Below, in pieces: positions 1 through 64,000 of a stretch of 64,000 bases of DNA. Location of the stretch: contig NZ_CP109446.1 of NCBI RefSeq assembly GCF_036227265.1, forward strand, positions 2,431,501 through 2,495,500, in the 5' to 3' direction. The notes under the pieces were generated by a model that was not told the DNA's origin, did not search any database, and saw only the letters and a program-made list of their open reading frames with translations. The DNA is from Streptomyces sp. NBC_01476. GTDB taxonomy: Bacteria; Actinomycetota; Actinomycetes; Streptomycetales; Streptomycetaceae. Position 1 is the stretch's first letter. Each line of letters starts with the position of its first letter. The position numbers were made by a program, and so were the translations under genes.

Positions 1-2202
1 GGGCGGTGGCGAGCGTGCCCTCCTCCGGGTCGCCCGGCTCGACGGTCAGCGTCCGGTACTCCCACTCCGTGTAGCCGAGCCCGTGCCCGAAGGGGTAGGC
101 GGGCGCCGGTCCCGGGCGGCGGTCCCAGGCGCGGTAGCCGATGAACAGGCCCTCGTCGTACGGGAGTACGCCGTCGGCCGGGGTGACCCGGGTGACGGGG
201 GCGTCGGCCAGACGGGCCGGCCAGGTGGTGGGGAGCCTGCCGCCCGGCTCCGCGGCGCCGAGCAGGACGTCCGCGAGGGCGGCGCCCGCCTCCTGACCGG
301 GGAACCAGGCGAGCAGCACCGCCGCGACCTGCTCCCGCCACGGAAGTTCCACCGGGGAGCCGGAGTTGACGATCACCACGGTGCGCGGGTTGACCGCCGC
401 GACCCGGGCGACCAACTCGTCCTGGCGGCCCGGCAGTCGCAGATCGGTGCGGTCGAAGCCCTCGGACTCGACGCGCTCGGTGGTCGCGACGACCACCACC
501 GCGGTGTGCGCGGCCCGCGCCGCTTGGACCGCCTCCGCCAGCAACTCCTCGGGGTCCCGCTCGGGTTCACCGTGCAGCAGGGCGAACCCGACCGCCTCGA
601 TGGGGAGCCCGGCCGACTTCGGCGGTGTGCAGAGCAGGCTGACCCCGACCGGCTGCCCGGCGGTCAGCTCCACCGTGCCGCGTTCGGTGGGCTGCCCGAA
701 GAACGCCTCGAACGGGTCGGCGTTCGCGTCCTGCTGGCGGCCGTCGAAGAGCACCTGTCCTGCCACGGTGAGCCGGAAGGCGCCGGTTCCCCGGGTGCCG
801 AAGCGGTGCGCCCCGCTCACCCGGGGGGTGAAGGTCCCCACCGTCTCGACGGTGTGCAACTGCTCGTAGGAGACACCGGACGGCAGGTCGCCGAGCCACT
901 GCAGGTGCCCGCCGGGCATCGGCTCGGCGCCCAGCTCACGCCCTGCGGCGTCCCGGACGACGGCGCGCAGGGTGAACCCGGCGCCGGCGGGGGCCAGTTC
1001 CTCGCTGGGGTCGGCGCCGAGCGCGTACGTCAGCGGTACGCCGGCCGGCAGCGCCGCCCGGAGCCCGTCGAGCGGGGAGACCACCCGGTCGGGGAAGACC
1101 TGCGCCGAACCTCCGCCGAGTATCCGGGCGTCCCGGGCGGCGGCGCCGATCAGTGCCACCCCGCCGGTGAAGTCGTCGAGCGGCAGGACCGGCGCGGCCC
1201 CGCGGACCGCGTTGCGCACCAGCACGCAGCCGCGCACCGCGATCTCCCTGGCCAGCGCGTCCCCGTCGATGCCGGCCGGCCGTCCGGCGACCGAGACGGC
1301 CGCCGGGGTGCCGGAGAGCAGCCCGGCCCTGGCGGCCAGCCGCAGCACCCGGCGGGCCGCGTCGTCCACCACACTCTCGGCGACCTCACCGGCCCGCACG
1401 GCGGCGGCCAGCGCCTCCCCGTAGACGGTCAGCGGGCCGGGCATCGCGATGTCGAGGCCGCCGTGCACCGCGCCGGTGGTGGAGCGGGCGGCGAGCCAGT
1501 CGGAGACCACGATCCCGTCGAATCCCCACTCGCCGCGCAGCACGCCGTTCACCAGCGCGTCGTGCTCGGTCATGGAGACGCCGTTGACGGCGTTGTAGGC
1601 GGCCATCACGCCCCACGGGCGGGCCCGGCCACGATCGCCTCGAAGGGGGCCAGGTACAGCTCCCGCAGGGCACGCTCGCCGATCCGGTTGTCGACGGTGA
1701 AGCGCTCGGTCTCGGCGTCGTTGCCGGTGAAGTGCTTCACGGTGACCCCGACGCCGCCGTCCTGGACGCCGAGCACGTATCCGGTGCCGATCGCGCCGGT
1801 CAGATACGGGTCCTCGCTGTACGCCTCGAAGTGGCGGCCGCCGAGCGGGCTGCGGTGCAGGTTGACGGTGGGCGCGAGGAGCACGTGCACGCCCTTGCGG
1901 TGGGCCTCCTGGGCGAGCAGCCGGCCCGCCCGGCGGGCGAGCCGCGGGTCCCAGGCGGCGGCCAGCGCGGTGGGGCTGGGCAGCGCCACGGACGGGTCGA
2001 CGGAGGTCCAGCGGCGGCCGCGTACCCCGATCGGGCCGTCGGACATCACCAGCGAGGCCAGGCCGATCTCGCCGAGCGCGGGCAGCGTCCACATGTCCTG
2101 CCCGGCCAGCAGCCGGGTCTTGGCGGCGAGATCGAGCTTGCCGAGCGCGGCTTCCACCGCCCGTTCCCGTTCGGCGTCCGCGCCCTGTGCGTACGGCGTC
2201 AT
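1..2202 (-). pseudogene. GH3 beta-glucosidase with PA14 insert, frameshifted, 3' end outside window
   Basis: Family 3 glycoside hydrolases release terminal beta-glucose from oligosaccharides. From ATG 2202 the frame gives the GH3 N-terminal barrel with KHFTGNDAE and GPIGVRGR, then stops at 1608-1606. The continuation MAAYNAVNGV lies in another frame starting at about 1606 and stays open to the window edge. It contains GIVVSDW, whose Asp (codon 1499-1501) is the expected nucleophile, the C-terminal barrel, and a PA14-type insert at about 620-925. One base appears to be missing near 1607-1625, inside a G/C-rich run, so this is either a real frameshift or a sequencing error. No signal peptide is visible, so a cytoplasmic enzyme is likely. 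It is divergent from a TetR gene with a palindrome between them, so local repression is plausible. GH3 identity is very secure; whether the gene is functional is not. Confidence 0.85.
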
Positions 2203-2278
2203 GTCCCGTCCCCGTCCTGTGGGTCACCCCGGTGTGATCCTTCCGGGCTGCCATCGTGCGCCGGAACCGGCCGGATCA

Positions 2279-2294
2279 CCTGTCGTACGACAGG
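2279..2294. promoter_or_regulatory. Perfect 16-bp palindrome, candidate TetR operator
   Basis: CCTGTCGTACGACAGG is perfectly self-complementary. It sits between the divergent GH3 gene (start 2202) and the TetR gene (start 2350), about 55 bp before the TetR start. Its size and position fit a TetR-family operator covering both promoters. That the neighbouring regulator binds it is inference. Confidence 0.6.
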
Positions 2295-2349
2295 CATGGA
2301 TGCCATTCCGTTATCTTGTAGGTTCTGGCCAGGGAGAGGGGGCGGGGAC

Positions 2350-2976
2350 ATGCCGCGTACCAGGGGCGACCGCGGGGAACGGCGTACCGGGATCATCCAG
2401 GCGGCGACCGAGGTGATCGCCGAGCGCGGCTACCGGGGCGCCACCCTGGCGGCCGTCGCCGAACGGGTGGGGCTGACCCAGCAGGGGCTGATGCACCACT
2501 TCCCGACCAAGGAGGCACTGCTGGTGGCGGTGCTGGAGGCCCGCGACCAGTGGGACATGGCGTCCGCGGCGCTGCACGGCCGGTCCTGGCCGCTGGAGGT
2601 GGTGGCGAATCTGGTGGAGTACAACGCCACCCGGCCCGGCATCGTGCAGGCGTTCACCGTGCTGGTGGGTGACAGCGTCACCGAGGACCACCCGGCCCAG
2701 GAGTACTTCAGGCACCGTTACGCCCACGTCCGCGACGGCGGCGCGCAGGCGCTGCGCGCGGAGTACGGCGACCGGCTGCCCGGCGGGCTCACCCCGGAGC
2801 GGGCCGCGACGCTGCTGGCCGCGGTGATGGACGGCCTCCAGGTGCAGTGGCTGCTGGACCCGGAAGCGGTCGACATGCCCGCCGCTTTCCGCGACTTCCT
2901 CGCCCTGCTGGCGCCGCCGCCCCCCGTGCCGCGGCAGGCAGCGGCGGCCGACGCGCCGGCGCCGCCCCCGGTCTGA
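2350..2976 (+). CDS. TetR/AcrR-family transcriptional regulator
   Basis: A 208-residue DNA-binding regulator. The N-terminal helix-turn-helix spans about residues 12-55 and includes TLAAVAERVGLTQQGLMHHF, a typical TetR recognition region. The remainder is a helical ligand-binding domain, and the C-terminus is Pro/Ala-rich. The ATG at 2350 is chosen because a purine-rich GGGAGAGGGGGCGGGG stretch lies just upstream; the reading frame stays open further upstream without TetR homology. It is divergent from the GH3 gene, with a perfect palindrome between them, so it probably controls that gene and itself. The inducing ligand cannot be read from the sequence; a sugar or glycoside is a guess from context. 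Confidence 0.88.
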   Translation: MPRTRGDRGERRTGIIQAATEVIAERGYRGATLAAVAERVGLTQQGLMHHFPTKEALLVAVLEARDQWDMASAALHGRSWPLEVVANLVEYNATRPGIVQAFTVLVGDSVTEDHPAQEYFRHRYAHVRDGGAQALRAEYGDRLPGGLTPERAATLLAAVMDGLQVQWLLDPEAVDMPAAFRDFLALLAPPPPVPRQAAAADAPAPPPV

Positions 2977-2997
2977 AAGGGCCCGCCGCACAACGGT

Positions 2998-3025
2998 GCG
3001 GACCGCCCCTGCCGGGACGGTCCGC
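2998..3025. terminator. Hairpin between convergent tetR and ohr
   Basis: GCGGACCG (2998-3005) and CGGTCCGC (3018-3025) form an 8-bp perfect stem with a 12-nt loop, 21 bp after the TetR stop and before the convergent ohr stop. There is no T-run, as is common in high-GC actinomycetes. It could serve both strands. Confidence 0.5.
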
Positions 3026-3092
3026 AGGTGACGCCGTCGCGCCGGCGTGCGGTTGTGCGGGCGGGCGTTGTGCGGTTGTACCGGTTGTGCGG

Positions 3093-3521
<429 letters not shown>

Positions 3522-3597
3522 GAGCAGGTCCTCCATCGATGGACTTCTGTGTCGCGTCGACATCTTGTCGAGCGCGGGGCCGGCGGCCGGCCCCGGG

Positions 3598-4605
3598 TCA
3601 CTCCGGGAGGGCGACGATCATCTTCCCGGTGTTCTCGCCACGCAACAGACCGAGAAACGCCTCCACGGTCTTCCCGATTCCCGTCACCACCGTCTCGTGG
3701 TGGTGCAGTTCCCCGTCCCGCAGCCAGCCACCGGCCGCACGGAGGAACTCCGGCCGCAGGTCAAGGTGGTCGCTGACCAGGAATCCGCGCAGGGTGAGCC
3801 GTCTGCCGACCAGCAGCCCGAGGTTGCGCGGCCCGGGCTGCGGCTCGGTGGCGTTGTAGCCGGCGATCGCCCCGCAGAGCGCGGCCCGGCCGTGCACCCG
3901 CAGCGCCGAGATGGCGGCCTCCAGGTGGTCGCCGCCCACATTGTCGAAGTAGACGTCGATGCCGTCGGGCGCCGCGGCCCTCAACTGCTCGGCCACCGGC
4001 GCCTTCTTGTAGTTGAAGGCGGCGTCGAAGCCGTACTCCCCGGTCAGCAGCTCGACCTTCTCGTCCGAGCCGGCACTGCCGATCACCCGGGCGGCGCCCT
4101 TGAGCCGGGCGAGCTGCCCGGCCTGGCTGCCGACCGCGCCGGCCGCACCGGAGACGAAGACCGTATCGCCCGGGGCCATCGCGGCGATCCGCAGCAGGCC
4201 CACGTACGCGGTCAGCCCGGTCATGCCGAGCACCCCGAGGTGGGCGGTCAGCGGCCCCGCCGCCGGATCGACCGTGGTGGCGTGCGCCGCGTCCACCAGC
4301 GCGTACTCCCGCCAGCCGAGCGAGTGCAGCACATGGTCGCCCACTGCGAAGCCGTCCGCGGCCGAGGCCACCACCCGGCCGAGCGCGCCACCGGTCATCG
4401 GCTGGTCCAGCTCGTAGGGCGGTGCGTACGACTTCGCGTCCTTCATCCGCCCGCGCATGTACGGGTCGACCGACAGATAGAGGTTGCGGACGAGTATCTG
4501 ACCGGGGCCCGGCTCGGGCACCTCCGACTCGACCAGCGCGAAGTCCCCGGGAAGGGGCCAGCCCTTGGGGCGGGCGACCAGATGCCAGGCGCGGCTCTTC
4601 GGCAT
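3598..4605 (-). CDS. NADP-dependent MDR-family oxidoreductase (CurA/leukotriene B4 dehydrogenase type)
   Basis: A medium-chain dehydrogenase/reductase that reduces activated double bonds of enones and related electrophiles with NADPH. The 335 residues show the N-terminal YLSVDPYMRGRM motif typical of CurA/YncB enzymes, the Rossmann motif SGAAGAVGSQAGQLA (about residues 150-165), and DVYFDNVGGDHLEAA. Zinc-ligand cysteines of alcohol dehydrogenases are absent, as expected for this subfamily. The start at 4605 has AGGAGAGAC upstream and matches the family N-terminus. It is divergent from the MarR gene at 4716, with inverted repeats between them, so it is the likely MarR target. Substrate is unknown. 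Confidence 0.9.
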   Translation of the reverse strand: MPKSRAWHLVARPKGWPLPGDFALVESEVPEPGPGQILVRNLYLSVDPYMRGRMKDAKSYAPPYELDQPMTGGALGRVVASAADGFAVGDHVLHSLGWREYALVDAAHATTVDPAAGPLTAHLGVLGMTGLTAYVGLLRIAAMAPGDTVFVSGAAGAVGSQAGQLARLKGAARVIGSAGSDEKVELLTGEYGFDAAFNYKKAPVAEQLRAAAPDGIDVYFDNVGGDHLEAAISALRVHGRAALCGAIAGYNATEPQPGPRNLGLLVGRRLTLRGFLVSDHLDLRPEFLRAAGGWLRDGELHHHETVVTGIGKTVEAFLGLLRGENTGKMIVALPE

Positions 4606-4646
4606 GCGGGTGTCTCTCCTTCCGCCACAGCTGGACCATGGCAAAT

Positions 4647-4678
4647 GTTCATCTTCTTAATCAACCATGAACCTTGAT
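4647..4678. promoter_or_regulatory. Overlapping inverted repeats between oxidoreductase and MarR genes
   Basis: This AT-rich patch holds GTTCAT (4647-4652) paired with ATGAAC (4667-4672), and, interleaved, ATCAA (4660-4664) paired with TTGAT (4674-4678). It sits between divergent promoters and contrasts with the GC-rich surroundings. It is a good candidate MarR operator; binding is inference. Confidence 0.5.
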
Positions 4679-4715
4679 GTTTCACCTTGTCAAGCAACGG
4701 GGTAGCCTCAAACCC

Positions 4716-5147
4716 ATGAACCGCCGCATGGATCCTTTGACCACCGAGGTCGTCGACCTGATCGGCACCGTGGTGGCCCGCTACTACCAGGAGTACGACG
4801 CCGCCGCGGCCGTCCATCATCTGACCGGCGCCCAGGCCAGGGTGCTGGCGCTGCTCTCCGGCGGTCCGATGCCGATGCGGCAGATCGCCCAGCGGCTCAA
4901 GTGCGAGCCGTCGAATGTGACCGGGATCGTGGACCGGCTGGAGGCGCAGGGCCTGGCCGAGCGGCTCGCGGACCCCTCCGACCGCCGGGTGAAGCTCGCC
5001 GCGGCCACCGCGAAGGGGCGGAGCACCGCCGCCGAACTCCGCGACTCGCTGGACTTCGCCCGCGAACCGCTGGCCGCGCTGTCGGTGGACGAGCGGACGG
5101 CGCTGCGGGATCTGCTGCAGCGGATGCTGACGCCGGAGCAGGACTGA
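4716..5147 (+). CDS. MarR-family transcriptional regulator
   Basis: A 143-residue winged-helix regulator. The core spans about residues 30-115: ALLSGGPMPMRQIAQRLKCE, then NVTGIVDRLEAQGL (recognition helix) and the wing DPSDRRVKLAAATAKG, which is diagnostic of MarR. ATG 4716 is chosen because a -10-like TAGCCT (4703-4708) ends 7 bp upstream, suggesting a leaderless transcript; an earlier in-frame ATG at 4674 would lie inside the operator-like repeats. It is divergent from the oxidoreductase, which it probably represses. The internal Cys in LKCEPSN might allow redox sensing, but that is speculative. Confidence 0.9.
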   Translation: MNRRMDPLTTEVVDLIGTVVARYYQEYDAAAAVHHLTGAQARVLALLSGGPMPMRQIAQRLKCEPSNVTGIVDRLEAQGLAERLADPSDRRVKLAAATAKGRSTAAELRDSLDFAREPLAALSVDERTALRDLLQRMLTPEQD

Positions 5148-5188
5148 GGGCACCGCCACCGGGGCGCCCCACGGGCCGAACCGGGCGG

Positions 5189-5902
5189 TTACGAGCAGAA
5201 GATGAGCACGCAGCCGGTCGGCTTCGTGGAGGGCGACGTGGTGTGCGTCGGGGTGGTGCTCGCGGTGTGCGTGGGACGCACGGTCGGCTGGGTGGTGTGC
5301 GGGTGCGCGGACGCCGAAGTAGCGGGCGGCGCGGCCGTGGTGGGCGCCGACGTGGCCGGCCGCTCGGTGGAGGCGGAGGGGGACGCGGAGGCCGAGGCGG
5401 ACTTCGACGGGGTCTTCGTCCCGGGAGTGGTCGAGGACAGGCCCGCGTCGTCCGGGGCCGGCGTGTCCGAACGGGAACTGGGCGGCGGCGGCAGGTCGTG
5501 CACACCGGAGCCGGGCGCCGGGGTCCCGCCGGAAGCGCCGGAGAAGGCGGCCAGGGAGAACATCGTCAGCGCGCCGACCACGGCCACCGCGCCGACGCCG
5601 TAAACCGCCGCCCGCTGCCTGCTGCTGCGCCGGGACCGCTTCCTGGGCGCCGGCCGCCCGGCCGCGTACGGAACGGGCTCATACGGGAGGGGGCCGGGAT
5701 CCGGCTCGTCCAGTACCGGCTCGGACGGCCCCGGCTCGCTCGCCCCCTCGGGCAGCGCACCGCCCGCCGGCTCGTCCGCGACGATGGGCAGCTGCGCCGT
5801 GTCGGCGACCTCGGACAGGGCGGACCGGTCCGCGAGCGTCCCGCAACCTGGGCAGGAGTAAGCACCGTTGAGGTGGCGCCTGCACGTCTGGCAGTAATCC
5901 AT
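5189..5902 (-). CDS. Zinc-ribbon membrane protein of the SCO2400 type
   Basis: Function unknown. The 237 residues have three parts. First, an N-terminal zinc ribbon, MDYCQTCRRHLNG...CPGC, with two CxxC pairs. Second, an acidic Pro-rich stretch followed by a basic cluster (RKRSRRSSRQR) and one transmembrane segment at about residues 98-122. Third, a Ser/Thr/Pro/Ala-rich tail of about 100 residues, ending in GCVLIFCS. The layout implies a cytoplasmic zinc ribbon and an extracytoplasmic low-complexity stalk. The N-terminal signature is, from memory, that of the streptomycete SCO2400 family, which has no assigned role. The two terminal cysteines could form a disulfide. It is convergent with the MarR gene and divergent from efeU. 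Confidence 0.8.
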   Translation of the reverse strand: MDYCQTCRRHLNGAYSCPGCGTLADRSALSEVADTAQLPIVADEPAGGALPEGASEPGPSEPVLDEPDPGPLPYEPVPYAAGRPAPRKRSRRSSRQRAAVYGVGAVAVVGALTMFSLAAFSGASGGTPAPGSGVHDLPPPPSSRSDTPAPDDAGLSSTTPGTKTPSKSASASASPSASTERPATSAPTTAAPPATSASAHPHTTQPTVRPTHTASTTPTHTTSPSTKPTGCVLIFCS

Positions 5903-5974
5903 GGCGGATGGACCCTATGGGACGGCTGAGGCCAAGGGGAACCCTCGCCTGGCACCGAAGGTAAAGAGAGCGTC

Positions 5975-5989
5975 AAATCACATTGATTT
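5975..5989. promoter_or_regulatory. 15-bp AT-rich palindrome upstream of the zinc-ribbon gene
   Basis: AAATCA (5975-5980) and TGATTT (5984-5989) are perfect inverted arms around CAT. The site lies about 75 bp upstream of the zinc-ribbon gene and about 140 bp upstream of efeU. Such AT-rich symmetry stands out here; no regulator is assigned. Confidence 0.35.
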
Positions 5990-6065
5990 TCCGCGCCCGG
6001 CAGGCCAGTTCGCCCGATTTGTACGCGCACGTGGCTTGACGCCCCCCAGGGCTTCACGATTCTAA

Positions 6066-6084
6066 TGAGGTTGACCTAACCAAG
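6066..6084 (+). promoter_or_regulatory. Probable iron box (IdeR/DmdR-type) upstream of efeU
   Basis: TGAGGTTGACCTAACCAAG agrees with the actinobacterial DtxR-family consensus (TTAGGTTAGGCTAACCTAA) at 13 of 19 positions, including the AGGTT and CTAACC cores. It lies 45 bp before the efeU ATG, just downstream of a TTGACG at 6036-6041. Iron-loaded DmdR1/IdeR binding here would repress efeUOB when iron is sufficient; that is inferred from family knowledge. Confidence 0.6.
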
Positions 6085-6128
6085 GGCAGGCTTCGCTAAC
6101 CGCGTCGATCCGTACGAGAAGGACCCTC

Positions 6129-6989
6129 ATGCTTCCAACGTTCGTCATCGGGCTCCGCGAAGGTCTGGAGGCGGCCCTCATCGTGGGCATCATCGCCTCC
6201 TTCCTCGGCCAGCAGGGTCGCCGGGACGCGCTGAAGAAGGTGTGGCTCGGGGTCGCCCTCGCGGTGGGCATCTGCGTCGTGGTCGCGGTCGGTCTGCAGA
6301 TCTTCTCCAGTGACCTCCCGCAGCGCCAGCAGGAGCAGCTGGAGACGGTGATCGGTGTGATCGCCGTGGTGATGGTCAGCTACATGGTGCTGTGGATGCG
6401 CCGTCACTCCCGCGACCTGCGCAAGGACCTGGAGGGCATGGCCGGCCGCGCGCTCTCCGAGGGCTCCGCCTCCGCACTGGTCACGATGGCCTTCCTGGCG
6501 GTGCTCCGGGAGGGCTTCGAGACCTCGGTCTTCCTGCTCGCCACCTTCAACGAGAGCAGCAACCCGGCGTACGGCGGCACCGGCGCCGCCCTCGGCATCG
6601 TGCTCGCCGCGGTCATCGGCTACGGCATCTACCGCGGTGGCGTGAAGCTCAACCTCTCCCGCTTCTTCCGCGCCACCGGCGTCGTGCTCGTCCTGGTCGC
6701 GGCCGGCCTGGTGTCCACCGCGTTCATGACCGCCGCCGAAGGCGGCTGGCTCAACCAGGGCCAGGAGGCGTTCGACCTGTCCTGGCTGGTCCGCCCCGGC
6801 ACCCCGACCTCCTCGGTGGTCACCGGCGTGCTCGGCATCCAGCCCTTCCCGACCTGGATCATGGTCATCGGCTGGCTCGCGTACACCGCCGTGATGCTCT
6901 CCGTCGTGCTCTGGCCGGCCAAGCGACGCAAGGCCCCGGCGGGCGTGCCCGCGGCGCAGACCGAAACCGAGGCCGCGCAGGCCCGTTGA
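6129..6989 (+). CDS. efeU: EfeU/FTR1-family ferrous iron permease
   Basis: The membrane permease of the EfeUOB elemental-iron importer. The 286 residues form about seven hydrophobic segments. Both iron-coordinating REGxE motifs are present: REGLE at about residues 9-13 and REGFE at about 127-131, the FTR1 signature. The ATG is preceded by GAGAAGGA. efeO follows after a C-rich spacer of about 110 bp and efeB after that, so this is the first gene of a complete operon. The iron box at 6066-6084 overlaps the likely transcription start, consistent with induction under iron limitation. The C-terminal tail is short and charged. Confidence 0.95.
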   Translation: MLPTFVIGLREGLEAALIVGIIASFLGQQGRRDALKKVWLGVALAVGICVVVAVGLQIFSSDLPQRQQEQLETVIGVIAVVMVSYMVLWMRRHSRDLRKDLEGMAGRALSEGSASALVTMAFLAVLREGFETSVFLLATFNESSNPAYGGTGAALGIVLAAVIGYGIYRGGVKLNLSRFFRATGVVLVLVAAGLVSTAFMTAAEGGWLNQGQEAFDLSWLVRPGTPTSSVVTGVLGIQPFPTWIMVIGWLAYTAVMLSVVLWPAKRRKAPAGVPAAQTETEAAQAR

Positions 6990-7101
6990 CCCGCAGGGCC
7001 CGCACCCCCCGCACCCCCGCACGCCCCCTCATCGTCCTTCACCCCCGTACGACCCCTCTCTGTCCCCGTGCGCCCGCGCGGGTCATCCCTAGGAGCTGAC
7101 C

Positions 7102-8286
7102 GTGAACCCCCTTGCCAACCACCGCCGAGTCCTGGCCTGTGCCGCGACCGTGATGTCCGCGGGCCTGCTGCTGACCGCCTGCGGCGGCGACAAGGGCGAC
7201 GACGCGAAGAGCTCCCCGGGCGCGACCGGCGCGAACGCCGGTGCCAAGTCCTCGACCGTCGCCATCACCATCACCGACAAGGACTGCGCGCCGAGCCCGG
7301 CCACCGTCCCGGCCGGCGCGGTCAAGTTCACGGTGAAGAACAAGGACTCCGCCAAGGTCACCGAGGCCGAACTCCTCGACGGCGGCAAGATGCTCGGGGA
7401 GAAGGAGAACCTGACCCCGGGCCTGTCCGGCGACTTCTCGCTCACCCTGGACGCGGGCAAGTACCAGGTCTACTGCCCCGGCGCGGACACCGACAAGACC
7501 GCCTTCACCGTCACCGGTTCCGCCGCGAAGAGCTGGAAGGACGACCCGCAGCTGGTCGCCGCCACCCAGAGCTACGCGGCCTGGATCGACAGCGAGGTCA
7601 AGCAGGAGGTGACCGCCACCGACGCGTTCACCGCCGCGGTCAAGGCCGGCAAGCTGGACGACGCCCGGCTGCTCTACGGCAAGGCCCGTATCTACTACGA
7701 GCGCATCGAGCCGACCGCCGAGATCTGGGGCGACCTGGACGGCCGGATCGACGGCCGCGCGGACGACGCCGCCACCCCGGCGGACTTCACCGGCTTCCAC
7801 CGCATCGAGCAGGCGATCTGGCAGAAGAAGTCGCTGGCCGGCATGGGCCCGCTGGCCGACCAGTTGAGCACCGACACCCACGACCTCTACAGCAAGGTCC
7901 AGACGGTCGAGTACCAGCCCGCGGAGATCGCCAACGGCGCCACCGACCTGGTCAACGAGATCCAGTCCTCCAAGATCACCGGCGAGGAGGAGCGTTACTC
8001 GCACATCGACCTGCTGGACTTCGAGGGCAACCTGGCCGGCGCCAACGAAGCGGTCACCGTGCTGCTCCCGACGCTGAAGGCGAAGGACCCGGCGCTGGTC
8101 GCCACCCTGGCCGAGCGTTACCAGCAGACCGCGGACGCGCTGGCCAAGTACGTCGCCAAGCCCGGTTACGAGCAGACCGGCTACGTGGACTACAGCAAGG
8201 TCACCGACGAGCAGCGGCGTACGCTGTCGCAGACCGTGAACGCCTACGCCGAGGCCGTCTCCAAGATCGCCGGCGAGATCGCCTGA
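7102..8286 (+). CDS. efeO: EfeO iron-uptake lipoprotein (cupredoxin plus M75/imelysin-like)
   Basis: The extracytoplasmic component of EfeUOB, thought to bind iron and deliver it to EfeU. The 394 residues start with a lipoprotein signal ending in the lipobox LLTAC (Cys about residue 27). A cupredoxin-like domain follows (about 50-135: VAITITDKDCAPSPATVPAG ... YQVYCPGA), then an imelysin/M75 domain with the GFHRIE motif (an HxxE metal site) at about residue 233. The start is preceded by AGGAGCTGACC. It sits in a conserved order between the permease and the peroxidase. A strong hairpin lies just after the stop and could set the efeO:efeB ratio. Confidence 0.94.
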   Translation: MNPLANHRRVLACAATVMSAGLLLTACGGDKGDDAKSSPGATGANAGAKSSTVAITITDKDCAPSPATVPAGAVKFTVKNKDSAKVTEAELLDGGKMLGEKENLTPGLSGDFSLTLDAGKYQVYCPGADTDKTAFTVTGSAAKSWKDDPQLVAATQSYAAWIDSEVKQEVTATDAFTAAVKAGKLDDARLLYGKARIYYERIEPTAEIWGDLDGRIDGRADDAATPADFTGFHRIEQAIWQKKSLAGMGPLADQLSTDTHDLYSKVQTVEYQPAEIANGATDLVNEIQSSKITGEEERYSHIDLLDFEGNLAGANEAVTVLLPTLKAKDPALVATLAERYQQTADALAKYVAKPGYEQTGYVDYSKVTDEQRRTLSQTVNAYAEAVSKIAGEIA

Positions 8287-8292
8287 GCGCCC

Positions 8293-8328
8293 GGCGAGGG
8301 CACGCGGAATCCCCCGCGTGCCCTCGCC
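8293..8328 (+). terminator. Perfect 15-bp stem hairpin between efeO and efeB
   Basis: GGCGAGGGCACGCGG (8293-8307) pairs perfectly with CCGCGTGCCCTCGCC (8314-8328) around AATCCC, starting 7 bp after the efeO stop. It has no T-run. It could be a partial terminator, an mRNA 3'-end stabiliser or a processing site inside the operon. efeB, whose start is 50 bp further on, would then be made at a different level. Confidence 0.6.
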
Positions 8329-8378
8329 CCAGCGCTCCGCGCGCCCCGATCCGAGCGGTCCCAGCGGCCCGAGAGAGA

Positions 8379-9695
8379 ATGTCTGATCCTGTGAACGACA
8401 CTCCGGACATCACGCCCGACCCCCGCGGTTCCGAGCCGGCCCCCACCGTCAGCCGGCGACGTCTCCTCGGGGCGGTGGGCGCCGGAGCGGCCGTGGCGGG
8501 CGCCGCCCTCGGCGCCGGCGGCGCCGTCCTGGTCACCAGGAACGACGACAGCTCCGGCGGCGGAGCCTCCGCCGCCCAGGACGCCACGGTGCCGTTCCGG
8601 GACGCGCACCAGGCCGGCATAGCCACCCCGTCCCAGGACCGGCTCTGCTTCGCCACCTTCGACGTGGCCCCGACCGCGTCCCGCGCCGACCTCACCGAAC
8701 TGCTCAAGACCTGGACCACCGCGGCCGAGGCGATGACGGCCGGCCGGCCGGTGCCCGGCGACGCGGGGGACCTCAACACCCCACCGGACGACACCGGCGA
8801 GGCCATGGGCCTCACCCCGGGCCGGCTGACCATCACCATCGGCTACGGCCCCTCCCTCTTCGACGACCGGTTCGGGCTCGCCGCCCGCCGCCCGTCGCTG
8901 CTCAAGCGGCTCCCGCAGTTGCCCGGCGAGGACCTGGACGCCGGCAACTCCGACGGTGACCTGTGCGTCCAGGCCTGCGCCGACGACCCCCAGGTGGCCT
9001 TCCACGCGGTACGGAACCTGCGGCGGCTCGGCTTCGGCACCGTCGTGCCGCGCTGGATGGAGCTGGGCTTCGGCCGCACCTCCTCCACCTCCCCGCAGCA
9101 GGCCACCCCGCGCAATCTGATGGGCTTCAAGGACGGCACCCGCAACATCGACGCCACTGACGGCTCGCTGATGAGCGAGCATGTGTGGATCGGCGACGAG
9201 GAGCCCCAGCGGTGGGTGCGCGGCGGCTCGTACCTGGTCAGCCGGAAGATCCAGATGCGGCTGGAACAGTGGGACCGTGACCGGCTCGGCGACCAGCAGG
9301 ACGTCTTCGGCCGGCTCAAGAACAGCGGCGCCCCGATGACGGGTCACAAGGAGTTCGACACCCCCGACTTCGGGGCGAAGGACGCCGGCGGCGAGTACGT
9401 CATCCCCGCCACCGCGCACATCCGGCTGGCCGCCCACGAGAACAACAAGGGCCTGCGCATCCTGCGGCGCGGCTACTCGTACACCGACGGGATCAACCCG
9501 GAGACCGGCGACCTGATGGGCGGTCTGTTCTTCGTGGCCTTCATGAAGAGTCCGGACCAGTTCGTCACGCTGCAGCGGATCCTGGGGCAGCACGACGCGC
9601 TCAACGAGTACATCCAGCACATCGCCAGCGGGCTCTTCGTGACGCCGCCGGGGCTCGCGGCGGGGCGGGACTGGGGTACGCAGCTCTTCGGCTGA
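8379..9695 (+). CDS. efeB: EfeB deferrochelatase / DyP-type peroxidase
   Basis: A haem-dependent dye-decolorising-type peroxidase, exported folded by the Tat system; it completes EfeUOB and has been linked to Fe(II) oxidation and haem iron release. The 438 residues start with a Tat signal, TVSRRRLLGAVGAGAA, and a hydrophobic Ala/Gly segment at about residues 25-55. The DyP GxxDG motif appears as MGFKDGTRNID. The C-terminal half carries TAHIRLAAHENN and RRGYSYTDG, typical of EfeB. The start at 8379 is chosen because the frame above it lacks homology and the GAGAGAG purine stretch precedes it. It is last in the operon. Confidence 0.94.
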   Translation: MSDPVNDTPDITPDPRGSEPAPTVSRRRLLGAVGAGAAVAGAALGAGGAVLVTRNDDSSGGGASAAQDATVPFRDAHQAGIATPSQDRLCFATFDVAPTASRADLTELLKTWTTAAEAMTAGRPVPGDAGDLNTPPDDTGEAMGLTPGRLTITIGYGPSLFDDRFGLAARRPSLLKRLPQLPGEDLDAGNSDGDLCVQACADDPQVAFHAVRNLRRLGFGTVVPRWMELGFGRTSSTSPQQATPRNLMGFKDGTRNIDATDGSLMSEHVWIGDEEPQRWVRGGSYLVSRKIQMRLEQWDRDRLGDQQDVFGRLKNSGAPMTGHKEFDTPDFGAKDAGGEYVIPATAHIRLAAHENNKGLRILRRGYSYTDGINPETGDLMGGLFFVAFMKSPDQFVTLQRILGQHDALNEYIQHIASGLFVTPPGLAAGRDWGTQLFG

Positions 9696-9892
9696 CGCGT
9701 CCTGGGGCGCCTTCGGCTGACGCGGCCCGCGGCGCCTTGGCGGGCGGCGCCTCTGCGGGCGGCACCTTCGCGGGCGGCGCCGGGCCCTGCACGGGCCGTA
9801 CTGCGCCGGGCGGCCGGTCCCCGGCTCACTCGTTACGGTGAGCGCGCGCGCCGGTGGGACGCGGAGGGCGCACCGCGAGGCAACGCTTGGTC

Positions 9893-11062
9893 ATGCCCCG
9901 ACGTACACGTGCCGCCCTGATCACCACCACCTGCCTGCTGTCGACGCTGCTGCTGCCGGCCGGCCGGGCCGCCGCCGCACCCGCCCCGGGCTGCACGGGC
10001 ACCTTGTGGACGTCCGGCACCGACGGCTACCACACGTACCGCATCCCGGCCGTGGTGAACGTCCGCGGCACCCTCGTCGCCTTCGCCGAGGCGCGGCGGG
10101 ACAGCGCCGCGGACAACGGCGACATCGAGGTGGTCCAGCGGCGCTCGACCGACGGCGGCTGCACCTGGTCGCCGCAGCGGGTGGTGGCCGACGAGGGGCA
10201 CGACACGATCGGCAACCCGACCCCGCTGGTCACCGCGTCCGGCACCCTCGTGCTGCTCACCAACCGGCAGAAGGGCGCGGTCACCATCGGCCAGATCGAG
10301 GCCGGCACGGTCACCGTCGCCGACGGGCGCCGGGTCTACGTACAGACCTCACAGGACGCCGGCGGCAGCTGGTCCGCGCGGCGCGAGATCACCTCCTCGG
10401 TGAAGAAGGCGGCCTGGCGGTGGTACGCCACCGGTCCCGGTCACGGCCTGACGCTCACCCAGGGGCCCGACCGGGGGCGGCTGGTGGCCGCGGCCTACCA
10501 CTCCGAGCCGGGCAAGCAGGGGGTGGACCTGCTGCTCTCCGACGACGACGGCAGGAGCTGGCGGCTCGGCGCCTCGGAGACCCGCAACAACAAGGTGATC
10601 AATCCCGGCGAGTCCAGCGCCGCGCAGCTGCCCGACGGCCGGATCTACGTATCGGCCCGCAACAGCGGCGGATCGTCCGGCGTCAACCGGGCGGCGGCGT
10701 ACTCCGAGACGGCCGGCCGTACCTTCACCGGCCCCTTCCGCCCGCTCCCCGCCATCACCACTCCCCCGGTCCAGGGCACCGTCCTCCAGGACCCCGGCTA
10801 CCCGGCCGGTGTCACCTGCGCGCCCCTGCTCTACGCCGGGCCTCAGGACCCCACCGCCCGCCGCCACCTCACCCTTCGCCGCTCCGACGACGGGGGCGGC
10901 AGCTGGCGCACCGTCACCGACCTGACGCCGGCCACCGGCCCGGCGGCGTACTCCGACATGACGAAGATCTCCCGCACCAAGGTCGGCGTCGCCTACGAGA
11001 CCGGCACCTCGAACCCTTATCAGCGGATCGCCTGGCGCTCGGTCACGCTCAACTGCCCTTGA
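9893..11062 (+). CDS. Secreted exo-alpha-sialidase (GH33-like), copy 1
   Basis: Hydrolyses terminal sialic acids from glycoconjugates outside the cell. The 389 residues begin with a Sec signal peptide (MPRRTRAALITTT..., cleavage near AAAAPAPG). The mature protein shows the FRIP-type arginine motif as YRIPAVV (Arg about 50), the ADNGD acid region, and repeated Asp boxes: STDGGCTWSP, SQDAGGSWSA, SDDDGRSWRL and SDDGGGSWRT, typical of a six-bladed sialidase propeller. The later Arg and Tyr/Glu regions (ARNSGG, YETGTS) are also present. It is followed in tandem by a paralogue at 11160. The upstream 150 bp hold short GC-rich repeats and no clear operator. Confidence 0.9.
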   Translation: MPRRTRAALITTTCLLSTLLLPAGRAAAAPAPGCTGTLWTSGTDGYHTYRIPAVVNVRGTLVAFAEARRDSAADNGDIEVVQRRSTDGGCTWSPQRVVADEGHDTIGNPTPLVTASGTLVLLTNRQKGAVTIGQIEAGTVTVADGRRVYVQTSQDAGGSWSARREITSSVKKAAWRWYATGPGHGLTLTQGPDRGRLVAAAYHSEPGKQGVDLLLSDDDGRSWRLGASETRNNKVINPGESSAAQLPDGRIYVSARNSGGSSGVNRAAAYSETAGRTFTGPFRPLPAITTPPVQGTVLQDPGYPAGVTCAPLLYAGPQDPTARRHLTLRRSDDGGGSWRTVTDLTPATGPAAYSDMTKISRTKVGVAYETGTSNPYQRIAWRSVTLNCP

Positions 11063-11159
11063 CCGGGGCGATATCGGACGAGTGTTCATAACGTACCCCT
11101 CCGGGGTGAACCATGACGATTGACCACCATCCGGCCGCGGTCGGGCGCGATGCTGCCGC

Positions 11160-12335
11160 ATGCCCGTACCGATGCGAACCGCCGCGATGACGGCGGCCGT
11201 TCTCGCCCTGACCGCACTGACCACCGGCGCCGCGCCGCGGACCGCCACCGCGCCGACCGCGTGCGCGACCACGCTGTGGACGGCCGGCACCGGTGGCTAC
11301 GCCTCCTACCGGATCCCGGCCGTGGTGAACGTCCGCGGCACCCTGGTCGCCTTCGCCGAGGCGAGGAAGCACAGTGCCGCCGACAACGGGGACATCGACG
11401 TCGTGCAGCGCCGGTCGGCCGACGGCGGCTGCACCTGGTCGCCGCAGAAGGTGGTGGCCGCGGACGGCGCCGACACCGTCGGCAACCCGACTCCGCTGGT
11501 GACGGCCGGCGGGGGCCTGGTCCTGCTGACCAACCGGCAGAAGGGGTCGGTCACCTCGGCGCAGATCCAGGCCGGCACGGTGCCGGCTGCCGACTCACGC
11601 CGGGTGTTCGTCCAGACCAGCCGGGACGCGGGCGCCACCTGGTCCGCACGCCGGGAGATCACCGCCTCAGTGAAACGCCGGACCTGGCGCTGGTACGCGA
11701 CCGGCCCCGGACACGGCCTGACCATCACCCGCGGCCGGGCCGCCGGGCGCCTGGTCGCCCCGGCCGACCACAGCCTCGCCGGGCCCCTGCACGGCGGCAA
11801 CACACTGCTCTCGGACGACAGCGGCCGTACGTGGCGGCTGGGGGCCGTCGACGACCACACCGACGGAGTGATCCAGGCGGACGAGACCACCGCGGCGGAA
11901 CTCCCCGACGGCAGCGTCTACTTCAGCTCCCGCCAGACCTACGGCACCAGCCCCGCCAACCGGTCCTACACATACTCGACCACCTCAGGCAGCACATACA
12001 CGGCACCATTCAGACCGATGCCAGGGATCGTGACCCCGCCGGTGGAAGGCGCCCTCCTCCAGGACCCGGGCTCCCCCACCGGCGTCACCTGCGCCCCGCT
12101 CCTCTACTCCGGCCCCCAGGACCCCTCCACCCGGCAGCACCTGACACTGCGCCGCAGCACCGACCGCGGCCTGCACTGGCGCACCGTCACCCAGATCACC
12201 GGCCCCACGACCCCCGCCGCCTACTCCGACATCACGAAGGCGGACCGCACCCACGTCGGCATCGCCTACGAGACCGGCACCAGCGGCCCGTATGAGCGGA
12301 TCGCCTGGACAACCGCCACCGTCACCTGCCCCTGA
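11160..12335 (+). CDS. Secreted exo-alpha-sialidase (GH33-like), copy 2
   Basis: A paralogue of the gene at 9893, clearly alignable along its length. The 391 residues carry a Sec signal peptide (MTAAVLALTALTTGAAP), YRIPAVV with Arg about 51, and Asp boxes SADGGCTWSP, SRDAGATWSA, SDDSGRTWRL and STDRGLHWRT. The start could also be the ATG at 11172; neither has an obvious ribosome-binding site. It lies about 100 bp after copy 1, so the pair probably arose by tandem duplication. Its 3' two-thirds is repeated almost identically at 13593-14294. Catalytic residues look intact, so it should be active. Substrate linkage preference is unknown. Confidence 0.88.
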   Translation: MPVPMRTAAMTAAVLALTALTTGAAPRTATAPTACATTLWTAGTGGYASYRIPAVVNVRGTLVAFAEARKHSAADNGDIDVVQRRSADGGCTWSPQKVVAADGADTVGNPTPLVTAGGGLVLLTNRQKGSVTSAQIQAGTVPAADSRRVFVQTSRDAGATWSARREITASVKRRTWRWYATGPGHGLTITRGRAAGRLVAPADHSLAGPLHGGNTLLSDDSGRTWRLGAVDDHTDGVIQADETTAAELPDGSVYFSSRQTYGTSPANRSYTYSTTSGSTYTAPFRPMPGIVTPPVEGALLQDPGSPTGVTCAPLLYSGPQDPSTRQHLTLRRSTDRGLHWRTVTQITGPTTPAAYSDITKADRTHVGIAYETGTSGPYERIAWTTATVTCP

Positions 12336-12427
12336 CCCCCGCAGCCCGGCTGCGCACCCGTCGAACCACGACGTTGGCCCGGCACTGCCGCAGCAGCGGA
12401 GTCCTGGGGCCAGGAGCGCGGCTCACG

Positions 12428-12766
12428 TCACCCAAGGACGTAGGTCTCATCACCGAAGTCAGCAACGATCTTCATCTTGCCACCGAGTGCCTTGACGTAT
12501 GCAGCCAAGGTGTCGACCTCGCTGCGTTCCAACTGCCCCCTCTCGATCCGCGAAACGCGAGCCTGAGTGACTCCCATGGCCTTGGCGACTTCCACCTGAG
12601 TGGTGTGCTGCCGCTTGCGCAGTTCAGCCAGGCGGTGCACCCGGGAGGCAGCGATCATCACCTGTGCGCCCTGCGCGATCCTGTCCTTCTCCGCATCAGT
12701 AAAGGCGAACTCCTCGGCCAGGTCCTCCCAGGAGGCGCTCTGCGGGTCCTTCAGGTGATCAGTCAT
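12428..12766 (-). CDS. HigA-like XRE antitoxin
   Basis: Cytoplasmic antitoxin and autorepressor of a type II toxin-antitoxin module. The 112 residues contain an XRE helix-turn-helix in the second half, TTQVEVAKAMGVTQARVSRI, followed by ERGQLERSEVDTLAAYVKAL, the layout of HigA/Xre antitoxins paired with RelE-fold toxins. The N-terminal half, with EFAFTDAEKDRIAQGAQ, probably contributes to toxin binding. Its start overlaps the toxin stop by 4 bp (ATGA), so the pair is translationally coupled with the toxin first, the HigBA order. It lies between sialidase copies, next to phage-derived genes, suggesting a horizontally acquired segment. Confidence 0.85.
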   Translation of the reverse strand: MTDHLKDPQSASWEDLAEEFAFTDAEKDRIAQGAQVMIAASRVHRLAELRKRQHTTQVEVAKAMGVTQARVSRIERGQLERSEVDTLAAYVKALGGKMKIVADFGDETYVLG

Positions 12767-13146
12767 CGCTTCCGGTCCTCTCCTTCGCCTTCGATTCGCT
12801 TGAGGTGATCCTCGTACGCCTGCTCGGCCAGCGGTACTGCCACTCGGTACCAGCCGGACCAGTTACCCGCCTTGTCCCCGCCAACAAGGATCACCGCTTG
12901 CCGTTGGGGGTCGAATACGAACAGCAACCGCATCTCCGTGACGCCGGCCGAGCCGGGTCGGAGTTCCTTGAGGTTGGGCAACGCCGAGCCTTTGATCGTG
13001 TCGACCAGCGGCCGTCCCAGGGCAGGGCCCTCCTCTTTGAGGGCGGTGATGGCCTGACTGACCTGAACAAGAGTGTCGCGGTCAGTGCGGCGCAACTCGT
13101 GAAGCCATGAGAGAGCCGGTTCGACCACTACGATTTCCCAAGCCAC
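12763..13146 (-). CDS. HigB/Gp49-like RelE-superfamily toxin
   Basis: Probable ribosome-dependent mRNA interferase. The 127-residue protein matches the phage-derived Gp49-like/HigB family: EPALSWLHELRRTDRDTLVQ at the start, LGRPLVDTIKGSALPNLKEL in the middle, then MRLLFVFDPQRQAVILVGGDKAGNW, the core strand of the RelE fold. The start is GTG 13146 and there is no strong ribosome-binding site. The antitoxin gene overlaps its 3' end. The upstream DNA is AT-rich with a TATTACA/TGTAATA inverted repeat, the expected place for HigA autorepression. Confidence 0.85.
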   Translation of the reverse strand: MAWEIVVVEPALSWLHELRRTDRDTLVQVSQAITALKEEGPALGRPLVDTIKGSALPNLKELRPGSAGVTEMRLLFVFDPQRQAVILVGGDKAGNWSGWYRVAVPLAEQAYEDHLKRIEGEGEDRKR

Positions 13147-13592
13147 CGCGCCCCCATCTGCACATTATTACATGGATAGCATACACCACCTGTGTAATAT
13201 TTGTCGCGGGCATCGGCCAGCCCCGCGCAGCCGGCCGGTCCGCCTCACAGGAGCGGCCGCCCCCTCATTTACGGCCCCGAGGACCCCTACCGGGGCTGCA
13301 CAGGCCGAAAGGGAAGGCCACCTGGACGAGTAGGCGTGGGCTGCCCGTGCGAGGGCGTCGGAGGACCGGCCGGGCGGCGGGCGGGCGGGACCGAAGATCC
13401 GTTGTCTCGCTTCCAGATCATCAGGCGCACAACGGTCGGACACGGCCCTGGGGCGGATCCGCAGACTCTCCCGGGGCCGCGACGAGTCCGCGCTGGCTTC
13501 GCGTCACTGGCGCTGGCTCGTCTGGTGGCCCTGTGGTCACCTCGTTTCGGTTTGGTGGGTGGGTGTGTCGCCGCGCCGGGCGAGTGCCAGGT
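13147..13592. other. Non-coding gap between toxin gene and sialidase remnant
   Basis: The first 55 bp hold the toxin promoter and its inverted repeat. From about 13200 to 13592 I see no credible gene on either strand: open frames exist but have Arg/Pro-rich shadow compositions and no recognisable motif. There is no sialidase N-terminus here, so the copy that follows lost its 5' part. The DNA could be debris of a rearrangement; no insertion-sequence ends are evident. Confidence 0.5.
13166..13199. promoter_or_regulatory. Inverted repeat upstream of the HigBA-like genes
   Basis: TATTACA (13166-13172) and TGTAATA (13193-13199) are perfect 7-bp arms 20 bp apart in an AT-rich island just before the toxin start. 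The spacing places the half-sites on about the same DNA face. It probably binds the antitoxin or antitoxin-toxin complex for autorepression; this is inferred from the family. Confidence 0.55.
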
Positions 13593-14294
13593 TCACCTCG
13601 GCGCAGATCCAGGCCGGCACGGTGCCGGCTGCCGACTCGCGCCGGGTGTTCGTCCAGACCAGCCGGGACGCGGGCGCCACCTGGTCCGCACGCCGCGAGA
13701 TCACCGCCTCAGTGAAACACCGGACCTGGCGCTGGTACGCGACCGGCCCCGGACACGGCCTGACCATCACCCGCGGCCGGGCCGCCGGGCGCCTGGTCGC
13801 CCCGGCCGACCACAGCCTCGCCGGGCCCCTGCACGGCGGCAACACACTGCTCTCCGACGACAGCGGCCGCACGTGGCGGCTGGGAGCCGTCGACGACCAC
13901 ACCGACGGAGTGATCCAGGCGGACGAGACCACCGCGGCGGAACTCCCCGACGGCAGCGTCTACTTCAGCTCCCGCCAGACCTACGGCACCAGCCCCCCCG
14001 GTGGAAGGCGCCCTCCTCCAGGACCCGGGCTCCCCCACCGGCGTCACCTGCGCCCCGCTCCTCTACTCCGGCCCCCAGGACCCCTCCACCCGGCAGCACC
14101 TGACGCTGCGCCGCAGCACCGACCGCGGCCTGCACTGGCACACCGTCACCCAGATCACCGGCCCCACCACCCCCGCCGCCTACTCCGACATCACGAAGGC
14201 GGACCGCACCCACGTCGGCATCGCCTACGAGACCGGCACCAGCGGCCCGTATGAGCGGATCGCCTGGACGACCGCCACCGTCACCTGCCCCTGA
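13593..14294 (+). pseudogene. Truncated, frameshifted third sialidase copy
   Basis: Nearly identical to 11551-12335 of sialidase copy 2, with a constant offset of 2042 bp up to about 13996. An internal deletion of net 83 bp follows at the C-run 13993-13999 (copy 2 bases around 11955-12040 are absent). Because 83 is not a multiple of three, the reading frame shifts. The 3' part then matches copy 2 to its stop at 14294. The N-terminal third, with signal peptide, catalytic Arg motif and first Asp box, is missing. The near-identity implies a recent duplication or gene conversion, so this is a decayed copy and not a third enzyme. It ends 55 bp before the phage endolysin gene. Confidence 0.9.
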
Positions 14295-14348
14295 CCACCT
14301 CGCCCCGCGCCAACCGGCCGGGGCTTCCCCATGCCCTGGAAGGCACCC

Positions 14349-15209
14349 ATGACCGTCAACGGAATCGACGTCGCCTCCTACCAGTCCACCGCCTACGACA
14401 CCGCGGGGCTGGGCTTCGTCCTCGTCAAGGCCACCGAGGGCACCAACTACGTCAACCCCAAGCACGACGCGCAGGTCAACACGGGCAGGTCCCGGGGCCT
14501 GGTGATCGGCCACTACCACTTCCAGCGCCCCGGCAGCCCGGCCGCGCAGGCCGCGTACTTCCTCCAGCACGCCGCCCCCAAGGCCGGGGACATCCTGGCG
14601 TGCGACTGGGAGGACACCGGCGTCCCCGACGAGGACAAGGACGCCTTCATCCGCGCCGTGCAGAAGGCCGCGCCGGGCCACCGGGTGCTGCTCTACTGCA
14701 ACCGCGACTTCTGGCTCAACCGCGACCACACCTCCTTCGCCGGCGACGGCCTGTGGATCGCCGACCCGTCCGCGCCGACCGGCAAGCCCCGGGTCGAGCA
14801 CGCCTGGCTGATGCACCAGTACAGCGAGGCCGGCGGCGTCGACCACAACGTGGCCCAGTTCGCCAGCAAGGCGGAGCTCGCGGCGTGGGCCGGCGCAACG
14901 CCGAAGCCCGCGGGCAAGCCGAAGGTCGACCTGTCCAACGTCATCGCGGCGGCGAAGGCCGACCCGAAGGCGAAGCAGGGCCACCAGACCCACGCAGCCG
15001 ACGTCCGCCTGGTCGAAGGCGCCCTCAAGGCGGAGAAGCTGCTCGACGCCCAGTACGCCGGCGACGGCTCCTTCGGCTCCAAGACCGTCGCGGCCTACGC
15101 CGCGTACCAGCGCCGCCTCGGCTACACCGGCGCGGACGCCGACGGCATCCCCGGCAAGACCAGCCTCACCAAGCTCGGCACGAAGCATGGCTTCACCGTC
15201 GTCGCCTGA
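14349..15209 (+). CDS. Phage-type endolysin: GH25 lysozyme with C-terminal peptidoglycan-binding domain
   Basis: Cleaves the MurNAc-GlcNAc bond of peptidoglycan. The 286 residues have an N-terminal GH25 domain (about 1-190) starting GIDVASYQ, with FVLVKATEGTNY and the catalytic DxE pair in ACDWED (Asp 86, Glu 88). The C-terminal region (about 215-286) has a peptidoglycan-binding pattern, GDGSFGSKTVAAYAAYQRRL ... DGIPGKTSL. No signal peptide is present, so export would need the holins encoded next. The ATG at 14349 has GGAAGG upstream; an ATG 18 bp earlier lacks one. This domain order is typical of Streptomyces phage lysins. Confidence 0.9.
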   Translation: MTVNGIDVASYQSTAYDTAGLGFVLVKATEGTNYVNPKHDAQVNTGRSRGLVIGHYHFQRPGSPAAQAAYFLQHAAPKAGDILACDWEDTGVPDEDKDAFIRAVQKAAPGHRVLLYCNRDFWLNRDHTSFAGDGLWIADPSAPTGKPRVEHAWLMHQYSEAGGVDHNVAQFASKAELAAWAGATPKPAGKPKVDLSNVIAAAKADPKAKQGHQTHAADVRLVEGALKAEKLLDAQYAGDGSFGSKTVAAYAAYQRRLGYTGADADGIPGKTSLTKLGTKHGFTVVA

Positions 15210-15245
15210 GCCCGCCCCATCCCAACCAGCAGAAACGGTACTGCC

Positions 15246-15617
15246 ATGAAGACCACACCCGTCATCTTCGGCCGCGAGCCCGCCCTGTGGCTCGCCCTCG
15301 TGGCCGTCGCGGTGAAGCTCGCCACCGCGTTCGGACTCGACGTCACCACCGACCAGCAGGCCGTCATCAACGCGGTGGCCGCCGCCCTCGTCGGCGTGAT
15401 CGTCGCGTTCCTGGTGCACGACGGCATCAGCGCCGCGATCCTCGGCCTGGTCCAGGCTGGTGTCGCCCTCGCCGTCGGCTTCGGCCTCGACTGGTCCGCC
15501 GACCAGCAGGCCGTCGTCCTGTCCCTGGCATCCGCCCTGGTCGCCATGTGGACCCGCACCCAGGTGACCGCCAAGGTCCCGGCCGCGCCGGCAGCCGCGG
15601 GGAGCGTGAGTGGATGA
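15246..15617 (+). CDS. Holin-like phage membrane protein
   Basis: A 123-residue protein with three to four hydrophobic stretches: PALWLALVAVAVKLATAFGL, AVINAVAAALVGVIVAFLV, AILGLVQAGVALAVGFGL and AVVLSLASALVAMW. The sequence repeats internally: FGLDVTTDQQAVINAVAAAL near residue 30 and FGLDWSADQQAVVLSLASAL near residue 80, so it looks like a duplicated two-helix unit. Position directly after the endolysin (36 bp gap) and membrane topology point to a holin that lets the lysin reach the wall. It overlaps the next gene by 8 bp. Holin identity rests on context and topology. Confidence 0.75.
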   Translation: MKTTPVIFGREPALWLALVAVAVKLATAFGLDVTTDQQAVINAVAAALVGVIVAFLVHDGISAAILGLVQAGVALAVGFGLDWSADQQAVVLSLASALVAMWTRTQVTAKVPAAPAAAGSVSG

Positions 15618-15918
15618 GCTGGCGTCCCGCGCACTGACGATCGGCGGCCCCTGGGCGATCGTGGCCCTCGCCGTGGTGATGATGCTGCGCGGGGACATCG
15701 TTTCCCGCCGGTTCCTCGACGACGCGCAGCGCACCGCTGACAAGTGGGAACGGGCACACGCCCGCAGCGAAGAGGCCCGGCACGAGGCACAGCGGCAGAA
15801 CGGCGAAATGCTCGAAGTCGTCCACACCGCGAACCACGTCCTCAGCGCGCTGCCGCACGGCGGGCGGGAGGTGAGCCATGCCCCGGTGGATCAGGCACCT
15901 GTGTCGCCACAAGGGTGA
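15610..15918 (+). CDS. Small phage membrane protein with coiled-coil region
   Basis: A 102-residue protein starting at GTG 15610, overlapping the holin-like gene by 8 bp. One N-terminal hydrophobic helix (IGGPWAIVALAVVMML) is followed by a long charged amphipathic stretch, DDAQRTADKWERAHARSEEA and onward, probably a coiled coil. One membrane anchor plus a soluble helix is also the shape of spanin-like or holin-regulating proteins, but no homology can be claimed from sequence reading. It overlaps the next gene by 41 bp. Function is unknown; a role in lysis is inferred from position. Confidence 0.7.
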   Translation: MDELASRALTIGGPWAIVALAVVMMLRGDIVSRRFLDDAQRTADKWERAHARSEEARHEAQRQNGEMLEVVHTANHVLSALPHGGREVSHAPVDQAPVSPQG

Positions 15919-16096
15919 GCGCCGTCCCGCCAACGGCGAGGCGGAGGCGGCGCTGCAACGGGCGGAGAGCGACCTCAAGGAGATCCGGGGGCGGGCCACA
16001 GAGGTCGACCGGGCAGTGGCCCGGCTGCGGGAGATCCGCCAGCAGAACCATTTCGCCGAGCGGTTCGACGAGATTTTCGGTGGGGGTGGTGGGTGA
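15878..16096 (+). CDS. Small actinophage protein (DUF7620-like)
   Basis: A 72-residue, highly charged protein. A basic N-terminus (MPRWIRHLCRHKGERR) is followed by a heptad-like helix, AALQRAESDLKEIRGRATEV, and the conserved-looking REIRQQNHFAERFDEIFGG. From memory, this ending is common in small proteins of Streptomyces phages, some listed as DUF7620; their role is unknown. It begins inside the preceding gene and overlaps the next by 4 bp (GTGA), so all four genes are tightly coupled. The Gly-rich C-terminus contains no motif. Confidence 0.7.
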   Translation: MPRWIRHLCRHKGERRPANGEAEAALQRAESDLKEIRGRATEVDRAVARLREIRQQNHFAERFDEIFGGGGG

Positions 16097-16407
16097 TGGG
16101 CTGGGCTCAGTGGGTCAACGTTGCCGGATCCGGACTGGTCGCGCTGGCGTCACTGGCGTTCGTGGTGGCCTACGCGGTGACGGCCCCGTGGTGGCGGTCG
16201 CTGGTGGGCCGTCACGTGATGGCGGTGACCGCGGCGATGGGCTGGCTGGGGATGTACACGGTGCTCATCACCGTGTGGCCCGGCGGGGCTGTGGCCGCGG
16301 TGCTGCGGGTGTCGCGCGCGGTGGTGATCCTGGCCCTGGCCGGCCTGCTCGTGCAGCGCACCGTGATGGTGGTCCGTACCCAGCTCGGGAAACGCAAGAC
16401 CCGCTGA
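16093..16407 (+). CDS. Phage membrane protein, putative second holin
   Basis: A 104-residue protein starting at GTG 16093, coupled by a GTGA overlap. Three hydrophobic segments are visible: VNVAGSGLVALASLAFVVAY, HVMAVTAAMGWLGMYTVLIT and VVILALAGLLVQRTVMVV, with a basic end (QLGKRKTR). Size and topology fit a small holin or an antiholin partner of the 15246 gene. It is the last gene of the cassette, followed 11 bp later by a strong rho-independent terminator. Exact role is unproven. Confidence 0.7.
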   Translation: MMGWAQWVNVAGSGLVALASLAFVVAYAVTAPWWRSLVGRHVMAVTAAMGWLGMYTVLITVWPGGAVAAVLRVSRAVVILALAGLLVQRTVMVVRTQLGKRKTR

Positions 16408-16418
16408 TCGATCGACCT

Positions 16419-16457
16419 GCCCCCGTCTGGACCTCACGGTCCGGGCGGGGGCCTTTT
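16419..16457 (+). terminator. Rho-independent terminator after the lysis cassette
   Basis: GCCCCCGTCTGGA (from 16419) pairs with TCCGGGCGGGGGC to form a GC-rich stem and is followed directly by CTTTTTG. The T-run is unusual for this genome and typical of phage or strongly transcribed units. It ends the 14349-16407 operon. Confidence 0.85.
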
Positions 16458-16560
16458 TGTGTGCCCGGTGTCAGACCCTGCCCGTAGGCTGGCGGGTATC
16501 CCATCCATGCTGCTGCTGGGGGCCGCCCCGTCTGGTTGAGCAGGCGGGGCCTTAGCGCTT

Positions 16561-17319
16561 CTACTCCGGGCGCCGGTTGTAGGCGTCGAGGGTGTTCCGG
16601 GTGGTCGAGGCGTCCTGCAGGACCAGTTCCCATGGTCCGGTGTTCACGTCGAACTCCTTCCCGAAGCCGACCCACTTCCCGGACATGCGCCGGCCGGTCG
16701 GCTCTACGAGCAGCTGAATCGCCCCGTGATACCGGGCTCCCCGGTAGTAGCCGTCGGTAGCGGTCTGCTCGGTCCAGGTGCCGGTGACGATGTTCCGGTC
16801 GATCTCCAGGTCCATCGTCAGCGGGGAGTCCGACGACCCGGGCAGGGAGCGCACGGTGAGGCGGTCGCCGTGCTGGAGGATCACTACGTGGTGGACGCCG
16901 ATGAAGGAGCCGTCACGGCCGGAGGAGAAGTATTCGTACCGGCTGAGCCAGACCCCGGAGAAGTTGCCGTGTTCGGCGCGGGTGCGGGTTGATGACTGCC
17001 CGCCCGGGGCCGCGATGACCGTTGGCTCTGGGCTGACGTCGTGGCCGCCGCGTCCATCGTCCGCGACGCGGGCCTGGGGCATGAGCACGGTGAACCCAAG
17101 GGACTCAATGGGCAGGCCAGTGACGGCTTCGAGGGCTCGGGCGTAGACGGGGCGGGGGCTGGCGATCTGACCGGACTCCCAGCGCTGGACGAGTCGTTTG
17201 TTGGCGTCGTTGGGTTCTCCGGCGCGGTCGCCGGCCTCACGGATAGCGCGGGCCATGTCGTCCTGGGACAGGAGCATGCCCATGCGGATGGCGCGAAGAG
17301 TCGCGTTGGGTGCGGCCAT
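16561..17319 (-). CDS. XRE-type regulator with C-terminal beta-rich sensor-like domain
   Basis: A 252-residue protein. The N-terminal helix-turn-helix (about residues 8-62) includes GMLLSQDDMARAIREAG and NKRLVQRWESGQIASPRP, an XRE pattern in which VQRWESG is the usual end of the DNA-binding unit. The C-terminal half (about 115-245) is beta-rich: GVWLSRYEYFSSGRDGSF, HVVILQHGDRLTVRSLPG, IVTGTWTEQTATDGYYRGA, MSGKWVGFGKEF. It looks like a lipocalin-like barrel that may bind a ligand. The start at 17319 (MAAPNATLRA) excludes a 26-residue upstream extension that would read through the operator-like array. The array at 17349-17416 suggests autoregulation. It opposes the lysis cassette. Confidence 0.8.
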   Translation of the reverse strand: MAAPNATLRAIRMGMLLSQDDMARAIREAGDRAGEPNDANKRLVQRWESGQIASPRPVYARALEAVTGLPIESLGFTVLMPQARVADDGRGGHDVSPEPTVIAAPGGQSSTRTRAEHGNFSGVWLSRYEYFSSGRDGSFIGVHHVVILQHGDRLTVRSLPGSSDSPLTMDLEIDRNIVTGTWTEQTATDGYYRGARYHGAIQLLVEPTGRRMSGKWVGFGKEFDVNTGPWELVLQDASTTRNTLDAYNRRPE

Positions 17320-17348
17320 GCGATCACGGTAGCTGCGATCGGGTTCGG

Positions 17349-17416
17349 GGCGACACCTTTTTGACGCCCCGTATGTCGCCGGTATGACGCCTCGCATGAC
17401 GCCGCGTCAGGCGACA
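17349..17416. promoter_or_regulatory. Array of TGWCGCC heptamers upstream of the XRE gene
   Basis: Four direct copies of TGACGCC or TGTCGCC begin at 17362, 17374, 17385 and 17397 (spacing 12, 11 and 12 bp, about one helical turn). They are flanked by inverted copies GGCGACA at 17349-17355 and 17410-17416. The last direct copy is also part of TGACGCCGCGTCA (17397-17409), a short palindrome. The array starts 30 bp upstream of the XRE start codon. It is probably a cooperative operator; the bound protein is inferred to be the XRE product. Confidence 0.6.
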
Positions 17417-17688
17417 TTGCGACGTCATCGTAACTGCATGGTTGCACCACGCGCTCACCCGGGGCTGACGATCCGGGTCTACAGGATCAACCCGGCCATA
17501 GGGCTGCGCACGACCGTCATGGAGCGCACCTCAGTAGTCGCCAACGCACCACTGACCACCTCTGCATGGCCCCCATGCGGGTGCAACCGGTGCACAGGAC
17601 GGAGGACCTGATGCCGATGTGGGACGACACCCCGTGGCGCCGGCCCCGGCCGTGCTGCAACTGCCCCTCGATACCGGAAGGAACTCAC

Positions 17689-18183
17689 ATGACCACAGAT
17701 GTCCTCGACGTCCGCCGCTTACTCGACCAGGAAGCGTTCGCGGGTGTCGTCGCCACCGTGCTGGACAACAACCCCGGCATGGACGAGACGACCGCCGAGC
17801 TGATCGTCACCGACGCCCTGGCCTACGTCGCCGCCGCGGCCCGCCACCCCTACACGTACATGGCGCCGTCCCGCACCGTGGACGAGGGGTGGCACGCCCT
17901 GATCCTCCACACCGCCCTCTACGCGAAGCTGTGCGAGCAGCTGGGCACGTTCATCCACCACTACCCTGAGCGCCCCGACCCGACCCGGCACGACGACGGG
18001 GAGATGGAGAAGACCCTCATTCTCATCCGGGAGACCGGCCACCAGCCGCACATGCCGCTGTGGACGCCCCCGACCGACGACCGGATCCCCGTCCGCGCGA
18101 ACTGCAAACACAGCCCCAAGCCCGGCGGGTGCAGCCCCATCGAACCCCGGCCGAAGCCGCCGTCCGGCGCTTTCGCCTCCTAA
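17689..18183 (+). CDS. Conserved hypothetical, resembling the glycine-rich-domain (GRDP) family core
   Basis: A 164-residue soluble protein of unknown function. Its most distinctive stretch is YMAPSRTVDEGWHALILHTA followed by YAKLCEQLGTFIHHYPE; the D-x2-WH ... H ... FIHH pattern resembles the GRDP/DUF1399-type signature, which could be a metal site. The tail is Pro-rich with two Cys. ATG 17689 has GGAAGG upstream. An in-frame ATG at 17611, with GGAGG before it, would add 26 residues including CCNCPSIPEG, so two starts are credible. It follows the divergent XRE gene and precedes a 46-codon gene on the same strand. Confidence 0.7.
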   Translation: MTTDVLDVRRLLDQEAFAGVVATVLDNNPGMDETTAELIVTDALAYVAAAARHPYTYMAPSRTVDEGWHALILHTALYAKLCEQLGTFIHHYPERPDPTRHDDGEMEKTLILIRETGHQPHMPLWTPPTDDRIPVRANCKHSPKPGGCSPIEPRPKPPSGAFAS

Positions 18184-18225
18184 TGGCGCTGCACCGGTAG
18201 CCTGGTCGCCACGAAGGAGGCGGTC

Positions 18226-18366
18226 ATGGAGTGGATCAACCCCAAGTACGCGGACATTCTCGCGGCCATGAAGCGGACAGACGCCGAGCGCAGCGAGGAC
18301 CAGCCGGAGGGCGACCACCCGCCGGTACGCGGGTTCCTGCTCCCCGCCCCGTCCGAACCCAGCTGA
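18226..18366 (+). CDS. Small hypothetical protein, 46 residues
   Basis: A short frame, MEWINPKYADILAAMKRTDA and onward, ending RGFLLPAPSEPS. It is supported by a consensus ribosome-binding site, AAGGAGG, 8 bp before ATG 18226, a spacing of 42 bp from the preceding gene, and a perfect terminator hairpin 20 bp after the stop. The N-terminal half could be an amphipathic helix and the rest is acidic then Pro-rich. There is no recognisable domain. It is probably co-transcribed with the 17689 gene. Confidence 0.6.
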   Translation: MEWINPKYADILAAMKRTDAERSEDQPEGDHPPVRGFLLPAPSEPS

Positions 18367-18386
18367 CCCCAAGCCCCGGCGCCCAC

Positions 18387-18420
18387 AGGCCCGCACCGTC
18401 ACACCAGGCGGTGCGGGCCT
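18387..18420 (+). terminator. Terminator hairpin after the small-gene pair
   Basis: AGGCCCGCACCG (18387-18398) and CGGTGCGGGCCT (18409-18420) form a perfect 12-bp stem with a 10-nt loop, followed by TCGTCATTTG. It ends the 17689-18366 unit. Confidence 0.7.
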
Positions 18421-18423
18421 TCG

Positions 18424-18664
18424 TCATTTGTGAGGGACAGGCTGTCCCCCACAAAGGGTCCGCGCTTGGTGCTGACCCTTGTGACCGAGTCGGACTCGGC
18501 CGCAAAGGGGTACTCAGATCGTGAGCACCCTTGGCGGGCATGATCGTTTGCACTTCGGCCGAGCAATGGCCGAGCTGACGATCACTCAAGGATGTCTGCG
18601 CGACCCGACTGGCGGGCGCGAACCGCGCTGGCCCTGCTCAGAGGGCCGCCCCCGATTCTGCCCA
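18424..18664. other. Gap with nested inverted repeats between phage remnant and tRNA
   Basis: No gene is seen. Between 18427 and 18455 there is an inverted repeat with two perfect 6-bp arm pairs: TTTGTG/CACAAA outside and GGGACA/TGTCCC inside, broken by one A-C mismatch. AAGGGTC (18454-18460) and GACCCTT (18474-18480) form a second one. The location, just before the tRNA 3' end, could mark an old attachment region, but no matching second copy was found. Confidence 0.4.
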
Positions 18665-18741
18665 TGGTGGGGCGGGTGGGACTCGAACCCACGACCGACG
18701 GATTATGAGTCCGCTGCTCTAACCGGCTGAGCTACCGCCCC
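18665..18741 (-). tRNA. tRNA with CAT anticodon (elongator Met or lysidine-modified Ile2)
   Basis: The minus strand gives a 77-nt cloverleaf. The acceptor stem is GGGGCGG (from 18741) with its complement at 18675-18669, the D-arm is AGCTCAGCCGGTTAGAGCA, the anticodon loop is CTCATAA, and the T-arm is centred on GTTCGAGTC. CCA is encoded at 18667-18665. It is not the initiator. Met and Ile2 isoacceptors share this anticodon, and sequence reading cannot separate them. Its 3' end faces the phage remnant. Confidence 0.92.
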
Positions 18742-18865
18742 GTACGGCGCGCCGTGCGCGCCGTCTGCCGCAGCATAGCTGCTCATACGATCTGTCGCCC
18801 TCGCGGGTCACAGACGCGTCATCCGGTGGACTCGTGGGGGTGAGATCGCGGTTCCGACAGGCATG

Positions 18866-18888
18866 AAAAAGGACCCCAACGGGGTCCT
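18866..18888 (-). terminator. Rho-independent terminator after the tRNA-Asn pair
   Basis: On the minus strand AGGACCCC and GGGGTCCT form a perfect stem with a short GTT loop, followed by TTTTT (18870-18866). It lies 10 bp beyond the second tRNA-Asn and ends their transcript. Confidence 0.85.
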
Positions 18889-18897
18889 GATCCTGCG

Positions 18898-18970
18898 CTC
18901 CCCCGACTGGACTCGAACCAGTAACCTGCCGGTTAACAGCCGGCTGCTCTGCCAATTGAGCTACAGGGGA
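18898..18970 (-). tRNA. tRNA-Asn (GTT), second of a tandem pair
   Basis: A 73-nt cloverleaf on the minus strand. The acceptor stem is TCCCCTG with CGGGGGA, the D-arm is AGCTCAATTGGCAGAGCA, the anticodon loop is CTGTTAA giving GTT (Asn), and the T-arm is CTGGTTCGAGTCCAG. CCA is not encoded. It is identical to its neighbour, 5 bp away, and is followed by a T-run terminator. Confidence 0.95.
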
Positions 18971-18975
18971 CCGAG

Positions 18976-19048
18976 CTCCCCCGACTGGACTCGAACCAGT
19001 AACCTGCCGGTTAACAGCCGGCTGCTCTGCCAATTGAGCTACAGGGGA
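18976..19048 (-). tRNA. tRNA-Asn (GTT), first of a tandem pair
   Basis: Same 73-nt sequence as the copy at 18898-18970: acceptor TCCCCTG, anticodon GTT, no encoded CCA. The two genes are separated by only 5 bp, so they are processed from one precursor. An identical tandem copy suggests recent duplication or gene conversion to raise tRNA-Asn dosage. Confidence 0.95.
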
Positions 19049-19225
19049 TCGCTCTGTGCACCGAATGCACCCGCCCAGGGTGATCCCGGGAGGCGCGCGC
19101 TCGGTGCGACACATACATTAGCGCAAGTGGAGGGGTGCTCCGCCAACCACTTGTGCCGGGGTTGCCACCCGGGTGCGCAGGGTAGGCGCCGAAGAAGTCC
19201 GACAGGGACGGAGAAGGGTGGAGCC

Positions 19226-19519
19226 ATGCACCGGCTTACGTTCATCACAGGAGCCCTCGTCGGCTACGTGCTCGGCGCACGGGCCGGCCGGGAGCGGTAC
19301 GAGCAGCTGCGCAAGGGCGCGCAGAAGATCGCGCAGAATCCGGCGGTCCGCAACACCGCGGAGAGCGCCGTGCAGCAGGGCCGCAGCGCCGCCTCGAAGG
19401 CGGCCGGCTCGGTCACCGCGAAGTTCGGCGACCGCCTGCCGGAGGCACTGGCCGGGAAGGTCCGGTCGCTGCACAACGGCAACGCGCCGCAGGACGACTG
19501 GGGGACCTCGAACACCTGA
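19226..19519 (+). CDS. YtxH-like small protein
   Basis: A 97-residue protein. The N-terminal hydrophobic stretch, RLTFITGALVGYVLGARAGR, is the signature of the YtxH family (a Gly-containing membrane-associated helix ending in RAGRERYEQ). The rest is a helical, Ala-rich segment (QNPAVRNTAESAVQQGRSAA) ending in an acidic tail. Such proteins are linked to stress or the envelope in actinobacteria but have no defined activity. ATG 19226 has GAGAAGGGTGGAG upstream. A hairpin terminator follows 31 bp after the stop. Confidence 0.85.
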   Translation: MHRLTFITGALVGYVLGARAGRERYEQLRKGAQKIAQNPAVRNTAESAVQQGRSAASKAAGSVTAKFGDRLPEALAGKVRSLHNGNAPQDDWGTSNT

Positions 19520-19550
19520 GGCCGCCCGGTCACCCCGGTGAAACCCCGGC

Positions 19551-19579
19551 GATCTCCGGGCCGCCACGGCCCGGAGATC
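19551..19579 (+). terminator. Terminator hairpin after the YtxH-like gene
   Basis: GATCTCCGGGCC (19551-19562) and GGCCCGGAGATC (19568-19579) form a perfect 12-bp stem with a 5-nt loop. There is no T-run. It runs directly into the periodic repeat described next. Confidence 0.6.
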
Positions 19580-19640
19580 GGCCTGCGGATCTGCCCGGAA
19601 ATCGGCCCGGGGATCGCCCCGCAGATCGCTGACCGAGATC
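19576..19640. repeat. 12-bp periodic GATC repeat upstream of xylB
   Basis: GATC, or AATC in one unit, recurs at 19576, 19588, 19600, 19612, 19624 and 19637, separated by G/C-rich octamers such as GGCCTGCG and GCCCCGCA. The period is 12 bp over about five units. It ends 46 bp before the xylB start. It might be a decayed extension of the adjacent hairpin or a protein-binding array; there is no evidence for function. Confidence 0.5.
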
Positions 19641-19685
19641 ATTCCGTGAGACACACGGCGCCCCCGGTGCGGCATCATCTGCGGC

Positions 19686-21131
19686 ATGGGCAAAGTGGCC
19701 GGCATAGACAGCTCCAGCGCAGGCACCACCGTCGTCGTGTGCGACAGCGACACCGGGGAGGTGCTGCGGCAGGGCCATGCCCCGCATCCGATCGGCGAAG
19801 GCGAGAAGCCGACCGAGATCGATCCGCAGGCGTGGCTGCTCTCGCTCGGCGAGGCGGCCAAGAACGGCGTGCTGGAGGGCGTACAGGCGATCGGGATCTC
19901 CGGCCAGCAGCACGGCCTGCTCGCGCTGGACGCGGGCGGCGTGACCGTACGGGCGGCGCTGCTGCGCGGGGACAAGCGGGCGCAGGTGCAGGCCGCGGAC
20001 CTGACCGAGGAACTGGGCGGGACCGGCGCCTGGATGGAGGCGGTCGGCGGCGTCCCGCTGGCCTCGTACCCGATCGCCAAGCTGCGCTGGCTGGCGCAGC
20101 ACGAGCCGGCCACCGCCCAGCGGACCGCGCAGGTGATGCTGCCGCACGACTGGCTGGTGTGGCAGCTGCTGGGCCGGCCGGCCCGCCGTACCACCGACCG
20201 CGGTGACGCCTCCGGCACCGGCTACTGGTCGGCGGCCACCGGCGAGTACCGCACCGACCTGGTCGAGCGGGCGCTCGGCCACCAGGTGGCGCTGCCCGAG
20301 GTGCTGGCCCCCGCCGAGCCCGCCGGGCAGACCCCGGAGGGCCTGCTGATCAGCGCCGGCACCGGCGACACCATGGCCGCCGCGCTCGGCCTCGGTCTGC
20401 GGCCCGGGGACGCGGTGGTCTCGCTGGGCGCCGGCGGCACCGTCTTCGCGGTGCACCAGGAGGCGCTGACGGACCCCACCGGTACGGTCACCGCCTTCGC
20501 CGACGCCACCGGCCGCCATCTGCCGCTGGTGCACGTCAGGAACGCGGTACGGACGCTGCGCGCCACCGCCGAGCTGCTGGGCACCGACCTGGAGGGCCTC
20601 TCCGAGCTGGCGCTGCAGTCGACGCCGGGTGCGTACGGGCTGGTGCTGCTGCCGTACCTGGAGGGCGAGCGGACCCCCGACCTGCCGCACACCGCGGGCA
20701 CCCTGGCCGGGCTGCGGCGGGACTCGATGAAGCGCGAGCACCTGGCGCGGGCCGCGTTCGAGGGCATGCTCTGCGGGCTCACGGACGCGCTGGACGTGCT
20801 GCGGGACAAGGGTGTGCAGGTGCACCGGGTGTTCCTGCTCGGGCCGGCCGCCGAACTGCCCGCGGTACAGGCCATCGCACCCGCGCTGCTGGGCGCGCCG
20901 GTGGTCGTCCCCGCGGCGGCTGAGTACGCGGCGATCGGCGCCGCCCGGCAGGCGGCCTGGTCGCTGGGCGCGGTGCTGGGGTCGCAGTCGCAGTCCGAGC
21001 CGCCGCACTGGGAGCAGGAGAACGCCACGCTGCTGGACCCGGGGGACGAGGCGGCCGTCGGGTCCGCGGTGCGGCAGCAGTTCACCGCGGTCCGCGAGCA
21101 CACCCACCCGGGGGCCTTCGCCACGCGGTGA
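19686..21131 (+). CDS. xylB: Xylulokinase-like FGGY carbohydrate kinase
   Basis: Phosphorylates D-xylulose (or a similar ketose) with ATP, feeding the pentose phosphate pathway. The 481 residues are the usual length. The N-terminal ATPase-fold motif is VAGIDSSSAGTTVVVCD, then IGISGQQHGLLALD (the xylulokinase GxQQHG motif) and DASGTGYWSAATGEY. The C-terminal domain has GAGGTVFAV, LPYLEGERTPDLP and AAFEGMLCGL, the FGGY signature region. Substrate is inferred from the QQHG and EGERTPD motifs. No xylose isomerase or transporter lies nearby, so it is isolated from its pathway here. A 34-bp tandem duplication overlaps the 3' end. Confidence 0.85.
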   Translation: MGKVAGIDSSSAGTTVVVCDSDTGEVLRQGHAPHPIGEGEKPTEIDPQAWLLSLGEAAKNGVLEGVQAIGISGQQHGLLALDAGGVTVRAALLRGDKRAQVQAADLTEELGGTGAWMEAVGGVPLASYPIAKLRWLAQHEPATAQRTAQVMLPHDWLVWQLLGRPARRTTDRGDASGTGYWSAATGEYRTDLVERALGHQVALPEVLAPAEPAGQTPEGLLISAGTGDTMAAALGLGLRPGDAVVSLGAGGTVFAVHQEALTDPTGTVTAFADATGRHLPLVHVRNAVRTLRATAELLGTDLEGLSELALQSTPGAYGLVLLPYLEGERTPDLPHTAGTLAGLRRDSMKREHLARAAFEGMLCGLTDALDVLRDKGVQVHRVFLLGPAAELPAVQAIAPALLGAPVVVPAAAEYAAIGAARQAAWSLGAVLGSQSQSEPPHWEQENATLLDPGDEAAVGSAVRQQFTAVREHTHPGAFATR

Positions 21132-21174
21132 GCGCCGGGCCCCGGGGGCCTTCGCCGCGCGATGACCGCCGGGC
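21107..21174. repeat. Tandem 34-bp duplication across the xylB stop
   Basis: The unit 21107-21140 is repeated at 21141-21174 with about three mismatches. Both begin CCCGGGGGCCTTCGCC. The first contains the xylB stop (21129-21131). A further partial repeat with CCCGGCGGACGGCA occurs at about 21176 and again near 21234. Replication slippage in G/C runs is the simplest origin. Confidence 0.7.
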
Positions 21175-21484
21175 CCCCGGCGGACGGCATGCCCGCGGAA
21201 GCCACCCCCCGCGGCTCGGTGAACGCCGGCCCCCCGGCGGACGGCACCGCGGAGGCCGCCCCGCCGCCCCTCCTCCACCCCCGGGCCACCGGCATGTCCC
21301 GGCCCCGGGTTAATCACCTGCGCCCCGGGCCCGGCGGAAGATAGGGTTGCCCGCCGGTTGCGGGCGGACGCAGCGGGCCGGACCCGCCTGCCGTGTCAAC
21401 CTCCGACGGGCGTCACGCGTCCTGCCGGTCAAAACCCCCGCGCTCCCGCCGACCCCGCCGTCCGAAGTCCCGAGGTATTGCGTT

Positions 21485-23221
21485 GTGCTGATCCGACTCC
21501 TGCGGTCCCATCTGGGGCCGTACAAACGCCCCATCGGTCTGCTGGTGCTGCTCCAGCTCGTGCAGACCATCGCCACCCTCTACCTGCCCACCCTCAACGC
21601 GGACATCATCGACAACGGCGTCGTCAAGGGCGACACCGGCTACATCATGAGCACCGGCGGCATCATGCTCGGGGTGACCGTCGTCCAGGTGTGCTGTGCG
21701 ATCGGCGCGGTCTTCTTCGGCGCCAGGACCGCGATGGCGATCGGCCGGGACATCCGCGCGGCCGTCTTCAACAAGGTGCAGACGTTCTCCGCCCGCGAGG
21801 TCGGCCAGTTCGGGGCGCCGTCGCTGATCACCCGCACCACCAATGACGTCCAGCAGGTGCAGATGCTGGTGCTGATGACCTTCACGCTGATGGTCTCGGC
21901 GCCGATCATGTGCGTCGGCGGCATCGTGCTGGCGCTCGGCCAGGACGTCCCGCTCTCCGCGCTGCTGCTGGTGGTGGTGCCGGTACTGGGCATCTCGGTG
22001 AGCCTGATCATCCGCAGGCTGCGGCCGCTCTTCCGCACCATGCAGACCCGGGTGGACACGGTGAACCGGGTGCTGCGCGAGCAGATCACCGGTATCCGGG
22101 TGATCCGGGCGTTCGTCAAGGACGACTACGAGCAGCAGCGGTTCGGCGCCGCCAACGACGAGCTGACCTCGGTGTCGCTGGCCACCGGGCGCCTGCTGGC
22201 GCTGATGTTCCCGGTGGTGATGGCGGTGGTCAACGTCTCCAGCGTGGCGGTGCTCTGGTTCGGCGCGCACCGCATCGACAGCGGCGGGATGCAGATCGGC
22301 GCGCTCACCGCGTTCCTCAGCTATCTGATGCAGATCCTGATGTCGGTGATGATGGCCACCTTCATGTTCATGATGGTGCCGCGGGCCGAGGTCTGCGCCG
22401 AGCGCATCGAGGAGGTGCTGGACACCGAGTCCAGCGTCGTCCTCCCGGCCCATCCGGTCACCACCCTGCGGCGGCACGGCGAACTGGAGCTGTCCGCCGT
22501 GGACTTCGCCTATCCGGGCGCCGAGGCGGCGGTGCTGCGCGGGGTGGACCTGGTGGCCAGGCCCGGGCAGACCACCGCGGTGATCGGCTCCACCGGCAGC
22601 GGCAAGTCGACGCTGCTGGGCCTGATCCCGCGGCTGTACGACGCCACCGGCGGCCGGGTGCTGGTGGACGGCGAGGACGTCTCGCGGCTCGACGCGGCGC
22701 TGCTGTCGCAGACGGTGGGTCTGGTGCCGCAGAAGCCGTACCTCTTCTCCGGCACGGTCGCCTCCAACCTCCGGTACGGCAAGCCGGAGGCGACCGACGA
22801 GGAACTGTGGCACGCGCTGGAGGTGGCGCAGGCCAAGGACTTCGTCAGCGCGCTGGAAGGCGGCCTGGACGCGCCGATCGCGCAGGGCGGCACCAATGTC
22901 TCCGGCGGTCAGCGACAGCGGCTGGCCATCGCGCGGGTGCTGGTACGGCGGCCGGAGATCTACCTCTTCGACGACTCCTTCTCCGCGCTGGACTACGCGA
23001 CCGACGCGGCGCTGCGCCGGGCGCTGGCCCGGGAGACCTCGGAGGCGACCGTGGTGATCGTCGCCCAGCGGGTGTCCACCATCCGCGACGCGCACCGGAT
23101 CGTCGTCCTCGACGAGGGCCGGGTGGTCGGCACCGGCACCCACGCCGAACTGATGCTGAACAACGAGACGTACCGGGAGATCGTGTTGTCGCAGCTGACC
23201 GAGCAGGAGGCCGCAGCGTGA
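21485..23221 (+). CDS. ABC exporter half-transporter A (degenerate catalytic site)
   Basis: A 578-residue type IV ABC half-transporter: an N-terminal six-helix domain (about 1-320) and a C-terminal ATPase (about 340-578). Walker A is GSTGSGKST, the signature is NVSGGQRQR, and Walker B reads YLFDDSFSALD, with Asp where the catalytic Glu normally sits, so this site should hydrolyse ATP poorly. That asymmetry is typical of heterodimeric exporters such as TM287/288. The GTG start at 21485 (GTG CTG ATC CGA) has GAGG upstream. The stop overlaps the start of the partner (GTGA), ensuring equal expression. The substrate may be a drug, lipid or peptide; it is unknown. Confidence 0.92.
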   Translation: MLIRLLRSHLGPYKRPIGLLVLLQLVQTIATLYLPTLNADIIDNGVVKGDTGYIMSTGGIMLGVTVVQVCCAIGAVFFGARTAMAIGRDIRAAVFNKVQTFSAREVGQFGAPSLITRTTNDVQQVQMLVLMTFTLMVSAPIMCVGGIVLALGQDVPLSALLLVVVPVLGISVSLIIRRLRPLFRTMQTRVDTVNRVLREQITGIRVIRAFVKDDYEQQRFGAANDELTSVSLATGRLLALMFPVVMAVVNVSSVAVLWFGAHRIDSGGMQIGALTAFLSYLMQILMSVMMATFMFMMVPRAEVCAERIEEVLDTESSVVLPAHPVTTLRRHGELELSAVDFAYPGAEAAVLRGVDLVARPGQTTAVIGSTGSGKSTLLGLIPRLYDATGGRVLVDGEDVSRLDAALLSQTVGLVPQKPYLFSGTVASNLRYGKPEATDEELWHALEVAQAKDFVSALEGGLDAPIAQGGTNVSGGQRQRLAIARVLVRRPEIYLFDDSFSALDYATDAALRRALARETSEATVVIVAQRVSTIRDAHRIVVLDEGRVVGTGTHAELMLNNETYREIVLSQLTEQEAAA

Positions 23222-25182
23222 GCGAGGGGGAGGGAAAACCGGCGGTGCAGCGGGGGCCGCGGCCGATGCCGGGGCCCGGGCGGTTCATGAGCGGCGGGCC
23301 GGTCGAGCGGTCGATGGACTTCCAGGGGTCGCTGAAGCGGCTGTTGCGGATGATGCGGCCGGACCGGTTCCTCCTGTACACGATGCTGGTGCTGGGCATC
23401 GTCAGCGTCGGCCTGTCGGTGACCGGACCGCGGATCCTCGGGCACGCCACCGACCTGATCTTCGCCGGGGTGATCGGCCGGCAGATCAGGGGCGGCTCCA
23501 AGGAGCAGGCCCTGGACTCGCTGCGAGCCCACGGCCAGGGCAAGATCGCCGACGTGGTGTCGGGCATCGACTTCACCCCCGGCCAGGGCATGGACTTCGA
23601 CGCCATCGGAAAGGTGCTGCTGCTCGCGCTCGGCGTCTACGTGGTCGCCGCGGTGCTCAGCGTCTTCCAGATGCGTACCGCCACCAAGGTCATCAACCGC
23701 GCTGTCTACCGGATGCGCAAGGACGTCGAGGCGAAGCTCTCCCGGCTGCCGCTGTCGTACTTCGACCAGCAACCGCGCGGCGAGGTGCTCAGCCGGGCCA
23801 CCAACGACATCGACAACATCGGCCAGACGATGCAGCAGACCATGGGCCAGCTGGTCAACTCGCTGCTCACCATCATCGGCGTGCTGGCGATGATGTTCTG
23901 GATCTCCTGGCTGCTCGCGCTGGTCGCGCTGGTGACCGTCCCGGTGACGCTGCTGGTGGCGACGAGGATCGGCAAGCGGGCCCAGCCGCAGTTCGTCCAG
24001 CAGTGGAAGACCACCGGGGCGCTCAACGCGCACATCGAGGAGATGTACACCGGTCACTCGCTGGTGAAGGTCTTCGGCCGGGCGAAGGAGTCCGCGGAGA
24101 TCTTCGAACGGGAGAACAGCGCGCTGTACCGGACAGGTTTCCGCGCCCAGTTCATCTCCGGCATGATCCAGCCGATGATGATGTTCATCGGCAACATCAA
24201 CTACGTGCTGGTCGCGGTGATCGGCGGCCTGCGGGTCGCCTCGGGCGCGCTGTCCATCGGTGACGTGCAGGCGTTCGTGCAGTACTCGCGGCAGTTCAGC
24301 CAGCCGCTGACGCAGGTCGCGAGCATGGCGAACCTGATCCAGTCCGGGGTCGCCTCGGCCGAGCGGGTCTTCGAACTCCTCGACGCCGGGGAGCAGTCGC
24401 CCGAGCCCACCGCGCTGGCCCGCCCGGCCGGGCTGCGGGGACGGGTGGCGCTGGAGAAGGTCGCCTTCCGCTACGACCCGGACCGGCCGCTCATCGACGA
24501 CCTGTCGCTGACGGTCGAGCCCGGCCACACGGTGGCGATCGTCGGCCCGACCGGCGCCGGCAAGACCACGCTGGTCAATCTGCTGATGCGGTTCTACGAG
24601 GTCTCCGGCGGCCGGATCACCCTGGACGGCACCGACGTCTCGGCGATCTCCCGGGAGGAGCTGCGGTCCTCGATAGGGATGGTGCTCCAGGACACCTGGC
24701 TCTTCGGCGGCACCATCGCCGAGAACATCGGGTACGGCCGGGAGGGCGCGAGCCGCGAGGACATCGAGGCGGCGGCGCGGGCGGCGCACGCGGACCGCTT
24801 CATCCGCACCCTGCCGGACGGGTACGACACGGTCATCGACGACGAGGGCAGCGGAGTCAGCGCGGGCGAGAAGCAGCTCATCACCATCGCCCGGGCGTTC
24901 CTGTCCGACCCGGTGATCCTGGTGCTGGACGAGGCGACCAGCTCCGTCGACACCCGCACCGAGGTGCTGATCCAGCGGGCGATGGCCAAGCTCAGCCACG
25001 GCCGGACCAGTTTCGTCATCGCGCACCGGCTGTCCACCATCCGCGACGCCGACGTCATCCTGGTGATGGAGTCCGGGTCGATCGTGGAGCAGGGCACGCA
25101 CGAGGAACTGCTGGCCGCGCAGGGGGCGTACGCGCGGCTGTACGCGGCGCAGTTCGCGCAGGCGGTGGTGGAGGTCGACTGA
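23218..25182 (+). CDS. ABC exporter half-transporter B (catalytically complete)
   Basis: A 654-residue partner of the preceding gene, translationally coupled by a 4-bp overlap. An N-terminal Gly/Pro-rich cytoplasmic extension of about 35 residues precedes the six-helix domain. A long extracytoplasmic loop of about 70 residues lies between helices 1 and 2 (IRGGSKEQALDSLRAHGQGK and onward). The ATPase has Walker A GPTGAGKTT, signature GVSAGEKQ and Walker B LVLDEATSSVD with the catalytic Glu. The pair is therefore a heterodimeric exporter with one consensus and one degenerate site. A perfect palindrome after the stop acts as a terminator against the convergent sigma gene. Confidence 0.92.
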   Translation: MSEGEGKPAVQRGPRPMPGPGRFMSGGPVERSMDFQGSLKRLLRMMRPDRFLLYTMLVLGIVSVGLSVTGPRILGHATDLIFAGVIGRQIRGGSKEQALDSLRAHGQGKIADVVSGIDFTPGQGMDFDAIGKVLLLALGVYVVAAVLSVFQMRTATKVINRAVYRMRKDVEAKLSRLPLSYFDQQPRGEVLSRATNDIDNIGQTMQQTMGQLVNSLLTIIGVLAMMFWISWLLALVALVTVPVTLLVATRIGKRAQPQFVQQWKTTGALNAHIEEMYTGHSLVKVFGRAKESAEIFERENSALYRTGFRAQFISGMIQPMMMFIGNINYVLVAVIGGLRVASGALSIGDVQAFVQYSRQFSQPLTQVASMANLIQSGVASAERVFELLDAGEQSPEPTALARPAGLRGRVALEKVAFRYDPDRPLIDDLSLTVEPGHTVAIVGPTGAGKTTLVNLLMRFYEVSGGRITLDGTDVSAISREELRSSIGMVLQDTWLFGGTIAENIGYGREGASREDIEAAARAAHADRFIRTLPDGYDTVIDDEGSGVSAGEKQLITIARAFLSDPVILVLDEATSSVDTRTEVLIQRAMAKLSHGRTSFVIAHRLSTIRDADVILVMESGSIVEQGTHEELLAAQGAYARLYAAQFAQAVVEVD

Positions 25183-25194
25183 GGACCGCCGCCG

Positions 25195-25220
25195 GGGTCC
25201 GGGGCGCGCGCCCCGGACCC
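25195..25220. terminator. Perfect 26-bp palindrome between convergent ABC and sigma genes
   Basis: GGGTCCGGGGCGC (25195-25207) is followed at once by its exact reverse complement (25208-25220). It lies 13 bp after the ABC stop and 18 bp before the sigma-factor stop on the other strand. It is self-complementary on both strands, so it is a natural bidirectional terminator without T-runs. Confidence 0.7.
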
Positions 25221-25238
25221 GGACGGGCCGGCCGGCGG

Positions 25239-26495
25239 TCAGTCGAGGTAGCCGCGCAACTGGTCGGCGAAGGCGTGGTCGCGGAGCTTGCTCAGCGTCT
25301 TGGACTCGATCTGGCGGATACGTTCCCGGGTGACCCCGAAGATCCGGCCGATCTCCTCCAGCGTGCGGGGCCGGCCGTCGGCGAGCCCGTACCGCAGCTG
25401 GACGACCTTGCGTTCGCGCTCACCGAGCGTGGAGAGCACCGCCTCCAGGTGTTCGCGCAGCAGAAGGAAGGCGGCGGACTCCACGGGCGAGGTGGCGTCG
25501 CCGTCCTCGATGAGGTCGCCGAGCGCGACGTCGTCCTCCTCGCCGACCGGCGCGTGCAGCGACACCGGCTCCTGGGCCAGCCGCAGCACCTCGCAGACCC
25601 GCTCCTCGGTCAGGTCGAGCTGGACCGCCACCTCTTCGGGGCTGGGCTCGTAACCGCGTTCCTGGAGCAGGCGGCGCTGGACCCGTACCACCCGGTTGAT
25701 CAGCTCGACCACGTGCACCGGGACGCGGATCGTACGGGCCTGGTCGGCGAGCGCGCGGGACATGGCCTGGCGGATCCACCAGGTGGCATAGGTGGAGAAC
25801 TTGTAGCCGCGGGCGTAGTCGAACTTCTCGACCGCGCGGATCAGGCCGAGGTTGCCCTCCTGGACCAGGTCGAGCATGGTCAGGCCGCGGCCGACGTAGC
25901 GTTTCGCCACCGAGACGACCAGCCGCAGGTTGGCCTCGATCAGGCGGCGTTTGGCCATCCGGCCGAGCACCACGAGCCGGTCGAGGTCGACGGCGAGCTG
26001 CGAGTCGTCCAGGTCGGGGAAGGCGGCCAGCTTCTCCTCGGCGAAGAGGCCGGCTTCGACCCGGCGGGCCAGGTCGACCTCCTCCTCGGCGGTGAGCAGC
26101 GGGATCCGGCCGATCTCCCGGAGGTACTGGCGGAAGAGGTCGGCCGACGGTCCTGCGGTCTCCGGGCGCGGGGGACTGACCGGCGGGGCGGTGTCGAGGA
26201 TGCCGAGGGTGCCGAGGGACTCGGGGATGCCGGTGCCGAGAGCGGCGAGGGCCTCGGGGGTGCCGAGAGCGGCGGCGGCCTCGGGGATCACGTCCTCGCC
26301 GGGGCCGTCCCCGGGCACCTCACCGGACAGGCCGGCCGGCTCGTCCGCGGCGTCCCGGCGCTCCCCCGGCACCCTGGGCGCGGCCGGGTCCCCGGGCTGC
26401 TCCGGCAGCGGCGGAGGCTCCATGGCGACCACCTCGGCCACGGCCGGCAACGTCGGATAATCGGTCTCTGCCTGGATCTGGCTTCGGGTCTGCAC
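25239..26495 (-). CDS. hrdA: Group 2 sigma-70 factor, HrdA-like
   Basis: Directs RNA polymerase to promoters similar to those of the principal sigma factor. The 418 residues start with an Ala/Pro/Glu-rich N-terminus that contains LGT-type repeats ([18 protein letters not shown]). Then come region 1.2 ([20 protein letters not shown]), region 2 ([39 protein letters not shown]), region 3, and region 4.2 ([20 protein letters not shown]). The GTG at 26495 is chosen because GGAGG lies 8 bp before it; an upstream in-frame ATG at 26627 has no such site. It sits just downstream of dnaG, where I recall hrdA in S. coelicolor. The group assignment is secure; the exact Hrd letter less so. Confidence 0.88.
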
Positions 26496-26764
26496 GGAAG
26501 CGACCTCCGCGGTGAGCGCGTCGATGGGCTCGGAGACGGGCTGGGGCCGAGCGGATCGTCGAAGCTGCGGGTAAGCCTGGCCCCCGGGCGCCGTCACCCA
26601 GTGTGGCCCACGACGCGCCTTCGCCACGAGGGGCGTGCGTGGCCTTTTTCACACCACGTCACCACACGCGTCCGCCTGGTGACCCGGTGCCGACCGGCGG
26701 CGCGGGCGGGACGGGCGGGACGGCGCCGCGACGGGCACGGCCGACCGCCCGTGGCAGCGGACCG

Positions 26765-28684
26765 TCAGAGACCTGCCGCGCCCTGCAGCCGCAGGCGCTG
26801 GCTGTACTGCTGGAGCGCCCACAGCTCGTCCCGGACCGCGATGGCCTCGGGGGCGTCCGCGCGGACGCCCTGGGCCCCGAGACGGGCCAGGGTGGCCTGG
26901 ACCTCGGCGGCCCGGCGGTCGACGGCGAGCATCCGGACGCGTACCAGCACCTCGCCCGCGTAGATCTCCGGCACCTTGTGCATCACCGGCTCGACCGCCA
27001 GCTCGGTCACCATCATCCGTACGGTGTCGTCCGGCGCCGCCTCGCGGACCCGGACCAGATAGTCGCCGTCGGCCCGCTCCACCCCGCCGGCCTCGGCGAT
27101 CACCCGGCGCACCGCGGCATAGGGCGGGCCGGTGAACTCGTCCTCGCCATAGGCGTCGAAAGCCGGCGAGACCAACTGCGGGTACTGCAGGGCCAGTTTC
27201 AGCAGCTCGCGCTCCACCCGGTGGGCGGGGCTGCGCAGGTCGAGGCGGGGGCCGCGAGGACCGGCCGGGGCGGCGGACCGGGTCTCGGGCGCGGCGCCGT
27301 ACCCCGGGCGGACCCGGCGGTCGCGCTCGGGGGCCTGGCCGGCCGCCCGGGCCCGCGACATCGCCCGTACCCGGCGGATGATCGACTGCTCCTCTGACTG
27401 GGTGGCCATGCCGGCCATGCCGACCAGCCGGATCGCGTAACGGTCGCGCAGCGCCTGGTTCTTGATCGCGGCGACCACCGGGACCGCCGCGTCCACCGCC
27501 GCCACCCGGCCCTCGTCGGTGTCCAGGTTGTAGCGGCTGACGATCGAGCGCAGGGCGAAGGCGAAGAGCGGGGTGCGGGCGTCCATCAGCCGCTGGACCG
27601 CCGCGTCGCCCTCGGCGAGCCGCAGTTCACAGGGGTCCATACCGCCCGGGGTGATCGCGATGGACGTCTCGGCGGCGAACTTCTGGTCGTCCTCGAACGC
27701 GCGCAGCGCCGCCTTCTGCCCGGCGTCGTCGCCGTCGAAGGTGAACACCACCTCGGCGGTGGAGTTGTCCATCAGCAGCCGGCGCAGGATCTTGATGTGC
27801 TCGCCGCCGAAGGCCGTGCCGCAGGTGGCGATCGCCGTGGTCACCCCGGCGAGGTGGCAGGCCATCACGTCGGTGTAGCCCTCGACCACCACCGCCCGGC
27901 CGGTCTTCGCGATCTCCTTCTTGGCCAGGTCGATCCCGTAGAGCACCTGGGACTTCTTGTAGAGCGGTGTCTCGGCGGTGTTGAAGTACTTCGGGCCCTG
28001 GTCGTCCTCACGGAGCTTGCGCGCGCCGAAGCCGATCACCTCGCCGGTGATGTCGCGGATCGGCCACATCAGCCGTCCCCGGAACCGGTCGATCACACCG
28101 CCGCGCCGGCTCTCCGAGGCCAGTCCGGAGACGATCAGCTCCCTGTCGGTGAAGCCCTTCCCGCGCAGGAACCGCACCAGGTGGTCCCAGCCGGCCGGTG
28201 AGTACCCGACGCTGAAGTGCTCGGCCGCGGCCTGGTCGAAGCCCCGCTCGGCGAGGAACTTCCGCCCGATCTCCGCCTCGGCCGAGCCCATCTGCTCCTG
28301 GTAGAAGAGCGCTGCGGCCCGGTGCGCCTCCACCAGCCGGATGCGCTCCCCCTGCTGCCGGCCGGGGACATGGCTGCCCTCTTCGTACCGCAGCGTGATC
28401 CCGGCCTGCCCGGCCAGCCGCTCCACCGCCTCGGTGAAGGTCAGGTGGTCCAGCTTCATCACGAAGGCGAGGGTGTCCCCGCCTTCACCGCATCCGAAGC
28501 AGTGGTAGAGGCCCTTGCTCGGACTGACCTGGAAGGAGGGGGACTTCTCGTCGTGGAAGGGGCACAGGCCCTTGAGGTTGCCGCCGCCGGCCGGGCGGAG
28601 ATGGAGGTATTCGGAGACGACGGAGTCGATCGGGACGGCGTCGCGTACCGCCCTTACGTCGTCGTCTCTGATCCTGCCTGCCAC
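26765..28684 (-). CDS. dnaG: DNA primase
   Basis: Synthesises RNA primers for replication forks. The 639 residues are standard. The N-terminal zinc-binding domain has Cys41-x2-His44 and Cys62-x2-Cys65 (CPFH ... CFGC). The catalytic core contains RGRLMWPIRDITGEVIGFGA and the Toprim acids in VVEGYTDVMA and FTFDGDDAGQKAA. The C-terminal third (from about 430) is the DnaB-interaction region, less conserved, with a Pro/Arg linker. The start is GTG 28684; TAGACT lies just 6 bp upstream on the coding strand, suggesting a leaderless transcript. It is divergent from the GH9 gene. Confidence 0.96.
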   Translation of the reverse strand: MAGRIRDDDVRAVRDAVPIDSVVSEYLHLRPAGGGNLKGLCPFHDEKSPSFQVSPSKGLYHCFGCGEGGDTLAFVMKLDHLTFTEAVERLAGQAGITLRYEEGSHVPGRQQGERIRLVEAHRAAALFYQEQMGSAEAEIGRKFLAERGFDQAAAEHFSVGYSPAGWDHLVRFLRGKGFTDRELIVSGLASESRRGGVIDRFRGRLMWPIRDITGEVIGFGARKLREDDQGPKYFNTAETPLYKKSQVLYGIDLAKKEIAKTGRAVVVEGYTDVMACHLAGVTTAIATCGTAFGGEHIKILRRLLMDNSTAEVVFTFDGDDAGQKAALRAFEDDQKFAAETSIAITPGGMDPCELRLAEGDAAVQRLMDARTPLFAFALRSIVSRYNLDTDEGRVAAVDAAVPVVAAIKNQALRDRYAIRLVGMAGMATQSEEQSIIRRVRAMSRARAAGQAPERDRRVRPGYGAAPETRSAAPAGPRGPRLDLRSPAHRVERELLKLALQYPQLVSPAFDAYGEDEFTGPPYAAVRRVIAEAGGVERADGDYLVRVREAAPDDTVRMMVTELAVEPVMHKVPEIYAGEVLVRVRMLAVDRRAAEVQATLARLGAQGVRADAPEAIAVRDELWALQQYSQRLRLQGAAGL

Positions 28685-28772
28685 AGGGGCAGTCTACGGC
28701 CCAGGTGGGACAGGCCGGTTCGGCCGGATGCATTGACCAAGGGGTGGGCAGCGGCTAGCTTTCGTCCAATCG

Positions 28773-28789
28773 TTAGGAACCTTTCCTAA
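28773..28789. promoter_or_regulatory. Palindrome TTAGGAA-CCT-TTCCTAA upstream of the cellulase
   Basis: Perfect 7-bp arms (28773-28779 and 28783-28789) around CCT, 27 bp before the GH9 start. From memory, TTAGGAA/TTCCTAA palindromes recur upstream of secreted hydrolase genes in Streptomyces. Position near the expected -10 or +1 region suggests a repressor site. The regulator is not identified here. Confidence 0.6.
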
Positions 28790-28815
28790 TGTGGGGAGCG
28801 AGGAGAGGCAGTCGC

Positions 28816-30762
28816 ATGCCGTTCCGTCGTAGCGCCGGCAGCAGGGCGAACCGCGGGGCCAGGGCCGTACTGACCGGGCTGACCGCCGCCGCCCTGCTGG
28901 CCGGCCTCTCGCTGACCGGCGGGGCGGGCCGCGCGGAGGCCGGCGAGGTCACCACCGCGGGGCTGGTCCGGGTCAATCAGGTCGGGTACGCCGGCGACGG
29001 CGCGAAGGAAGCCTTCCTGCTCGCCGGTTCGGCCGTGTCGGGGGCGGCCTGGCGGCTGGTGGACAGCCATGGGCGGGCGGTCGCGTCGGGGCGGACCACG
29101 GCGAGCCTGGGGACGTGGAACACCGCGTACCGGGCCGTCTACCTGATCGACTTCAGCGCGGTACGGACCCCGGGCACCTACCACCTGGTGGTCAGCGGCG
29201 CCGCCACCGGCACCTCCCCGCGGTTCACCATCGGCTCCCCCGCCGAGGTGTCCGGGAAGCCGGCCGCCGACGCCACCGCCTTCTTCCAGGCCCAGCGGGA
29301 CGGCGCGGACACGATCCCCGGGCAGTTGCGGCGCGAACCGTCGCACCTGAACGACGCCAGGGCATCGGTCTACGCCTGGCCGTCCTTCACCGATCCGGAC
29401 AGCGACACGATCACCGCCGCGCCGCGGAAGCTCGGCGGGCCGGTGGACGTCTCGGGCGGCTGGTTCGACGCGGGCGACTACCTGAAGTTCACCGAGACCA
29501 CCTCGTACGCCGTCGCGGCGCTCCAGATCGCCGCGCTGCGCACCGGCGCCGGCCCGAAGTCCGCGCTGGGCGAGGAGGCGCAGCACGGTCTGGACTGGCT
29601 GGACAAGATGTGGGACGAGAAGACCCGCACCCTCTACATCCAGGTCGGCATCGGCTCGGGCACCGAGGACGGCAGCGTCGTCGGCGACCACGACGTGTGG
29701 CGGCTGCCGGAACTCGACGACACCGACAGCGCCGATCCGCTGCTGCGGAACCGTCCGGTCTTCCGGGCCGCCGCCCCCGGCTCGCTGATCAGCCCCAACC
29801 AGGCCGGGCGGCTCGCCGCCGACTTCGCGCTGGCCGCGCAGCGGTTCGCTGCGAGCGACCGGACCAGGGCCCGCGGCTATCTGGCGACGGCCGCGCAGAT
29901 CTACGGCCTGGCCGACACCCGGCCTGGGCAGCTCGTCACCACCGTCCCGTACGGCTACTACCCGGAGACCAGCTGGCAGGACGACCTGGCCTTCGGCGGC
30001 GCCGAACTGGCCCTCGCGGCCCAGCGGCTGGGCGACCACCGGGCCTCGGCCTGGCTGGCACAGGCGGCGGGCTGGGCGAAGGGCCACCAGCGCGAGGACG
30101 GCGCGGACACCCTCAACATGTACGACACCAGCGCGCTCGCCGACCTCGATCTGGCCCGCGCGGTGAAGGCGGCGGGCAAGCCGAAGGGCCTGGCGGTGTC
30201 GTACGGCGGGCTGATCGGCTTCGTGCGGGGGCAGCTGGACACCGGGCGGGACCGGGCGGCGGCCGATCCCTTCCACGCGGGCGCCGTCTACGACGACTTC
30301 GACGCGGACTCGCACACGATGGGTCTGGCGGCGACCGTGCGGCTGTACCAGGCGGTGACCGGCGACAGCTCGTACGACCGGTTCGGTACGCAGCAGCTCG
30401 ACTGGCTGCTGGGCGCGAACGCCTGGGGCACGTCCTTCATGGTCGGCGAGGGCAGCACCTTCCCGGAGTGCACCGCTGGCGAGCTGGGCAACCTCGCGGG
30501 CAGCCTGAACGGGAAGCGGCCGCTGGAAGTGGGCGCGATCGTCAACGGGCCCAACGGCTCCGGGCAGTTCGCCGACGGCCTCGGCGACTACCTGGACGGG
30601 ATGCGGCCCTGCCCGCCGGCCGGGGACCCGTTCGGCGCCTTCACCGGCCACGGCAGCACCTACGTGGACGACGTCAGGTCCTGGCAGAGCTCGGAGCCGG
30701 CGCTGGACATGGACGCGTCGGGCCTGCTGGCCTTCGCGCTGAGCCGGGGGTACCGGAGTTAG
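28816..30762 (+). CDS. Secreted GH9 endoglucanase/cellulase
   Basis: Hydrolyses beta-1,4-glucans such as cellulose by inversion. The 648 residues begin with a signal peptide (RAVLTGLTAAALLAGLSLTG, cleavage near RAEAGEV). An Ig-like CelD N-terminal domain follows (about 50-140, VRVNQVGYAG), then the (alpha/alpha)6 catalytic domain. The nucleophile-activating aspartates lie in GGWFDAGDYLKF (Asp 218, Asp 221), and the general acid is probably Glu 627 in SSEPALDMDA. No carbohydrate-binding module or linker is present, so it is a minimal theme-B GH9 enzyme. ATG 28816 has GAGGAGAGG upstream. A palindrome in its promoter suggests regulated expression. The stop codon overlaps the convergent GNAT gene. 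Confidence 0.9.
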   Translation: MPFRRSAGSRANRGARAVLTGLTAAALLAGLSLTGGAGRAEAGEVTTAGLVRVNQVGYAGDGAKEAFLLAGSAVSGAAWRLVDSHGRAVASGRTTASLGTWNTAYRAVYLIDFSAVRTPGTYHLVVSGAATGTSPRFTIGSPAEVSGKPAADATAFFQAQRDGADTIPGQLRREPSHLNDARASVYAWPSFTDPDSDTITAAPRKLGGPVDVSGGWFDAGDYLKFTETTSYAVAALQIAALRTGAGPKSALGEEAQHGLDWLDKMWDEKTRTLYIQVGIGSGTEDGSVVGDHDVWRLPELDDTDSADPLLRNRPVFRAAAPGSLISPNQAGRLAADFALAAQRFAASDRTRARGYLATAAQIYGLADTRPGQLVTTVPYGYYPETSWQDDLAFGGAELALAAQRLGDHRASAWLAQAAGWAKGHQREDGADTLNMYDTSALADLDLARAVKAAGKPKGLAVSYGGLIGFVRGQLDTGRDRAAADPFHAGAVYDDFDADSHTMGLAATVRLYQAVTGDSSYDRFGTQQLDWLLGANAWGTSFMVGEGSTFPECTAGELGNLAGSLNGKRPLEVGAIVNGPNGSGQFADGLGDYLDGMRPCPPAGDPFGAFTGHGSTYVDDVRSWQSSEPALDMDASGLLAFALSRGYRS

Positions 30763-31202
30763 CGGTCGAGGTCCTTGGTGACGAAGACGTAGTGCGGGCC
30801 GCTCGGCTGGATGCTGAACTCCTCGCCGGTCGCGGTGAAGCCCAGGTGCTCGTAGAAGCCGGTGGCGGAGACGCGGCCGTTGCACCAGCCGAGTGCGGCG
30901 CCGCGGGCGGCGGCCTCGCGCAGGCCGGCGTTGAGGGCGGCGGCGCCGAAGCCCTGGCCGCGGACCTCGGGTGAGCTGCCCATGCCGCGGAAGCGGTAGG
31001 CGAGGGCGGTGTCGCCGGGCAGCGGGTCGGGGAAGAAGGTCACACAGCCCTTGACCGCTCCGGCGTCGTCGTACACCGCTATGTGGAAGGTGTCGCCGCG
31101 CGAGTCCTCCGGATAGACGGCGGTCTCGCGCGGCATCCCGGTGCGCAGCACCGCCCACCGCAGGGCGAAGATCTCCTCGACGGGTACGACGGCGGTCCGC
31201 AT
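30759..31202 (-). CDS. GNAT-family N-acetyltransferase
   Basis: Transfers an acetyl group from acetyl-CoA to an unknown amine. The 147 residues contain the acetyl-CoA motif A region GMGSSPEVRGQGFGAAALNA (about residues 75-94, with R-x2-G-x-G), and VSATGFYEHLGFTATGEEF (motif B: YxxLGF). ATG 31202 is preceded by AAGGA; a longer frame upstream would overlap the flavoprotein gene. It follows that gene by 17 bp and is probably co-transcribed. Its stop overlaps the GH9 stop on the other strand, leaving no room for a terminator. Confidence 0.88.
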   Translation of the reverse strand: MRTAVVPVEEIFALRWAVLRTGMPRETAVYPEDSRGDTFHIAVYDDAGAVKGCVTFFPDPLPGDTALAYRFRGMGSSPEVRGQGFGAAALNAGLREAAARGAALGWCNGRVSATGFYEHLGFTATGEEFSIQPSGPHYVFVTKDLDR

Positions 31203-31219
31203 GGGGGTGTCCTTCCTGG

Positions 31220-32482
31220 TCAGTCCAGGAGAGAGGCTAGCGCGACCGAGGGATCGGCCAGGGCGTCGGGGTCCACCGGGCGCCCGGAGCGGATCAGCTG
31301 CTGGATCGCCTCGGTGACGTCCCACACATTGACGTTCATCCCGGCCAGCACCCGGCCGTCGCGCAGCCAGAAGGCGATGAACTGCCGCTTTCCGACGTCC
31401 CCGCGGCAGACCACCTGGTCGTAGCCGCCCGGGGCGGCGTGCCCGGAGAACTCCATGCCGAGGTCGTACTGGTCGGAGAAGAAGTACGGAATCCTGTCGT
31501 ACGCCACCTCCTGGCCGAGCATGGCGCGGGCGGCGGCCGGGCCGCCGTTGAGGGCGTTCGCCCAGTGCTCGACGCGCAGCCTCTCCCCCAGCAGCGGGTG
31601 CTCGGCGTTGGCCACGTCACCGGCGGCGTAGATGTCGGGGTCGGAGGTGCGCAGCGACGCGTCGACCGCGATGCCGCCGCCCTGGGACCTGTCGGCCAGC
31701 GTCAGTCCTGCGGACTCGGCGAGCGCGGTACGCGGCGCGGCGCCGATCGCGGCGAGCACGTCGTGGGCCGGGTGCTCCTCGCCGTCGTCGGTGATCGCGG
31801 CCAGCACCATGCCGTCCTGGCCGGTGATCTCGGTGAGCCTGCGGCCGAACTGGAAGCGGACGCCGTGCTCGGCGTGCAGATCGGTGAAGACCGACCCCAG
31901 CTCCGGGCCGAGCACCGCGTGCAGGGGCGTCGGGGAGGGCTCGACGATGGTCACCTCGGCGCCGTAACCGCGGGCGGCGGCGGCCACCTCCAGGCCGATC
32001 CAGCCGCCCCCGGCGATCACCAGGTGGCCGTTCTCCCGGCCGAGGTTGGTCAGCACGTTCTTCAGCCGGTCGGCGTGCGCGAGGCGGCGCAGGTGGTGCA
32101 CGCCGGCCAGGTCGGTGCCGGGGATGTCCAGCCGGCGCGGCTCGGCACCGGTGGCGAGCAGCAGCTTGTCGTACTGCAGCGTGGTGCCGTCGCCGAGGGT
32201 GACGGTGTGCGCGGCGCGGTCCAGGTGCACCACCGGCTGGCCGAGGTGCAGCTCGACGTCGTGCTCGGCGTACCAGCCGGTCTGCTGGACGAAGACGGCG
32301 TCCCGCTCGGAGCCGCCGGTGAGATAGCCCTTGGAGAGCAGTGGGCGTTCGTAGGGGTGGTCGCGTTCGTCGCCGATCAGTATCACCCGGCCGGTGAATC
32401 CCTCGGACCGGAGCGTCTCCGCGGCCTTCGCCCCGGCGAGCCCCGCTCCGACGATCACGAAGGTCTGGTGTGCGTCCACCAC
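31220..32482 (-). CDS. FAD-dependent pyridine nucleotide-disulfide oxidoreductase (ferredoxin reductase type)
   Basis: Probably moves electrons from NAD(P)H to a ferredoxin. The 420 residues contain FAD-binding GAGLAGAKAAETL at the N-terminus, HPYERPLLSKGYL (a ferredoxin/rubredoxin reductase motif), the NAD-binding AGGGWIGLEVAAAARGYG at about 158, DIYAAGDVAN at about 288, and a C-terminal reductase domain (ending about 405) with EFSGHA. GTG 32482 is taken as start. No ferredoxin or P450 gene lies beside it, so its partner is elsewhere. The dgt-flavoprotein-GNAT order on the minus strand suggests a core neighbourhood near dnaG. Confidence 0.88.
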   Translation of the reverse strand: MVDAHQTFVIVGAGLAGAKAAETLRSEGFTGRVILIGDERDHPYERPLLSKGYLTGGSERDAVFVQQTGWYAEHDVELHLGQPVVHLDRAAHTVTLGDGTTLQYDKLLLATGAEPRRLDIPGTDLAGVHHLRRLAHADRLKNVLTNLGRENGHLVIAGGGWIGLEVAAAARGYGAEVTIVEPSPTPLHAVLGPELGSVFTDLHAEHGVRFQFGRRLTEITGQDGMVLAAITDDGEEHPAHDVLAAIGAAPRTALAESAGLTLADRSQGGGIAVDASLRTSDPDIYAAGDVANAEHPLLGERLRVEHWANALNGGPAAARAMLGQEVAYDRIPYFFSDQYDLGMEFSGHAAPGGYDQVVCRGDVGKRQFIAFWLRDGRVLAGMNVNVWDVTEAIQQLIRSGRPVDPDALADPSVALASLLD

Positions 32483-32713
32483 TGTGCGCCTCCCCTGCCG
32501 GTTTTTGCCGGTCGTTCGTTACACGCGAGCGTCCCGCACGTCAGGTCCGTCCGGAAGAGCGCCGCGCCGTTCCGTTTGTGCGCCGTTCATATGCCGCAAG
32601 CGCTGTGTCCAGTTCAGCGGAGCACCGCGGACGGGTCGCGTGGGCACCCGGTGATCATCGCATCCCGCCCGGCGGGCACCGAAACCGCCGGGGCGCAAGA
32701 GGCGTGCGTGACT

Positions 32714-34042
32714 TCAGTCGGTGAGTCTGGCGTGCAGCGCGGTCGCCGCCGCGTCCGTCAGCGAGGCGATCTGGTCCACCACCGCGCGACGGCGTCCCCG
32801 GTCGTCGGCGGCAGCTTCGAACAGGGCGCGGAACTGCGGGTCGAGCCCGTACGGTGCCCGCTCCAGCAGGGTCTGCGCCAGCTCCCCGATGACGACCCGC
32901 TGCTCGGCGCGCCGCCGTGCCTGCGCGGCGCGCTGCATCACATACCGGTCGGCGACCGCCTTGAGCACCGCGGACTCCAGGCGCTGCTCGTGCGGGACGA
33001 CCAGCTCGGCGCCGTACCGGGTGAGCCGGGCGGTGCCGTACCGCTCGCGGGTGGCGCTCTCTGCGGCGAGGCAGAAACGGCCGATGAGCTGGGAGGCGGC
33101 GTCCTTCAGGCGCGCCTGGTCCAGCGCGCTGCCGTCGTAGCGGTGCGGCCACCAGGGCTGGTCGAGCAGCCGGTCGAGGGCGGCGGCCAGCTCGGCCGGG
33201 TCGGTGCCGGGCGGGGCGTACCGCGCGGCGGCGCAGCCGAACACCTCGGCGCGGTCGGCGGCCGAGCGCAGCGCCCGGGGGTCGATGTGTCCCGCCTGGA
33301 GGGCGTCCTCCACGTCGTGCGCGCAGTAGGCGACATCGTCCGCCCAGTCCATGACCTGCGCCTCGAAGCAGCGCCGGTCGCCGGGTGCGCCGTCCCGCAG
33401 CCAGCCGAAGACCGGCAGGTCGTCCTCGTACACCCCGAACTTGGGGCTGCCCGGCGCGGTCGGGTGCCCGCCGCGCGGCCAGGGGTATTTGGTGGCCGCG
33501 TCCAGCGCGGCCCGGGTGAGATTGAGGCCGACGCTGACCACGCCGCCCTCGGGCGCGGCCACGAACCGCTTGGGCTCGATGCGGGTCAGCAGCCGCAGGC
33601 TCTGCGCGTTCCCCTCGAACCCCCCGCAGTCCGCGGCGAATTCGGCCAGCACCAGTTCGCCGTTGTGCCCGAAGGGCGGGTGCCCGAGGTCGTGCGCCAG
33701 GCAGGCGGTCTCCACCAGGTCCGGGTCGCAGCCGAGCGCCGCGCCCAGCTCGCGGCCGACCTGCGCGCACTCCAGCGAGTGGGTGAGCCGGGTCCGCGGG
33801 CTGGTGTCGGTGACCGCGGCGCCGCTCGCCCCGGGGTCGACCACCTGGGTCTTGCCGGCCAGCCGGCGCAGCGCGGCGGAGTGCAGCACCCTGGCCCGGT
33901 CACGCTGGAACGCGGTGCGCCCGGGGCGTTTGTCCGGCTCGGGCACATAGCGCTCCAGGTCCGCCGAGCCGTACGGTCCGTAGCGCTCGTACGGTCCGGG
34001 GTGCGCGGTGGCCACGGCGGCCGGTCGGTTCTCGCGTTCCAT
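32714..34042 (-). CDS. dgt: Deoxyguanosinetriphosphate triphosphohydrolase-like HD protein
   Basis: Splits dNTPs into deoxynucleoside and triphosphate, adjusting nucleotide pools. The 442 residues have the HD-domain metal motif: [16 protein letters not shown], then [17 protein letters not shown], the HDxGHxPFGHxGE signature of the Dgt family. Further conserved parts are [16 protein letters not shown] and [19 protein letters not shown] 34042 is chosen because TACCGT, a good -10, ends 7 bp before it on the coding strand and there is no ribosome-binding site, implying a leaderless message. It is the third minus-strand gene from CbiX to GNAT. Confidence 0.92.
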
Positions 34043-34100
34043 AATCACGACGGTAACCGCCCGCACTGACGTCGCGGCGACGCGTACGTGTACGGATGGG

Positions 34101-34847
34101 TCACATCCGGACGTAAACCCCCGCAGCGGGCGCGGCCGGAGGCAGCGGGGCGCCGGCCGCCCGGTCGTAGCGGTGCAGGACCAGCCGGGCCATGGCCTCG
34201 TGGTCGCCCAGCGGCGCCGCGGCGATCCAGGGGGCGGCGGCCCGGACCTGGGCGGCGAACCGGCCGGGGGCGGTGAAACAGCTCGCGACGGCGATCCGGC
34301 GCAGACCGCGGGCCTCGAACGCGGCGACCGCTTCGGGGACGGTCGGGGCGGCGGCGGAGGCGAAGGCCGGCCGTACCGGGATGCCGCCGAGCAGGGCGCC
34401 GAGCAGGGCGGCGGTACGGGCGGTGCCGGCGGCCGACCCGGGACTGCGGGACCCGGCGGCGGCCAGCACCACGGCCTCGGGCGGTCCTTCGCCGGGCTTG
34501 GCCGCCTCCAGCAGGCGGGCGTGCAGCACCTGCGCCAGCAGCGGATGCGGGCCGAGCGGCGCGGCGACCGTGCCCCGCAGGTGGGCGGCCGCGGCCAGCG
34601 CCCGCGGCAGGTCCACCGTGACGTGGTGGCCGCGGCCGAGCAGCAGCGGTACGAGGACGGCGCCGCCGCGCAGTCCGGCGAGCGTGTCGGCGAGCAGCGG
34701 CTCGTTCAGCTCGATGTGGCCGAGGCGGACGTCGAGGCCGGGGCGGCGGGCCCGTACCCGGTCGAGCAGCGCGCGTACGGTCCGCAGCGCCTGCGGGTCG
34801 CGGCTGCCGTGCGCGACGGCGACCAGGGCGGGACGGCGGAAGGTCAT
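34101..34847 (-). CDS. CbiX/SirB-like sirohydrochlorin or cobalt chelatase
   Basis: Inserts Fe2+ or Co2+ into sirohydrochlorin, giving siroheme or a cobalamin precursor. The 248 residues show two CbiX-like halves. The first has [20 protein letters not shown] and [17 protein letters not shown], carrying the metal-binding histidines; the second has [20 protein letters not shown]. The family is clear; Fe versus Co cannot be read. NirB at 51.7 kb needs siroheme, so an iron role is plausible. ATG 34847 opens against the divergent DUF4132 gene, 311 bp away. The Ala-rich composition is normal for this genome. Confidence 0.85.
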
Positions 34848-35158
34848 GGGGTGAGCGTGGACGGGCGCGGTTGCCGGGCCGTTGCGGGGTGGGCGACAGC
34901 GCGTATCGGTGGGCTCAGCGGCGGGCCGGGACGGCTGTGAGTTCCGTGGGCGGCGGGGGCCGCGCGGCTGCGCGGCCGGGGCCGGGTGCCGCCGGGATCA
35001 GCGGAGAAACCGCAGGTGACGAGGGGTCAGCAGGCGGGCGGAGGGCCGTTGTCAGTGGGGGGTTCTAGTGTGATCGACATCGCAGGCGGGACCGTGAACG
35101 GAACCGCTTGAAGGCCGTCGAGGTGACGGCTGCGCGGGACCGGGGAGGGGCGCGGGTC
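34848..35158. other. Divergent intergenic region before the DUF4132-MoxR-VWA cluster
   Basis: 311 bp without a gene. It must hold promoters for the CbiX gene and for the cluster. A TAGTGT at 35066-35071 could be a -10 for the cluster, but no good -35 is spaced correctly. A GGGAGGGG ribosome-binding site precedes the DUF4132 gene. I see no clear palindrome or repeat. Confidence 0.4.
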
Positions 35159-36052
35159 ATGGGGTGGATCGAGACGGCGGACGGATACGCCGTCACGCTG
35201 GAGGGCGTGAAGGTGGTGTGCCGGAACGCCGCCGGACGGGCACTGAAGCAGGTGCCGGGGAAGCTGCGGGACGACCCCGAGGTGCTGCGGCTGCGGCAGC
35301 TCGCGGAGTGGTTGCAGCGGCACGAGCGGGAGTGTCTGGCGCAGGTGGACGGCTGGTTGGTGCGTTCGCTGCCGGTGCCCGCCGTCCTGCTGGCCGAGGT
35401 CTGGCCGGATGCCGCCTGGCAGCAGGTGCTCCGCGATCTGGTGGTCGCCCCGGTGGCCGCGGACGGCACCCCGGATCTGGCCAGGGCGGGATTCCTGCGG
35501 GACGCCGACCGCGAGCGGGGGCTCGGGGTGGTGGACCTCGACGGGGACTCGGTGCGGCTGGAAGCGGAATCGGTGCTGATCCCGCACCCGGTGCTGCTGG
35601 TGGAGCCGGCCGGGCTGGACGAACTCCGGGAGTTCGCGGCCGAGCTGGACGTACGCCAGAGCCTCGGGCAGCTCTTCCGCGAGGTGTGGCGGCGGGCCGA
35701 CGACGTGGATCCGGCGGCGTACGCGCTGACGGCGTACGCGGGCGGCCGGTTCGACCAGTTGCGGCACGCCACGGCCCGCGCGGTCCAGCACGGTTACCGG
35801 GTGCGCGGTGGCAACGCCACCTGCCAGGTGACCGAGGCCGGCCGGACGGTGGAGGCGTCCTTGTGGCTCGGCGCCGACTATCCGGAGGCCGAAGCGGTGA
35901 CCGGTGACCTGGAGTGGCGCGGGCCGGACGGCAACCGGCTGCGGCTCGGCGAGGTCGGCCCGGTGGCCTGGTCGGAGGGGGAACGGATGGCGTCGCTGCT
36001 GTACGCGGGGCGGGTCGTGGACAAGGACGAGGAAGAGGCGGGGGACCGGTGA
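35159..36052 (+). CDS. Stand-alone DUF4132-domain protein
   Basis: A 297-residue protein of unknown function. The middle resembles the DUF4132 domain: RDLVVAPVAADGTPDLARAG, DADRERGLGVVDLDGDSVRL, then VLIPHPVLLVEPAG, the domain's typical acidic stretch and HP motif. The N-terminus, GWIETADGYAVTLEGVKVVC, may mediate contacts. ATG 35159 has GGGGAGGGG upstream; an earlier in-frame ATG at 35108 lacks one. It overlaps the next gene by 4 bp (GTGA). DUF4132 appears in the E. coli YehI (MolR) protein, whose gene neighbours also encode MoxR, VWA and SWIM proteins. I infer it is the small subunit of the same system. Confidence 0.78.
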   Translation: MGWIETADGYAVTLEGVKVVCRNAAGRALKQVPGKLRDDPEVLRLRQLAEWLQRHERECLAQVDGWLVRSLPVPAVLLAEVWPDAAWQQVLRDLVVAPVAADGTPDLARAGFLRDADRERGLGVVDLDGDSVRLEAESVLIPHPVLLVEPAGLDELREFAAELDVRQSLGQLFREVWRRADDVDPAAYALTAYAGGRFDQLRHATARAVQHGYRVRGGNATCQVTEAGRTVEASLWLGADYPEAEAVTGDLEWRGPDGNRLRLGEVGPVAWSEGERMASLLYAGRVVDKDEEEAGDR

Positions 36053-39000
36053 ACGAGCGGGATCTGCTGGAAGCGGGGGCGGTGCTGCCGCTCGGCGGCG
36101 CACCGGAGGCGGCCGCCGGGGATGTGCTGGTGGCCCGGGGGTACCGGCACCCGGCACTGGACGACCGGGTCGTGGTGCGGCTGGTTCCGGAGGCGCTGGG
36201 CGAGGCGGAGGATCTCGCGCTGGAATTCCTCGGGTTCGGCGGGGAGCCCGCGGCGGCGGGTGACTCCGGGTCGGGCGACGGCTCTGGGGCAGGCAGTGAC
36301 TCAGGGTCGGGCGGTGACGCCACGGCAGGTGACTTCACGTCAGGCGCCGGCTCTGCGGCGGCGGCCGGTGGCTCCGGCGGGCGGGGCGTGCGGGTCGGGC
36401 GGGTGAAGCGGCAGGCGCTCGGCTTCCCGGCCTGGGCCCTGGTCCACGACCCGGCCAACGGCCGGCACGCGCTGGCCGTGGTCAAGGAGATGGAGCGGCT
36501 GGCCCGCATCGCGGTCACCAAGCCCGGCCACGCCAAGGACGGCTTCGAGGAACTGGCCACCCGGCTCGACCGTTCCGTACCGCACTTCCTGCCCACGTAC
36601 TACGAGGAGGTGGCCCGGCACTTCCTGGGCGCGGAGGCCACCACCTATGCGTCGGCGTTCTTCGGCAAGGCGCGCGACGCCGAGCGGCGGCACGCGCTGG
36701 CGGTGGACGAGGAGCGGCTGCGCGAGGTGTTCCTGGAGTTCGCCGCGGCCGGCGCGCTCAGCGGCAAGACGCTCCGGGAGCAGGCGAAGGGCCTGGCCGA
36801 ACGCCTCACCCCGCAGACGGCTCTTGAGGAGTTCCGGCTGCTCTGCGTGGAGCGCGGCGCGGCCGGTCTGAGCCCGTACGCGGGCCTGCTGGAGGATCTG
36901 CGGCGGCTGGCGAAGGCGGCCGGGCGCGACGCCGCCGCCGAGGAGGTGTCGCTGGTCTCGGAGCTGCTGAAGTCGTCGGCGGTGGCCCGCGCCGCGATGT
37001 CCTTCTGGAAGAGCGCCCGCGGCGCGCTGGTCACCGCGGCCCGGCAGGACCCGGCGGTCCGGGTCCGGCTGCTGCACCTGCTGCCGACCGCGGGCGGCGA
37101 GCACACGGCCGCGTTCGACGAGACGTGGCTGGAGATCCTGGAAGCCGCGGGCGCGTTCACGCTGCTCGCCCGGACGGGGGGAGGCGCGGGGGCGGCTGCC
37201 ACAGGGGAGCAGCCGCCCACCGCCGCCGCTTGGTTCGGCACCTGGGCGGCGCACCGGCAGCGCGGCTACTGGCGGCGGCAGGAGCGGATGCCCCGCGAGC
37301 TGGAGCTGGTCGAGCGGTTCGCCGCCCAACTGGCCGCGGAGCGGGAGCCGGTGCGGCTCGGCGGGGACCGCGGGCACACCGAGGTGGACCTGGACCTGCT
37401 GGACGCGTGCCTGGCACACGGCGTGCCGGTCACCGGCCCGGGCCGGGGCACCACGCTCAATCTGCGGAAATGGCTGGACGACGCGACGCCCGGCCGCCGT
37501 GATCTGGCCGCGGTGGTCGCCGATCCGCGGTTCGGTCCGCTGCTGCCGGCCGCGGTGGAGAAGGCGGCCGGTGGCCGCGGTGCCGCCGCGGCCCTGCACC
37601 GGCTGGCGTCGGGCCCGGTGCTCGGCCCGGTGGTCGGGCAGTGGCTCACCGACCGGGCGGCGGAGCTGGAACAGCCGCTCGGGCTCCCGGGCCTTGACCG
37701 GCTGCTGTCCCGGGTGAGCGGCTTCACCATCCCCTCGGCCCTGGCCGCCGCGCCCGTGGCCGCCGCCCGGATCGCGGCATTCGACGTGGCTCCGGTGCTC
37801 GCCCGCACCCTGCGGGCCGGCATCCTCGACGAACTGGGCTGGCCCGCCCTGGACCAAGCGCCGGCCCGGCTCCGCCCCGGCCGTACCAACCGCGACCACG
37901 GGTACCGGCTGGAGGACGCCTGGCCCGCGCTGATCGTCGCGGAGGACACCCGGGTGCTCGCGATCGGCCCGGAGGGCGTGCTGGACGACCGGACGCTGAC
38001 GCTGCCGGCGCCGAACCCGTACAGCTGGATGCCGCCGGTCTTCCGCTGGCTGGACGGTCAGTGGCTGGTCGCCTCCGGGCACGGCGACGCGCGGCGGGCC
38101 GTCTGGTCCGGCCGGCCCGCGGACACCTTCCGGCCCAAGGGCACGCTGGAAGCCCCGGCCCAGGGTTCCGGCACGGTGTCGGTGCCCCTGCCCGGCGGCG
38201 GCCGGTTCTACGGCACCCGGCCGATGCAGGTGGGCGACACCTCCTTCGGCGACCGCCGGCCGGTCGCCTCGGACGGCATCTCCTACTGGGTGCTGCACGA
38301 GGACCACTGGTACGAGTACGACCCGGCGACCGCCACCCGGGGCCGCGCCTCGGTGCCCGCCTTCTTCGACGGCGCACTCGCCGAAGGACCGCGGGGTGCC
38401 CGGCTGCTGCCGCCGTCCTGCCGGCTGCTGCCGGTCCGGCCCGGCCTTGAGGGCTCGCCGTTCGGCAGCAAGGACGGCCTGCTGGGCTGGTGGGTGCGGT
38501 ACGACCCGGCGGCCCGCACGATGACCGCCTGCTCGGTCGACGGCACCCACGGCCCGGACTGGCCCTGCGAGGAACTCCCGGACGGCACCCCGGTGATCAG
38601 CGGCGGCTCGCCGCTGCCGCCGCTGCGGCTGCCCGGCGGCGCGGCCCTGCACGCACGGGTTTCCGGCCACCGGACGGACTCGGTCTGGCTGTACGACGCC
38701 GAGGGCCTCGAACTCGCCCATGTGGAGGGCGGTGCGGCCGGCGGCCGGTACGCCAGGGGGACCGCGATCGTGCCGCCGGTCTGGTACTGGCACGCGCTGC
38801 GGGCGCGGGACGAGGCCGGCTCCGCGGTGCTCCGGACGGTCACCGACGCCCAGGCCGCCGCGCTGATCGCGGCGATGCCCGGCCCGCCCACGGAACCGGT
38901 CCGGGTCCCGACTCCCTTCCCGACCCCGCAGGAGGAGACCGCCGCCACGGCGGTACGGGCGTTGCTGCCTGGCATCAGCCACCCGGCCCTGGTCGAGGGC

Positions 39001-41190
39001 ATCGCCGCACTCGCCATGGAGGCCGCCCGGCTCACCCGCTGGGTCGCCGCCTTCGCCGGCAAGAAGGAGAAGGCCGCCGCGCCGGCGTCCGCGCAGGACG
39101 CCGCGCCCCGGGTGCGGCACGCGCACGACGGCGCGCTGAACCATGCGCTCAGGGGCCTGGCGAGCGGCGGCCGTTACGGCTACTACGGCAGCGACACCGA
39201 TCAGAGCACCGCCGCGATCGGGCAGGTCCTGGCCCTGCACCGGGCACTGAGCGGCGCCGCCGCGGTCCCCGCGGAAACCGCGGACGGGCACCCCCCGTTC
39301 ACGGCGATGCGGGGCACCAACGTCAACTGGCTGCCGCTGCTCGGCCACGGCTTCACCGCCGCGGCGGCGCGGGCCGCGGCGGCCGGTACCTCGGACCAGG
39401 ACCGGGCGGCGGTGCTGGAGTTCCTGCAGGCGGTGCTCGACGGCCCGGCCCCGTACGCCGATCCGCGCGGCCGGCTGCGGGTGGTGTCGCTCTGCGAGCC
39501 GGGCGACACCCGCGTGGAGCGGGCCGGCCAGGTGCTCCGGGCCGGTGACCGCACCCTGCTGCTCCTGACCTGCACCCACGTCCACGACAACGGGCGGCAC
39601 TGGCAGGGCGTCGAACACGACCCGGAGCAGGGGTTCGGGGCCTGGGAGGGCTTCGACCTCAAGGAGTCGACGGTCATCGGCGCCCCCGGCGACCCGGCGG
39701 GGACCGCCGCCCTGGCCCGGCTGATCACGCTCACCGCGGAGCGCGGCCCGGTGCCGTACCGGCACGGAGCGGCCGAGCGCTTCGCGGCCCTGACCGGGGT
39801 GGACGTGTCACTGGCGGCGCTGCTGCTGCTCGGCCTGCCCGAGATCACCGGCTACGGCAGGGACGGCATCCCGGGACCGGAGACGCTGGCCCTCGCGGGA
39901 CTGCGCCCCACCCGGGCGGTCACCGCCCGCGACGCCCTGCGACGGCTCAGCGGGGAACACCGCATCCGCCTGCTGGCCCGGCTGATGCCCGCCGACCCGG
40001 CGGCCGTCGAACGGCTGTGGGCCGACGGCTTCGACCCGGACGCCCTGGCCGACGAGTGGATCGCCATCCACGGCCGGCTGCGGCCGGTCCCGATCGAACT
40101 GCTGGAGCGCGCCGAGCGGGAGACGTCCATCGGCGAACAGCTGACCGCGGCCCTCAACCCCCGGTCGCGCCCCGAGCTGACCGGCCGCACCCGGCAGCGG
40201 CTCGACGCGAACCGGGCCCTGGTGGCCGACGACCCGGCCCAGCTGCTGTCGGGCCGGGAGCTGATGGGTTACGTCTCGGCGCTGCGCTGGCTCGCCTACC
40301 GGCTGCCGTACGGTGACCCGCTGCGGGCGGCGCTGCCCGAGACCCTGACGGCGCTGCGCTCCCGGCTGGCGGACGAGCAGCTGCTGCTCGACCTGTCGGT
40401 GGACTGGACCTCGGAGGGCAAACCGTCCTCGCACCGGGTCCGGGAGGCCTACGGGCTGCCGCGGACCGGTGGTCACGGGCCGGACGGCACCCTGCCGGCC
40501 GGGCCGGCGATCGTGCTGGTCCCGGCGCGCTACGGGCGCGAGCACGACGACGTGTGGGTGCGGCCGGCCGCGCTGCTGCCCGGGGCGTCCCCCGAAGGCG
40601 GCCCCGGCCACTCGGCGCTGACCCTGCTCACCGGCCTCAACCCCGGCCCGCTGCTGTGGGCACTGCGGGAGGTGCTCGGCGACGGCCTGGACGCACTGGT
40701 GGCGGCGGACGGCCCGGCGGGCGCCGCGCAGTACCCGGCGCACAGCGCGCCGGAGCTGGTCACGGCGGCGGCGCAGCGGCTCGGTCTGTCGCAGGACGCC
40801 GCCGCGCTCTACCTGATGCTGCTGGCGCTGCCCGACCCGACGGACCGCAATGTCACCGCCTGGACCGGCTGGAAGCCGGCCCGGAGCAAGCAGGCCCGGG
40901 CCGAACTGGCCGCCGGTGACCTGGTGGTGGAGGCCCGGCGGCCCCGGGCCGGCCGCACCCTGTTCCTGCCCGGCGGCTGGCTGGACCACAAGGCGCCGCA
41001 ACTGCCGCTGGAGACCTGGAAGACCGCGCTCTTCCGGTCCGCGCCGGGCGCGGACGACGGCTTCGTGGTGCCGGACTGCCCGGTGCCCGAGCTGTTCCGG
41101 CAGGCGTGGCAGCGGGTGGCCGACGGGGACGCGCCCGGTTTCGAGGAGTTCGCGGCCCGGCGGACCGGACCGCGAGGGGGACGGCGATGA
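36049..41190 (+). CDS. Giant 1713-residue protein of the MoxR-VWA cluster (YehI/MolR-like position)
   Basis: No confident domain can be assigned by reading. It is a large soluble protein with no signal or membrane segment. Residues about 63-114 are a Gly/Ser/Ala/Asp linker (GDSGSGDGSGAGSDSG). Residues about 115-500 are helical, with a VKRQALGFPAWALVHDPANG start. About 640-900 is beta-rich, with propeller-like spacing of WVLHEDHWYEYDP and RFYGTRPMQVG. About 1030-1100 holds GGRYGYYGSDTDQSTAAIGQ, and the C-terminal part is helical with a GWKPARSKQARAELAAGDL segment that could be a winged helix. The start is GTG 36049, coupled to the DUF4132 gene, and the stop is coupled to MoxR (ATGA). Probably the scaffold or client-binding unit of the complex. 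Confidence 0.75.
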   Translation: MNERDLLEAGAVLPLGGAPEAAAGDVLVARGYRHPALDDRVVVRLVPEALGEAEDLALEFLGFGGEPAAAGDSGSGDGSGAGSDSGSGGDATAGDFTSGAGSAAAAGGSGGRGVRVGRVKRQALGFPAWALVHDPANGRHALAVVKEMERLARIAVTKPGHAKDGFEELATRLDRSVPHFLPTYYEEVARHFLGAEATTYASAFFGKARDAERRHALAVDEERLREVFLEFAAAGALSGKTLREQAKGLAERLTPQTALEEFRLLCVERGAAGLSPYAGLLEDLRRLAKAAGRDAAAEEVSLVSELLKSSAVARAAMSFWKSARGALVTAARQDPAVRVRLLHLLPTAGGEHTAAFDETWLEILEAAGAFTLLARTGGGAGAAATGEQPPTAAAWFGTWAAHRQRGYWRRQERMPRELELVERFAAQLAAEREPVRLGGDRGHTEVDLDLLDACLAHGVPVTGPGRGTTLNLRKWLDDATPGRRDLAAVVADPRFGPLLPAAVEKAAGGRGAAAALHRLASGPVLGPVVGQWLTDRAAELEQPLGLPGLDRLLSRVSGFTIPSALAAAPVAAARIAAFDVAPVLARTLRAGILDELGWPALDQAPARLRPGRTNRDHGYRLEDAWPALIVAEDTRVLAIGPEGVLDDRTLTLPAPNPYSWMPPVFRWLDGQWLVASGHGDARRAVWSGRPADTFRPKGTLEAPAQGSGTVSVPLPGGGRFYGTRPMQVGDTSFGDRRPVASDGISYWVLHEDHWYEYDPATATRGRASVPAFFDGALAEGPRGARLLPPSCRLLPVRPGLEGSPFGSKDGLLGWWVRYDPAARTMTACSVDGTHGPDWPCEELPDGTPVISGGSPLPPLRLPGGAALHARVSGHRTDSVWLYDAEGLELAHVEGGAAGGRYARGTAIVPPVWYWHALRARDEAGSAVLRTVTDAQAAALIAAMPGPPTEPVRVPTPFPTPQEETAATAVRALLPGISHPALVEGIAALAMEAARLTRWVAAFAGKKEKAAAPASAQDAAPRVRHAHDGALNHALRGLASGGRYGYYGSDTDQSTAAIGQVLALHRALSGAAAVPAETADGHPPFTAMRGTNVNWLPLLGHGFTAAAARAAAAGTSDQDRAAVLEFLQAVLDGPAPYADPRGRLRVVSLCEPGDTRVERAGQVLRAGDRTLLLLTCTHVHDNGRHWQGVEHDPEQGFGAWEGFDLKESTVIGAPGDPAGTAALARLITLTAERGPVPYRHGAAERFAALTGVDVSLAALLLLGLPEITGYGRDGIPGPETLALAGLRPTRAVTARDALRRLSGEHRIRLLARLMPADPAAVERLWADGFDPDALADEWIAIHGRLRPVPIELLERAERETSIGEQLTAALNPRSRPELTGRTRQRLDANRALVADDPAQLLSGRELMGYVSALRWLAYRLPYGDPLRAALPETLTALRSRLADEQLLLDLSVDWTSEGKPSSHRVREAYGLPRTGGHGPDGTLPAGPAIVLVPARYGREHDDVWVRPAALLPGASPEGGPGHSALTLLTGLNPGPLLWALREVLGDGLDALVAADGPAGAAQYPAHSAPELVTAAAQRLGLSQDAAALYLMLLALPDPTDRNVTAWTGWKPARSKQARAELAAGDLVVEARRPRAGRTLFLPGGWLDHKAPQLPLETWKTALFRSAPGADDGFVVPDCPVPELFRQAWQRVADGDAPGFEEFAARRTGPRGGRR

Positions 41191-42338
41191 GCGGCGCGGA
41201 CGGAAGCGGCGCCCGGCAGATCGAGCCGGCCGAGGACCGGTACGCCGCGGAGCTGGCCTTCCTGGCCGGCTATGAAGACGGGCCCCGGCCGCCGGGCTGG
41301 CGGCTGACCCCGCGGGCCGTGGTGACCTTCGTCTGCGGGTCGGGCGGCGAACCGCTGCTGCGCGCCTCGGACGGTGCCCGGCTCACCGTGGCACGCAAGT
41401 TCGTCGGCGACCGGGCGGTGGTGGAGCGGTGCGTGGTGACCCTCGCCGGGGAGCGCGGGCTGCTGCTGGTGGGCGAGCCGGGCACCGCCAAGTCGATGCT
41501 GTCGGAGCTGCTGGCAGCCGCGGTCTGCGGCACCAGCGGGCTCACCGTGCAGGGCACCGCGGGCACCACCGAGGACCAGCTGCGGTACGGCTGGAACTAC
41601 GCGATGCTGCTCGCCGCCGGCCCCAGCAGCGCGGCGCTGGTGCCGTCCCCGGTGCTCACCGCCATGACCCGCGGCGCGGTGGCCCGGATCGAGGAGGTCA
41701 CCCGCTGCCTGCCGGAGGTGCAGGACGCGCTGGTGTCGATCCTCTCCGAGCGGCGGATGGCGGTGCCGGAGCTGGCCGGCACCGCGGAGGCGGACGGCGG
41801 GACCGTGCACGCGGTGCCCGGCTTCACCGTCATCGCCACCGCCAACCTCCGCGACCGCGGGGTCTCGGAGATGTCCGCGGCCCTCAAACGCCGCTTCAAC
41901 TTCGAGACGGTCGGCCCGATCACCGACCTGGACGCGGAGACCGAACTGGTACGCGGGCAGGCGGTGACCGCGCTGGCCCGCTCGGGAGCGCGGTTCACCG
42001 TCGACCGGGCGGTGCTCGAAGCACTGGTCACCGCCTTCCGGGACCTGCGGACCGGACGCAGCGCCGAGGGGTGGGACGTCGAGCGGCCTTCGACGGTGAT
42101 GAGCACGGCGGAAGCGGTGCACGTCGCCACCTCGATGGGGCTGGCCGCCGCGTATCTGCCCGACGGCCGGGACGCCCTGCGCACCCTGCCGGGGCACCTG
42201 CTGGGGACGGTCCGCAAGGACGACCCGGCGGACCACCCGAGGCTGCTGGCCTATTGGGACGGGCCGGTCCGCCGCCGGGCCGAGCAGGGCGCGCCACTGT
42301 GGCGCACGCTGTGGGAGCTGCGCGATGCGCTCGGCTGA
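41187..42338 (+). CDS. MoxR-family AAA+ ATPase
   Basis: An ATP-driven remodelling factor of 383 residues. It has Walker A GEPGTAKS (Lys 102), Walker B AVARIEEVTR, sensor 1 VIATANLRDRG, and the arginine-finger region MSAALKRRFNFETVG, all typical of MoxR proteins. MoxR ATPases usually act with a VWA partner, encoded next. It overlaps the giant gene by 4 bp (ATGA) and the next gene by 14 bp, so all four are translated as one coupled block. It corresponds in position and family to E. coli YehL. Hexamer formation and a chaperone or maturation role are family-based inferences. Confidence 0.92.
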   Translation: MSGADGSGARQIEPAEDRYAAELAFLAGYEDGPRPPGWRLTPRAVVTFVCGSGGEPLLRASDGARLTVARKFVGDRAVVERCVVTLAGERGLLLVGEPGTAKSMLSELLAAAVCGTSGLTVQGTAGTTEDQLRYGWNYAMLLAAGPSSAALVPSPVLTAMTRGAVARIEEVTRCLPEVQDALVSILSERRMAVPELAGTAEADGGTVHAVPGFTVIATANLRDRGVSEMSAALKRRFNFETVGPITDLDAETELVRGQAVTALARSGARFTVDRAVLEALVTAFRDLRTGRSAEGWDVERPSTVMSTAEAVHVATSMGLAAAYLPDGRDALRTLPGHLLGTVRKDDPADHPRLLAYWDGPVRRRAEQGAPLWRTLWELRDALG

Positions 42339-45300
42339 CGGGCCCGGTGCGCTGGAGGCGGGTGCACCGGAGGGGGGTGCACCCGCCGACGCCGCGGAGG
42401 CGCTGGCGGGGTGCCGTGCGCCGTATCTGATCGGGGTGCGGCACCACTCCCCCGCGCTGGCCGCCGCGGTGCCGCAGCTGCTGGCCGCGGCGGCACCCGA
42501 GGTGCTCTTCGTGGAGCTGCCGGGGGAGTTCGCGCGGTGGCTGCCGTATCTGGCCGACCCGGCGACCGTTCAGCCGGTCGCGCTGGCCGGGCACGGGCCG
42601 CGCGGGCTGGTGTTCCTGCCGTTCGCCGACTTCTCGCCGGAGCTGGTGGCGATCCGCTGGGCCGCGGAGGCGGGGGTGCCGGTGGTGCCGTTCGACCTGC
42701 CGCTGGGCGCCCGGGGGGACGGCCGGGCAGGCCAGGGGGAGGCGGACGGCGGGCAGCAAGAGCAAGGAGAGCAAGGGCAGCAAGGAGGACAAGGGGCGCA
42801 AGGGGCGTGGCCCGAGCGGGCGTTGGAGCGGGCACTGCGGGAGCGGGCCGGGGGGCGCGCCGAGGACGACCTGTGGAACCGGCTGGTGGAGGCCGCGGCA
42901 CCGGGCGGTACGGCGGAGGCCCTGCGCCGGGCGGCGCTGCTGCTGGGGTGGGCGCTGCGCCAGGACGCGGCGCGCGGCGGCCGGCTCGACCCGTACGACC
43001 TGCGGCGCGAGGCCCACATGCGGCGGCTGCTGGCCGCCAGGCCCGGGGTCAGGGCGGCAGCGGTGGTGGGGGCGTTCCACGGCCCGGCGCTGGTGCCGGG
43101 CGCGGGCGGCACGGAGCCGGACGATCCTGCCGGGCCGGATGACGTCGCGGAGGTGGCCACCTCCCTGGTGCCGTACACCTACCCGCTGCTGGACGAGCGG
43201 TCCGGCTATCCGGCGGGCATCCGCGACCCGGAGTGGCAGTTGGGCGTGGTGCGGGCGGCGGGTGACCCGGAGCGGCTGGACGCGCTGCTGCTGGGGACCG
43301 CGGTGCGGATCTGCGCCGCGGTCCGGGCCGCGGGTCACCCGTGCGGGCCGCCCGACGCCCGTGAGGTGGTCCGGCATGCCCGGGACCTGGCCTCGCTGCG
43401 CGGGCTGCCCGCAGCCGGGCGCGGTGAGCTGCTGGAGGCCGTGCGGACGGTGCTGACGCAAGGCCAGTTGCTCGGGCGGGGCCGGGTGGTGGCGCGGGCG
43501 CTGGAGGAGGTACTGGTCGGCACCCGGCACGGCAGGCCCGCTCCCGGCACCCCGCGGTCAGGGCTCGGACCGGCCGTGGAGAGCCTGCTGGCCGAGCTGG
43601 GTCTGCCGGCGCCCGGGGCACCGGAACGGCGGGAGCTGCGGCTTGACCCGTACCGTTCGCCGCTGGACCGCCGCCGGGAGCTGGCACTGCGGCAGCTCGT
43701 GGTCTGCGGGGTGCCGTACGGCGAACCGGCGCCCACCGCGGGGACCGGCGGCACCGCCGGCATCGGCACCCGCTGGACGGTGGAGTGGACGCCCGCCACC
43801 GCGGCGATGCTGGAGGCGACCGCTGTGCACGGCTCCGAACTCCCCTTCGCCGCCGAGGGGTTGCTGCGGCAGCGGGCCCGCAACGAGCGGCGGGACGGCG
43901 GCCCGGCGGCGGCGGAGGTGCTGACCGGGCTGACCGACGCGGCCTCCTGCGGCCTGCCGGGACCGGCCGCGGACCGGCTCGCGGAGACGGCCCGGCTGCT
44001 GCCGGTCACCGGGACGCTCCCGGAGCTGCTGGCCGGGCTTGGCCTGCTGGACCGGCTGGCCTCGGGGCACTTTCCCGGTCTTGACGCCGGGTGGGAGGCC
44101 GCAGCGGTGACGGCGGCCCGGGCCGAGGTGACCGCTGCCGGGGTGCGGGCACTGGACGGTCTGGCGGGGTCGGACGACCCGGCGGACGCGCTGGCGCTGG
44201 CGGAGCTGGCCGCCCGGGGGCTGCCCGGGCTGCGGATGGCGGACGCGCTGACCCGGCTGGCGGCCGAAGGCACACCACTGATCCGGGGCGCGGCCGGTGC
44301 GGCCCTGGTGCTGCTGGGCGAGACCGCGCCGGGCGCCTTCGGCACGGTGCTGGCCGCCAGGACCGAGGACGCCACCACCGCGGAACTGCGGGAGGGGCTG
44401 GCCGGTTTCCTCACCGGGGCGCTGACCGCGGCGGGGCCGCTGGTGGAGGCGGAGGCCCTGCTGGCGCCGCTGGTGGAGACGGTGGAGGCGCTGCGGGACC
44501 GGGGGTTCCTGACCCGGTTGCCCGCCCTGCGGCGGGGGTTCGACGCCTTGACGCCGGCGGCGCGGGAGCGGCTGCTGGCGACGGTAAGGGACGGTGCGGC
44601 CTTCGGGCCGGCCGCGCCCGCTGGGCTGGACCCGGCGGCGGCTGCCCGGCACACCGGGGCGGACCTGGCGGGGCGCGAGGCGCTGGCGGCACTGGGGTTG
44701 CTGGGCGTGCTGGACGGTGACCTTCCGGCCGCCGCGGTGGATACGCCGCAGGGCCGCCAGGAAGGGTCCATGGACGACGTGATCACCGCGGATGTGCGGT
44801 GGCAACTGCTGCTGGGCCGGGTGAAACAGCGGTCGGCGGCGCGGATGGCGGCCGCGCTGGACGAGTTGTACGGGGCAGGACGCGGGGAGGGTGCGGAGGA
44901 GATGGGGAGGTCAGGGGCGGGCAGCGAGGCGCCGTACCCCGATGTCCGCAGCTGGGCCGAGGAGCTTCAGGCGCTCTTCGGGGCCGGTGTCCGGGAGGAG
45001 GTGCTGGCGGCGGCTGCCGCGGCCGGGCGGCTCGACGCGGCCCTGGAGATGGACCCGGCGGCGGCCCGGCCCTCGGTGGAACTCCTGCGGACCGTGCTGT
45101 CGTTCGCCGGCGGGCTGCCCGAGGGCCAACTGGCCAGGCTCCGGCCGCTGGTGGCGAGGCTGGTGCGGGAGCTGACGCAGGCGCTGGCCAACCGGATGCG
45201 GCCGGCGCTGGTGGGGCTGACCCATCCGCGCCCGACGCGGCGGCCGGGCGGCCCGCTGGATCTGCCCCGCACCCTGCGGGCGAACCTCGCGACGGCCCGC

Positions 45301-45885
45301 CGCGACCCGGTGGACGGGACCGTCACCGTGCTGCCGGAGCGGCCTGTCTTCCGGACGCGGGCGCGCAAGGCGGCGGACTGGCGGATCGTCCTGGTGGTGG
45401 ACGTCTCGGGGTCCATGGAGGCGTCCACGATCTGGTCGGCGGTCACCGCGGCGGTGCTCTCCGGGGTGCCGGCGCTGAGCACCCACTTCGTGGCCTTCTC
45501 CACCGAGGTGGTGGACCTGACCGGGCAGGTGGACGACCCGCTGAGCCTGCTGCTGGAGGTGCGGGTGGGCGGCGGTACGAACATCGCCCGCGGGCTGCGC
45601 CACGCACGGGGGCTGGTGACGGTGCCGTCGCGGACGCTGGTGGTGCTGGTCAGCGACTTCGAGGAGGGCGGGCCGGTCGGGGCGCTGCTCGGGGAGGTAC
45701 GGGCGCTGGTGGAGTCCGGGTGCCATGTCCTGGGGTGCGCGTCGCTCGACGACGCCGGCCGGGGGCGGTACTCGGTGGGCGTCGCGGGCCAGTTGGTGGC
45801 CGCGGGGATGCCGGTGGCGGCGCTGAGCCCGCTGGAGCTGGCGCGGTGGGTGGGCGAACGGGTCTCCGGTGGCGGGTCCCGGTGA
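42325..45885 (+). CDS. DUF5682-VWA fusion protein
   Basis: An 1186-residue protein joining two families that are separate genes elsewhere (E. coli YehM- and YehP-like). The N-terminal DUF5682 part (1 to about 760) begins YLIGVRHHSPALA (His 40-41) and LFVELPGEFARWL (Glu 64), a pattern recalling the TIKI/ChaN/EreA hydrolase fold. The C-terminal part carries a von Willebrand A domain with a full MIDAS: DVSGSM at Asp 1026, Thr 1085 in GGGTNIARG, and Asp 1111 in VSDFEEGG. A Gln/Gly-rich insert lies at about 144-161. An internal GGAAGG plus ATG at 44770 could also yield the VWA half alone. It overlaps MoxR by 14 bp. Confidence 0.88.
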   Translation: MRSADGPGALEAGAPEGGAPADAAEALAGCRAPYLIGVRHHSPALAAAVPQLLAAAAPEVLFVELPGEFARWLPYLADPATVQPVALAGHGPRGLVFLPFADFSPELVAIRWAAEAGVPVVPFDLPLGARGDGRAGQGEADGGQQEQGEQGQQGGQGAQGAWPERALERALRERAGGRAEDDLWNRLVEAAAPGGTAEALRRAALLLGWALRQDAARGGRLDPYDLRREAHMRRLLAARPGVRAAAVVGAFHGPALVPGAGGTEPDDPAGPDDVAEVATSLVPYTYPLLDERSGYPAGIRDPEWQLGVVRAAGDPERLDALLLGTAVRICAAVRAAGHPCGPPDAREVVRHARDLASLRGLPAAGRGELLEAVRTVLTQGQLLGRGRVVARALEEVLVGTRHGRPAPGTPRSGLGPAVESLLAELGLPAPGAPERRELRLDPYRSPLDRRRELALRQLVVCGVPYGEPAPTAGTGGTAGIGTRWTVEWTPATAAMLEATAVHGSELPFAAEGLLRQRARNERRDGGPAAAEVLTGLTDAASCGLPGPAADRLAETARLLPVTGTLPELLAGLGLLDRLASGHFPGLDAGWEAAAVTAARAEVTAAGVRALDGLAGSDDPADALALAELAARGLPGLRMADALTRLAAEGTPLIRGAAGAALVLLGETAPGAFGTVLAARTEDATTAELREGLAGFLTGALTAAGPLVEAEALLAPLVETVEALRDRGFLTRLPALRRGFDALTPAARERLLATVRDGAAFGPAAPAGLDPAAAARHTGADLAGREALAALGLLGVLDGDLPAAAVDTPQGRQEGSMDDVITADVRWQLLLGRVKQRSAARMAAALDELYGAGRGEGAEEMGRSGAGSEAPYPDVRSWAEELQALFGAGVREEVLAAAAAAGRLDAALEMDPAAARPSVELLRTVLSFAGGLPEGQLARLRPLVARLVRELTQALANRMRPALVGLTHPRPTRRPGGPLDLPRTLRANLATARRDPVDGTVTVLPERPVFRTRARKAADWRIVLVVDVSGSMEASTIWSAVTAAVLSGVPALSTHFVAFSTEVVDLTGQVDDPLSLLLEVRVGGGTNIARGLRHARGLVTVPSRTLVVLVSDFEEGGPVGALLGEVRALVESGCHVLGCASLDDAGRGRYSVGVAGQLVAAGMPVAALSPLELARWVGERVSGGGSR
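42754..42806 (+). repeat. CAA/GGN microsatellite inside the DUF5682 coding region
   Basis: A purine-rich run of CAAGG-type units (about 9-bp period) encodes QQEQGEQGQQGGQGAQG in frame. CAA and AAG-containing codons are rare in this genome, so the tract looks like a recently expanded in-frame repeat or linker. It separates the first DUF5682 segment from the rest. Confidence 0.7.
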
Positions 45886-46153
45886 ACTCTGCCGCCCGCC
45901 GGGAAGCGCCCGTCGGGAAGTGCCCGTCGCTCCCGGGTGGGTGCGGCTTCCCGGGGTGTTCCGGCCCGTACGTGCGGGTTCGCCGGCGGCCCGTCCCCGT
46001 GGCGGTCGTGCGGAGCCGCCACCGGCCGTGGGGGGATGCCGGCGGTCGTGGGAGCCACGGACGGCCGTGGGGGCCGCCGTCCGGGCAGCCACTCCTGTTG
46101 GTGCGGGTGCGGCCTGGTGAAGGGCAACGGCGGTGCCGGAGAGGGGACATGAC

Positions 46154-47914
46154 GTGGTGAACGGGTTGCCGCCGGTGACGGCCGGAGCCGCCGGGGAGGC
46201 GGCCGAGTTGCTGCCGGGACGGTTGCGGAAGCGGTTGGACGGGGCCGTGGGGAAGGCCGGCGGGTGGGTGGTGCGGGCGGGGGACGGCGAGGTCGTGGTC
46301 GCGGTGGACGCCGAGACCACCGTGACGCTCACCTTGTCGCCCGCCGGGACGGTGGCCACCGCCGGCGCGGTGCGCTGCGACTGCCTGCTCGCGCCCGCGT
46401 GCCTGCACCGCGCCGCCGTGCTGGCCGCGGCGCCGCTCGCCGACGAAGAGGAAGAGGAAGAAGGGGACGGTCCCGGGGAAGAGGGCTCGGATGCCAGGAG
46501 CAAGGCCGCGGGCGAGACCGGCGAACGGCCGGCGGACCCGGACCCGGACTCCCCCGCCGGCGGCCCGGCCTCCGACGCGATGCGGGAGGCCGCGGCAGCC
46601 CTGTGGACCGCGGGGGTCACCGCGCTGTGCGCCGGGGCGAACGCCTCCGCTCTCCCCCGGACGGCGTTGCTGCACGCCGCCCACAGCGCCCGGCTGGCGC
46701 GTCTGCACCGGCCCGCCGCGAGTGCCACACGGGTGGCGCGGCGCCTCGGTGAGGCGCGGGCCGCCGACAGCGCCTTCCGGCTCGGCGAACTCGTCGCGGA
46801 CCTGGCCGCCCTGCTGGCGGAGGCACGGGCGGTGGCCGCCGGGGACGCGGCCCTGGCCGGTGCGGCCCGGCGGACGTATCAGCCGGCGGGGCCGCTGCGG
46901 CTCTACGGCCTGTTCACCGAGCCGGTGGTCACCGCGTCCGGGTACGGCGGGGCGGTCACGCATCTGGCGACCGCCGAGGGCGAGGTGCGGACCGTCGGGG
47001 TGGTCGCGCCCGGCGGGGTGGAGCGGGTGGACGCCTCGGCGGGGGCCGGGGTGCCCGGTGGCGCGGCGCTGACCCTGCGGCAGTTGGGGCGCGGCGGGGG
47101 GCTGATCGCCACCGGGGCGACCGTGACGGAGGACGGGCGGATCGGCGGCGGGGCGGGCCTGCGGACGGTGGGCGCGGGCGGGGCGGGCTGGTTCGAGCCG
47201 CCGCTGGACGCGCTGTGGCGGCGCCCCGCCGCCGCCCAGGTGGCCGCCGCGGTGGCACGGCCGGAGGGGGACGGTCTGCTGTTCCTGTCGGGTACGGTCA
47301 CACGGCTGGACGGCCTGCCCGCCCTCGCGCTCGCCGGCGGCGGACCCGTGGTCGTACTCCACGCGCCAGACGCGCGCCCGGAGTTGGCGTACACCGCGAA
47401 TCTGCGGCGGCTGGCGGGGCTCTCGGGGGCGGCGGTACGGCTGATCGGCCGGCTCGCGCCGGACCGGCCGCGGGGCGTGGTGGCCCTGGCGCTCGGCACA
47501 CCGGACCGGACGGTGGACCTCGGGCTCGACCAGCTCCCCGCGGCCCTCGCGACGGCAGCGGCCGGTCCTGCCGCCCCGCCGTCCGGCTCCCCGCTGCCGC
47601 TGCCGCTGCCGCTGCCTCCCGTGGAGTGGGACCTGCTGAGCCGTACGGTGGCGCGTACCGTCGCGGGCGGCCGGGCGGTGGCGGCGGTGGCCGCCGATCC
47701 GGCGCTGCCGGGCCGGCTGCGTGCCGCCGGGCTGCCCACCGCCGCCGCCTGCGCCGCCGCACTGAGCGCCGCGGCCCGGGCCCGCCGCCCCGACGCGCTG
47801 GGCGCGATGCTCCCGGCCGACCCGGACGCCTTCGCCACCGCGTGGCTGGCCGCGGCCGTCTACCTCTCGGCCGCGGCCCGGGACTTCACGACGGCTGCCT
47901 GGGCCGGCGGCTGA
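46154..47914 (+). CDS. SWIM zinc-finger protein of the MoxR-VWA cluster
   Basis: A 586-residue protein with an N-terminal SWIM motif, CxC-x5-CxH, at Cys75, Cys77, Cys83, His85 (CDCLLAPACLH), a zinc finger thought to bind DNA or protein. A highly acidic linker (ADEEEEEEGDGPGEEG) follows, then a large helical and beta-rich region with no recognisable enzyme motif. The start is one of two adjacent GTG codons (46154 or 46157) after AGGGGA. The gene lies about 270 bp downstream of the VWA fusion and is not overlapping, but on the same strand. E. coli YehQ, also SWIM, occupies a comparable place, supporting common function. Confidence 0.82.
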   Translation: MVNGLPPVTAGAAGEAAELLPGRLRKRLDGAVGKAGGWVVRAGDGEVVVAVDAETTVTLTLSPAGTVATAGAVRCDCLLAPACLHRAAVLAAAPLADEEEEEEGDGPGEEGSDARSKAAGETGERPADPDPDSPAGGPASDAMREAAAALWTAGVTALCAGANASALPRTALLHAAHSARLARLHRPAASATRVARRLGEARAADSAFRLGELVADLAALLAEARAVAAGDAALAGAARRTYQPAGPLRLYGLFTEPVVTASGYGGAVTHLATAEGEVRTVGVVAPGGVERVDASAGAGVPGGAALTLRQLGRGGGLIATGATVTEDGRIGGGAGLRTVGAGGAGWFEPPLDALWRRPAAAQVAAAVARPEGDGLLFLSGTVTRLDGLPALALAGGGPVVVLHAPDARPELAYTANLRRLAGLSGAAVRLIGRLAPDRPRGVVALALGTPDRTVDLGLDQLPAALATAAAGPAAPPSGSPLPLPLPLPPVEWDLLSRTVARTVAGGRAVAAVAADPALPGRLRAAGLPTAAACAAALSAAARARRPDALGAMLPADPDAFATAWLAAAVYLSAAARDFTTAAWAGG

Positions 47915-47989
47915 CGGCGGTGCGGGGCCGGAACCAGCCGTCGCCCCGGCGCGTCGGTCAAGGGGACCGCACTCGGGGAGGGGAACGTC

Positions 47990-48676
47990 ATGCGTCGCTG
48001 GCCCGCTCGGCTGCGCCCGCGTCTGCCGAGGACCAGGCAGGGGTGGCGCCGCCTGGTCCAGGTGGCCGCCGCCGTCTGTGTCCTGGCGCTGCTGCCCGCG
48101 ACCTGGCTCCGGCTGACCGCCGGCGACCGGGTCCGCTCCGAGGCGGATGTGCCGGCCGAACCGGTGGCGGTGGTGTTCGGCGCCGGGTTGTGGGGCGGGC
48201 AGCCGTCGCCGTATCTGGCGCACCGGCTGGACGCGGCGGCCCGGCTCTACCACGCGGGCAAGGTCCGGGTGGTGCTGGTCACCGGTGACAACAGCCGGAC
48301 CTCGTACGACGAACCGGGTGCGATGCGGACCTATCTGACCGCGCACGGGGTGCCCCGGGACAAGGTGGTGCTGGACTACGCCGGGTTCGACACCTGGGAC
48401 TCCTGCGACCGGGCCAAGCGGGTGTTCGGAGTCGACCGGGCGGTGCTGGTCAGCCAGGGGTTCCACATCCGGCGGGCGCTCGCGCTGTGTGCGGCGGCGG
48501 GGATCGACGCGTACGGGGTCGGCGTGGACGAGCCGCATGACGCGACGTGGTACGCGGGCGGGGCACGGGAGTTGGTGGCGGCGGACAAGGCGGCGCTCGA
48601 TGTGCTGGTACGGCCGGCGCCGCGGTTTCTGGGGCCGCGGGAGGACGGGGTGGCGCGGGCGCTGGCCGCGCGCTGA
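47990..48676 (+). CDS. SanA/YdcF-family (DUF218) membrane protein
   Basis: A 228-residue protein with a basic N-terminus, one membrane helix (LVQVAAAVCVLALLPATWL) and an external DUF218 domain. It shows VAVVFGAGLWGGQPSPYLAH, VRVVLVTGDNSRTSYDEPGA, and VLVSQGFHIRRALALC, the SanA/ElyC pattern. Such proteins are associated with envelope integrity or vancomycin sensitivity in other bacteria; enzymatic activity is not established. ATG 47990 has GGGGAGGGGAA upstream. It ends 13 bp before a perfect 32-bp palindrome that precedes the GntR gene. Confidence 0.85.
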   Translation: MRRWPARLRPRLPRTRQGWRRLVQVAAAVCVLALLPATWLRLTAGDRVRSEADVPAEPVAVVFGAGLWGGQPSPYLAHRLDAAARLYHAGKVRVVLVTGDNSRTSYDEPGAMRTYLTAHGVPRDKVVLDYAGFDTWDSCDRAKRVFGVDRAVLVSQGFHIRRALALCAAAGIDAYGVGVDEPHDATWYAGGARELVAADKAALDVLVRPAPRFLGPREDGVARALAAR

Positions 48677-48689
48677 GGCCGGCGAGCAC

Positions 48690-48721
48690 CGTTGTATCCC
48701 TTGCATGCAAGGGATACAACG
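48690..48721. promoter_or_regulatory. Perfect 32-bp palindrome upstream of the GntR gene
   Basis: The half-site CGTTGTATCCCTTGCA (48690-48705) is followed at once by its exact reverse complement (48706-48721). A -10-like TAGGGT lies at 48735-48740 and the GTG start at 48747, so the palindrome covers the -35 area. The TTGTAT/ATACAA ends resemble FadR-subfamily GntR operators. It is probably the autoregulatory operator; as RNA it could also terminate the preceding gene. Confidence 0.75.
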
Positions 48722-48746
48722 TATGCAGGGGTGTTAGGGTGCCGGG

Positions 48747-49391
48747 GTGCAGCAGACCGAATCCGCCCGTGGCAGGCTCCGCGACCTGATCCTCGACGGC
48801 GCCTACGCACCTGGTCAGCGGCTCACCGAGACCGAGGTGGCCGCCTCGCTGGCGATGAGCCGCACCCCGGTGCGCGAGGCGTTCCGGGCGCTGGTCTCCG
48901 ACGGTCTGGTGCGGTCCGCCGGGCGCGGGGTGGAGGTGGTCGCGCTGGACGGTACGGCGCTGCGGCACGCCTACGAGGTGCGGGGCGCGCTGGAGGCCCT
49001 GACCGCCGAACTCGCCGCCGGGCAGCAGGCGCAGGGGCGGATAGCGCCCGCTTCCCTGGCCGCGCTGGCCGATGACGCCGACCGGACCGAACAGGCCACG
49101 GTCGAGGGCAGGTTCGCCGAGGCGGTCGGCCACAACCGGCGGTTCCACCGGCGGATCGCCGAACTCGCCGCGAACCCGGTGGCGTTGGTGACGCTGGACC
49201 GGCTGTGGGACCAGATCGTCGTCTCCACCCGGGCATCGCTCGACCCACCGCACCGGCCGGCCCAGGTCAACGCACAGCACCGGGCGTTGCTGCGGGCGGT
49301 CACCGAAGGGCGGGCGGCGGACGCCGGGTTGCTCGCCCGGCAGCACGTCGCGGACACCTGTAAGGACCTTCCGGCACCGGAGAGGAACTGA
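48747..49391 (+). CDS. GntR-family (FadR/FCD subfamily) transcriptional regulator
   Basis: A 214-residue regulator with an N-terminal winged helix (about 5-70: LRDLILDGAYAPGQRLTETE, VAASLAMSRTPVREAFRAL) and a C-terminal FCD helical ligand-binding domain (about 75-205), with HNRRFHRRIAELAANPVAL and the metal-type His in NAQHRALLRAV. The GTG start sits 7 bp after a TAGGGT -10, so the message is probably leaderless. Only 4 bp separate it from the OsmC gene, so both are co-transcribed. The upstream palindrome is the likely operator. Ligand is unknown, commonly a small carboxylic acid in this subfamily. Confidence 0.9.
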   Translation: MQQTESARGRLRDLILDGAYAPGQRLTETEVAASLAMSRTPVREAFRALVSDGLVRSAGRGVEVVALDGTALRHAYEVRGALEALTAELAAGQQAQGRIAPASLAALADDADRTEQATVEGRFAEAVGHNRRFHRRIAELAANPVALVTLDRLWDQIVVSTRASLDPPHRPAQVNAQHRALLRAVTEGRAADAGLLARQHVADTCKDLPAPERN

Positions 49392-49395
49392 ACCC

Positions 49396-49875
49396 ATGGC
49401 GTCGGCCAGACAGCACACATACGCGACCGAGGTGGTCTGGACCGGCAACCTCGGTACGGGCACCGACACCTACCGCTCCTACAGCCGCGACCACCGGGTC
49501 TCCGCGGCCGGGGTGCCGGCCTTCCTCGGCTCCGCCGACGCCGCGTTCCGCGGTGACGCCGGGCGCTGGAACCCCGAGCTGATGCTGCTGGCGGCGCTCT
49601 CGCAGTGCCATCTGCTTTCCTACCTGTACGTCTGCGCGGCCAACGGCGTGGTGGTGACCGGCTACAGCGACCAGGCGGTCGGCACGATGGAGGAGACCGG
49701 CGACGGCGGCGGCCACTTCACGCGGGTCCTGCTGCGGCCTGCGGTCGAGGTGGCCTCCGCCACGATGACCGGCAAGGCCCGCGCCCTGCACGCCGAGGCG
49801 AACCGGCTCTGCTTCATTGCCAACTCCGTCAACTTCCCCGTCCACCACGAGCCGTCGATCCGCGTGGCACCGTAG
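49396..49875 (+). CDS. OsmC-family peroxiredoxin-like protein
   Basis: A 159-residue OsmC-fold protein. Cys 71 in LAALSQCHLLSYLYVC is the expected peroxidatic position, and Cys 139 in ANRLCFIANSVNFPV the resolving one. The N-terminus VVWTGNLGTGTDTYRSYSRD is typical of a subgroup distinct from the Ohr at 3.1 kb. It begins 4 bp after the GntR stop, with GGAGAGGAAC within the GntR 3' end as ribosome-binding site. It is thus under the same promoter and palindrome. Its physiological substrate is unknown; peroxide or electrophile detoxification is likely. Confidence 0.9.
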   Translation: MASARQHTYATEVVWTGNLGTGTDTYRSYSRDHRVSAAGVPAFLGSADAAFRGDAGRWNPELMLLAALSQCHLLSYLYVCAANGVVVTGYSDQAVGTMEETGDGGGHFTRVLLRPAVEVASATMTGKARALHAEANRLCFIANSVNFPVHHEPSIRVAP

Positions 49876-49957
49876 GACCGCCGCGACCGGCCCCTCGGCG
49901 GAGCCCGCGACCACGCCGCCGATGGCGCCGGGGCGGGCACCCTTGGTGGGCACCCGG

Positions 49958-50881
49958 CTACGTCCGCTGCGCAGGCACCGCACGTGCGCGCAGCCTGCGG
50001 AGCATCCTCGCGTCCTGGAAACCCACCGCGCGAGCCGCGGATTCGGCCGGGGTGCCCTGGGCGATGAGGTGCTGGGCCCGCTCCAGGCGCAGTTCCTGCT
50101 GGTAGCGCAGCGGGGTGAGCCCGGTGGCGGCGGTGAAGCGCCGGGTGAGGGTGCGCTCGCTGAGCCCGGTCGCGGCGGCAAGGGCGGCCAGCGGCAGCGC
50201 GTCGTCGAAGCGCGCGTCGATGAGGTCCTGGGCCCGGTGGACGGCGTCGCTGAGGTGCGCGCGGTGCCGGAGCATCACCCCGGTCTGCTGGGCGTCGCCG
50301 TTGCGGCGGGCGTAGACCACCATCTGCCGGGCGACGCGGGCCGCGGCGCCCGGCCCGTGCCGTACCGCGAGCAGGTGCAGCGCCAGATCGATGCCGCTGG
50401 CGATCCCCGCCGAGGTCACCACCCGCCCGTCGACGACGTACAGCACGTCCCGTACGACGGTGGCCCGCGGATAGCGGTGGGCCAGTTCGTCCTGGACGTC
50501 GTGGTGGGTGGTGCAGCGCCGTCCGTCGAGCAGTCCGGCCCGCCCCAGCGCGTCCGCGCCCGCGCAGACGCTGGCGACCGTGCCGCCGGCCGCGTGGTGG
50601 GCGCGCAGCCGCTCCAGCGTGCCGGCGCCCAGCACACCGGTGTCCCGCAGGGTGGGCGACCGCCAGCCGGGCACGATGATCAGATCCGCCGCGCCGAGCT
50701 CCGGCCAGGACGTGGCGGCCCGCAGCGGCAGCCCCTGCGCGGTCGGTACGTCCTCCTGCTCGGCCACGTAGCGCAGCCGGTACCCGAGCCCCTGGTCCGC
50801 CGCCGTCGAGAAGACCTGCGCGGGCCCGGCCAGGTCCAGCAGATGCAGCTGCGGGACCAGCAGGAAGACCACCTCGGTCAC
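49958..50881 (-). CDS. GlxA-family regulator (DJ-1/PfpI plus AraC domains)
   Basis: A 307-residue regulator. The N-terminal DJ-1/PfpI-like domain (about 1-180) has VVFLLVPQLHLLDLAGPAQV and VASVCAGADALGRAGLLDGR, with the Cys nucleophile-elbow position. The C-terminal AraC domain (from about 210) contains LAALAAATGLSERTLTRRFT and PLRYQQELRLERAQHLI. The last part, AVGFQDARMLRRLRARAVPA, departs from the usual second helix-turn-helix ending and may be shortened. The start is GTG 50881, overlapping the isochorismatase stop (GTGA), so the two are coupled. It probably controls that hydrolase. Confidence 0.88.
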   Translation of the reverse strand: MTEVVFLLVPQLHLLDLAGPAQVFSTAADQGLGYRLRYVAEQEDVPTAQGLPLRAATSWPELGAADLIIVPGWRSPTLRDTGVLGAGTLERLRAHHAAGGTVASVCAGADALGRAGLLDGRRCTTHHDVQDELAHRYPRATVVRDVLYVVDGRVVTSAGIASGIDLALHLLAVRHGPGAAARVARQMVVYARRNGDAQQTGVMLRHRAHLSDAVHRAQDLIDARFDDALPLAALAAATGLSERTLTRRFTAATGLTPLRYQQELRLERAQHLIAQGTPAESAARAVGFQDARMLRRLRARAVPAQRT

Positions 50882-51486
50882 GATCCGGTCAGCTCCTTCA
50901 GGGTGGTGACGGTGGCGAACCGGCCGGCCAGCGCATAGCGGGTGCGCTCGATGATCTCGGCCGGCCGCAGCGTCAGCGGGTCCGCCAGCACCTCGGCGAG
51001 GGTGCGCCCGGCGGGCGCGGCGGGGTCCGGGATCGGCTCGGTCGCGGTGGCGTCGGCGACGAAGGTGACGTCGTACCCGAGGTCGGACGCCAGCCGGGTG
51101 GTGGTCTCCACGCACTGCTCGGTGCGGATACCGCAGGTGATCAGCGCCCGGATGCCGCGTCCGGTGAGCAGCTGCTGGAGGTTGGTGGTGGTGAAGGCGT
51201 TGTGCGAGGTCTTGGTGAGCACCGGCTCGCCGTCCGCCGCCGCCAGACCCTCGATCGGCCGGACATGGCCGAGCGCGGGGTCGAAGACGGTGCCGGTGCC
51301 GGGCTCGGCGTGCAGCACCCAGATCACCAGGTCCCCGCGGGCGCGGGCGAAGTCCACCAGCCGGCCGACCTGCCGGGCCACCTCGGGGTCGGACGCGGCC
51401 TGCCAGCTCTCCCGCTGCCGGAAGGACTCCTGGACGTCGATGACGAGCAGCGCGGTGGGCACCAGGGCGTTCTCAGTCGTGGTCAT
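50878..51486 (-). CDS. Isochorismatase-family cysteine hydrolase
   Basis: A 202-residue alpha/beta hydrolase acting on amide or similar bonds of small molecules. The catalytic triad is visible: Asp 17 in LLVIDVQESF, Lys 92 in LTKTSHNAF, and Cys 125 in GIRTEQCVETT. The GIRTxxCVE context is typical of nicotinamidase-like members, but the substrate is not determined. It is the first gene of a two-gene unit with the GlxA regulator and is divergent from nirB, 210 bp away. Confidence 0.9.
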   Translation of the reverse strand: MTTTENALVPTALLVIDVQESFRQRESWQAASDPEVARQVGRLVDFARARGDLVIWVLHAEPGTGTVFDPALGHVRPIEGLAAADGEPVLTKTSHNAFTTTNLQQLLTGRGIRALITCGIRTEQCVETTTRLASDLGYDVTFVADATATEPIPDPAAPAGRTLAEVLADPLTLRPAEIIERTRYALAGRFATVTTLKELTGS

Positions 51487-51696
51487 GGTCCGATCCTGAC
51501 GGCGGTGGTGCGTCCCAGGGTAGACATGATCGTGCCCCGCTGCGGAACGATCCGGTCAGCCGGCTCCGGCGGCCTCACACCCGCCGTCCGCCGCGGATGA
51601 GCGCACCGTTCCCCTCGCGCAACCAGCGGGATGCGGGCGGGAAACAGCCCGCGGGCACGCTCGGTGCCAGACTCACCACGACGGAGGTTTGTGACG

Positions 51697-54267
51697 ATGG
51701 CTACGAGCGCGCCGCGGACGACGATCGTGCTGGTCGGTCACGGGATGGTCGGCCAGCACTTCCTGGAGGCGCTGGCCGGGAACGGGGTCACCCGGCGGGC
51801 CCGGGTGGTGGTGCTCTGCGAGGAGCCCCGGCCCGCGTACGACCGGGTGCACCTGACCTCGTACTTCTCCGAAGGCGTGCGCCCGGCGGAACTCTCCCTG
51901 GTCGAGGCCGGTTTCCTGGCCGGGCACGGCATCGAACTGCACCTCGGCGACCCCGCGCTCTCGGTCGACCGCGTCTCCCGTACGGTGACGGCCCGTTCGG
52001 GGCTGACCGTCCGCTACGACACCCTCGTCCTGGCCACCGGCTCCTCCCCCTTCGTCCCGCCCGTTCCCGGCCGGGACGCGACCGGCTGCTTCGTGTACCG
52101 GACGATCGAGGACGTCCTGGCGATCGAGGCGTACGCGAAGGGCGCGCGGACCGGGACGGTGGTCGGCGGCGGGCTGCTGGGACTTGAGGCCGCCGGGGCG
52201 CTGCGGGGGCTCGGACTGGACACCCACGTGGTGGAGTTCGCACCGCGGCTGATGCCGGTGCAGGTGGACGAGGGCGGCGGCGAAGCGCTGCGCAGGGCGG
52301 TCGAGCGGCTGGGCGTGCGCGTGCACACGGGTGTCGGGACGCGGGAGATCGTCCTCGGCCCGGGGGGCCGGGTGGCAGGCATGGACCTGTCCGACGGCAC
52401 TCGGCTCGCCACCGACATGGTGGTCTTCAGCGCGGGGGTACGGCCGCGCGACGACCTGGCGCGCGCCTGCGGGCTGCCGGTCGGCGACCGCGGCGGCGTC
52501 GTGGTGGACGCCTCCTGCCGTACCGCCGACCCCGCGGTCTTCGCGATCGGCGAGTGCGCCCAGGCCGCGGACGGCCGGGTGTACGGCCTGGTGGCGCCGG
52601 GAAACGCGATGGCGGAGACCGCGGCGCGCACCATCGCAGGCGGCCAGGCCGCCTTCACCGGCGCCGACCTGTCCACCAGCTTGAAGCTGCTGGGGGTGGG
52701 GGTGGCGAGCTTCGGTGACGCGCACGGCGGCACCGAGGGCTGTCTGGATGTGCGGTACGCGGACGCCGGCGCCGGGATCTACCGCAAGCTGGTGGTCGGC
52801 GCGGACGGCACCCTGCTCGGCGGGGTCCTGGTCGGGGACGTCGAGTCGTACGGTGTGCTGCGCCCGCTGACCGGGACCGTACCGCCGGTCGCCCCTGGGC
52901 AGTTGGTGCTGCCGGCCGGTGCCGGCGGCGCGGTGTCCCTGGGGCCGGCCGCCCTGCCGGACGAGGCGGTGGTCTGCGGCTGCCACCACGTCACCAAGGG
53001 GGCGATCCGCGGCGCGGTCGACGGCCCGACCACCCTCGCGGACGTCAAGGGGCGCACCAAGGCCGGTACGGGCTGCGGCAGTTGCGTGCGGGTCGTGGGC
53101 CACCTGGTGGACGCGGAACTCGCTGCCCACGGCGTCACGGTCGACAAGGGCCTGTGCCGGTGCTTCGCCCGTACTCGCGCCGAGCTGTACGAGATCGTGC
53201 TCGCGCTGCGGATCACCTCCTACCGTGAACTCCTCGACCGCCACGGCCGCGAGGAGGCGCGCGGCGGTGAGGGCTGCGAGGTCTGCAAGCCCGCGGTCGC
53301 CTCGCTGCTGGCGTCCCTGGCCCCGGCGATCGGCGCGCCCGTGCACGTACTCGACGGCGAGCAGGCCGCGTTGCAGGACACCAACGACCACTTCCTGGCC
53401 AACATGCAGAAGAACGGCTCGTACTCGGTCGTGCCGCGCGTCCCGGGCGGTGAGATCACGCCGGAGAAGCTGATCGTGATCGGCGAGGTGGCCCGGGACT
53501 TCGGCCTCTACACGAAGATCACCGGCGGTCAGCGGATCGACCTGTTCGGTGCCCGGGTGGAGCAGCTGCCGCTCATCTGGCGCCGGCTGGTGGACGCCGG
53601 CTTCGAGTCCGGGCACGCCTACGGCAAGGCGCTGCGGACCGTGAAGTCCTGCGTGGGGCAGTCCTGGTGCCGTTACGGCGTGCAGGACAGCGTACGGATG
53701 GCGATCGATCTGGAGCTGCGCTACCGGGGTCTGCGCTCACCGCACAAGCTGAAGTCCGGGGTGTCCGGGTGCGCCCGGGAGTGCGCCGAGGCACGGAGCA
53801 AGGACTTCGGGGTGATCGCCACCGCGACCGGCTGGAACCTCTATGTCGGCGGCAACGGCGGCGCCACCCCGCGCCACGCGGACCTGCTGGCGCAGGACCT
53901 CTCGGACACCGGACTGGTCCGGCTCATCGACCGGTTCCTGATGTTCTACATCCGCACCGCCGACCGCCTGGAGCGCACCAGCACCTGGCTCGAACGCCTC
54001 CCCGGCGGCCTCGGTCACGTCCGTGACGTGGTGGTGCACGACGCGCTGGGCATCTGCGGGGAACTGGAGGCGCTGATGGCCTCGCACGTGGCCGGCTACC
54101 GCGACGAGTGGGCGGACACCCTCGGCGCCCCGGAGCGGCTGCGGAGGTTCGTCTCCTTCGTCAACGCGCCCGGCACCCCCGACCCGACGGTCCGGTTCGT
54201 CGCCGAACGCGACCAGATCAGGCCCGAGCCCCCGCTGCTCACCCTTCAGGAGACGGTGACCGTATGA
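51697..54267 (+). CDS. nirB: Assimilatory nitrite reductase large subunit
   Basis: Reduces nitrite to ammonium with NADH. The 856 residues have an N-terminal FAD/NAD part (VLVGHGMVGQHFLEAL; VVGGGLLGLEAAGALRGLG), a BFD-type [2Fe-2S] region with Cys 427, 429, 460 and 463 (VCGCHHV ... GCGSC), and the C-terminal siroheme/[4Fe-4S] domain with Cys 652, 658, 692 and 696 (SCVGQSWCRYG; GCARECAEA). All cofactor ligands are intact. ATG 51697 has GGAGG upstream. It is coupled to nirD by an ATGA overlap. GlnR-type nitrogen control is usual in Streptomyces, but I did not find a convincing site upstream. Confidence 0.96.
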   Translation: MATSAPRTTIVLVGHGMVGQHFLEALAGNGVTRRARVVVLCEEPRPAYDRVHLTSYFSEGVRPAELSLVEAGFLAGHGIELHLGDPALSVDRVSRTVTARSGLTVRYDTLVLATGSSPFVPPVPGRDATGCFVYRTIEDVLAIEAYAKGARTGTVVGGGLLGLEAAGALRGLGLDTHVVEFAPRLMPVQVDEGGGEALRRAVERLGVRVHTGVGTREIVLGPGGRVAGMDLSDGTRLATDMVVFSAGVRPRDDLARACGLPVGDRGGVVVDASCRTADPAVFAIGECAQAADGRVYGLVAPGNAMAETAARTIAGGQAAFTGADLSTSLKLLGVGVASFGDAHGGTEGCLDVRYADAGAGIYRKLVVGADGTLLGGVLVGDVESYGVLRPLTGTVPPVAPGQLVLPAGAGGAVSLGPAALPDEAVVCGCHHVTKGAIRGAVDGPTTLADVKGRTKAGTGCGSCVRVVGHLVDAELAAHGVTVDKGLCRCFARTRAELYEIVLALRITSYRELLDRHGREEARGGEGCEVCKPAVASLLASLAPAIGAPVHVLDGEQAALQDTNDHFLANMQKNGSYSVVPRVPGGEITPEKLIVIGEVARDFGLYTKITGGQRIDLFGARVEQLPLIWRRLVDAGFESGHAYGKALRTVKSCVGQSWCRYGVQDSVRMAIDLELRYRGLRSPHKLKSGVSGCARECAEARSKDFGVIATATGWNLYVGGNGGATPRHADLLAQDLSDTGLVRLIDRFLMFYIRTADRLERTSTWLERLPGGLGHVRDVVVHDALGICGELEALMASHVAGYRDEWADTLGAPERLRRFVSFVNAPGTPDPTVRFVAERDQIRPEPPLLTLQETVTV

Positions 54268-54611
54268 CCACCACCCTGCCCGCCGCCCGCACCGTGGAAG
54301 TGCTCACCCCTGATGGCTGGTTGCCGGTCTGCCCGGTGGATCTGCTCGAACCGGGCCGCGGGGTGGCCGCGTTGCTGCCCGGCGGCGTCCAGGCCGCGCT
54401 CTTCAGGGACCGGGCGGACCGGCTCCACGCGATCGGCAATGTCGATCCGTTCACCGGCGCGGGGGTGCTCTGCCACGGCCTGCTGGGCTCGGCGGGCGGC
54501 CGTCCTTACGTGGCTTCGCCGTTGCTCAAGCAGCGGTTCGACCTGGCGGACGGGCGCTGCCTTGACGACGACGCGGTCGCGGTGGCGGTGTACCGGGTGC
54601 GGGCGGTGTGA
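54264..54611 (+). CDS. nirD: Nitrite reductase small subunit (NirD, Rieske-like fold)
   Basis: A 115-residue partner of NirB. It has the NirD/Rieske-like fold: VEVLTPDGWLPVCPVDLLEP, GVQAALFRDRADRLHAIGNV, then DPFTGAGVLCHGLLGSAGGR and RFDLADGRCLDDDAVAVAVY. The Rieske CxH ligands are missing, as is normal for NirD, so it carries no iron-sulfur cluster. It overlaps nirB by 4 bp. It is followed by GC-rich repeats and the convergent LacI gene. Confidence 0.93.
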   Translation: MTTTLPAARTVEVLTPDGWLPVCPVDLLEPGRGVAALLPGGVQAALFRDRADRLHAIGNVDPFTGAGVLCHGLLGSAGGRPYVASPLLKQRFDLADGRCLDDDAVAVAVYRVRAV

Positions 54612-54729
54612 GGGCCGCGCGGGGCGCGGGTGGTTCGAGGCCCCGCGCTGGGTGCGGGCGGCGGGAGACCCACGCGGGGCGCGGGCAGTTGGAAGCCCGC
54701 CGGGCCATTTCGCGCGGGGTCCGCCGGGC

Positions 54730-55788
54730 TCAGACCGCGTGCGGCGGCGCGCTGCTGGCGCGCTCCACCAGCCGGGTCGCCAGGTCCATCCGCAGCGTGC
54801 CCGGCTGCTTCCCCCGGCCCAGGTCCAGCACCAGCCGGGCGGCCGCCTCGGCCATCTCGGTGAGCGGCTGTCGTACCGTCGTCAGCGGCGGGCTGATCCA
54901 GCGGGCCAGCGGCAGATCGTCGAAGCCGACCACGCTCACGTCCTGCGGCACCCGCAGGCCCAGCTCGCGCGCGGCCTCGTAAAGTCCCAGCGCCTGAAGG
55001 TCGTTGCCGGCGAAGACGGCGGTCGGACGGTCCGGCATCCGCAGCAGCGCCAGCCCTTTGGTGTATCCGGCCTCGTGGTGGAAGTCGCCGGACGCGACCA
55101 GCGCCGGGTCGAAGGCGATGCCCGCGGTCTCCAGCGCCGCACGGTAGCCGTCGATCCGGGCCCGGCTGCACATGATGCCGTCAGGACCGCCGATCACGCC
55201 GATCCTGCGGTGTCCGAGTTCCAGCAGGTGGCGGGTGGCGGCCAGGCCGCCCTGCCAGTTGGTGGCGCCGATCGCCGGGACGTCGTCGCCGGGGTCGCCG
55301 GCCGGGTCGAGGACCACGAACGGGATGTCGCGGCTGGTGAGCTGGGCCCGCTGGGCCGGGTCGAGGCCGGAGAGCACCAGGATCACGCCGGTGGGCCGGC
55401 GGGCGAGCACCCCGTCCACCCAGGTCTGGCCAGGGGTGAGCCGCCCGGCCGACTCGGAGAGGACCACGCTCATCCCCTCCTGCCGGGCGACGTTCTCCAC
55501 GCCGCGGATCACCTCCATCGCCCAGGAGCTCTCCAGTTCGTGGAAGACCAGGTCGAGCAGCGGCGCCGCCTGCAGGCTCCCGCGCCGCCGCTGGTAACCG
55601 TGCCGGTGCAGCAGTTCCTCGACCCGGCTGCGGGTGGCGGGGGCGACGTCGCCGCGGCCGTTGAGCACTTTCGAAACAGTCGGGGCCGACACCCCGGCGG
55701 CCCGCGCGATCTCGGCGAGGGTGGCGGTGCCGCCCGCGGCGGATTCCGGCCGGTCGCCACGGGAACGGGCAGGACTGGTGGCACTCAT
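54730..55788 (-). CDS. LacI-family transcriptional regulator
   Basis: A 352-residue sugar-responsive regulator. The N-terminal helix-turn-helix is ATLAEIARAAGVSAPTVSKV followed by LNGRGDVAPATRSRVEELL (hinge). The periplasmic-binding-protein-like domain includes GVILVLSGLDPAQRAQLTSR, HRRIGVIGGPDGIMCSRARI and VSVVGFDDLPLARWISPPLT. The start at 55788 (MSATSPARS) places the usual 20 residues before the helix-turn-helix; further upstream in-frame codons lack homology. No sugar uptake or hydrolase genes flank it, so its target is not evident. Confidence 0.9.
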   Translation of the reverse strand: MSATSPARSRGDRPESAAGGTATLAEIARAAGVSAPTVSKVLNGRGDVAPATRSRVEELLHRHGYQRRRGSLQAAPLLDLVFHELESSWAMEVIRGVENVARQEGMSVVLSESAGRLTPGQTWVDGVLARRPTGVILVLSGLDPAQRAQLTSRDIPFVVLDPAGDPGDDVPAIGATNWQGGLAATRHLLELGHRRIGVIGGPDGIMCSRARIDGYRAALETAGIAFDPALVASGDFHHEAGYTKGLALLRMPDRPTAVFAGNDLQALGLYEAARELGLRVPQDVSVVGFDDLPLARWISPPLTTVRQPLTEMAEAAARLVLDLGRGKQPGTLRMDLATRLVERASSAPPHAV

Positions 55789-56053
55789 GGGAGCGATCGT
55801 AGCCGGGCAGGGGTGACGGAACCGGGAGCGAGACGGCCCGGCTGCCCCCTCCGCAACCTTCGGCGTCCGGCCCGAAATCAGCTGTCCCGTACGATCCCGT
55901 ACGGCCCGCAAGGGGCCTCGGGTCACATCTGTCACGCAGGGGTCACCGGCAACCGACCGGCGGGCAACAGGTGGGCAACAACAGGCTCTACGAGGTCAGT
56001 TGACGTCATGACCCGGTCGCCGAAGGGTAATTGAGCGGATGAGGAGGTGTGTC

Positions 56054-56770
56054 ATGGAGACGCAGCAGATCACGGTGACCCGGACCCCGTTGTGGGCCAA
56101 GATCATTATCGGGGTGGTGGGTCTGGGACTGCTCTTCTTTCTGCTCGGACGGGCGGACCTGCTGCCCGGCATCCCCAACCCGTTCGAGGAGAAGACGACA
56201 GACCGCAGCGGCCCGGTGCTGCTGAAGTCCATCCAGGACATGAACCGTTTCGAGGGCGCCAGCGGCAACTTCGAGGTGGTGGTGGACCTGGACAAGGACG
56301 CCAAGTTCCTGCCGGACGTCGTCCGCGGCAAGCGGACCCTGTATGTGGGGGCCGGCAGCGTGGACGCCTATGTGGACCTCGGTTCGATCGGTGACAACGC
56401 GGTCACCGTCTCCGACGACCGCAAGAGCGCGTCGATCCGGCTGCCGCACGCGGCACTGGAGCGGACGTCGCTCGACACCAAGCACTCGTACGTCGTCTCG
56501 CAGCAGCGGGGCCTCTTCGACCGGATAGGTGACTTCTTCGGCAGCGACACCGGCAACATGCAGCAGATGAACGAACTGGCCGCGCAGAAGATCCAGGACG
56601 CGGCCAAGCAGACGGAGCTGGGGACGCGGGCGGAGACCAACACGCGGTCGATGCTCTCCCAGATGCTGACGTCGCTGGGCTTCACGACCGTCACCGTCAC
56701 CTTCGGGCCGCCTCCCACGGCCGCCCCGACCGGCTCGGCGTCGGCATCCGCTTCGCCTTCGGCCTCATAG
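56054..56770 (+). CDS. DUF4230-domain membrane-anchored protein
   Basis: A 238-residue protein with one N-terminal membrane helix (LWAKIIIGVVGLGLLFFLLG), an extracytoplasmic DUF4230-like domain (VLLKSIQDMNRFEGASGNFE, then RTLYVGAGSVDAYVDLG and LDTKHSYVVSQQRGLFDRI), and a Pro/Ser/Ala-rich tail. DUF4230 proteins have no assigned function. The ATG at 56054 (METQQ) has GAGGAGG 8 bp upstream; the ATG at 56039 precedes that site and is therefore unlikely. It stands alone between the LacI gene and a GNAT gene. Confidence 0.85.
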   Translation: METQQITVTRTPLWAKIIIGVVGLGLLFFLLGRADLLPGIPNPFEEKTTDRSGPVLLKSIQDMNRFEGASGNFEVVVDLDKDAKFLPDVVRGKRTLYVGAGSVDAYVDLGSIGDNAVTVSDDRKSASIRLPHAALERTSLDTKHSYVVSQQRGLFDRIGDFFGSDTGNMQQMNELAAQKIQDAAKQTELGTRAETNTRSMLSQMLTSLGFTTVTVTFGPPPTAAPTGSASASASPSAS

Positions 56771-56930
56771 CGGACCGGCGCCGGTGAGGGCGGGCGGCAA
56801 CGCGGCCTCCTCATGGGCGAGATGAACCGCCATTCCGGCGGCGAACGCGGCGACCTGCTGCTCCAGGGCAGCACGGCCGCCGCCGTTCGCCGCCGGTCGC
56901 ACGCCCGGGGGCCCGACCGGCCCCGGCGGG

Positions 56931-57428
56931 TCACACCTCGAAGGAGATCCACCGGTCCGGCGCCACGTCGGGCCGCCCCGGCACCGCCCTGCGCTCCTCC
57001 GTCCACGCCTGTCCGGCCACCTCCGTGGCGACTCGCCGCCAGAAGGCGACCGCGCCCACGTTGACGTCCTGAAAGGCCACTTCCCACGGTCCCGGGTGCG
57101 CCGCGAAGACCGCTCGTACGGCGCGCAGTCCGACCCCGCCGCGCCGCACGCCGTGCACCACGAAGAAGCTGTTCAGCACGCGCTTCGGCCCGTCCAGTCC
57201 CCGCACGAAGGCGAAGCCGACCGGCTGCTCCTCGCTGGTGAACAGATACGGCGCCCAGCCCTCCTCCCCGAACGCCGCGGCCAGCCGCTCGCTGCGGAAC
57301 GTCCCGTCCGGCGCGGGCAGTTCACCGGTGAACGCCGACATGTCGTGCCGGAACATCAGCCACAGGCGCTCGCACGCCCCCCGGTCCGCCGCGGTCGCCC
57401 GCCGCACCACCGTCTCCCCAACCACCAT
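56931..57428 (-). CDS. GNAT-family N-acetyltransferase
   Basis: A 165-residue acetyltransferase with RRATAADRGACERLW at the start and VGFAFVRGLDGPKRVLNSFF followed by VVHGVRRGGVGLRAVRAVFA (acetyl-CoA motif, with a RRxGVG pattern). The ending WEVAFQDVNVGAVAFWRRV matches the motif B helix of this family. Substrate unknown. It lies 227 bp downstream of ppdK on the same strand; that gap holds G/C-rich DNA and no obvious gene, so it may have its own promoter. Confidence 0.85.
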   Translation of the reverse strand: MVVGETVVRRATAADRGACERLWLMFRHDMSAFTGELPAPDGTFRSERLAAAFGEEGWAPYLFTSEEQPVGFAFVRGLDGPKRVLNSFFVVHGVRRGGVGLRAVRAVFAAHPGPWEVAFQDVNVGAVAFWRRVATEVAGQAWTEERRAVPGRPDVAPDRWISFEV

Positions 57429-57655
57429 GCTCTCCTCCGTCCAGCGCGTGAGATCGCCTCTCCGGCAACACGATCTCCCACCGCCCGCCCCGGGGACTGC
57501 GCGGGCCTGTCTGGAGCAGGGAAAAGCCGGGGGCGGCGCCTCCGCACGAAGCGCCGTCCCCGGCCGGGGTGGGTCGGTAGCGGGGCCGGGCGGTGAGGGT
57601 TGGGCCCCCAGGGCAAGGGGCGCCGCCGGCTGCCGGGACCGACCCGGTCAGGGGG

Positions 57656-60367
57656 TCATCGGGGTTTCGCCGCCGCGCGCCCCGCTTCGAGGCGGGCGAC
57701 CGGGATGCGGAACGGTGAGCAGGAGACGTAGTCGAGCCCGGCGTCGTGGAAGAAGTGCACCGACTCGGGGTCGCCCCCGTGCTCCCCGCAGATGCCGAGC
57801 TTGAGGCCGGGGCGGGTGGCGCGGCCCGCCTCGCAGGCGGAGCGGACCAGTGCCCCGACCCCGTCGCGGTCGATCGTCTCGAACGGGGACACCCCGAAGA
57901 TGCCCTTCTCCAGGTAGGCGGTGAAGAAGGACGCCTCGACGTCGTCCCGGGAGAAGCCCCACACCGTCTGGGTGAGGTCGTTCGTGCCGAAGGAGAAGAA
58001 CTCCGCGCACTCCGCGATCTGGCCGGCGGTCAGCGCGGCCCGGGGCAGCTCGATCATGGTGCCGATCGCCAGTTTCAGCGAGGTGCCGGTCGCCGCCTCG
58101 ACCTCGGCGATCACCCGGTCGGCCTCCTCGCGGACGATCTCCAGCTCCTGCACCGTGCCGACCAGCGGGATCATGATCTCCGGGCGCGGGTCGCCGTTGG
58201 CCGCATGCCGGTGCGCCGCGGCCTCGGCGATCGCCCGTACCTGCATGGCGAACAGGCCCGGGATGACCAGCCCCAGGCGCACCCCGCGCAGGCCCAGCAT
58301 GGGGTTGGACTCGTGCAGTTTGTGGACCGCCTGGAGCAGCCGCAGATCGTTCTCGTTCTCGTCCTTCCGCGCCTCCGCCAGCGCCACCCGTACCGACAAC
58401 TCGGTGATGTCCGGCAGGAATTCGTGCAGCGGCGGGTCCAGCAGCCGTACGGTGACCGGCAGTCCGTCCATCGCCTCGAAGAGCTCGATGAAGTCGGCCT
58501 TCTGCAGCGGCAGCAGCGCGCCGAGCGCGTCGTTCCGCTCGGTGTCGGTGTCGGCGAGGATGAGCCGCTCGACCATCTCCCGCCGCTCGCCGAGGAACAT
58601 GTGCTCGGTGCGGCACAGTCCGATGCCCTGCGCGCCGAACCGCCGGGCCCGGGAGGCGTCCTCGGCGTTGTCGGCGTTGGCCCGTACCCGCAGCCGGCGG
58701 ACCCGGTCGGCGTACGCCATGATCCGGTGCACCGCCTGGACGAGTTCGTCGGCCTCCTCGGCGCCGGCGTGCATCCGGCCCTCGAAGTACTCGACCACCG
58801 GGGACGGTACGACCGGGACCTCGCCGACGTACACCTTGCCGGTGGAGCCGTCGATCGAGATCACGTCGCCCTCCTCTATCACCACGCCACCGGGGGCGGT
58901 GAGCCGGCGCCGCTTGGTGTCGACCTCCAGCTCCTCGGCGCCGCACACGCAGGTCTTCCCCATGCCGCGGGCGACGACGGCCGCGTGCGAGGTCTTGCCG
59001 CCGCGTGAGGTGAGGATGCCCTCGGCGGCGATCATGCCGTTGAGGTCATCGGGGTTGGTCTCGCGGCGGATCAGGATGACCCGCTCGCCCGAGCGCGACC
59101 ACTTCACCGCGGTGTACGAGTCGAAGACCGCCTTGCCGACCGCCGCGCCCGGTGAGGCCGCGATGCCCCAGCCGATCCGCTGGACCGAGCTGCTGTCGGC
59201 CACCGAATCCTCGAACCGGGGGAACATCAGCTGGGCGAGCTGCGCGCCGTTGACCCGCTGCAGCGCCTCGGCCTCATCGATCAGCCCCTGGTCGACGAGC
59301 TGGGTGGCGATCCGGAAGGCGGCGGCCGCGGTGCGCTTGCCGACCCGGGTCTGGAGCATCCACAGGTGGCCGCGCTCGATGGTGAACTCGATGTCGCAGA
59401 GGTCCTTGTAGTGCGTCTCCAGCGTCTCCATGATCGCCATCAGCCGGTCGTACGACGGCTTGTCGATCTTCTCCAGGTCGGCGAGCGGAACGGTGTTGCG
59501 GATGCCGGCCACCACGTCCTCGCCCTGCGCGTTCTGCAGGTAGTCGCCGTAGACGCCCTGGTGGCCGCTGGCCGGGTCGCGGGTGAAGGCGACCCCGGTG
59601 CCGGAGTCGGGGCCGAGGTTGCCGAAGACCATCGAGCAGATGGTGACGGCGGTACCGAGGTCGCCGGGGATACGTTCCTGGCGGCGGTAGAGCTTGGCGC
59701 GTTCGGTGTTCCAGGAGTCGAAGACGGCCCGCACCGCGAGGTCCATCTGCTCGCGCGGCTCCTGCGGGAACTCCCGGCCGGCCTCCTTGGCGATGATCTC
59801 CTTGAAGTCCTCGACCAGCTGCCGCAGGTCGGCGGCGTCCAGACCGAGGTCGCTGTCGGCGCCCTTGGCCCGCTTGGCCTGCTCCAGCGCCTCCTCGAAG
59901 AGGTCGCCGTCGACGGAGAGCACGGTCTTGCCGAACATCTGCAGCAGCCGGCGGTAGGAGTCCCAGGCGAACCGCTCCTCGCCCAGCTGGGCGGCGAGGC
60001 CGGCCACCGAGGCGTCGGAGAGTCCGATGTTGAGGACGGTGTCCATCATGCCGGGCATGGAGAACTTGGCGCCCGAACGGACCGACACCAGCAGGGGGTT
60101 GTCCGGCTGGCCGAGCGTGCGGCCCATCCGCTGCTCCAGCGCGTCGAGGTGCGCACTCACCTCGTCGCGCAGGGCCGCGGGCTCCGCACCGGATTCCAGG
60201 TAGACCCTGCACGCCTCGGTGGTGATGGTGAAGCCCGGAGGGACGGGCAGTCCGAGGTTGGTCATCTCGGCGAGGTTCGCACCCTTCCCGCCGAGCAGGT
60301 CCTTGAGGTCCTTGTTGCCCTCAGTGAAGTCGTAGACGAACTTCGGTTGCTTCTCTGATGCCGACAC
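57656..60367 (-). CDS. ppdK: Pyruvate, phosphate dikinase
   Basis: Interconverts pyruvate, ATP and phosphate with PEP, AMP and PPi. The 903 residues comprise an N-terminal ATP-grasp domain (KFVYDFTEGNKDLKDLLGGK and GAKFSMPGMMDTVLNIGLSD), a central phosphohistidine domain with the catalytic His 461 in GGKTSHAAVVARGMGKTCVCG, and a C-terminal PEP/pyruvate barrel (FFSFGTNDLTQTVWGFSRDD, GICGEHGGDPESV). All hallmarks are intact. The start is GTG 60367 with GAGGA upstream; the long in-frame region before it lacks homology. It is separated from dusB by a 569-bp region. Confidence 0.95.
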   Translation of the reverse strand: MSASEKQPKFVYDFTEGNKDLKDLLGGKGANLAEMTNLGLPVPPGFTITTEACRVYLESGAEPAALRDEVSAHLDALEQRMGRTLGQPDNPLLVSVRSGAKFSMPGMMDTVLNIGLSDASVAGLAAQLGEERFAWDSYRRLLQMFGKTVLSVDGDLFEEALEQAKRAKGADSDLGLDAADLRQLVEDFKEIIAKEAGREFPQEPREQMDLAVRAVFDSWNTERAKLYRRQERIPGDLGTAVTICSMVFGNLGPDSGTGVAFTRDPASGHQGVYGDYLQNAQGEDVVAGIRNTVPLADLEKIDKPSYDRLMAIMETLETHYKDLCDIEFTIERGHLWMLQTRVGKRTAAAAFRIATQLVDQGLIDEAEALQRVNGAQLAQLMFPRFEDSVADSSSVQRIGWGIAASPGAAVGKAVFDSYTAVKWSRSGERVILIRRETNPDDLNGMIAAEGILTSRGGKTSHAAVVARGMGKTCVCGAEELEVDTKRRRLTAPGGVVIEEGDVISIDGSTGKVYVGEVPVVPSPVVEYFEGRMHAGAEEADELVQAVHRIMAYADRVRRLRVRANADNAEDASRARRFGAQGIGLCRTEHMFLGERREMVERLILADTDTERNDALGALLPLQKADFIELFEAMDGLPVTVRLLDPPLHEFLPDITELSVRVALAEARKDENENDLRLLQAVHKLHESNPMLGLRGVRLGLVIPGLFAMQVRAIAEAAAHRHAANGDPRPEIMIPLVGTVQELEIVREEADRVIAEVEAATGTSLKLAIGTMIELPRAALTAGQIAECAEFFSFGTNDLTQTVWGFSRDDVEASFFTAYLEKGIFGVSPFETIDRDGVGALVRSACEAGRATRPGLKLGICGEHGGDPESVHFFHDAGLDYVSCSPFRIPVARLEAGRAAAKPR

Positions 60368-60936
60368 GTGGTCCTCGACTCCTCGCGATCCTCGCGGCCG
60401 GGTTGCGGCTGGGGGTCCGGCTGGATGCCCTGACGGCGGGGAGCGTACCCATCTCCAAGGCGCTGAAGTACGTCCATCACCTCGACACACGGGTGTAACC
60501 GCCCGTCTGCCGTCAGATCGAAAGCAGTCGGGGGACGGGTCGGGGCGGGCCGTTTCGTTCACGAGTCGAAGGGACGACTTCGGGCAGCGAGGTCCGGCGG
60601 TGCTTTTCCGCACGCTCGGTGACGACGGGGCCGACGGGGTGGAGACAAGGAGGGTGGCACGCAGTGCCGTGCATTCGAGAGGTGCCGCGCTCGCATGTGC
60701 GCTCATTTGAGCAAAGTGGGCATCAGGCGTGGCGCGAATCACGTGGTTCGGGGGCACCGCGTCTCATCCTTCGGACGTAGCCCGCCTACGTATCGGACAC
60801 GCGTTCGCCCGTTCCGCACCGCCTGACGCGCATCCGCCGGGGGACGCGCCGACGCGCGTCCGCCGGGGGCGCCCCGGGGCGCGTCCGCCGGGGACGCGCC
60901 CACCCGGCAAGCGCCCCGTCCGGGGCCCCGGCGGCC
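60368..60936. other. Long intergenic region between dusB and ppdK, with GC-rich tandem repeats
   Basis: I see no convincing gene here on either strand. At about 60828-60900 a unit with the core GCGCGTCCGCCGGGG, or GCGCATCCGCCGGGG, occurs three times with a period of about 23-28 bp. Closer to ppdK there is an ACAC/GTGT-type short palindrome near 60485-60500, possibly part of its promoter. The remainder looks like spacer. A small RNA cannot be excluded. Confidence 0.5.
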
Positions 60937-62169
60937 TCAGCCGCCCGAGGTGTCCGACTCCGCGTCCTCGCTCAGCGCCGCGCACGCGTACGGGTCGTCG
61001 AGCCAGCCGTCCGGGAGGATCACCCGCTTGCCGGGGGCGGTCCGGCCCCGCGGGCCGTCCGCGTGCGCCGGCCAGGGCTGGTCGTGGTCGAGCCTGCCGA
61101 GATGGTCGTCCAGCTCGGCGAGCGAGGACGCGGTGGCGAGCGCGCGGCGCAGCTCGGAGCCGACCGCGAAGCCCTTGGTGTACCAGGGGACGTGCTTGCG
61201 GAAGTCGATCACCCCGCGGGCCTCGTCGCCGATCCAGCGGCCCAGCAGCTCGGCGTGCCGCCGCATCACCGCCGCCACCTGGCCGAAGTCCGGGGTGGCC
61301 GGGGCCTGGACGCCGCCCGGCTCGAAGGCCGCCACCAGGTCGCCGAAGAGCCACGGGCGGCCCAGGCAGCCGCGCCCGACCACCACGCCGTCGCAGCCGG
61401 TCTCACGCATCATCCGTACCGCGTCCTCGGCGCACCAGATGTCGCCGTTGCCCAGCACCGGGATCTCCGGAACGTGCTCCTTGAGGCGGGCGATGGCGTC
61501 CCAGTCCGCGGTGCCGCCGTAGTGCTGCGCGGCGGTGCGGCCGTGCAGGGCGACCGCCGTGACGCCCTCCTCCACCGCGATCCGGCCCGCGTCGAGATAC
61601 GTCAGATGGTCGTCGTCGATGCCCTTGCGCATCTTGATGGTGACCGGGAGGTCCCCGGCGTTGCCGACCGCCTCGCGCAGGATCGAACGGAGCAGATTCC
61701 GCTTGAACGGAAGGGCGGAGCCGCCGCCTTTGCGGGTGACCTTCGGCACGGGGCAGCCGAAGTTGAGGTCGATGTGGTCGGCCCGGTCCTCCGCCACGAT
61801 CATCCGGACCGCCTTGCCGACGGTCACCGGGTCCACGCCGTAGAGCTGGATCGAGCGCGGGGTCTCGGCGGCGTCGAAGTGGATGAGCTGCATGGTCTTC
61901 TCATTGCGCTCGACCAGCGCCCGGGTGGTGATCATCTCGCTGACGAAAAGCCCCTTGCGGCCCGGCCCGGCGACGGGGGCGGGGGCGGAGCCGGCCGCGG
62001 CACGCCCGCCGAAACCGCGCACACCTTCGGCGAACTCCCGGCACAGCGTGCGGAAGGGCGCGTTGGTGATGCCCGCCATGGGGGCGAGCACGACCGGCGG
62101 CCACACGGTGTGCGGGCCGATCCGGAGGGCGCCGGTCGCGGGCGGGGCGAGGGTGGCTTCAGCGGTCAT
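60937..62169 (-). CDS. dusB: tRNA-dihydrouridine synthase
   Basis: Reduces uridine to dihydrouridine in tRNA D-loops using FMN and NADPH. The 410 residues form a TIM barrel: PVVLAPMAGITNAPFRTLCR, IQLYGVDPVTVGKAVRM, IDLNFGCPVPKVTRKGGGSA with the catalytic Cys, VTIKMRKGIDDDH, and VALHGRTAAQHYGGTADWDA. A C-terminal helical domain follows. Between the first strand and FVSEMI is a Gly/Ala/Pro-rich insert of about 25 residues (GFGGRAAAGSAPAPVAGPG), not present in classic DusB. ATG 62169 is the start. It is divergent from the MFS gene. Confidence 0.94.
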   Translation of the reverse strand: MTAEATLAPPATGALRIGPHTVWPPVVLAPMAGITNAPFRTLCREFAEGVRGFGGRAAAGSAPAPVAGPGRKGLFVSEMITTRALVERNEKTMQLIHFDAAETPRSIQLYGVDPVTVGKAVRMIVAEDRADHIDLNFGCPVPKVTRKGGGSALPFKRNLLRSILREAVGNAGDLPVTIKMRKGIDDDHLTYLDAGRIAVEEGVTAVALHGRTAAQHYGGTADWDAIARLKEHVPEIPVLGNGDIWCAEDAVRMMRETGCDGVVVGRGCLGRPWLFGDLVAAFEPGGVQAPATPDFGQVAAVMRRHAELLGRWIGDEARGVIDFRKHVPWYTKGFAVGSELRRALATASSLAELDDHLGRLDHDQPWPAHADGPRGRTAPGKRVILPDGWLDDPYACAALSEDAESDTSGG

Positions 62170-62291
62170 GCGTCCATTGTCACGTACCGCGCGGGGAGCC
62201 CGCGGCCGGCAGAGCGCGGCCTGTGGACAACCACCGGTTCACCTGTGGACAACCTCACCCTTCATGGGGATGTCACAGGCCCGACCACACC

Positions 62292-62328
62292 TGGTTGTAC
62301 GATTCAAATGATTTGACTTGTACAACCA
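62292..62328. promoter_or_regulatory. Nested palindromes upstream of the MFS exporter
   Basis: TGGTTGTAC (62292-62300) and GTACAACCA (62320-62328) are perfect 9-bp arms 19 bp apart. Inside them, TCAAATGATTTGA (62304-62316) is a second perfect palindrome. The block lies 15-52 bp before the MFS start, in an AT-rich island. It resembles MarR- or TetR-type control of efflux; the regulator is not in the visible neighbourhood, unless it is the truncated gene at the window end. Confidence 0.65.
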
Positions 62329-62343
62329 TTGGAGCCACCACCT

Positions 62344-63771
62344 ATGCCGGAGCTGACGTATCGGCGTCGCATGCTCATCCTTGCCATCTGCTGCATGAGC
62401 CTGCTGATCGTCAGCCTGGACAACACCATCCTCAACGTCGCCCTCCCCTCCATGCGGAAGGACTTCGGCGCGAGTGTCTCCGGGCTCCAGTGGACGATCG
62501 ACGCGTATCTGCTGGTCCTGGCCTCGCTGCTGCTGCTCTCCGGCTCGACCGCCGACCGGATCGGGCGCAAGCGGGTCTTCCAGACCGGCCTGGTGCTCTT
62601 CTCCATCGGGTCACTGCTGTGCAGCCTGGCCCCGAGCCTCGGCTGGCTGATCGTCTTCCGGATGGTGCAGGCGGTCGGCGGTTCGATGCTCAACCCGGTG
62701 GCGATGTCGATCATCACCAACACCTTCTCCGACGCACGCGAACGCGCCCGGGCGATCGGGGTCTGGGGAGGTGTCGTCGGCGTCAGTATGGCGGCCGGGC
62801 CGATCGTCGGCGGGGCGCTGGTGCAGTCGGTCGGCTGGCGGTCGATCTTCTGGATCAATCTGCCGGTCGGGGTCGCCGCGCTGATCCTGACCGCCCGCTT
62901 CGTCCCTGAGTCACGGGCGCTGCGGGCCCGCCGGGTGGACCCGGTGGGGCAGCTGCTGGTGATCGTGCTGCTGGGTACGGTCACCTACGGGATCATCGAG
63001 GGCTCGGACGCGGGCTGGGCGTCCCCGCTGATCGTCGGCTGCTTCGTGGTGGCCGTGCTGGCGGCGGTGGGACTGGCGTCGTACGAGAAGCGGCGGGTCG
63101 ACCCGCTGATCGACACCCGGTTCTTCCGCAGCGCGCCCTTCAGCGGGGCGACGGTGATCGCGGTCAGCGCGTTCGCGTCGCTCGGCGGCTTCCTCTTCCT
63201 CAACACGCTCTACCTGCAGGACCAGCGGGGCATGTCGGCGCTGGACGCGGGGGTGCACATGGTGCCGATGGCGGTGATGACACTGGTCTTCGCGCCGCTG
63301 TCCGGGCGGCTGGTGGCCTCGCGCGGGCCGCGGCTCCCCCTGGTGCTCGCCGGCACCGCGCTGACGGCGAGCGGCGTCCTCTTCGCGGCCTTCGACGCGC
63401 AGGCCTCCGACACCCGGCTCTACATCACCTACGTGCTCTTCGGCATCGGCATCGGCCTGGTCAACGCGCCCATCACCAACACGGCGGTCTCCGGCATGCC
63501 GCGGTCCCAGGCGGGGGTGGCGGCGGCGGTCGCCTCCACGAGCCGCCAGGTCGGCCAGTCGCTGGGCGTGGCGGTCCTCGGCGCGGCGCTGGCCGCGGGG
63601 CTGCACGCGGGCGCGTGGTGGATCATCACGGGCTGCGGCGTATCGGTCCTCGTCCTCGGTACGCTCACCACTGGCCGCTGGGCCCGCGCCACCGCGGACC
63701 GCACGGCGGGGCTGCTGGCAGCCGAAGCGGGCGGCACAGACGACGCACGGATCGCGGTGAGCACGTCATGA
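62344..63771 (+). CDS. MFS drug-efflux transporter, DHA2 (EmrB/QacA) type
   Basis: A proton-driven exporter of drugs or dyes. The 475 residues have about 14 hydrophobic segments, as in the DHA2 family. Motif D1-like SLDNTILNVALPSM is in helix 1, motif A STADRIGRKRVF is in the first loop, and the helix-5 region is GVVGVSMAAGPIVGGAL (motif C). ATG 62344 has TTGGAG upstream. The nested palindromes in its promoter suggest inducible control. Its stop overlaps an ATG in the same frame as the next gene (ATGA at 63768), so coupling is possible. Confidence 0.9.
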   Translation: MPELTYRRRMLILAICCMSLLIVSLDNTILNVALPSMRKDFGASVSGLQWTIDAYLLVLASLLLLSGSTADRIGRKRVFQTGLVLFSIGSLLCSLAPSLGWLIVFRMVQAVGGSMLNPVAMSIITNTFSDARERARAIGVWGGVVGVSMAAGPIVGGALVQSVGWRSIFWINLPVGVAALILTARFVPESRALRARRVDPVGQLLVIVLLGTVTYGIIEGSDAGWASPLIVGCFVVAVLAAVGLASYEKRRVDPLIDTRFFRSAPFSGATVIAVSAFASLGGFLFLNTLYLQDQRGMSALDAGVHMVPMAVMTLVFAPLSGRLVASRGPRLPLVLAGTALTASGVLFAAFDAQASDTRLYITYVLFGIGIGLVNAPITNTAVSGMPRSQAGVAAAVASTSRQVGQSLGVAVLGAALAAGLHAGAWWIITGCGVSVLVLGTLTTGRWARATADRTAGLLAAEAGGTDDARIAVSTS

Positions 63772-63785
63772 GAACAGGGCAGGTC

Positions 63786-64000
63786 ATGAGCACGGATTAC
63801 GTCGCCGTCGCCGCCCCGGGCCGGACCGCCGGCCCGGAACCGGCCGCGGGTACGGACCGTGCCGGCGACACGGGATTGGCCGCGGGCACGGGACCAGTTG
63901 GCGCTACGGAGCCGGCCGCGGGCACCGACCCGGCCGCGGCTGCGGAACCGGTGGGCGCTACGGAAGCGGCCGCGGGTGCCGACCCGACCGCGGCCACGGG
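63786..64000 (+). CDS. Low-complexity Ala/Gly/Thr/Pro-rich protein, 5' part only
   Basis: Only the first 71 codons are in the window. They encode MSTDYVAVAAPGRTAGPEPA followed by repeats of AAGTDP- and VGATEP-type hexads (PAAGTDRAGDTG, VGATEPAAGTDPAAAA, VGATEAAAGADP). The frame runs off the end. No domain is visible. The start may instead be ATG 63768, overlapping the MFS stop. It could be the N-terminal linker of a regulator or of a second transporter gene; I cannot tell. Confidence 0.5.
   Translation, partial: MSTDYVAVAAPGRTAGPEPAAGTDRAGDTGLAAGTGPVGATEPAAGTDPAAAAEPVGATEAAAGADPTAAT

Follow-up and report, generated by a model that had tools for sequence, protein, structure and literature searches.

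The five adjacent genes on the forward strand at positions 35159-47914 of the window, the whole 64,000-nucleotide stretch of Streptomyces DNA analysed here, are identified by sequence comparison as a YehL-type MoxR-VWA system in its actinobacterial form. The assignment is based on the order of the genes, which is the same as in Escherichia coli, and on the MoxR ATPase, which matches YehL and not RavA. Judged from the same comparisons, the layout is new in three respects: the DUF4132 protein (A) is a module standing alone, the equivalents of YehM and YehP are fused (D), and a giant protein without detectable kinship to YehI (B) has been added. Gene content, gene order, the conserved motifs, the kinship to YehL and YehP, and the fusions of A to B in relatives are direct observations. 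With a probability of roughly 0.4, the locus encodes a YehL-type MoxR-VWA machine in which D would provide a Tiki-like output, A and B would form a recognition unit, and the SWIM-type protein E would do the steering. The candidate active site in DUF5682 and the defined A-B pair make this orphan operon testable. Since DUF5682 and VWA share one chain, and A and B are fused in relatives, the one-chain form and the fusions also show which parts of the machine probably touch.

Organization of the locus

The locus begins with A, a DUF4132 protein of 297 residues (35159-36052), which is followed by the 1713-residue giant protein B (36049-41190), the 383-residue MoxR AAA+ ATPase C of the YehL kind (41187-42338), the 1186-residue DUF5682-VWA fusion D, equivalent to YehM plus YehP (42325-45885), and the SWIM-type protein E, with 593 residues from the first GTG (46133-47914). 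The reading frames agree with the earlier note on this DNA, which had described five families with end-to-end overlaps of A/B by GTGA, B/C by ATGA and C/D by 14 bp, and a SWIM gene next to them. The Walker and sensor motifs of MoxR, the full MIDAS, the CxC-x5-CxH motif, and the RHH and VELP motifs that it listed have all been located in the proteins. Pfam profile searches, which it had proposed for all five proteins, matched A, C, and D, but returned nothing for B and E up to E = 1.

Start codons were surveyed in 25 of 26 related loci, one having been skipped. An available start codon of B overlaps the stop codon of A by 4 bp in 25/25 loci. A start within -20 to +5 of the upstream stop is present for C in 17/25 loci, for D in 24/25, and for E, whose start codon is not well defined, in 1/25. 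The first GTG of E is 247 bp downstream of D, and the actual initiation codon may be a few codons further on. Third codon positions are the most changed in 20/20 gene comparisons. A tRNA-Pro predicted by ARAGORN at 43263-43353 lies inside D and was taken as a false positive.

MoxR ATPase and SWIM-type protein

C matches Pfam AAA_5 (2.5e-38) and carries the Walker A motif GEPGTAKS at residue 96, ARIEEVTR at 166, and IATAN at 216; Walker A and sensor 1 are identical in 27/27 MoxR proteins. The comparison with MoxR subfamilies covered YehL, RavA, and the NCBIfam GvpN and MadB models. That MoxR and VWA are of the YehL/YehP kind is supported: C is 46.6% identical to YehL, with a score of 289 bits vs 27 bits for RavA, and is far below the cut-off of the GvpN and MadB models. 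In a 70-row MoxR tree, which leaves out locus L064 because of a length and stop filter, four clades correspond to four gene layouts, and C groups with the full-length-DUF4132 layout that includes YehL (split support 99/94). MoxR subfamilies are delimited by their sequences together with the arrangement of the surrounding genes, according to a published classification (PMC3893208). The local set of DUF4132, DUF5682, VWA, and SWIM genes is present beside C, as it is beside YehL; that these neighbours define the YehL subfamily is our own reading of E. coli.

The zinc-binding motif of E, CDCLLAPACLH (CxC-x5-CxH), spans residues 82-92 (46376-46408). It is present in 27/27 B-type proteins, and its four motif positions are invariant also in YehQ and in the host's other SWIM protein, from the second DUF5682 locus L003. 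These two proteins match the Pfam SWIM model, whereas E does not. The earlier description is refined in two ways: A is the terminal module only, and E is not matched by Pfam SWIM.

DUF5682-VWA protein

D matches Pfam DUF5682 (1.1e-170) and VWA_CoxE (1e-64), the latter being its best-matching VWA family, and both parts share a single reading frame in all 26 loci that were fetched. The VWA_CoxE domain (45184-45852) has a complete MIDAS formed by DxSxS at residue 1026, T at 1085, and D at 1111. The structure model of D has a pLDDT of 79.9 and a pTM of 0.59. Its VWA part matches many VWA domains, including those of NorD and Rea1/MDN1.

The N-terminal residues 28-330 (42406-43314) form a candidate Tiki/TraB/ChaN-like domain with GxRHH (GVRHH at residue 37), E64 (in VELP at 63), SPE106, RE228-229, and GxxH252. 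H40, H41, E64, E106, R228, E229, and H252 are invariant in the DUF5682 alignments. Proteins of the Tiki superfamily have motifs in the order GxxH-E-(R)-GxxH, and in 45 DUF5682 members G37-H40, E64, and G249-H252 are invariant, which provides two GxxH motifs and a glutamate in the fixed order of that superfamily. In the model of D, both histidine motifs and E64 are positioned at or just past the ends of strands. The two commonest non-self Pfam families among the 45 members are TraB (7/45) and ChaN (4/45), the next family having 2, with all matches below threshold. The best Tiki-type match has an E-value of 0.019, and single members score better with the unrelated TrAA12 (4.7e-4) and CBM46 (0.0049). 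The resemblance to the Tiki superfamily (TraB/PrgY/GumN, ChaN) is one of like motif order and sub-threshold Pfam matches; unlike Tiki proteins, D has a second histidine right behind the first (RHH), a large helical extension, and a VWA domain behind it, and the match is not significant. Comparison of D with YbaP alone by hhalign, as a test of TraB, yielded P = 0.042 over 26 columns. ChaN was found in 0/119 and TraB in 1/119 Actinomycetota genomes. PDB sequence searches with D and DUF5682 N-terminal alignments produced nothing of use. Among the matches listed for the fold search with D, almost every one is a VWA domain or a long helical repeat; there is no Tiki structure among them, but since the VWA part fills the rows and the Tiki part was barely probed, this absence is not evidence against a Tiki fold. 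A Tiki-like fold of the DUF5682 N-terminus is supported but not proven. The invariant GxRHH-E-RE-GxxH motifs, together with the sub-threshold matches to TraB and ChaN, suggest that DUF5682 may be a metal-dependent hydrolase. EreA was considered as the nearest Tiki branch and rejected, hhalign being negative; the EreA profile was a rough one, built from nine stop-to-stop frames of 13 loci, one of them perhaps in the wrong frame.

DUF4132 protein and giant protein

A covers the whole Pfam DUF4132 model (5.7e-27). The model is located at residues 954-1138 of the 1210-residue YehI and at 920-1101 of a 1189-residue protein from locus L060. The alignment by hhalign of A with seven YehI-like proteins matched the same C-terminal end, weakly (P 7.6e-4, probability 25%). 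By these comparisons, A is only the C-terminal DUF4132 module of YehI-like proteins of about 1200 residues. A chain of about 1000-1200 residues combining a long region with DUF4132 is absent from the locus, and WGR has no match in A or B.

B belongs to no known family, and a PDB sequence search with its alignment produced nothing of use. The possibility that B is a diverged YehI was rejected, as the 27-row alignment of giants has no hhalign match to YehI alone or to the set of seven YehI-like proteins that includes it. The structure prediction proposed earlier for the 1713-residue protein was obtained for residues 620-1713 with a pLDDT of 81.1, but yielded only weak matches to propellers: the top Foldseek rows are mainly propellers, with a best E-value of 7.2e-3, and VIA-align Z-scores are 4.8 or lower. 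Residues 620-913 (37906-38787), mostly strands in the model, are beta-propeller-like. Residues 1582-1639 (40792-40965) have a helix-helix-helix-strand-strand order according to DSSP on the model and look winged-helix-like by eye; their conservation of 0.83-0.89 is the highest of the C-terminal half. Four plasmid homologues of B are annotated as "DNA-binding protein".

A and B are encoded in one frame in three distant relatives (L201, L202, L207). These fusions point to the A-B pair as a separate module. The association of B with the motor is not universal, since MoxR and D are missing from the sequence read around 10/14 giant relatives that were fetched. The earlier reading missed the Tiki-like metal-site motifs, the A-B module, and the lack of a detectable relationship of the giant to YehI.

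Comparison with known systems

The E. coli cluster yehF-yehI-yehL-yehM-yehP-yehQ likewise encodes DUF4132, MoxR, DUF5682, VWA, and SWIM proteins in the same order; the earlier note had named the same families for yehI, yehL, yehM, yehP, and yehQ. D is 42.3% identical to YehP and 25% to YehM, with a profile match to YehM of 99.7% probability. By contrast to the single chain of D, YehM and YehP are separate; a 297-residue module and a 1713-residue giant take the place of the 1210-residue YehI; and the WGR protein YehF is present in E. coli, with no WGR match in A or B. To our knowledge, YehI, YehM, YehP, and YehQ have no established function, and the E. coli K-12 record names them only by domain or as uncharacterized.

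Actinobacterial loci with full-length DUF4132 (L060-L062, L064, L065) have DUF4132 upstream of MoxR, as here, and the MoxR proteins of four of them are the sister group of C in the tree. They differ in having between one and three long DUF4132 genes in tandem (WGR is present in the one that was checked) and a separate VWA protein; A, B, and E have no match in these loci. The host's second DUF5682 system, L003 (SWIM / MoxR / DUF5682 / VWA), has the same four core families, but lacks DUF4132 or a giant beside it, has SWIM on the opposite strand and a separate VWA, and its MoxR belongs to another clade. NorQ-NorD, CoxD-CoxE, and RavA-ViaA also combine a MoxR ATPase with a VWA partner containing a VWA_CoxE domain; unlike this locus, they have known partners or clients. 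The similarity to RavA/ViaA is marginal and far weaker than that to YehL/YehP. The literature searched contained no use of the term DUF5682, and neither DUF4132 nor "SWIM domain" together with MoxR.

Conservation, distribution, and alternative functions

The order and strand of A-B-C-D-E are the same in 26/26 fetched relatives and in 59/59 further loci with enough flank among 80 fetched; 21 loci without enough flank were left out of the count, and the two sets overlap by at least four loci. The same six segments, to which the count is confined, are found in every locus of both sets. The fetched DUF5682 loci leave out at least six further mid-score matches (for example, G024:C126, G010:C224, G073:C161, and G057:C1). 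That the five adjacent, mostly overlapping genes are one unit, as the earlier note had described them, is supported by these counts. B and E are the fastest-diverging proteins: identities to the window's proteins are 37-68% for B, 35-67% for E, and 72-91% for MoxR. At least 147/297 family genomes contain the giant or one of its relatives, in many places and sometimes on plasmids. When grouped by nucleotide similarity, 85 upstream flanks, some of them duplicates, make up 40 clusters.

The patchy spread over many places, the plasmid copies, one of which is beside an IS110 gene, and the fast divergence of B and E would suit an anti-phage or abortive conflict system, in which A, B, and E would sense the invader and MoxR-VWA would release D as a Tiki-like effector. 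Pairing of MoxR-vWA with a third component is typical of conflict systems, according to PMC7159879; its ternary systems (VMAP, iSTAND, FtsH, beta-propeller) combine MoxR and vWA with a large third component, some with propellers. However, that paper names effector displacement as typical of such systems, whereas no effector change was seen among the six segments of the loci counted here, and the words yeh, SWIM, DUF4132, and MolR are absent from its main text. The bpMoxR Pfam model scores 22.1 bits with C, below the cut-off of 27. In the phage collection B is unmatched, and D matches one record by its VWA part only. The best PADLOC match of the locus (library of 2023) is 0.0045, to an unrelated restriction model. 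Clustering near defence genes, raised in the earlier note, was not found: the scan, performed without a control set, covered 140/287 flank clusters and matched 23 PADLOC families at 1e-5, and by our own judgement one of the 140 is a clear defence gene, encoding a defence-type reverse transcriptase. The other matches look like housekeeping relatives, and the scanned flank proteins look ordinary. A conflict function is unlikely; of the stress response or biological conflict considered earlier, it is the conflict part that is weakened by the ordinary flanks and the fixed six segments.

A dedicated maturase, in which MoxR-VWA would insert metal into or remodel one client enzyme in the manner of NorQ-NorD or CoxD-CoxE and the Tiki-like domain would be a ChaN-like carrier of metal or haem, is rather improbable. 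It would agree with VWA_CoxE as the best VWA family, with the NorQD entries among the fold matches, and with ChaN, one of the two Tiki matches, being a haem-binding family; furthermore, molR was named for molybdate use, as the title of a 1990 paper cited in part of PMC4245954 indicates. Nevertheless, no neighbour accompanies the locus consistently, even the largest cluster of flanks covering 12/83 loci, PMC8533742 reports no differential expression of moeA and moeB, and the nucleic-acid-type parts would be left without explanation. That the genes are neighbours without joint function, kept by chance or block transfer, is already disfavoured and highly improbable. In its favour, the five proteins have correlated distances (Spearman 0.60-0.92), as could result from common descent alone; against it, the order, shared with E. 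coli, is kept across several actinobacterial families while the flanks change, overlaps are common, and A-B fusions exist.

Proposed mechanism

In the favoured reading of the locus as a YehL-type MoxR-VWA machine, the VWA part of D would be the docking site of the MoxR ring, which would spend ATP on remodelling either D itself or a client bound via the MIDAS site. The N-terminal Tiki-like metal site of D would provide the output; it would most likely be a metal-dependent hydrolase, which MoxR may switch on or load with metal. The NorQ-NorD and Rea1-MIDAS entries among the many VWA matches of D support such an ATP machine by analogy. A and B, fused in distant relatives, would act as one recognition unit, and the propeller-like and winged-helix-like parts of B, together with E, may direct the complex towards a target that is bound to nucleic acid or generated by stress. 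The nucleic-acid side appears to be supported by the SWIM motif, the winged-helix-like end of B, the position of one A-B fusion next to Hen1-Pnkp, and that of one distant giant next to an HSDR_N protein. The earlier proposal of MoxR acting on a VWA-held target, with the giant as a scaffold and the SWIM protein as a nucleic-acid or target binder, is plausible.

A role in stress or with nucleic acids would be likelier than one in phage defence. The Deinococcus radiodurans proteins DRA0166 (DUF4132) and DR2173 (WGR) increase upon exposure to mitomycin C, and the increase depends on IrrE, as described in PMC8533742. DRA0166 ties in only by its DUF4132 family.

A bolder and doubtful extension is that DUF5682 proteins, including YehM, would be Tiki-fold metallohydrolases gated by MoxR-VWA, and that the DUF4132-giant pair would be a portable sensor of nucleic-acid damage, plugged onto the motor here and onto RNA-repair (Hen1-Pnkp) or nuclease genes elsewhere. 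If true, this would be a class of ATP-gated hydrolase machines not described before. One A-B fusion (G273) adjoins Hen1-Pnkp, the sole such adjacency among the matches listed, and Pnkp is present in at least 272/297 genomes. One distant giant adjoins an HSDR_N protein.

Organization and conservation of the operon

Five genes on the forward strand, recognized from reading frames and Pfam matches, form an operon at positions 35159–47914 of the window. They encode a 297-residue DUF4132 protein (A), a giant protein of 1713 residues without a Pfam match (B), a MoxR ATPase (C), and a single fused DUF5682-VWA protein (D), with A, C, and D assigned by Pfam, and a protein identified by its SWIM-type CxC-x5-CxH motif (E). 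The end-to-end overlap of four genes with a SWIM gene behind them, as described in the earlier note, is confirmed: A and B, and likewise B and C, overlap by 4 bp, C and D by 14 bp, and E begins 247 bp after D. The genome around the window is a single contig of 8.4 Mb. In 25 of 25 loci examined, the frame of B has an available start codon that overlaps A by 4 bp, and third codon positions are the most variable in all 20 gene comparisons. A tRNA-Pro call at 43263–43353, inside gene D, is regarded as a false positive.

The five genes constitute one unit. DUF5682 is present in 72 of the 100 relatives searched, with scores that fall into groups. From the group of the window (approximately 390–720 bits), 26 places were sampled by score and not by neighbors, leaving out at least six others; in all 26, A-B-C-D-E have identical order on one strand, and the DUF5682 and VWA parts of D share a single frame. 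When 84,980 named species were scanned for the giant protein, 445 of 522 candidates proved to be relatives. In the best 80 of the 445, which by name all belong to Streptomyces, Kitasatospora, Embleya or Actinacidiphila, all six segments of the operon are in order in each of the 59 loci with enough flank. The two sets have at least four loci in common. The order is also kept, within the stretch read, at L204, L205, L206, and L213, four loci that represent three further families in the class. Distances of the five proteins correlate with Spearman coefficients of 0.60–0.92, calculated among operon proteins only. One compared locus (L056:6528–9437) contains a second, partial giant, matching residues 6–985, between B and C.

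Relationship to the yeh genes of Escherichia coli

The A–E layout is a new form of a known, little-characterized kind of system. The gene order in E. coli K-12 is yehF (WGR), yehH (pseudogene), yehI (DUF4132), yehK, yehL (MoxR), yehM (DUF5682), yehP (VWA), and yehQ (SWIM); the earlier assignment of the yeh genes to the same families holds, and the DUF4132, MoxR, DUF5682, VWA, and SWIM families follow the same order. Protein C and YehL share 46.6% identity across 373 residues (289 bits, as opposed to 27 bits for RavA), and the VWA part of D scores 172 bits to YehP versus 23 bits to ViaA. YehM is matched at the profile level with 99.7% probability. Sequence and profile comparisons gave no direct match of YehI or YehQ to A, B, or E; A is linked to YehI by the common Pfam domain DUF4132, and E to YehQ by the SWIM-type motif. 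Seven subfamilies of MoxR proteins, YehL among them, are distinguished in a published account (PMC3893208). Judged by sequence, the system of the window is of the YehL kind.

In a MoxR tree of 70 rows, four clades correspond to four gene layouts: a core of SWIM/MoxR/DUF5682/VWA, also found in the host at L003; VWA-MoxR-DUF5682; a layout with long DUF4132 proteins, the clade of which contains YehL; and the A–E layout of the window. The clade of the window is sister to the long-DUF4132 clade with support of 99/94, and YehL lies on a long branch. Unlike YehI-like proteins, in which the DUF4132 module is the C-terminal end, A consists of that module alone, and the counterparts of YehM and YehP are joined in the single chain of D. 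The giant occupies the site of the one or more long DUF4132 genes of related loci; however, profile comparisons found no similarity between it and the long DUF4132 proteins. Neither the A–E layout, nor DUF4132 with MoxR, DUF5682, or a SWIM domain with MoxR, was found described in a literature search that had most subscription journals outside its reach, and the absence of a description of the layout is unproven.

The L003 stretch also carries a UvrD/PcrA helicase and an ATP-grasp CoA-ligase gene. Loci L066–L073 from several Streptomycetaceae have a third layout of VWA, MoxR, and, in most of these loci, a recognizable DUF5682, with MoxR forming a separate clade. At L061 and L065, and at G065:C17 as judged from the match list alone, three or four successive DUF4132 matches lie beside MoxR-DUF5682-VWA. 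At least five records labeled E. coli (one of 4.9 Mb) among the matches listed from a plasmid collection match DUF5682, and two are annotated yehM. According to a report on E. coli ST131 (PMC9334617), a large subbranch carries a resistance transposon within the metG/DUF4132/yeh region; therefore, the region tolerates disruption there.

A candidate metal site in DUF5682

Residues G37, R39, H40, H41, P43, E64, P66, S104-P105-E106, R228-E229, G249, and H252 in the first 300 residues are invariant in 45 DUF5682 sequences, including YehM. In the predicted structure of D, with block pLDDT values of 89–97 around these motifs, the first motif closes strand 34–38, E64 closes strand 60–66, and the second GxxH follows strand 244–249. 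Two GxxH motifs and a glutamate are taken as the signature of the Tiki superfamily, which comprises TraB/PrgY/GumN and ChaN. When the 45 members were scanned singly against Pfam, these were the two commonest families other than DUF5682 (TraB/PrgY/GumN in seven members, best E-value 0.019; ChaN in four, best 0.02), the next occurring in two members and fifteen others in one each. Two single-member families, TrAA12 (4.7e-4) and CBM46 (0.0049), score better. Three matches listed with ranges lie at the C-terminal end of the TraB and ChaN profiles (174–202 of 213 and 216–245 of 263), presumably the place of the second GxxH. Because no TraB or ChaN match among the 45 members is above the Pfam cut-off, the resemblance of the DUF5682 N-terminus to the Tiki superfamily is a hint and no proof. 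Comparison of EreA with DUF5682 gave no match.

Distribution and possible function

The best-supported reading is that the MoxR motor would act through the VWA domain on the Tiki-like metal site, and that A-B and E would aim this machine. The operon could alternatively be a biological-conflict system, as its patchy occurrence, its mobility, and the rapid change of B and E suggest. Of 297 family genomes, 147 contain the giant or a protein related to its N-terminal part, as do 38 of 394 genomes drawn from the class. Upstream flanks of 85 loci form 40 clusters, the largest of 14 and, in the clade of the window, of nine, with duplicates counted and a nucleotide criterion that could split distant relatives at the same place. 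Within that clade the place is largely common: 6 to 10 loci have an HD phosphohydrolase together with CbiX at one end of the operon and a DUF218 gene at the opposite end. Most of the giant is present in five Streptomyces plasmid records; one of them, a 0.9-Mb linear plasmid of S. atratus (L159), carries the entire operon beside an IS110 transposase gene, its SWIM protein being annotated only as hypothetical. No neighbor is constant among 440 flank frames of 83 loci, which form 287 clusters with the largest in 12 loci. Against the conflict reading, the 140 scanned flank proteins included one clear defense gene by judgement, the others being ordinary. Moreover, a published account (PMC7159879) describes effector displacement as typical for conflict systems, and no effector change was seen in the conserved frame. 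The conflict reading is therefore weakened.

A role of the MoxR-driven machine in damage or stress may be favored by the reported mitomycin C induction of DRA0166 (DUF4132) and DR2173 (WGR) in Deinococcus radiodurans (PMC8533742). The slow-growth interaction of E. coli molR1 with lepA, listed in another study (PMC4245954), fits several readings.

The A-B pair outside the complete operon

The middle of B is propeller-like according to its predicted structure and a weak fold-search match, and the model of its C-terminal end resembles a winged helix. Four plasmid-borne relatives of B are annotated as DNA-binding proteins. A and B occur without MoxR on plasmid SNP1 (L160) and, with A in pieces, on an Embleya plasmid (L161). 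The host genome contains a second A-B pair at approximately 6.982–6.987 Mb (L178). The 19 kb read there include neither MoxR nor D nor E; this second B stops early, with its C-terminal part broken into pieces. Among 14 giant relatives of a further set, four belong to complete systems and ten are without MoxR or D, in each case within the stretch read. In three of these ten (L201, L202, and L207), A and B form one open frame. Neighbors of the ten include a glycoside hydrolase, pyrimidine phosphorylases, and an ABC protein, which point to no function. The A-B fusion at L202:8311–15810 directly follows Hen1 and Pnkp, the bacterial RNA-repair pair. It is a single case, with no second adjacency of A-B or the giant to Hen1-Pnkp among the matches listed; Pnkp itself is present in 272 of 297 family genomes. 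Ahead of the distant giant at L208:5664–11583 lies a protein that carries an HSDR_N domain, as in type I restriction.
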